Below are positions 1 to 24,833 of a stretch of 24,833 bases of DNA, piece by piece (positions within the stretch are counted from its first letter, which is position 1; each line of letters starts with the position of its first letter). The stretch comes from Deltaproteobacteria bacterium RIFOXYA12_FULL_61_11. GTDB lineage: Bacteria; Bdellovibrionota_F; JAHFAK01; YA12-FULL-61-11. Below the pieces are notes generated by a model. It did no database searches and was not told where the DNA came from. It saw only the letters and a program-made list of their open reading frames with translations. The stretch is taken from positions 1-24,833 of the forward strand of contig MGSU01000025.1 in the NCBI GenBank assembly GCA_001799195.1, read 5' to 3'. A program made the position numbers and the translations under genes.

Positions 1-866
1 CGACGGAGCGAAGCGAAGAACCGCTGGGCCAAGAAGGGTCGGAGGCCGATGCGGCGTTGAACCTCCTCCTGTGCAAGTCCTTGACGTAATAACAACCGAG
101 CCTGCATGATCTCGCGCAGATGCCGGATGAGCATGGCCAATATCAGGAGATGAGGTGAGTCTTCCTCGAGCAAGTGCTGCAGAATGACCAGGGCTCGAGG
201 TGCATGATGCTCGTCGAGCGCATTCAACAACTCGAAGACCGTGGACAGCCGCACCTGGGAGGTGATCTCCTCGACGTCCTGCGCCGTGATGGTCGTGCGA
301 TCGCCTACGAAGGTTGCCACCTTGGCGAGTTCGGAGACGAGGAGCGGCAGGTCCGGACCGATCAGGTCCGCGAGCAACCTGGCTCCTTCATCATTGATGC
401 GTTTCCCGAGATTTTGGAGCTGACGATGAATGAAGGGGAGCAGATCCTTGGGTCGCAGTTTCTCGAAGACCAGTTCCGTCGAGTGTTCTCGTAAGACTTT
501 GACAGTCTTGAGTCTGCCATCGAGTTTTCCTTGGACCAAGACAATCAGGCAGGTACTGTCGACCGGGGTCTGGGCAAGGTTGGCAAGGCCTTCGAGCAGG
601 GCTGTCTTGGCCTTTTCCGCCCGATCGAGTACGACTACTCTGCGTTCGGCGAAGACGGGCATAGTCCGGACGTGGTCGCCGAGCTCTTCCGCCGTGAGTT
701 TGTCCGCATCCAAACGGACGAAATTGAAATCTGCCAACCCCTTGGGGAGATACCGTTGTTTGAGTACTTTCACACAGCGAGGGGCGAAGAACCACTCCTC
801 GTCCTGAACGAGGAGTATCGGCCTGAGCGGCGCTTTCTCCAGTCTCTCGACCTGTTCGAACGACAT
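1..866 (-). CDS. holA: DNA polymerase III subunit delta (clamp loader), 3' end cut by window edge
   Basis: Delta is the wrench subunit of the clamp loader, which opens the beta clamp for loading on DNA. I translated the minus strand from the ATG at 866. The frame stays open for 288 codons to the window edge, so roughly the last 50 residues of a usual ~340-residue protein are missing. The N-terminal part shows the typical HolA layout: a hydrophobic strand (ILLVQDEEWFF), then FNFVRLDADKLTAEEL, then MPVFAERRVVVLDRAEK. A later LSTVFELLNALDEHH segment matches the collar-side helices. The start at 866 was chosen because GGAGG sits 4 nt upstream; the ATG at 870 has no spacing to that site and opens another frame. 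The gene diverges from murJ across about 155 bp. Family assignment is by motif recognition; confident. Confidence 0.9.
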   Translation of the reverse strand, partial: MSFEQVERLEKAPLRPILLVQDEEWFFAPRCVKVLKQRYLPKGLADFNFVRLDADKLTAEELGDHVRTMPVFAERRVVVLDRAEKAKTALLEGLANLAQTPVDSTCLIVLVQGKLDGRLKTVKVLREHSTELVFEKLRPKDLLPFIHRQLQNLGKRINDEGARLLADLIGPDLPLLVSELAKVATFVGDRTTITAQDVEEITSQVRLSTVFELLNALDEHHAPRALVILQHLLEEDSPHLLILAMLIRHLREIMQARLLLRQGLAQEEVQRRIGLRPFLAQRFFASLR

Positions 867-1023
867 ACATCCTCCGCGATTCGTCTTGCCAGGGCGTTCG
901 GGCTAGACTAGGCAAGCCGGAGCGTAAAGGCAAGGGTGGGGGGGACCATGAGGTCTTGGGTAGAGTACGGGCAGTTCCCAACCCCTCGAACCACCCTGAA
1001 CTGAAAGAGAACAGGAGCAGGTG

Positions 1024-2580
1024 ATGCAGGACCGACGTCGCACGATGCTCCGAGCCATACTTTCGGTCTCGATGTTCACCTTGCTCAGCAGGATTTCCGG
1101 ATTGATCCGGGACCGTTTGCTGATCACCGCTTTCGACAACGATACCAAGGATGCCTTTGCCGTCGCCTTCAAGATTCCCAATCTCTTCAGAAGACTATCG
1201 GCCGAGGGGGCCTTCACGGCAGCCTTCGTCCCTGTGCTCGGCGATTACCTCGTCAACGAAGACCAGGATCGCACCGCGCGCTTCCTGCACGCGGTCTTCA
1301 CCGCCATGACCTTGTTCCTGACCCTGCTCTCCTTGGGGGGGATCGTTCTCGGTGGTCTTATCGTCACGATCTATGTGCCGGGTTTTCGCGACAACCCGGC
1401 CGTATTCTCGCTGACCGTGATTCTCCTGAGGATCATGTTCGGCTACATCTTGCTCATCAGCCTTGCCTCGTTGCTGATGGGCGTAGTGCAGAGCCTGGGG
1501 CATTTTTCCAGTCCCGCCTTCTCTCCGGTATTGCTCAATCTTGCCACCATTGCAGGGATCCTCTTCCTGGATGAGGCCTTCCCTCTGCCCATCCATGGGG
1601 CCGCCGTGGGAGTGATGATCGGCGGGGTCTTGCAGCTCGTGCTCCAAGTCGTGGTGTTTCGTCGGTGGGGCTATACCTTGCGGTTCCGTCTCGACCTGCG
1701 TGACGAGGGGGTACGCAAGATCGTGCGTCTGATGGTTCCCACCCTTTTCGGCGTGGCTATCTATCAGATCAACATCATGGTCACCGACTTCATCGGCTCG
1801 TTCCATGAGCAGGTCCGGCTCAATTGGCTCTATTTCGCCAATCGCATCTTCCAGCTTCCCATGGGTATGTTCTCTGTCTCCGTGGCCACGGTAGTCCTAC
1901 CCGAGTTGGCCCGCAGTGTCAGCGCCGGCAAGCGGGAGGACCTGGAGAGCACCATCGATTTCGCCCTCGTTTCCACGCTCTTCCTGATCGTCCCGACGAC
2001 AGCCGCACTGCTGGTGCTGAGCTACCCCCTCGTCAGCCTGATCTATTTCTCGGGTACGGTGAGCGCCGAGGATTGTCGCGAGATCTCCCGATCGATAGAC
2101 GGGTATACCCTTGGTTTGTTCGGCGTCTCGTTCAGCGCCATCCTGACCCGTATTTTTTATGCCTTCAAAGACACCAAGACCCCGGTCATGGCCTCGACCT
2201 GGTCCCTCGGTCTCAACCTCGGGCTCGGCGTGATCCTGGCTCGCAGTTATGCCACCATGGGCCTTGCCTTGGCAGTCTCTCTTGCTACCTATGGTAATTT
2301 ACTGGCCCTGTGGATCGGGTTGCGCCAACATCGTGTTTCGCTGCGCCTCGCATCCCTCTTCGTCCCCTGTGCCAAGATCACCGTCTGCACCGCGCTGATG
2401 AGCGTCGCTCTCTGGTCAGTCGGCTGGACCTGGTTCGAGGGGGTCTGGTCGTTACCCGGGGTAACCACGGAGAAAGTCCTGGCCATGATGGTCCTCCTCT
2501 GTGTGGGAGGAGGACTCTACCTGGGATCAGCCTGGTTGTTGCTTCGTCCCCAGATGCGCGCTCTTGTATCGAAACGATAA
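1024..2580 (+). CDS. murJ: Lipid II flippase MurJ
   Basis: MurJ (MviN) flips lipid II across the inner membrane for peptidoglycan synthesis. The product is 518 residues, normal for the family, and is almost entirely hydrophobic segments, consistent with about 14 membrane helices of the MOP superfamily. The N-terminus carries the hallmark TLLSRISGLIRDRLL followed by DAFAVAFKIPNLFRRLSAEGAFTAAFVPV, including the conserved arginines of the central cavity. ATG 1024 is preferred over GTG 1021 because AGGAG at 1013-1017 then lies 6 nt upstream. It is the first gene rightward from the divergent holA gap. About 118 bp including a hairpin separate it from rimP, so it may or may not share the downstream transcript. 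No frameshift seen. Confidence 0.93.
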   Translation: MQDRRRTMLRAILSVSMFTLLSRISGLIRDRLLITAFDNDTKDAFAVAFKIPNLFRRLSAEGAFTAAFVPVLGDYLVNEDQDRTARFLHAVFTAMTLFLTLLSLGGIVLGGLIVTIYVPGFRDNPAVFSLTVILLRIMFGYILLISLASLLMGVVQSLGHFSSPAFSPVLLNLATIAGILFLDEAFPLPIHGAAVGVMIGGVLQLVLQVVVFRRWGYTLRFRLDLRDEGVRKIVRLMVPTLFGVAIYQINIMVTDFIGSFHEQVRLNWLYFANRIFQLPMGMFSVSVATVVLPELARSVSAGKREDLESTIDFALVSTLFLIVPTTAALLVLSYPLVSLIYFSGTVSAEDCREISRSIDGYTLGLFGVSFSAILTRIFYAFKDTKTPVMASTWSLGLNLGLGVILARSYATMGLALAVSLATYGNLLALWIGLRQHRVSLRLASLFVPCAKITVCTALMSVALWSVGWTWFEGVWSLPGVTTEKVLAMMVLLCVGGGLYLGSAWLLLRPQMRALVSKR

Positions 2581-2581
2581 T

Positions 2582-2608
2582 GATTCTTTGTAATTAGGAC
2601 AAAGAATC
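2582..2608. repeat. Perfect 9-bp inverted repeat just after murJ stop
   Basis: GATTCTTTG (2582-2590) and CAAAGAATC (2600-2608) are exact reverse complements around a 9-nt loop, starting 2 nt after the murJ stop codon. The stem is AT-rich and is not followed by a run of T, so it is not a classical intrinsic terminator. It could be an operator, an mRNA processing or stabilising hairpin, or part of a leader for the rimP-nusA-infB transcript. Function is inference. Confidence 0.5.
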
Positions 2609-2698
2609 TGCTTGATCTTGGTCCGGGAGCATGCTAGGAAGAGCCGTGCTCGGCGTCCCTCATGGACCGAGCAAGGTTGGTCCGGGCGTCGGGCCCAC

Positions 2699-3190
2699 AT
2701 GAAGTGGTCGATGATCGAAGAACGGTCCCTGAAGTTGTTCGAGTTCCTCAAGGACCTGCCGGTGTTCCGCCGGTATTCCCTGGTAGGAGTTGAAGTCATT
2801 GGAGCCGCACATCGCCCGACCTACCGAGTGTATGCTGATCGTAAAGGGGGCATCGATATCGATAATTGTGCCGAAATAAGCCGCGAGATCGCACCGGCGT
2901 TCGATGAATACCTCTCCGGGGCGGGAAACAAAGGAGCGTACTTGTTGGAAGTCTCTTCCCCAGGAGTTGATAGACCTCTCTTCTTCCGGGAGGATTTTTA
3001 CGCACACCTACGGCAACACCTCGTGCTCAGGACCCATGAGCCGATCGAGGGGCGCCGTAATTTCAAAGGAGTGCTCGTAGCGGTCAGCCGCGAGAAAGAC
3101 AGCATTGAACTGGAGGTCGGAACCGACGCCAGTGTCCTCATACCGTTCGCCAACATCAAGAAATGCAACATTGATTTTTTCCACGAGTAG
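2699..3190 (+). CDS. rimP: Ribosome maturation factor RimP
   Basis: RimP (DUF150) assists late 30S subunit assembly in the cytoplasm. From ATG 2699 the product is 163 residues, as expected. The N-terminal domain shows VEVIGAAHRPTYRVYADRKGGIDIDNCAEISREI and the diagnostic LEVSSPGVDRPL motif. The C-terminal Sm-like barrel follows (GRRNFKGVLVAV...VLIPFANIKKCNI). The frame stays open upstream to a TTG at 2612, but that extension is unlike the family; an ATG at 2711 is the other option. No clear Shine-Dalgarno precedes 2699, so the start is the least certain part. Only 15 nt separate its stop from nusA, and the rimP-nusA-infB order is widely conserved. Confidence 0.9.
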   Translation: MKWSMIEERSLKLFEFLKDLPVFRRYSLVGVEVIGAAHRPTYRVYADRKGGIDIDNCAEISREIAPAFDEYLSGAGNKGAYLLEVSSPGVDRPLFFREDFYAHLRQHLVLRTHEPIEGRRNFKGVLVAVSREKDSIELEVGTDASVLIPFANIKKCNIDFFHE

Positions 3191-3205
3191 AGCAGGAGTG
3201 CTGAC

Positions 3206-4573
3206 ATGGGCCTGGATCTCACGCAAATCATCGAGCAGGTCGGCAAAGACAAGGGCATCGAGATGGGTATCCTCGTCGAGGCCATCGAGACCGCGTTGGT
3301 CACCGCTGCCAAGAAGAAGTACGGCAACACTCGCGATATCGAGGCCCAGTTCAACCCCGAGGTCGGCGAGATAGAGTTGTTTGAGTTCAAGACTGTCGTC
3401 GATGAGGTGACCAACGATCATCTCGAGATCGAGTTCAAGGCGGCAAAACAGCACGACCCCGAAGCACGTATCGGCGACAGTCTCGGCTTCAAGCTCGACA
3501 CCAACCTGTTCGGTCGGGTGGCGGCCCATACTGCCAAGCAAATCATCTTACAGAAGGTAAGGGAAGCCGAACGAGAGATTATCTTCAGTGAGTACAAGGA
3601 TCGCCAGGGAGAATTGGTTTCCGGCATCGTCCGCCGTTTCGAACGCAGGGATATCATCATCGATCTGGGTAAAACCGAAGCAGTGCTTCCCGAGAACGAA
3701 CAGATCAGACGGGAACGTTACCGCGTGGGTGATCGGGTCCAAGCCTTCTTACTCAGGGTCGAACGCGTTGCCAAGGGGCCGCAATTGATCCTCTCCCGGG
3801 TCTCCACGCAATTCCTCAACAAACTCTTCGAACAAGACGTGCCCGAAATCCATGACCGGACCGTCAAGATCATGGCCACGGCCCGGGAACCCGGTCGGCG
3901 TTCCAAGATCGCAGTGTATTCCGAAGACCTCAATGTCGATCCGGTGGGAGCCTGTGTCGGAGTGCGAGGCAGTCGGGTCCAGAACATCGTCCAGGAACTG
4001 CGCGGTGAGAAGATCGATATCGTGCCCTGGAGTCCCGATCCGGCAAAGTTCATCTGCAATGCCATCGCACCAGCCGAAGTCCAGAAGGTGATCATCGACA
4101 ATGAGAATCAAACCATGGAACTCATTGTCGCCGACGACCAGCTCTCGCTCGCCATCGGCAAGCGTGGGCAAAACGTGCGTTTGGCCTCGCAATTGACGAA
4201 GTGGAAGGTCGACATCCAGAGCGAGAGCCGCATTAAGGAAAAGGCCCAGGAAATGAAACTGCTCCTCACCCGTACCGAGACGATCGACGAGGCTACGGTC
4301 AACTTGGTGATCAAACACGGGTTGATTAACCCCGACGACCTGCTCGAGATGGAGGACGGGGATCTTTCAGAGATGCTCGGCATCGGTCTCGAAACCGCCA
4401 AGACCATGAAGACGAAACTCGTTGTCGTGCGTGAACAAAGAACCGAGGAACTCAAGGTCGTGGCAGAGCAGGAGGCCGCCGAGAGGGCCAGGGGCGCCCT
4501 CGAACAGGGGGTTGCGCCTACGGGGGGGGATATCCACGGGGAAGAACCCCTCGAAGATGATGGGACCGTTTGA
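3206..4573 (+). CDS. nusA: Transcription termination/antitermination factor NusA
   Basis: NusA binds RNA polymerase and nascent RNA to modulate pausing, termination and antitermination. The 455-residue product has the RNAP-binding N-terminal domain, an S1 domain (roughly 135-200, GIVRRFERRDIIIDLGKTEAVLPENEQ), and two KH domains. The KH domains include CVGVRGSRVQNIVQELRGEKIDIVPW and LAIGKRGQNVRLASQL. A single helix-hairpin-helix-like repeat follows (about 360-430) with an acidic tail, shorter than the two-repeat enterobacterial NusA. AGGAG at 3194-3198 lies 7 nt before the ATG. The tail codons contain a run of eight G at about 4522-4529. It sits between rimP and infB, as in most bacteria. Confidence 0.95.
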   Translation: MGLDLTQIIEQVGKDKGIEMGILVEAIETALVTAAKKKYGNTRDIEAQFNPEVGEIELFEFKTVVDEVTNDHLEIEFKAAKQHDPEARIGDSLGFKLDTNLFGRVAAHTAKQIILQKVREAEREIIFSEYKDRQGELVSGIVRRFERRDIIIDLGKTEAVLPENEQIRRERYRVGDRVQAFLLRVERVAKGPQLILSRVSTQFLNKLFEQDVPEIHDRTVKIMATAREPGRRSKIAVYSEDLNVDPVGACVGVRGSRVQNIVQELRGEKIDIVPWSPDPAKFICNAIAPAEVQKVIIDNENQTMELIVADDQLSLAIGKRGQNVRLASQLTKWKVDIQSESRIKEKAQEMKLLLTRTETIDEATVNLVIKHGLINPDDLLEMEDGDLSEMLGIGLETAKTMKTKLVVVREQRTEELKVVAEQEAAERARGALEQGVAPTGGDIHGEEPLEDDGTV

Positions 4574-4686
4574 GGTAGGTAGGGATTCGCCGCACCGGTC
4601 TCTTCGAGGAGATCGATCCCGGGGGATCAACGGTGGAAGTATGGGTGTCGGGCGTGAAGACACCCGAGGAACTGCAGAGAGTGGTA

Positions 4687-7479
4687 ATGATCAAGAAGTA
4701 CCGCATACACGAGATCGCCAAGATGGTAGGTGTCGAGAGCAAGAAGTTGCTCGCCGATGCTCAGAAAGTCGGTTTCCAACAGCTCACGGCAATCTCCAGC
4801 TCGCTCGACGAGTACCAGATGCGCGACCTGTTCGAACGGTTGAACATCCGGTTGCCGGGAGAGAAGAACCCGGAACCCACGACCCCGGTGGACAGCGAAG
4901 AGACCCCCAAGACGCCCACGCCGAGTGACGGCTCTCCCGGCCTCGATCTCGAGGCTCGCAAGGTGTTCAACGAGGACCGAGAAGGAACCAAGGTGACGGA
5001 TCAACGGATCCGCAGCACCGTTATCCGTCGGCGACGCTTCGAACCCGTGGTCGAGGCCGTGGCAGCCGCGGCCGTTGCCAAGGCAGAAGCCTATCACGTC
5101 CACGTCGAACAAGAGGTGACTTCCTCCCAGGTCGAGGACCTTCCGGAACCATCGGTCGAAGAACTCTCGCCCGCAGTCCAACCGGAGACCGAGGTTCTCG
5201 AGGCGCCTTTCCAATCCCCAGCGTTCGAAGCCGGAGAGCCGGAGCTCACGACGCTGGAACCCAAAACCCTACCCGTAGAAACCCCGATCGTCGAGGAAGT
5301 CGGCCCTGAGGGAGAACCTGTCAAGGAAGACGGCCGAGAGATACGCATCAAGGGAAAGAAGGGAGACTTCACCTATACCTTCCAACATCTCAAAGTGGTC
5401 GAGCGCCCGGCCTACATGGACGCTCCTCCAGAAGAACCGAAGAAGCCCGTTGCCAAGAAAACCGAGGAGTCGCCGGCGGAACAACCTGCACCCGCCACGG
5501 TGGTTGATCCCACCACCGTTCGGAAGGAGAAACGCGGCGAAGAAGATGACCGTCCCTCTCGCCGTCGGGCCGCTAAACGCAACGTGATCATCGAACGAGA
5601 TTTCCTCGAAGAGATTGATGGCGGCAGGGAGTTCGGTCCGGGAGGTCGCCGGCGCAAGAAGAAGGAATTCAAGAAGACCGAGGTCACGGTCCCGAAGGCG
5701 ATCAAACGCAAGATTCGCATAGACGAAACCATCCAGGTCGGGGAACTGGCTAAACGGTTGGGGATCAAGGTCGGCGAGATCATTGCCAAATTACTCTCGC
5801 TCGGGACCATGGCAACAGTCAATCAATGCATAGACTTGGACACAGCAATGCTGGTCGCCCAGGAATACAATTACGAGGTGGCCAACATCGCTGTCAACGA
5901 AGAGAGTTTGCTCCAAAGTGGTACAACCCCAACCGAGGTCGAGGATCGAGACAAGACGCCACGGCCTCCAGTGGTCACGGTCATGGGGCATGTCGACCAC
6001 GGCAAGACCTCCATCCTCGACGTAATCCGTAAAGCGAGGGTCGCCGAGGGAGAAGCAGGTGGGATCACCCAACACATCGGCGCGTATGTGGCCGAAGTTT
6101 CGGGGCAGCCCATCACCTTCATCGATACCCCGGGCCATGCCGCTTTTACCTCAATGCGTGCGCACGGAGCTCAGGTCACGGACATCGTCGTGCTGGTCAC
6201 CGCGGCCGACGACGGCGTGATGCCCCAGACGATCGAAGCGCTCAAGCATGCCCAGGCAGCCAAGGTACCGATCATCGTCGCCATCAATAAGATGGATCTG
6301 CCGCAGGCCAACCCCGACCGGATCCGGCAACAGCTTTCCGAGCATGGGTTGATCCCTGAGGAGTGGGGAGGCGAGACCCTGTTCGTGGAGGTCAGCGCAC
6401 GAGAGCGGACCAATATCGACAAATTGCTCGAGTCCATCCTTCTCCAGGCCGAGATCCTCGAACTCCACGCCTCATTGGATGTTCCCGGGCAGGCCGTGGT
6501 GATCGAAAGTCGGTTGGACAAATCCAAGGGCCAGGTGATCAATGCCATTGTCCAGCAGGGGCAGCTCAAGGTCGGCGACTTCCTGGTGTGCGGCAGTGTC
6601 TGCGGTAAGATTAAGGCGCTCAGCGATGATCGCGGGCGCAAGATCTCCTCGGCAGGTCCCTCGCGGCCCATCGAGATTCTTGGCCTCTCCGGGGTCGGCA
6701 ATGTCGGAGATACCATTTCGGTGGTCAAGGACGAGAAGATCGGCAAGCAACTCGTAGACCTCCGGAAAGACAAAGAACAGGCTCGCGAACAGGCTTCCGC
6801 TGCACCGGTCAAGGTGACTCTCGACGGTCTCTTCCAGCAAATACAAGACGATAAACTCAAGGAACTCAATATCATCGTCAAGGGAGACACCAACGGGACC
6901 GCGGAAGCTCTCAAAGACGCAATGCTCCGGTTGTCCAACGAAACGGTCAAGATCAACGTCATTCATCATGCCGCCGGTGGTATTACCGGTAACGACGTTA
7001 TGATGGCCGCCGCTTTTTCCGCGATCATCATCGGCTTCAATGTCCGACCGGACAACAGGGCCCAGGCTTTGGCGGGAGAACAGGGCGTCGACATCAAGCT
7101 CTTCTCCATCATCTACGAAGCGCTGGATACGGTGGCCAAGGCCCTCAGGGGTATGATCGAGCCGGTGCTCAAGGAAGAATACCTCGGCAAGGCCGAAGTG
7201 CGACAACTCTTCACCGTACCGAAGATCGGCACCATTGCCGGAGCGTATATTCTCGACGGCAAGATCCTGCGCAACAGCAGCGTACGGGTGATCCGGGACA
7301 ACGTGGTGCTCTTCGACGGCAAGCTCAAGTCCTTGCGGCGCTTCAAAGACGACGTCAAAGAAGTGAGCAGTGGGTACGAATGTGGTATCGGCGTGGAGAA
7401 CTATAACGACCTCAAAGAGGGCGATCTTATTGAATCGTATCAGATAAAAGAGGTACGAGCCGACGTCGAAACCCGCTGA
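4687..7479 (+). CDS. infB: Translation initiation factor IF-2
   Basis: IF-2 is the GTPase that brings initiator tRNA to the 30S subunit and promotes 50S joining. The start at 4687 gives [22 protein letters not shown], the normal IF-2 N-terminal subdomain, and a 930-residue protein. A GTG at 4633 would add 18 unusual residues and cannot be excluded. A long acidic, proline-rich linker (about 75-330) precedes a second IF2-N domain ([22 protein letters not shown]). The G domain carries GHVDHGKT (434-441), DTPGH and NKMD. Domains II, III ([25 protein letters not shown]) and IV follow in order. It is 113 nt after nusA and 32 nt before ylxP. No broken motif seen. Confidence 0.95.
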
Positions 7480-7511
7480 GGTCGCGGGAACCAGGCCGGG
7501 AGAGAGAAGTG

Positions 7512-7817
7512 ATGCACGTCGGGGTATTGAGGTTGCGTCTCCGCATCGACGAAGCCCACTCCCTGAAGGAACGGCGCAACGTGATCACCAGGATTCGCGA
7601 CAAGGTGGCTGTACGGTTCAAGCTCTCGGTCGCCGATGTCAGCGAGGGGGATCTGCTCAACCTCGCGACCCTCGGGGTTACCGCGGTCAGCAATGACCGG
7701 GCCATCCTCCAGCGGTTGCTCGAGTCAGTGCGCGGTTACGTCGGACAGCTCTTCCTCGCCGAAATCATCGACGCCGATATCCAGGTGTTGGCCTTCGACG
7801 AACTCAGTCAATGGTGA
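7512..7817 (+). CDS. ylxP: YlxP/DUF503 family protein
   Basis: Small protein of 101 residues with the DUF503 pattern: MHVGVLRLRLRIDEAHSLKERRNVITRIRDKVAVRFKLSVADV, then a conserved NDRAILQRLLESV stretch. The family lies between infB and rbfA in many Firmicutes and deltaproteobacteria and is thought to take part in translation or ribosome assembly; its biochemical role is not settled. ATG 7512 is chosen over GTG 7509 because a GGGAGAGAG purine site at 7498-7506 gives better spacing. The stop codon is 4 nt from the rbfA start, implying translational coupling. Confidence 0.88.
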   Translation: MHVGVLRLRLRIDEAHSLKERRNVITRIRDKVAVRFKLSVADVSEGDLLNLATLGVTAVSNDRAILQRLLESVRGYVGQLFLAEIIDADIQVLAFDELSQW

Positions 7818-7821
7818 GAGG

Positions 7822-8184
7822 ATGAGGGCAAGAGCGGGGAAGCGGCCGGCAAAAGTCGCGGAAGAGGCCCGGGCCATTGTTGCCGGCGCCGTCCAACAGC
7901 GAGTCCATGATCCGAGATTGGCAGAGGTGACCATCACCGAGACCGAGTTGTCGCCTGACCTCCGACAACTGCGCATCTACTTCAGCGTCCTTGGGGATGA
8001 AGAGCGGGTTCGGCAGGCAGAACAAGGCTTTGAGAGCGCCTCCGGCTACTTGAGACGGATTCTCGCCGAACGCCTGAGAATGCGGTATGCCCCGACCTTG
8101 ACCTTTCATGTCGACCATTCTCTGAGGAGCGGTTCTCGGATCGAAGAGCTGCTCCTCGAATTGCGTGATGAAGACCGATCTTGA
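7822..8184 (+). CDS. rbfA: 30S ribosome-binding factor RbfA
   Basis: RbfA is a cold-shock-linked 30S maturation factor with a KH-like fold. The 120-residue product shows the family arrangement: an N-terminal helix (KVAEEARAIVAGAVQQRVHDPRLAEVTITETELSPDLRQLRIYFSV), then a helix with SASGYLRRILAERLRMRYAPTLTFHVDHSLRSGSRIEELL. The last block (LRMRYAPTLTFHVD) is the usual signature. The ATG follows the ylxP stop by 4 nt. Its AGAGG is directly adjacent to the ATG, so initiation probably depends on coupling. The 3' end overlaps nrnA by 17 nt in another frame. Confidence 0.92.
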   Translation: MRARAGKRPAKVAEEARAIVAGAVQQRVHDPRLAEVTITETELSPDLRQLRIYFSVLGDEERVRQAEQGFESASGYLRRILAERLRMRYAPTLTFHVDHSLRSGSRIEELLLELRDEDRS

Positions 8185-9127
8185 GGCTGCTGCAGAACTG
8201 CTGAGCAGTGCGCAGCAGGTCCTGGTCATGGGACACCGCAATCCCGAGGGAGATTGCATCGCCTCGACCGTGGCCATGGGCTTGATCTGTGACCGGTTGG
8301 GCTTGGCGGTGACCCTCTACAACGACGACCCCGTACCCGAGAACCTGCTCGCCATGCCGGGGAGCGATCGCCTCGTCGACAAGGTCGAGACCGGGACGAC
8401 CTTCGATCTGGCGGTGGTCGTGGATTGCGGCGCGCTGGACCGGATCGGCCGGGGAACTTCGTTGCTCGAAGGTCTGCCGATCTTGAACCTCGATCACCAC
8501 GTCACCAACACCTTCTTCGGCCACGTCAATCTCGTGCGGCCCGAGGCAAGCTCTGCCACCGAGGTCGTTCACGAACTGGGGGAGCAGCTCGGTCTGGCCA
8601 TGGATCCGTCCCTGGCCGAGGTGATCTACTGTGGAGTGCTCACCGATACCGGATCCTTCCATTACAGCAATGCCACGGCCAAGGCCTTCCATCTCGCCGG
8701 GGACCTTGTGTCCAGGGGAGTCGACCCTTGGGCCGTAAGTTCATATCTCTATGAAAATCAGCCAATTGCAAGGTTAAGGCTCCTCGCCGCTGCTCTACAG
8801 ACCCTCGAGGTCGGGCCACCGGGGACCTATGCCTCGATCGTGTTGAGCGAGGAGACCTTCCGACTCACCGGTGCCGGCAGCGACCTGACCGATGGGCTCA
8901 TCAACTACCCGCGCTCACTGCGAGGGGTCGAGATCGCGGTGCAGTTCCGCGAGATAGAGCGGCATCACTACAAGATCAGTCTGCGTTCGAAAGGAGCCAT
9001 CGATGTCGGCGCCCTGGCCTCCCGTTTTGGCGGAGGAGGGCATCGCAATGCCTCTGGGCTCGAACTCCGAGGCACCCTGGAGGAGGTCAAGGTCCAGCTC
9101 TATACCGCCATCCTCGACCTATGTTGA
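8168..9127 (+). CDS. nrnA: DHH-family oligoribonuclease / pAp phosphatase NrnA
   Basis: NrnA-type DHH-DHHA1 phosphoesterases degrade nano-RNAs and dephosphorylate pAp in the cytoplasm, using two metal ions. The 319-residue product has motif I as HRNPEGD (23-29), where NPDGD is the commoner form. Motif II is VVVDCG, motif III is DHH (109-111, LNLDHHVTN), and motif IV is GVLTDTGSFHYSN. The C-terminal DHHA1 domain has GGGGHRNASG from about 288. ATG 8168 directly follows GTG 8165 and lies inside the end of rbfA (17-nt overlap), so translation is likely coupled. Position between rbfA and truB is the classic one. The Glu at the first metal-ligand Asp is the only oddity. Confidence 0.92.
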   Translation: MKTDLEAAAELLSSAQQVLVMGHRNPEGDCIASTVAMGLICDRLGLAVTLYNDDPVPENLLAMPGSDRLVDKVETGTTFDLAVVVDCGALDRIGRGTSLLEGLPILNLDHHVTNTFFGHVNLVRPEASSATEVVHELGEQLGLAMDPSLAEVIYCGVLTDTGSFHYSNATAKAFHLAGDLVSRGVDPWAVSSYLYENQPIARLRLLAAALQTLEVGPPGTYASIVLSEETFRLTGAGSDLTDGLINYPRSLRGVEIAVQFREIERHHYKISLRSKGAIDVGALASRFGGGGHRNASGLELRGTLEEVKVQLYTAILDLC

Positions 9128-9167
9128 GCTCCCGCCGCCGTGATCCCAGCGAGGTCGGGCACGTGCG

Positions 9168-10100
9168 ATGAGTCGAGGAAGACGAGAACGACGAGGCGCG
9201 CTCCCCGCGGGCATGCTCCCCCTCCATAAACCGGTCGGGTTGAGTTCGAACGATGCCCTGCAGAAGTTGCGGCGGAGCTTCGGCATAGGTTCTGCGGGGC
9301 ATGACGGAACCCTCGATCCCTTTGCCGAGGGGGTGTTGTGCTGTTACCTCGAGGAAGCGACCAAGCTCATTCCCTTCCTTGAAGAGGCGGAGAAAGAGTA
9401 CGAGGCCCTGGCCCTCATCGGCACGGATACCGACAGTTTTGATCGAACCGGGAACGTGCTGTACGAGGATCGGGAAGCAGTTGTGGCGCCGGAACGTCTG
9501 GCCGAGGTCTTGCCGCGGTTTCTCGGCGACATCCGCCAACGCCCACCGAGTTTTTCTGCCCTGAAGGTGGACGGGGTACGTCTCTATACGCTGGCCCGGC
9601 GAGGTACCCTGGTCGAGGCCCCTGAACGGACGGTGCGCATCCACCAGTTGACCGTGTTGGAGCAACAACCCCGGCAGGTTCGTTTCCTGGTTCGTTGCGG
9701 CAAAGGTACCTACCTGCGCACGCTCTGTCGGGACCTCCTGCTTGCCTGTGGGGTGCCCTCCCACCTCGGTGAGTTGGTGCGACGACGCAATGGACCCTGC
9801 GAACTCTCCTCCTGTCTGCCTTTCGGAGAAGTCCTCCGCGGCGACAGGGAAGCATTGTTGCAGAGGCTGATTCCCCTTGATCGCATCCTCGCTCATCTGC
9901 CACAATGCGTGGTCGGTCCGGTCGTCCGCCAATTCCTCAGCCGGGGAGAACAGGGCCGCTGGCTCGAGGGCGGGATCGAGGTTTCGGCCCTGCCGGAAGG
10001 TCTCCTGTGTTTTCGCGGAGAAGACGGGGCTCTGCTCGCGGTGATGGAGAAGACCGCGGCGGACGGATTACGGATCCGGCGCGTCCTGGGTGAGAGCTGA
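9168..10100 (+). CDS. truB: tRNA pseudouridine(55) synthase TruB
   Basis: TruB makes pseudouridine 55 in the T-loop of tRNAs. The 310-residue product shows LHKPVGLSSNDALQKLRR and then GHDGTLDPFAEGVL, where D50 of GTLDP is the catalytic aspartate. RPPSFSALKVDGVRLYTLARRG and VRCGKGTYLRTLCRDL follow, the other conserved TruB blocks. A C-terminal RNA-binding segment of about 70 residues ends the protein. The Shine-Dalgarno is weak; ATG 9213 is an alternative start that would drop a basic leader (SRGRRERRGALPAG). The gene is 40 nt after nrnA. It is followed not by rpsO but by a TPR gene. Confidence 0.93.
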   Translation: MSRGRRERRGALPAGMLPLHKPVGLSSNDALQKLRRSFGIGSAGHDGTLDPFAEGVLCCYLEEATKLIPFLEEAEKEYEALALIGTDTDSFDRTGNVLYEDREAVVAPERLAEVLPRFLGDIRQRPPSFSALKVDGVRLYTLARRGTLVEAPERTVRIHQLTVLEQQPRQVRFLVRCGKGTYLRTLCRDLLLACGVPSHLGELVRRRNGPCELSSCLPFGEVLRGDREALLQRLIPLDRILAHLPQCVVGPVVRQFLSRGEQGRWLEGGIEVSALPEGLLCFRGEDGALLAVMEKTAADGLRIRRVLGES

Positions 10101-10125
10101 GGCGCTGTATTCGGGAGGAGTGCCA

Positions 10126-10638
10126 GTGGTTTTCTTCGGCCGACGGCGTCGACGGGAACGTCTGCTCCGGGCTTTCGAACAAGCCTATGACGAGCACGAC
10201 TTGGTTGCGGCCAGGGATAGTCTGAATTCGTTGCGGGAACTCGGAGACGATGGGCCGGAGGTACGGCTCTTCTCGGCGCTCCTGGCGTCGCATGAGAGCC
10301 CTGCGGAGGGCGGACTCGGCGAACTCGAACGTTTAGCCGAACAGGACTCCGAGAACCCCGCCGTTCACCTGTTTCTGGGGGAGGCCTTGCTCGAGCGAGC
10401 CGCCTACGCACGGGCTTCGCAAGCCCTGCAACGCTCTTTGGCGCTCGACAAGCACAATGCCCGGGCCCTCTGTGGTCTAGGGGTTGCTCATGCCAGACAA
10501 GGCCGGATAAACTTGGCCCAGGACTACTTCCTGCGCACCGCCGTGTATGACCGGGATCTCATCCTCACCCGGTTGTTGGCCTTGTGCGAAGCGAACCTGG
10601 CTGAGCAACAACGCGCAAGGGAGAAGATCAGCCCATGA
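10126..10638 (+). CDS. Small TPR-repeat protein
   Basis: A 170-residue protein without signal peptide. After a basic start (VFFGRRRRRERLL) it is helical and carries about three tetratricopeptide-like repeats. The clearest are AVHLFLGEALLERAAYARASQALQRSLALDKHN and ARALCGLGVAHARQGRINLAQDYFLRTAVYD. Such repeats bind partner proteins; no enzyme motif is visible. The start at GTG 10126 was chosen because GGAGGAG at 10114-10120 lies 5 nt upstream; a GTG at 10090 inside truB is possible but has no such site. Its last codons overlap the next gene by 4 nt (ATGA), so the two products are probably made together. Specific function unknown. Confidence 0.8.
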   Translation: MVFFGRRRRRERLLRAFEQAYDEHDLVAARDSLNSLRELGDDGPEVRLFSALLASHESPAEGGLGELERLAEQDSENPAVHLFLGEALLERAAYARASQALQRSLALDKHNARALCGLGVAHARQGRINLAQDYFLRTAVYDRDLILTRLLALCEANLAEQQRAREKISP

Positions 10639-11108
10639 GATGGTCGCTACCGCTCGTTTTCTTGACCGCTCTCGCCTCCTGCGAGGGGGACCATCTGCCC
10701 TTGCGGTTCCAAGACCGGGAGTACGACGGTGCTTTCGAGGTCGTCCGGGACGACCCGGCCTTCTTCGCGGCTTTTCCCTTCGGCACCAGCGGCAGTGAAC
10801 AGTTCAGGTTCACTCGGGACACCGATGAGGTCCTGATTCTCTCCAGCTCCTTCCTCCTTCCCCTGTTCGTCTCCGAGGATGGCGCCGAAGAGGTTGTGCT
10901 CGAAGCGGTCTTGGAGGGCCGCAATTTTACCTTCGAGACCTGGTACGAGGGACCGGCGGAAGACGGTCAGACCTTGCGCGTCGAGCTGCAGGGGAAAGGA
11001 CGCTTCTCTCTGTCGGGTGAGGCGGTTTCTCTCGAACTCGGCATCGACATGAGCGGCTATCACGAAGGAAGGATCGAGCTCGTTTACGAAGGCGACTTGG
11101 TGCGGTGA
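10635..11108 (+). CDS. Predicted lipoprotein of unknown function
   Basis: A 157-residue product with a short hydrophobic leader (RWSLPLVFLTALASC) ending in a lipobox LASC, so Cys16 should be lipid-modified and the protein anchored to a membrane facing the periplasm. The mature part is rich in beta-strand-like alternation (AVLEGRNFTFETWYEGPAEDG...LRVELQGKGRFSLSGEAVSLELGIDMSG) with no motif I recognise. It overlaps the upstream TPR gene by 4 nt. Its TGA overlaps the ATG of the transglycosylase gene by 1 nt, which suggests a joint envelope role, but this is inference. Confidence 0.75.
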   Translation: MRWSLPLVFLTALASCEGDHLPLRFQDREYDGAFEVVRDDPAFFAAFPFGTSGSEQFRFTRDTDEVLILSSSFLLPLFVSEDGAEEVVLEAVLEGRNFTFETWYEGPAEDGQTLRVELQGKGRFSLSGEAVSLELGIDMSGYHEGRIELVYEGDLVR

Positions 11109-13450
11109 TGTCGGGGTACTTCGCGTTACTCGGGTGGGCCTTGCTGCTCACGTCCCTCCTCCCGACCGTGGCTCCCGGAGACGAACCCTTCGCCCTGGAT
11201 ACCTTCGAAGCCGTGCCCCGTGACCTGCGAGAGCTCGGGGGTCCCGCGCTCACCAACTCCCTTGCCGCGACCAAGAAACTCTATGCCAAAGCACAGGACC
11301 AGGAACATAAAGATCTCCTCGCTCTGCGCCTAGCTTATCTCCAGCATCGCTCGGACAACAACGTGCAGTGCTTGACCCTTCAGGAACCGAAACCGGATTT
11401 CCTGCTCGGTGATCAGACCTTGTGGTGGACGGCCCGCTGTGCCCGAGAACTCGGGCGGTATTACCTCGAGCGAGGCCGTAAACTGGAGCGTGGGGGCGAG
11501 CTGTTCGAGAGGGCCGAGCGCAGTCTGGAGAAACTCCGCCGCGAGTACCCGCAGTCGCCGCGCTGCTCGGAACTCGACGAGGAGCTCCGCAGGCTCAACC
11601 GATTGCGCGGGTTGTTGGCCGCGAAAAGAAAGAAACCGGACGAGGTCATCGTCTACCTCGAGCGCTCCAACACCGACCTCGGCGGCAGTGAGGCCGAACG
11701 GTACGAGTTGGGTTTCCACCTCTTGACCGCTTATTTCGCCAAGGGATTCCGGACTCGGGCATCGGAGCTGGCCCGCGAGTTGTCCTTGTTCCGCGAGCAG
11801 TCCCAGGAACAACGGGAGCGGTTGACGGCCTTGTTGAAAGAGCAAGGGCTCGTTCTCCCGACCGCAGCGCCGATCCTGCGACGTGAGGTCGGCAGATCCC
11901 TGGTGGCCGGCACAAAAAATCCCTATCATCCCCAAGGGTTCGAGGCGTATCTGGCAGATTTCAAAAAGCGCTTGGAAGCGGGAGAGTATGCAGCGCTCGG
12001 CACAGTGTTGACCGAGGGCTCGGAGCTGTTCGGTGGGGTCAAAGGGTTTCAAGAGGTGGTGACGATCCTGGGTAAAAACCTGCTCACCCGCCTGGCCGAT
12101 GCGAAAACCAAGGCCGAAACCCTCGAGCACCTGTACGGGTTGATCGCCCGTCTCGATGCTCCAAGTCAACTCGTGTTGGCCCGCAGGGTACGCGAGACGG
12201 GAAAGCTCGACGTTGCGGAGAAGCTGTATGTGCAGACTCTGCGGCGAGATCCGCGCTCTTCCTCGGCCGAGGAGGCTGCCTATGACTTGGCCCGTATGTT
12301 CGAGGACCACGGGCAGGCCGAGAAGGCCTTCGACTATTTCTCGCGGGTGGTCGAACGGTATCCCGAGAGTAAATATCTCGAGCACTCGATCTGGAAGGTC
12401 GGCTGGTGGCTGTACCGTCTGGGACGCTATACCGAGGCGATCAAATGGTTCGACACCTATCTCTCGCAAGGTCGCTACACCCAATTCCAGACCCCGGTGC
12501 TCTACTGGAAGGCTCGATGTCACGAGCGGTTGGACGATCGACGCAACTTCTTGGCCTCGCTGAACACCCTCATGGAATATTTCCCTTGGTCCTACTACGG
12601 CACTGTGGCTCGTATCCAGGAGATCGGCGATCTTGGACCGATGTTCCGTAAGGACCTCGAGTTCGCACCCCGCTCCCGCTCCGTGAGGTTGGATTTTCGC
12701 GAACGCCGCGATTTGGCGAGGGCCGAGCGGTTGCTCGCCCTCGGCTTCTTCGAGGAGGCCGAGCAGGAACTCCGGCGCATCGGCCTGGACGAGACCGACC
12801 CGCAGTTCCTCTATTATCTTGCCATCCTGGCCAACCGCTGCGGCATGTACCATCGCTCGATACAAATCGCGGAGAGGGTCGGTTCCTTCTTCAGTGGCCG
12901 ATTGCCCTTCGATCTGGCAACGATCCTCTATCCCCGCGCCTACCAAAACCTCTTCGCGGGCACATCCAAAGAACCCCTCGACGAGTTCTGGTTGCTGAGT
13001 CTGATCCGGCAGGAAAGCATGTTCCGCACCGAGGCAGTTTCGTCGGCCAAGGCCAGGGGTTTGATGCAACTGCTTCTTTCCACCGCCCGAGGTGTGGCCG
13101 GCAACAGGGCTATCGGGGAGAGCGATCTGCATCAACCGGCGACCAACGTCGAACTCGGCATCCGGTATCTCCAGCGGTTGCTCGAACGCTTCGGCAGCCT
13201 TCCCTATGCCCTGGGCGCGTATAATGCCGGAGAGGCGGCCATGGCTTCCTGGATCAAGCACTTCGGATCCTATCCGGTGGCCGAGTTCATCGAAGCCATC
13301 CCCTATAAGGAAACCCGCGGGTACGTGAAGTTGATCACGAGGAACTACCTGTACTACTCCTACCTCTACAAGAACAAAGCGTTCCGCAGTCTCGAAGAGG
13401 TATACCGGCCAACGGCGCCCGAGGCTCCTGCGGCGAGGACGGGGGGCTGA
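11108..13450 (+). CDS. Slt-type periplasmic lytic murein transglycosylase
   Basis: Lytic transglycosylases cleave the MurNAc-GlcNAc bond of peptidoglycan with formation of 1,6-anhydroMurNAc. The 780-residue product starts with a signal peptide (GYFALLGWALLLTSLLPTVAPG). A long helical superhelix with TPR-like units follows, among them VAEKLYVQTLRRDPRSSSAEEAAYDLARMFEDHGQAEKAFDYFSRVVERYPES. The C-terminal SLT domain has LLSLIRQESMFRTEAVSSAKARGLMQLL with predicted catalytic Glu636, then LGAYNAGEAAMASWI and the YKETRGYVKLITRNYLYY end block. ATG 11108 is chosen because it overlaps the upstream TGA; GTG 11105 is adjacent. It is somewhat longer than E. coli Slt70. mutS begins 1 nt after its stop. Confidence 0.9.
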   Translation: MSGYFALLGWALLLTSLLPTVAPGDEPFALDTFEAVPRDLRELGGPALTNSLAATKKLYAKAQDQEHKDLLALRLAYLQHRSDNNVQCLTLQEPKPDFLLGDQTLWWTARCARELGRYYLERGRKLERGGELFERAERSLEKLRREYPQSPRCSELDEELRRLNRLRGLLAAKRKKPDEVIVYLERSNTDLGGSEAERYELGFHLLTAYFAKGFRTRASELARELSLFREQSQEQRERLTALLKEQGLVLPTAAPILRREVGRSLVAGTKNPYHPQGFEAYLADFKKRLEAGEYAALGTVLTEGSELFGGVKGFQEVVTILGKNLLTRLADAKTKAETLEHLYGLIARLDAPSQLVLARRVRETGKLDVAEKLYVQTLRRDPRSSSAEEAAYDLARMFEDHGQAEKAFDYFSRVVERYPESKYLEHSIWKVGWWLYRLGRYTEAIKWFDTYLSQGRYTQFQTPVLYWKARCHERLDDRRNFLASLNTLMEYFPWSYYGTVARIQEIGDLGPMFRKDLEFAPRSRSVRLDFRERRDLARAERLLALGFFEEAEQELRRIGLDETDPQFLYYLAILANRCGMYHRSIQIAERVGSFFSGRLPFDLATILYPRAYQNLFAGTSKEPLDEFWLLSLIRQESMFRTEAVSSAKARGLMQLLLSTARGVAGNRAIGESDLHQPATNVELGIRYLQRLLERFGSLPYALGAYNAGEAAMASWIKHFGSYPVAEFIEAIPYKETRGYVKLITRNYLYYSYLYKNKAFRSLEEVYRPTAPEAPAARTGG

Positions 13451-13451
13451 G

Positions 13452-16064
13452 GTGCGAGAACGCGAGGACGAACGGGACCAGACGCCGATGATGAAACAGT
13501 ACTGGGAGATCAAGAACCAGTACCGCGACGCCATCTTGTTCTTCCGGCTCGGTGATTTCTACGAGATGTTCCATGAGGACGCGATTCGGGCGAGCAAGCT
13601 GCTCGGGATCACCCTCACCTCGCGCAGCAAGAAGGAAGGCAAAGACATCCCCCTGTGCGGAGTTCCTTACCATAGCGCCCGAGGCTACGTCTCGAAGCTG
13701 CTCGAGCACGGACTCAAGGTGGCCATCTGCGAGCAGGTGGAGGATCCCCGGCTGGCCAAGGGCGTGGTCCGGCGCGAGGTCACCAAGGTCATCACCCCCG
13801 GGCTTCAACTCGACGAACTTGACGAACGTACCAATAATTACCTGCTCTGTCTGACGTGCAGAGAGGGACTCTATGGTTTGGCCAGCATCGATATCTCCAC
13901 CGGCGATTTCCGGGCCACCGAGCTGGCCGACCCCGACTTGGTCCGGGATGAGGTCGCGAGGCTCGGTCCCAACGAAGTCCTGCTCGACCGTCGCCTGGAG
14001 TCCGAGGGACTGGTCTCTCCAGTACAAGTCAAAGCGTTGCACTATCTCGAGGCCGTGGCATTCTCGTACGACCGGGCCGTCGCTGCCGTGGTAGAGCGCC
14101 TCGGCAACGACAATTTGGCTGGGTTCGGCCTGGAAGGCATGCGCCCGGGTCTCGAGGCGGCTGGAGCGATCATCGCCTACGTCCGAGAGGTCCAGCCCTC
14201 CATGCTTTTGCAGATCTGCACCTTGCGGCCCTTCTACCCTGCCGATTTCCTGGTTGTGGACCACTATTCTCGGCAGAACCTCGAGTTGTTCCAGACCATC
14301 CACGGGGAACGCCGCAGCGGCAACCTCCTGGCAGTGATGGATCGCACCGCCACGGCCATGGGAGGGCGGTTGCTCAGAGAGTGGTTCCTCTTCCCCCTGC
14401 GCGATCGTAAGGCTCTGGAGCGGCGGCAGGCTCTGGTTGAGCGCAGCCTGAACGAGCCGTTGCTGCGGGAGAGGATGCGTACTCTCCTCTCGACCATGTC
14501 CGACCTGGAGCGGCTGATCGGTCGCGTGGTCACAGCCACCGTCAATGCCCGGGACTTGGTCGCCTTGCGGCGCGGCTTGGCCCTCTTGCCCGAGCTACGC
14601 ACTGCGCTGCTCGACCTCGACCCGGAGCTGACCCGAGAGCTGGTAGCCCATTTTCAGGATTTTGCCTCCGAGGTCGACCTGCTCGAACGGGCCATTGTCG
14701 ACGATCCCCCCCTCTCGCTGACCGAGGGGGGGGTGATCAAGCAGGGCTATGACCCGGCGCTGGACGAGCTTTTGGAAATCCAGCACGGTGGCCGGGACTG
14801 GATCCTCCGCTTCGAGCAACAAGAACGTCAGCGCACCGGTATCTCTTCGCTCAAGGTCAGGTACAACAGGGTGTTCGGCTACTCGATCGAGGTCACCCGG
14901 ACCAACCTCAAGCTGGTGCCCGAGGACTACCAACGCCGACAGACCCTTGCCGGAGCTGAGCGCTTCGTGACCGAGGCGCTCAAGGAACAGGAAAACAAGA
15001 TCCTCGAAGCCGATGAGCGTCGCCGCGGGCTCGAGTACGACTTGTTCTGTCAGGTCCGAACCCGCCTCGCAGAGCGGGCCGAGGCGGTGCGCCGCGTGGC
15101 CAGGGCCGTGGCCTCGCTCGACGTTCTCCTCTGCTTCGCAACCCTGGCGGAGGAGCGCTCATACGTGCGGCCGGAGTTCCGCGAGGACGGCCGGTTGATT
15201 ATCGAGGACGGCCGTCATCCGGTCATCGAGGTCGGGTTACGCGAAGAGCGCTTCATCCCCAACGACGTGCAGCTCGATTGCGAGGAAGAACAGCTCCTGC
15301 TGATCACCGGGCCGAACATGGCCGGCAAATCCACCATCATCCGCCAGGTCGCACTCATCTCCTTCCTCGCGCAGCTCGGTTCGTTCGTCCCGGCGAGCCG
15401 GGCCCAGCTACCCCTGGTCGATCGCATCTTCACCAGGGTCGGCGCCTCGGATAACATCTCCCGCGGGCAGAGCACCTTCATGGTCGAGATGACCGAAACG
15501 GCCAATATCCTGCGCAACGCGACCCGCGACAGCCTGATCGTCCTCGACGAAATCGGCAGGGGGACCAGCACGTACGACGGTCTGAGCCTGGCCTGGGCCA
15601 TCGCCGAATACCTCCACGATCACGTGCGCGGCAAGACCCTGTTCGCCACCCATTTCCATGAGCTGACCGAACTCGCCAGGGTCAAGGAACGGGTGCGCAA
15701 CTACCACGTCGCGGTCAAGGAATGGCAAGACAGCGTCATCTTCCTGCGCAAGCTGGTCGAGGGAGCCATCAGCCGCAGTTACGGCATCGAGGTCGCTCGG
15801 CTGGCGGGCCTGCCCGAGTTGGTCATCCTGCGCGCCCGCGAGATCCTCCGCAACCTCGAGGCCGGAGAGCTGGACCACTACGGTCGCCCCAACCTCGCCG
15901 AGAGCCGAACCACCGCAGCGGAACCCCCGACCGGGCAGCTCCAGCTCTTCGCCCCTCCGCCTCCGAACGAGGTGATCGAGGAACTGCGCCGCCTCGATGT
16001 CCTGCGCTTGACCCCACTGGAAGCCCTCGTTGCCCTGGATAAGCTCAAACGCAAAGCGGGGTAG
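13452..16064 (+). CDS. mutS: DNA mismatch repair protein MutS
   Basis: MutS recognises mismatches and recruits MutL through an ATP-driven clamp. The 870-residue product is full length. The mismatch-reading motif is DFYEMF (F36 and E38). Connector, lever and clamp domains follow, including the conserved DDPPLSLTEGGVIKQGYDPALDELLE. The ATPase domain has Walker A GPNMAGKST (620-628), a conserved RGQSTFMVEM signature, Walker B DEIGRGTSTYDG and the FATHFHEL block. A C-terminal helix-turn-helix (TPLEALVALDKLK) ends it. The start is GTG with a G-rich stretch upstream, 1 nt after the transglycosylase stop. The DDPPLSLTEGG region is encoded by C7 and G8 homopolymers that form a perfect inverted repeat. 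Confidence 0.96.
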   Translation: MREREDERDQTPMMKQYWEIKNQYRDAILFFRLGDFYEMFHEDAIRASKLLGITLTSRSKKEGKDIPLCGVPYHSARGYVSKLLEHGLKVAICEQVEDPRLAKGVVRREVTKVITPGLQLDELDERTNNYLLCLTCREGLYGLASIDISTGDFRATELADPDLVRDEVARLGPNEVLLDRRLESEGLVSPVQVKALHYLEAVAFSYDRAVAAVVERLGNDNLAGFGLEGMRPGLEAAGAIIAYVREVQPSMLLQICTLRPFYPADFLVVDHYSRQNLELFQTIHGERRSGNLLAVMDRTATAMGGRLLREWFLFPLRDRKALERRQALVERSLNEPLLRERMRTLLSTMSDLERLIGRVVTATVNARDLVALRRGLALLPELRTALLDLDPELTRELVAHFQDFASEVDLLERAIVDDPPLSLTEGGVIKQGYDPALDELLEIQHGGRDWILRFEQQERQRTGISSLKVRYNRVFGYSIEVTRTNLKLVPEDYQRRQTLAGAERFVTEALKEQENKILEADERRRGLEYDLFCQVRTRLAERAEAVRRVARAVASLDVLLCFATLAEERSYVRPEFREDGRLIIEDGRHPVIEVGLREERFIPNDVQLDCEEEQLLLITGPNMAGKSTIIRQVALISFLAQLGSFVPASRAQLPLVDRIFTRVGASDNISRGQSTFMVEMTETANILRNATRDSLIVLDEIGRGTSTYDGLSLAWAIAEYLHDHVRGKTLFATHFHELTELARVKERVRNYHVAVKEWQDSVIFLRKLVEGAISRSYGIEVARLAGLPELVILRAREILRNLEAGELDHYGRPNLAESRTTAAEPPTGQLQLFAPPPPNEVIEELRRLDVLRLTPLEALVALDKLKRKAG

Positions 16065-16186
16065 GGTCTTTTCAGTCTTCGGATCTCATCGGGGCGAGTT
16101 TGTCGAAACCATCACCGCCCGGCGAGGGAGAGACCTGAGTTTCGGAATAGGTACCGGTTTGGATTTCGCTATCGAATGTACCTCAC

Positions 16187-16210
16187 GAACCCCTGCGGAA
16201 CCTCGGGTTC
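16187..16210. repeat. Inverted repeat between convergent mutS and ATPase genes
   Basis: GAACCC (16187-16192) and GGGTTC (16205-16210) are perfect reverse complements with a 12-nt loop. They lie in the 164-bp gap between the 3' ends of mutS (+) and the DUF4143 ATPase (-). It could act as a bidirectional hairpin terminator, but neither side has a real T run, so this is weak. Nothing else is recognisable in the gap. Confidence 0.3.
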
Positions 16211-16228
16211 TTACCGCGATAAGCATCT

Positions 16229-17377
16229 TCAATCTGTTGCATCCGTTGGTCCGGTGATGAACTCGAGATAATTGCCCGGATGCACGACGGTGTAACCGGC
16301 TTCGGGGTAGGCAGTTTGCCAGGCGCGGAGCGGGCGGCCTTTCTTGGGATTCCACTTGAACTCGTACCCATGGATTGTGCCGTTCCGTTCTTCCACCCAA
16401 TCCAATTCCTGACGGGCATAGGTCCGCCAGAAAGAAGCTCGTGCAAAAAGCTCGCGATACTCGAGATATTTCAACCGCTCCGTGACCAGGTAATTCTCCC
16501 ACAAGCAGCCGAGGTCGTCACGGCGCTCGAGCGGATTGAAATTACCGATCACGGCATTGCGGATACCACAATCCCAAAAATAGTATTTGCGGCTCTTGCT
16601 GATTTCTTTCCGTGGGTTACGGCTGAACCCGCCGAGACTCACCAAAACGAAACAGCGTTCCAAGAGGTCGAGATAGCGCTCCACCGTGTTCTTGCTCAGA
16701 CCAAGTTGGGTACCGAGTTCGTTGGTCGAGATGGTCGCGCCAACTTGAAAAGCGAGAAGTTGGAGCAAGCGGACCAACTTGTCGGCGTGACGTACTCCCT
16801 CGAGTTCGAGCACGTCCTTGTAGAGGTACGAACCGACCAATTCTCCAAGCAAGCGGCTGCGACGGACGAGATCTTCGGCAAGAACAACCTCGGGATACGA
16901 ACCGTAGATCAACCGGCTGGGCAGGTTGGCTTTGGTTCGGAGAGGATCTTCCCGGGCGACGAGCTCGAGTTGCGCCAGGGGAAAAAGACGGAGCACGAAT
17001 TTCCTGCCGGTGAGCGTCTCGGAGGTGTGGCCGGCCAGATCGAAGGAGGAAGAACCTGTCGCCAAAATCATGGCCGAGGTATTGTCGACCAGGATTTTCA
17101 GGTTGAGACCCACCTCCGGGATACGTTGCGCCTCATCGATGACGACTAAGTGTGTATCACCAACCAGTTCGACCAAACGGGGAATGGATTGGCTGCCGAG
17201 TTCCTGGCGTACCAGGAGATCATCGCCGTCATAGTAGCGATACGGCACCTGGACGGTCTCGAGGTAGCGATGCAGCAAGGTGGTCTTGCCGCAACGGCGG
17301 GGGCCATAGAGCAACACAACTTTACCAGGTTCGAGCAGCGTGGCGATGACCTGGTGTTGCGTTCGTTCAATGTGCAT
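16229..17377 (-). CDS. AAA ATPase with DUF4143 domain
   Basis: A 382-residue protein of the AAA_14/DUF4143 family, single-copy accessory ATPases found patchily in bacteria and archaea and often compared with toxin-antitoxin or mobile genes; the role is not established. Walker A is GPRRCGKTT (25-33) and Walker B is LVVIDEAQ (D81, E82), followed by a sensor-like ILATGSSSFDL. TGRKFVLRLFPLAQLEL and the GSYPEVVLAED block lead into DUF4143. A winged-helix stretch (STNELGTQLGLSKNTVERYLDLLERCFVLVSL) follows, and the C-terminal part (RQELDWVEERNGTIHGYEFKWNPKK) resembles a PD-(D/E)XK nuclease-like fold with D, E and K in register. The start at 17377 lies just downstream of a palindrome. The gene converges on mutS and marks the beginning of accessory DNA. 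Confidence 0.88.
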   Translation of the reverse strand: MHIERTQHQVIATLLEPGKVVLLYGPRRCGKTTLLHRYLETVQVPYRYYDGDDLLVRQELGSQSIPRLVELVGDTHLVVIDEAQRIPEVGLNLKILVDNTSAMILATGSSSFDLAGHTSETLTGRKFVLRLFPLAQLELVAREDPLRTKANLPSRLIYGSYPEVVLAEDLVRRSRLLGELVGSYLYKDVLELEGVRHADKLVRLLQLLAFQVGATISTNELGTQLGLSKNTVERYLDLLERCFVLVSLGGFSRNPRKEISKSRKYYFWDCGIRNAVIGNFNPLERRDDLGCLWENYLVTERLKYLEYRELFARASFWRTYARQELDWVEERNGTIHGYEFKWNPKKGRPLRAWQTAYPEAGYTVVHPGNYLEFITGPTDATD

Positions 17378-17389
17378 TCTTGCGAATAC

Positions 17390-17405
17390 TGTCAGTGCAC
17401 TGACA
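17390..17405. promoter_or_regulatory. Perfect 16-bp palindrome, probable operator of the ATPase gene
   Basis: TGTCAGTGCACTGACA is a perfect palindrome ending 12 nt before the ATPase start codon. A further GTCAG half-site occurs at 17423-17427. The palindrome covers the predicted transcription start of the promoter at 17408-17437, so a dimeric repressor bound here would block initiation. Alternatively it forms a hairpin in the short leader. The palindrome is certain; operator function is inferred. Confidence 0.6.
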
Positions 17406-17407
17406 TA

Positions 17408-17437
17408 TTTCTATCAATAATCGTCAGTTTTGGTCAA
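17408..17437 (-). promoter_or_regulatory. Candidate sigma70 promoter for the DUF4143 ATPase
   Basis: On the minus strand TTGACC (17437-17432) and TAGAAA (17413-17408) are separated by 18 bp, in an AT-rich island unlike its surroundings. The start site would be near 17401, about 24 nt before the ATG and inside the palindrome. The -10 box is a modest match, so this is tentative. Confidence 0.35.
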
Positions 17438-17554
17438 GTTCCCACCGAGTACCGGGTGATGTCCGCTCTGCCTGAAGATAGAACCGGCAACATTCCACCC
17501 GAGTATAAGGAACGACCGCGTGTTTCTCGGCTTTGGGCAGAGGGGGACGACGGC

Positions 17555-18268
17555 TCAACGGAGTTCGGCGAGGTCGCTGGCGAGGGCTTCCTGGGCTTCT
17601 TGAAGGCGCAGTATGAATTGATCGAGGTAGGTCCTCGAGCGTGTCGAAGCGGAGGAATGCGCCTCATCGAGTTCTTTTACCAACAGGATATCCCGGACGA
17701 GTTTGGATTCGTGCCGAGCGGAGGTACGGACCCGTGCGGCTGCCATGTCTTTGACCTCTTGAAGGAGGGAAACCTTCATGACGATGGGACCCTCAAGAGA
17801 CCCGGTCAGGGTGTAGGCTGCCAGTTCATCGGTGAAGTACATGACGATCCGACCGCTTCCGTAGAGGAGCTTCGTCTTCTTTGGGAACTTGAGTGAGAAA
17901 TCGAGGCCTTCACGGTTGAGCTTGCATTTCAGGAAGAGCGGTTCACGGATCTCTGCGGCAAGGATCGACCGGGCGATGTGGACGATGGCCAGTTGGTGTT
18001 CTGCCCTTGACGCCTCGGTCTCGGACCGGAAGACGGAGGTGGTGTTGATGGTAGTGCGTTTGAGCTTGGTCCGGGTCTGCTCCAGTTGTTCGACCCGTTC
18101 TTGGAGGGTCACACCCTCTTGGATTTCGAGTAGGTTCTCGCTGTGCAAGATCTCTCGCGCGAGGGCAAGCTCTTCTTCCAGTAATTGCCCCAGCTCGTCC
18201 GTCGGTTCTTCGGCGGTGGCGGTGAGGGCGGTGAAGAGCAGCAGTAGGCTTGGAAGTAGGTAGTACAT
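17555..18268 (-). CDS. Secreted coiled-coil protein of unknown function
   Basis: A 237-residue product that I do not recognise. It starts with a clear signal peptide (MYYLLPSLLLLFTALTATAEEP, likely cleaved after ATA). A highly charged helical stretch follows (ELGQLLEEELALAREIL...TLQERVEQLEQTRTKLKR), predicted coiled coil. A middle beta-like section (LFLKCKLNREGLDFSLKFPKKTKLLYGSGRIVMYFTDELAAYTLTGSL) and a second helical tail come next. No catalytic motif is visible. The start at 18268 was chosen because the signal peptide begins there; the frame extends upstream to 18346 without family support. It lies alone, 215 bp downstream of lepB on the same strand and 177 bp upstream of the ATPase. Confidence 0.65.
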   Translation of the reverse strand: MYYLLPSLLLLFTALTATAEEPTDELGQLLEEELALAREILHSENLLEIQEGVTLQERVEQLEQTRTKLKRTTINTTSVFRSETEASRAEHQLAIVHIARSILAAEIREPLFLKCKLNREGLDFSLKFPKKTKLLYGSGRIVMYFTDELAAYTLTGSLEGPIVMKVSLLQEVKDMAAARVRTSARHESKLVRDILLVKELDEAHSSASTRSRTYLDQFILRLQEAQEALASDLAELR

Positions 18269-18483
18269 GATGAACCGTCCAGTATGGGGTACTCTCGACT
18301 GTTCCGCCGATTGCAAGACCAGTGCCGCGGGTTGACAGAATAACATTATGGTATTATTTCAATATTTTTCCTGCATCGAGGAAGGAAGGAAATCGGCGGT
18401 GCGGGATCATCGTTCTTGGTTGCAAAGGTCGCCCAGCCTGTACACCATCACCACAACTCTGGACGGAGTTGGGGATTGCAGCG

Positions 18484-19140
18484 TTATTCGACGAAACCGA
18501 ACCGTTCGAGTGCCGGGATCCAGCTTTGTTCCCGAAAGGCGAACCAACGCCAGATGAGTTCGCCCTCGACGTTCTCTTGGGGTACGAAGCCCCAGATCCG
18601 GCTGTCCGCGCTGTTGTCGCGGTTGTCGCCGAGCACGAACAGCATGTTCTCGGGGACGGTGAATTCTCTGGTGGTGTCGAGGGGAGTGGGTTGGGGCAGG
18701 TGCATGATGGCATGGTTCTTTTCGCCGAGCATTTCCTCTTCGAATACCTTGCCCTGACGTTCTTCGACCCTGTGGGTTGTGAGGATTTCCCCGTTGAGAT
18801 AGACCCGCTTGTCGCGGAGCAGGACGCGGTCCCCGGGTAGGCCGACGACCCTTTTGGTGAAGATCTGCCCTTCGTCCTGGGGATATTTGAACACGATGAT
18901 GTCGCCGCGCTCGGGCAAGGCCCAACGAACAAGGGTCATCTTGGTGAAGGGTAGCTTCAGGCGGTACGCCAGCTTGTTGGCGAAAAAGCGTTCGCCCTCG
19001 CGGATGGTCGGTTGCATCGATCCTGTAGGAACGACGTAGGAGGCGAACACGGAGCTGTGGAGGCAGAGGAGCACACCGAGGAAGACGAGATCACCTTTGA
19101 GACGGCCGCTACGGAGATAGGAGACGAGTTGTGCGTACAT
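18484..19140 (-). CDS. lepB: Signal peptidase I
   Basis: Type I signal peptidase cleaves signal peptides from exported proteins at the outer face of the inner membrane. The 218-residue product has one N-terminal anchor (about 15-37) followed by box B VPTGSMQPTI with nucleophile Ser41. Box C is RGDIIVFKYP. Box D is FTKRVVGLPGD with the general-base Lys96, and box E is VLGDNRDNSADSR. All catalytic parts are present. AGGAGGA lies about 4 nt before the ATG. It is the third gene of a leftward unit after a small XRE regulator and a small membrane protein (22-nt gap), an unusual place for a housekeeping lepB, so it may be a second, regulated signal peptidase. Confidence 0.92.
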   Translation of the reverse strand: MYAQLVSYLRSGRLKGDLVFLGVLLCLHSSVFASYVVPTGSMQPTIREGERFFANKLAYRLKLPFTKMTLVRWALPERGDIIVFKYPQDEGQIFTKRVVGLPGDRVLLRDKRVYLNGEILTTHRVEERQGKVFEEEMLGEKNHAIMHLPQPTPLDTTREFTVPENMLFVLGDNRDNSADSRIWGFVPQENVEGELIWRWFAFREQSWIPALERFGFVE

Positions 19141-19162
19141 GGTTCCTCCTGGGGCGAGAAGG

Positions 19163-19450
19163 TTACAATTGTCGCCGGTACCACCACGTACCCACGAGGT
19201 TGCCGTAGATCAGGCTGCCGGCAATGGCGACGATGCAGTAGATCGCGTCTACCCCCGGGTCGTGCAGATAATACCCGGTTGCGCCGACCAGCATGGCCAC
19301 GGAGAGATTTTGAACAACGGTGCCGGCCTTGAGCTTGATCAGATGTTCTCGTTCGTCCTGGGGCCGTCGCCGGTCCCGCCAATCGGCAAGGAGATACAAG
19401 ATGGCCGAGGCAAAGACGAACATTCTCAGAAGCAAGGTGTGCGGGGGCAT
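19163..19450 (-). CDS. Small membrane protein, DUF2178/DUF3796-like partner of XRE regulator
   Basis: A 95-residue product with three predicted membrane segments: TLLLRMFVFASAILYLLADW, a second at about 47-64, and YCIVAIAGSLIYGNLVGTWW. A basic/acidic loop (RDRRRPQDEREHLIKLKAG) follows the first segment. Such small membrane proteins frequently follow short XRE regulators; the DUF assignment here is by resemblance only. Its ATG overlaps the upstream regulator's TGA by 1 nt and the coding end of that gene supplies GGAGGA as ribosome site, so the pair is translationally coupled. Function unknown. Confidence 0.72.
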   Translation of the reverse strand: MPPHTLLLRMFVFASAILYLLADWRDRRRPQDEREHLIKLKAGTVVQNLSVAMLVGATGYYLHDPGVDAIYCIVAIAGSLIYGNLVGTWWYRRQL

Positions 19451-19656
19451 CAGTCCTCCTCCAAGAAAAAGACCTCTTCGACCCGCACGCCGAGGCGCTG
19501 GGTTATCCGCAAGACAAGCTCCACCGAGGGGACGAAGCGCTCCTTCTCGATGGAGTTGATCGTTTGGCGGGAACAGCCCACCTCGCTCGCCAACTGTTCC
19601 TGGGTCAGGTCTCCGTTGACGACGCGGGCGATCTTGAGCTTGTTTCTCAGCTTCAT
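19450..19656 (-). CDS. Small XRE-family helix-turn-helix regulator
   Basis: A 68-residue DNA-binding protein that is nothing but a helix-turn-helix domain: KLRNKLKIARVVNGDLTQEQLASEVGCSRQTINSIEKERFVPSVELVLRITQRLGVRVEEVFFLEED. This matches the compact regulator type with the RQTINSIE recognition helix and a PS.EL..RI dimer-side helix. The start at 19656 gives the usual N-terminus; an in-frame ATG at 19683 would add nine residues. An inverted repeat around a -10 box upstream suggests autoregulation. It heads a leftward unit with the membrane protein and lepB. The first part of this gene is duplicated at the window end. Confidence 0.88.
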   Translation of the reverse strand: MKLRNKLKIARVVNGDLTQEQLASEVGCSRQTINSIEKERFVPSVELVLRITQRLGVRVEEVFFLEED

Positions 19657-19667
19657 GAGCGGAAAGT
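19553..19667 (-). repeat. 115-bp direct duplication, copy 1 (inside the intact XRE gene)
   Basis: This segment, from 11 nt upstream of the XRE start codon to codon 35, recurs at 24719-24833 in the same orientation with one difference seen (A at 19573, G at 24739). Homology begins at the GAGTTGATCG boundary; the other limit is set by the window edge, so the true repeat may be longer. Confidence 0.92.
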
Positions 19668-19681
19668 AATGTATGGCGGTC

Positions 19682-19707
19682 ATTATGTCAAGTATAAAAG
19701 ACATTAT
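19682..19707. promoter_or_regulatory. Inverted repeat around a -10 box upstream of XRE gene
   Basis: ATTATGTC (19682-19689) and GACATTAT (19700-19707) are inverted with 7 of 8 positions paired and a 10-bp spacer. On the minus strand the spacer carries TATACT (19696-19691), a 5/6 match to a -10 box that would start transcription about 28 nt before the XRE ATG. An overlapping TTGACA (19691-19686) is an alternative -35 for a start near the ATG itself. Position strongly suggests an autoregulatory operator; binding is inferred. Confidence 0.45.
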
Positions 19708-19792
19708 TGAGCTTTAATTTTTCATCTCGGTTTCCTTTCCTCCTCTCTCTCGCACGATGTTGGACTTCGGGTTGCCGATTCGCCTTCTTGAA

Positions 19793-19812
19793 CGATTGCT
19801 GATCGTCAATCG
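19793..19812. repeat. Short inverted repeat upstream of transposase-like gene
   Basis: CGATTG (19793-19798) and CAATCG (19807-19812) pair perfectly with an 8-nt loop in the 216-bp gap between the divergent XRE and transposase-like genes. It could be an operator or a fragment of a REP-like hairpin. The rest of the gap is pyrimidine-rich (CTTTCCTCCTCTCTCT) without other recognisable elements. Confidence 0.25.
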
Positions 19813-19872
19813 ATAAGTATCTTTTTTCATAGACGATCATCTATGGCGCGTGGTGTGCTTCGGGATCAAGCC

Positions 19873-20634
19873 ATGAGCCCGATCACCAACACCCGCGTCC
19901 GCCGCGACCTGCAACTCCACGACGGTGCCTTGGTCCACGCCTACTGGCAGTGTACCGACCACGCCCGGCAGTACCTCCTGCGCCACCCGAAATTCAAAGA
20001 ACTCTACCTGAATATCCTGGCTGATAAGAAAAAGTACTATGGAATCAGTCTGGTTGATGTGGCACTCATGGATAACCACTTTCATTTCTTTATCCGCATT
20101 CGCACGGTCGGGGAGTTCTCTACCTTCCTGCAGAGTGTGAATACCTCGTTCGCCAAGCTGCTCAACCACGCCATCGGCAGGACCGGTTCAGTGGTGGAGT
20201 TGCGCGTCAAGGCCCAGGTGGTGGAAGAGACGGACGAGGCTGTGCTGAGGCTGCAGGTGTACCTGGCGCTGAACCGCTGGCATAGCAAGTCCAGGACACT
20301 GCCCCAAAACTACCGCTTCAGCGGCTATCATCATTACGCGGGGATCAGGAAGGACCCTCGACTCGACACCTCAGAAGCCTGGATAAGCCTGGGCGATTCC
20401 GACGAGGACCGCGCAGCGGTATATCGGGAGATGGTCGAGGCCCAGCGCCTGGAGGGAACGGGAAAAGACGACGATCTCTTGGAACCATCGAGGCATTTTT
20501 TCGGTTCCACAGAGTTCACCCTGTCCCGCACCGAACTGCTGTTGATCGCGGTTGGCGAGCACCACCGGGCGCTGCGCCAAGCCCGGAAACTGCGCCTCAC
20601 TACTTCCGACGCCGCCGCTTCGAAAAAAGACTGA
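19873..20634 (+). CDS. REP-associated tyrosine transposase-like protein (Y1/HUH)
   Basis: A 253-residue relative of RAYT/IS200-type Y1 transposases, single-strand endonucleases that use an HUH metal site and one tyrosine. The HUH site is in VALMDNHFHFFIRI (H69, H71). The catalytic tyrosine is probably Y130 in LRLQVYLALN, the position of YIHLNP in relatives. YRFSGYHHYAG matches the downstream RAYT block. The usual W of the GxxWxxR segment is missing (GSVVELRVKAQVVE) and NP is replaced by NR, so it is divergent and may be domesticated. Start 19873 has GGGA upstream and fits the family N-terminus; ATG 19843 is possible. It is the only rightward gene in the accessory region. No flanking IS ends were seen. 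Confidence 0.8.
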   Translation: MSPITNTRVRRDLQLHDGALVHAYWQCTDHARQYLLRHPKFKELYLNILADKKKYYGISLVDVALMDNHFHFFIRIRTVGEFSTFLQSVNTSFAKLLNHAIGRTGSVVELRVKAQVVEETDEAVLRLQVYLALNRWHSKSRTLPQNYRFSGYHHYAGIRKDPRLDTSEAWISLGDSDEDRAAVYREMVEAQRLEGTGKDDDLLEPSRHFFGSTEFTLSRTELLLIAVGEHHRALRQARKLRLTTSDAAASKKD

Positions 20635-20792
20635 GCCGATGTTTTGGCCGTCTTACGAGCGCCGCGCGAAGAGCGCCGAGGTGCGCCCGCGGTTTGGATC
20701 GACACGAGAACCAGCCGTAAACATACTCTTTGGGCAGCAAGTGGGTTCCAGGCTCACGATGCCCAACATGGCAGTTCGACGACCCGAAGTCC

Positions 20793-20873
20793 TACGTGGG
20801 GCGGTGCTCTACGTGGGGCGGTGCTCACGTGGGGCGGTGCTCTACGTGGGGCGGTGCTCGTGGGGAGGTGCTA
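20793..20873. repeat. G-rich 17-bp tandem repeat, about five copies
   Basis: The unit TACGTGGGGCGGTGCTC occurs at 20793-20809, 20810-20826, 20827-20842 (lacking the first T) and 20843-20859. A degenerate partial copy follows at 20860-20873. It lies between the 3' ends of the transposase-like gene and the DUF3142 gene, and the last copy runs into the DUF3142 stop codon. Units abut directly without spacers, so this is not CRISPR, and the unit is not palindromic as REP sequences are. The remaining 20635-20792 holds nothing I recognise. Confidence 0.9.
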
Positions 20874-21593
20874 TTTCCGATTCATCAAAAATACGACGTA
20901 CCCACGGAACCAGGGGTTCCTGAGAAGTTCGGCGGGTTCGGTCCACTCGCCATGCTGGATCAGGCCAATCTTGTAAGGGCAGGTCAACCGCTTGAGTCCG
21001 GCGAGATAGCTCCGGTAGTTGGGGATCGTCGCGCTGCCCTGGTAGGTCTGAACGACCACCTCGTCGACCACCGTGGCCAGCTCGGCCAAGGCTTGAACCT
21101 CGCCATGGTTGCTCCAATCGAGCAAGCCGGTGATGCTCAGACGGTATGATCGCGGCACCTGCGCCCGTAGACGGCGAAGAAATTCGACGTAGGCCGGAAG
21201 GAGGCGCGTGCTCACGTCGTGATCGACCTGAAAACCAACCACCTCGTTGCCCGCCATGCGCCAGATACCGAGGCGTCTGACGATGCCCGTGGCTATCTCG
21301 GGGGACCACTCGAGGGTTTCGGTCCGATAGACCAGCCACACCTTGCACTCGCCCATATGGCGCACCGCCGGGCCCTGGGTCTCGACCACCGTCCGTATTC
21401 CTCGTGCTCGTCGCTCCTGGTGCACGTAGCCCTGCAACACATAGAGGTGTTCGGCTCTGCGCAGAGCGGGTTGAGGCTCGACGCCGCCCCACAGCCAGAA
21501 CGAGGTATGGGCCTCGGCATCGACCACTGTCGCGTAACATGGCAACAACGGGAACATCGCAGAAAGCAGCAAGACGGTAAGACTAAGCTGCAT
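20871..21593 (-). CDS. DUF3142 family secreted protein
   Basis: A 240-residue product with a signal peptide (QLSLTVLLLSAMFPLLPCYA). It has the DUF3142 pattern: HTSFWLWGGVEPQPALRRAEHLYVLQG, then VVGFQVDHDVSTRLLPAYVEFLRRLRAQVPRSYRLSITGLLDW, VVDEVVVQTYQGSATIPNYRSYLAGL and PYKIGLIQHGEW. This resembles a TIM-barrel glycoside-hydrolase-like fold with strand-end Asp/Glu residues, but no activity is known. Start 21593 was chosen for the signal peptide. A GGTGAG containing the upstream gene's stop lies before it, and only 5 nt separate the two genes, so they form a coupled pair. Its stop codon lies in the last copy of the tandem repeat. Confidence 0.83.
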   Translation of the reverse strand: MQLSLTVLLLSAMFPLLPCYATVVDAEAHTSFWLWGGVEPQPALRRAEHLYVLQGYVHQERRARGIRTVVETQGPAVRHMGECKVWLVYRTETLEWSPEIATGIVRRLGIWRMAGNEVVGFQVDHDVSTRLLPAYVEFLRRLRAQVPRSYRLSITGLLDWSNHGEVQALAELATVVDEVVVQTYQGSATIPNYRSYLAGLKRLTCPYKIGLIQHGEWTEPAELLRNPWFRGYVVFLMNRK

Positions 21594-21598
21594 CGATC

Positions 21599-23836
21599 TC
21601 ACCAGTAGTAGGGCAGGCTCTTCGCCCATACCGTCCGGCCGTGCTCTGTCTTCAAGGCCGTGAACCAGGCCTTGCGCACTGCTCTGGGAACGTCTCGATC
21701 GCCGCAGTGATTGATACCTGCCGGAGCATAACATTTGACCAATCGATGGAGGGCATAGGCCTGCAGGTCGGGTGGCGCGTCGCTCCTCGCCAAGACTGCC
21801 TTGTAGGCTTCACCGCGACTGAAGACCTTGCCCGGTATCGGATCGGGCCCGACGCCTAATCTGGGCACGGGCGCGCTTGACGGGCGACGCTTGTCTTCAA
21901 TTCCCCATGGTTCGAACCAGATGACGTCGTGTTCCCGTTCGTTGAAGAGCACGAAATCGCCCAGACACAGCAAACCATAGGGATTCTGGGGGTCGGCGGC
22001 GAGGATTGTGGCAATTTTCACAATAGATGGGCAGCGCAGACCATCTTTGAGGTCTTCCCCGCTCCAGGAGAAGAGCGTAACGTCCGGCGAACGGTCGCCG
22101 CACCACTTGTTTGGTGAACGTTCAGGAGGGGCGGGTAAGGTCCCGAGCAGGGCATGATCGCGCACGAAGGCCTTGTACTTGCCCTTGATCAAGTGGCCGT
22201 ACAATAACAAGAAGACCGCACGGTGTCGTTCCTGGACCGAGCTGTGCTGTGTAATCGCGATTTTGCGCAGGAGCGGGGCGGTAACTTCGAAATGGAGAAG
22301 CGCATTGCGGAGATACGGATCGACGATCGGAGAGCCGGCATCGAAGGCCTTGCCGACCTCGCCGCTCTGCTTGTAGTTCAGCGCCAAGGCCAATTGAAGG
22401 GTTTCCGATTGCAGGAGTTGAGACGATGCCTCCTTGAGAAGTTTTTCCCAGTATCTACGGGCAGCTCGGTGTTCACCGGTCGCCTCGAGGGCCAGACCGC
22501 GAAGGACGCGGCTGCTGAACGCGGTGTACCCTGTACTCCTCTGCTCGTTGCGGTTCAGCACGGTGAGGGTTTGCCCGGGGGCTCGGCGGATGAAGTAGTG
22601 GTGTGCGGCGAGCAGGTACTCGAACACTTCCTCGTGCCCGATGAAGGCCGGGCGCTGCGCTTGCAGCTCGTTTAAGCTCAATGCGTTATCGCTGTGGCGT
22701 CGCATCCGGTACAGATCGTTACATGCCAACGGGAGCCAAAACCTGAGCAGGGCGGCTTGGGCGTGCGTCGGCAGGGTGATCGGCACCTCCTCCGCGAACC
22801 TCGACACGGTAAGATTGCTCTGGGCTGAATCGAGATGCTCGAACTGCCACCGATACTCCTCGATCAAGGCCGGGTAATCTTCGGCCAGACTGTAGCAACA
22901 GCGAAAGAACCCCCGGGCGGAGGCGGCATAGCGGCCTGACGGATACCGTTGCAGATAGCCCCGGATCGCCTGCACCGCTTCGCCGAGCAGGGTTGTATCA
23001 ATCGAGGCTTTTGTCCATAGAGTATAGGAACTTCCATCGTTATTCTGTTGAATACGATTCCCTGACCATTCGGCGTGAAGCAACGCCGTGCGGCTGATCA
23101 TGTAGTGGGCCGTTTCCCGGACCCAAGGCTGCTCGCACTCTTGTAGGGCAGTGAACAGGGCCTTCGCTTCGGAATAACGCTCGGTGTAAAAGGCGAAGAC
23201 CGCCTGAAGGTAAGCGAGGAAATGGGTGCCTGCCGGGGAAGCGATGCGGCGGACGAAGGTCTTGTCGAGAATCTCAGAGGTAGATTCGCCGCGCTCGTGC
23301 AGAGTGAACAGGGTTTGCCAGAGATCTCGTCGCGTACGAATCAGCAGATCTCGTTCTTCGACCGGCACCTCCACGGCCGCCTCGAGTGCCTTCTCGAACG
23401 CGACCTGCCCGGTGTCGAGGGTGATCCAGGGCGTGCCCTCGGCCGATTCGTAACTCGGAGGATACTGCCCTCCTTCATCATCATCGGTGTCCAGACTGCG
23501 AAAATACTGCTTGAGGAAAACCCGGGCATGGAATGGTACTTGTCCGTACTGATACTCTTCCCACTCCCAAGGGTTATTGACCCAACCATCCAATTCGTCT
23601 GGCTGTATCTCGAGCTTGGCCAAGCCCTCGTCGAGCAGAAGCAAGCGCAGGTTGACCCCGGTATCGTTGTATGGCGAGAGGTACGGAACATTGCTGCAAC
23701 TGTTGACCGCGTGCTGTTCCACCGACCAAGTCGGGTGACAATAGCAATAGCTGTAGGCCGGAGGGCACCCACAGGCCCGGGCCGAAGCGGCGAAAAACCC
23801 GGTCGCGATCACCACGAGCATGAAAAGGCAACCCAT
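21599..23836 (-). CDS. Large secreted Cys-rich, TPR-like protein paired with DUF3142
   Basis: A 745-residue product I cannot name. From ATG 23836 it has a signal peptide (MGCLFMLVVIATGFFAASARA, an ARA-like cleavage site). The mature protein opens directly with a Cys-rich CxC-x6-CxC motif (CGCPPAYSYCYC) and one more Cys soon after. The rest is mostly helical with TPR-like stretches: LQAVFAFYTERYSEAKALFTALQECEQPWVRETAHYMISRTALLHAEW, AVQAIRGYLQRYPSGRYAASARGFFRC and RVLRGLALEATGEHRAARRYWEKLLKEA. No enzyme motif is visible. The frame is open to 24025 but the extra residues look random. It precedes DUF3142 by 5 nt; the 235 bp upstream hold only a weak TTGACA near 23993-23998. Confidence 0.75.
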   Translation of the reverse strand: MGCLFMLVVIATGFFAASARACGCPPAYSYCYCHPTWSVEQHAVNSCSNVPYLSPYNDTGVNLRLLLLDEGLAKLEIQPDELDGWVNNPWEWEEYQYGQVPFHARVFLKQYFRSLDTDDDEGGQYPPSYESAEGTPWITLDTGQVAFEKALEAAVEVPVEERDLLIRTRRDLWQTLFTLHERGESTSEILDKTFVRRIASPAGTHFLAYLQAVFAFYTERYSEAKALFTALQECEQPWVRETAHYMISRTALLHAEWSGNRIQQNNDGSSYTLWTKASIDTTLLGEAVQAIRGYLQRYPSGRYAASARGFFRCCYSLAEDYPALIEEYRWQFEHLDSAQSNLTVSRFAEEVPITLPTHAQAALLRFWLPLACNDLYRMRRHSDNALSLNELQAQRPAFIGHEEVFEYLLAAHHYFIRRAPGQTLTVLNRNEQRSTGYTAFSSRVLRGLALEATGEHRAARRYWEKLLKEASSQLLQSETLQLALALNYKQSGEVGKAFDAGSPIVDPYLRNALLHFEVTAPLLRKIAITQHSSVQERHRAVFLLLYGHLIKGKYKAFVRDHALLGTLPAPPERSPNKWCGDRSPDVTLFSWSGEDLKDGLRCPSIVKIATILAADPQNPYGLLCLGDFVLFNEREHDVIWFEPWGIEDKRRPSSAPVPRLGVGPDPIPGKVFSRGEAYKAVLARSDAPPDLQAYALHRLVKCYAPAGINHCGDRDVPRAVRKAWFTALKTEHGRTVWAKSLPYYW

Positions 23837-24071
23837 CTTCGCTGTTCTTCCTCGATCGATTTCCCCCGAGATCGTTCGCACATTCCCGCCTCGCCGGCAT
23901 CGCAGGAAGGATGGCGGATCTCTCCTGTCTCGGGTGTTACTCACCTGGGTATTTCGGCCATGCTGGTCGATCGAAGCTGGGTTGTCAAACTGTGGGCGTG
24001 AACAAGGTAACGGTAGACTGCTCAACGTGGTTGTTATATGTGGTTCGCCGCAATGAGTTGGCGTTGGTCAG

Positions 24072-24677
24072 TTAGGGGAGTGCTGGCGCGGCGCAGCGAA
24101 AACCATCGTCATCGTTACGATCGGTCGGGGTATCTTCGGACCGAGCAATCACCGAGAGAGAATTGGGATAATTGTAGTTTGAACGATAGCTCCCACCCCG
24201 GAGTACACGCGCCGTCCCAGAGACTGGACCGGTAGGATAGGTCTCGGGGAAAATCGGGAAGTACTCGAAATACCAATCGAAGACCCATTCTCCGACGTAC
24301 CCGGCAAGGTTGTAGAGACCAAAGGGCGAGATACCGTTGGGGAAGGCATTGACCGGAGCGGTCTCCGGATACTCGTCGTAACAGTAGTACTGGTTGCAGT
24401 TGGCGAGGTCCGGATTGTCGTAAGAGGGGTACAACTCACCCCATGGCCAGGTTTGAAGTTCGTCTCCCCGAGCCGCATACTGCCATTGGGCTTCGGTCGG
24501 CAGTTCTCCGTTCAACCACAAACAATAGGTCCGAGCCTGTTCCCACTCCACGCAGTTGATGGGGTGGTTGTGCAGGCCGGCGACCCCATCGGTGCAGGTG
24601 CCCCCACTGTCGGGGTGAATGCCTGTTCCGGGCAGGGTGCAGAGAAGCTCAGATCGGAGCTGACCTCGACCCAGCAA
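24072..24677 (-). CDS. SUMF1/formylglycine-generating-enzyme-fold protein, 5'-truncated
   Basis: The frame encodes the C-terminal two-thirds of a SUMF1-fold domain: HPINCVEWEQARTYCLWLNGELPTEAQWQYAARG, then SPFGLYNLAGYVGEWVFDWY, RVLRGGSY and RNDDDGFRCA. True formylglycine-generating enzymes need a Cys in the segment before the final arginines; here it reads YPNSLSVIARSED, so sulfatase-activating chemistry is not expected. The N-terminal part (usual MG...E.P.H.V....F.......VT...Y) is absent. The only start in frame is a TTG at 24677, an in-frame stop lies at 24699-24701, and about 20 bp further begins DNA duplicated from the XRE gene. Most likely a remnant produced by rearrangement, but a fused or short protein cannot be excluded. 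Its stop is TAA; 235 bp follow before the next gene. Confidence 0.7.
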   Translation of the reverse strand: MLGRGQLRSELLCTLPGTGIHPDSGGTCTDGVAGLHNHPINCVEWEQARTYCLWLNGELPTEAQWQYAARGDELQTWPWGELYPSYDNPDLANCNQYYCYDEYPETAPVNAFPNGISPFGLYNLAGYVGEWVFDWYFEYFPIFPETYPTGPVSGTARVLRGGSYRSNYNYPNSLSVIARSEDTPTDRNDDDGFRCAAPALP

Positions 24678-24711
24678 CTCGCGTCTGCTGCAGGTGGATC
24701 AGAGAGTTCGT

Positions 24712-24822
24712 TCAGGCAGAGTTGATCGTTTGGCGGGAGCAGCCCACCTCGCTCGCCAACTGTTCCTGGGTCAGGTCTCCGTTGACGACGCGGGCGATCT
24801 TGAGCTTGTTTCTCAGCTTCAT
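24712..24822 (-). pseudogene. Truncated copy of the XRE regulator gene
   Basis: Starting at ATG 24822 the sequence encodes the same first 35 residues as the intact regulator at 19450-19656 (MKLRNKLKIA through QTINS). It then changes to Ala and a TGA at the junction with the SUMF1 remnant. The recognition helix is cut and the dimer-side half is lost, so a functional regulator is unlikely. The upstream promoter region lies beyond the window edge. Confidence 0.85.
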
Positions 24823-24833
24823 GAGCGGAAAGT
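24719..24833 (-). repeat. 115-bp direct duplication, copy 2 (window end)
   Basis: Near-identical to 19553-19667, same orientation, offset 5166 bp, one mismatch seen (24739). The left boundary is the junction to the SUMF1 remnant; the right boundary is cut by the window end. Confidence 0.92.

Follow-up and report, generated by a model that had tools for sequence, protein, structure and literature searches.

A truncated paralog of an XRE-type regulator and a SUMF1-type remnant at a contig end in Deltaproteobacteria bacterium RIFOXYA12_FULL_61_11

The regulator operon and its copies

The window analysed in this study is an entire contig (C25; 24,833 bases) from a draft genome of 4.64 Mb that is divided into 342 contigs and 87% complete. 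It holds a three-gene operon headed by an intact XRE-type regulator (copy 1) and, at its right end, the front of a second regulator (copy 2) that abuts what is left of a SUMF1-type gene (Table 1).

Table 1. Features of the regulator copies and their surroundings; coordinates refer to the window unless contig C123 is named.
Feature	Position	Strand	Remark
Signal peptidase I (Peptidase_S26)	18484..19140	-	third operon gene; paralog on C183
95-aa membrane-protein-like ORF	19163..19450	-	second operon gene; one paralog in the genome, on C183
Copy 1, intact XRE-type (HTH_3) regulator	19450..19656	-	68 aa from ATG (MKLRNK); profile match
Copy 1 leader and promoter region	19657..19721	-	homologous to C123:72-136 (61/65 identical)
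C-terminal two thirds of FGE-sulfatase (SUMF1-like) domain	24072..24665	-	profile 86-254 of 255; N-terminal third missing
Ig-like module remnant CLNELSDPPAADASCW	24655..24718	-	5' part missing; right-hand limit approximate
Residual 36-aa frame MKLRNKLKIARVVNGDLTQEQLASEVGCSRQTINSA, then TGA just past the junction	24712..24822	-	HTH cut inside the recognition helix
Copy 2, XRE regulator codons 1-35 and first bases of the 5' leader	24719..24833	-	runs on with the promoter at C123:83-136
ABC ATPase	C123:211-1164		opposite direction to the regulator
ABC-2 permease	C123:1161-2306		opposite direction to the regulator

A paralogous operon was found on a further contig, C183, which starts at codon 2 of its regulator and continues with paralogs of the membrane-protein-like and signal peptidase genes. 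It shares 79% and 73% DNA identity with the copy 1 operon over the aligned parts, and the presence of this full paralogous operon indicates that the regulator operon is multicopy in the genome. Both the copy 1 and the C183 regulator match the small XRE-family domain HTH_3 (PF01381) over its full length (profile positions 1-54 of 55), and regulators in other bacteria share 45-56% identity with them, several adjoining a small membrane-protein-like gene. In contrast to these HTH_3 regulators, copy 2 consists of codons 1-35 only and is without most of the recognition helix and everything beyond it, so that the complete helix-turn-helix with all helices, as expected of a functional XRE/HTH_3 regulator, is absent. 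The genome yielded neither an orphan 3' regulator part nor a third copy of the membrane-protein-like gene.

The repeat at the right end and its continuation on a second contig

Positions 24719-24833 match 19553-19667 in the same orientation at 114 of 115 bases, and this is the only direct repeat of its length in the window. At 24719 the similarity stops at a junction, with left flanks at chance level (27/100, 14/50 and 5/20 identities). Genome-wide, the repeat stretch was matched twice on C25 and once each at the beginnings of contigs C123 and C183 (87% for C183), and in no other place. The repeat of the XRE front reported in the earlier note is thus real and far above chance, and with its defined ends it has the properties of a duplicated gene fragment (114/115 in the window, 164/169 with C123 included). 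Of the limits given for it, 24719 stands as the start, while 24833 is the contig end, beyond which the repeat runs on in C123. The copy had been said to stop within codon 36; with the ATG of MKLRNKLK... as codon 1, the shared stretch extends to the second base of codon 35, which encodes Ser in both window copies nonetheless, and codon 36 is the first to differ. The sole mismatch between the two window copies, G at 24739 against A at 19573, gives TGC at codon 28 in copy 2, as in C183, and TGT in copy 1. This shared TGC marks copy 2 as a copy in its own right, rather than a fragment of copy 1 placed in the wrong position.

All 50 bp of regulator codons 7-22 are identical in three copies (19589-19638, 24755-24804 and L011:16-65). 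Such a run had a probability of about 0.0004 in a uniform-rate simulation, copy 1 and C183 being about 79% identical elsewhere, and it could reflect gene conversion, a constraint on the DNA itself, or a strongly constrained protein combined with favoured codons.

The first 82 positions of C123 (10,988 bases) are exactly those of window positions 24752-24833 in the same orientation. C123:83-136 then follows the leader and promoter of copy 1 (19668-19721) with four differences, after which similarity fades out. With C25 and C123 joined, copy 2 spans about 169 bp and is identical to copy 1 at 164 of 169 positions (97%; 5 mismatches), and it is followed on C123 by a divergent ABC-2 transporter operon. 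The earlier note had named homology into the promoter as the observation that would favour duplication over misassembly, and that homology is present on the overlapping contig. Tetranucleotide profiles of C25 and C123 correlated at r = 0.94, compared with 0.89 for two parts of C25 and 0.17-0.73 for unrelated genomes. Based on the overlap of contig ends rather than on reads, C25 and C123 are probably neighbours. The other ends tested (C25 left, C123 right and C183 right) overlapped no contig, and C183 was ruled out as the missing left neighbour of C123, given that the overlapping codons 2-6 differ.

The start of C123 precedes its first difference from copy 1 by 99 bases, and the last such difference in C25 (24739) is followed by another 94 bases before the contig ends. 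These spacings are as expected of contigs cut at a repeat near one assembly word length, itself inferred; if that length was 99, the simplest graph would predict a C25 end 5 bases farther out than the one seen, which counts against such a break. Since the window stops at a contig end within a repeat, the caution expressed earlier about an assembly join was apt. A chimeric read or local extension might have fused the repeated XRE front onto the SUMF1 contig, leaving the true neighbour elsewhere, and the position of the junction 115 bp (about a read length) from the contig end, the 87% complete, 342-contig state of the draft, and stretches of N at a different contig end, a sign of scaffolding or masking, would all suit such an artefact. 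However, a misjoin in a word graph needs a shared word, and the SUMF1 and XRE sequences share none at 24719, while copy 2 carries its own base at 24739. Rather than sequence shared across the join and an absence of copy-specific bases, as expected of a misjoin, we thus found the reverse. Additionally, C123 independently shows the XRE front with a different promoter and neighbour, which means that one more genuine copy is present whatever the status of the junction. We therefore regard a misjoin at 24719 as the less likely reading and an artefactual right end of C25 as improbable.

Between the two regulator copies, positions 19757-20800 hold a REP-associated tyrosine transposase-like (Y1_Tnp) element from a family that is matched 46 times in the genome, fully or partially, and whose members open with a conserved GTTGGACTTC...CGAATCGCCTT motif about 115 bp upstream of the ATG. 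Many contigs begin inside a copy of this family (C10, C59, C80, C104, C134, C150, C177, C289, C304, C306 and C309), which therefore appears to be one of the main reasons why the genome is fragmented. The downstream end of the element carries a short tandem repeat (20794-20876) with a 33-bp unit of 16-17 bp halves, ACGTGGGGCGGTGCTCT, and a protein matching DUF3142 is encoded at 20871-21734. The element was ruled out as a carrier of the duplicated segment, as its left end, at about 19757, lies some 35 bp from the end of the homology at 19721. Among the matches listed for its family, none is on C123 or elsewhere on C25 and none lies near copy 2, and the regulator copies do not end at mobile-element termini as the copies of a mobile cassette would.

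The SUMF1 remnant and the origin of the junction

The 201-aa frame left of the junction matches the FGE-sulfatase profile (PF03781) with an E value of 1.2e-35. A functional FGE-sulfatase/SUMF1 domain would cover profile positions 1-255 in one frame; here, the match starts at 86 and the upstream piece, CLNELSDPPAADASCW, lies directly at the junction, just before the FGE-sulfatase frame but in another frame. At six paralogous loci, motifs such as YCLKEDSAPPLTNATCW form part of an Ig-like module that lies ahead of the FGE domain, and about 94 residues more than in the remnant separate the motif from the corresponding part of that domain. The gene has thus suffered two lesions about 60 bp apart, namely the loss of everything upstream of CLNELSDPPAADASCW, and the loss of about 94 codons before and inside the FGE domain together with a frame change. 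While most paralogs have complete domains in long open frames, the remnant is truncated and its module is out of frame. Judged by its sequence, this SUMF1 gene is a pseudogene, and more broken than described when it was first noticed beside the XRE front.

The earlier note had the regulator frame continue into the SUMF1 frame. It instead reads ...QTINSA and then TGA at 24714-24712, with the SUMF1-like residues in other frames. The TGA right after codon 36 rules out an in-frame regulator-SUMF1 fusion protein. A functional half helix-turn-helix, the other product considered, is unlikely given that the 36-aa peptide ends inside the recognition helix, and this residual peptide is probably without function.

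Elsewhere in the genome, 28 matches to FGE-sulfatase were found, many of them in long proteins with Ig-like modules that carry a YCLxE...CW motif (examples are on C20, C85, C90, C206, C337 and C7). FGE-sulfatase is an expanded family in Deltaproteobacteria bacterium RIFOXYA12_FULL_61_11.

The regulator front and the SUMF1 remnant lie on the same strand with the regulator upstream, which is the arrangement that a single deletion would leave, and this would account for the truncation of both genes. We hypothesize that a paralogous regulator and its promoter came to lie divergently to the ABC-2 transporter operon of C123, and that one deletion, reaching from regulator codon 35 into the SUMF1-type gene, would have joined the front of the former to the back of the latter, with two abutting pseudogene pieces as the outcome. 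The repeat held in common with the intact copy 5.2 kb away would then have broken the short-read assembly, so that the window ends inside it. The truncating event was probably a deletion, and we favour this sequence of events as a whole, with somewhat better than even confidence. The recent duplication of the front proposed in the earlier note captured the presence of a duplicate, which is better read as a paralogous gene truncated later, given that a full operon exists on C183, that the two promoters have 4 differences in 65 positions, and that the coding mismatch agrees with C183 instead of copy 1.

Alternatively, a segment of about 169 bp, made up of the promoter and 35 codons, could have been copied from an intact regulator locus and inserted, for instance through template switching during repair, beside a SUMF1 gene that was broken before. 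The homology has a limit at each side (19553 and about 19721) and amounts to 97% identity overall, the distance of about 60 bp between the junction and the second SUMF1 breakpoint resembles patchwork repair, and a one-step insertion fits the sequence nearly as well as a deletion, since the parts that a deletion removed cannot be seen. However, a natural paralog likewise loses detectable similarity upstream of its promoter, codon 28 of copy 2 agrees with C183 and not with copy 1, and similarity that could prime a template switch was not found at the junction. We therefore regard insertion as unlikely, though not negligible.

Comparison with other genomes revealed no comparable junction among 13 distant regulator homologs with genomic context, and no XRE match in the nearest genome compared, which belongs to the same class only. 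Additionally, a 39-base piece of the regulator front had no exact match in viral contigs. Truncated gene duplicates at contig breaks of draft genomes likewise show a near-identical partial copy, no normal-length product and a contig that ends in a repeat, and nothing sets copy 2 apart from them. Most likely, the feature at the right end of the window represents ordinary gene decay at an assembly break.

The promoter copy and implications for the genome

The promoter region of copy 1 contains an imperfect dyad, CATTATGTC-N10-GACATTATT, that is a possible operator; one half site of this 9-N10-9 dyad is a perfect CATTATGTC in each copy. A duplicated promoter and operator could have been kept, placing the ABC-2 operon under an XRE regulator made elsewhere. 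Consistent with this, the homologous leader and promoter region (61/65) lies directly upstream of the divergent ABC genes that begin at C123:211, and a perfect half site persists in each copy. On the other hand, a promoter scan detected no sigma-70-like promoter in either copy, neither copy has more than a short, imperfect dyad, and the arrangement was kept in no relative compared. Such retention thus seems very unlikely, and it is still harder to credit that the promoter/operator and the first 35 codons together form a retained module that puts the divergent ABC-2 exporter under an XRE regulator encoded elsewhere.

For annotation, the right edge of the window should be taken as a contig end within a repeat, C25 and C123 can probably be joined, and the SUMF1 frame at the window edge should not be annotated as a functional enzyme. 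If the regulator did bind the promoter copy, this locus would be a modest example of how gene decay can rewire regulation.
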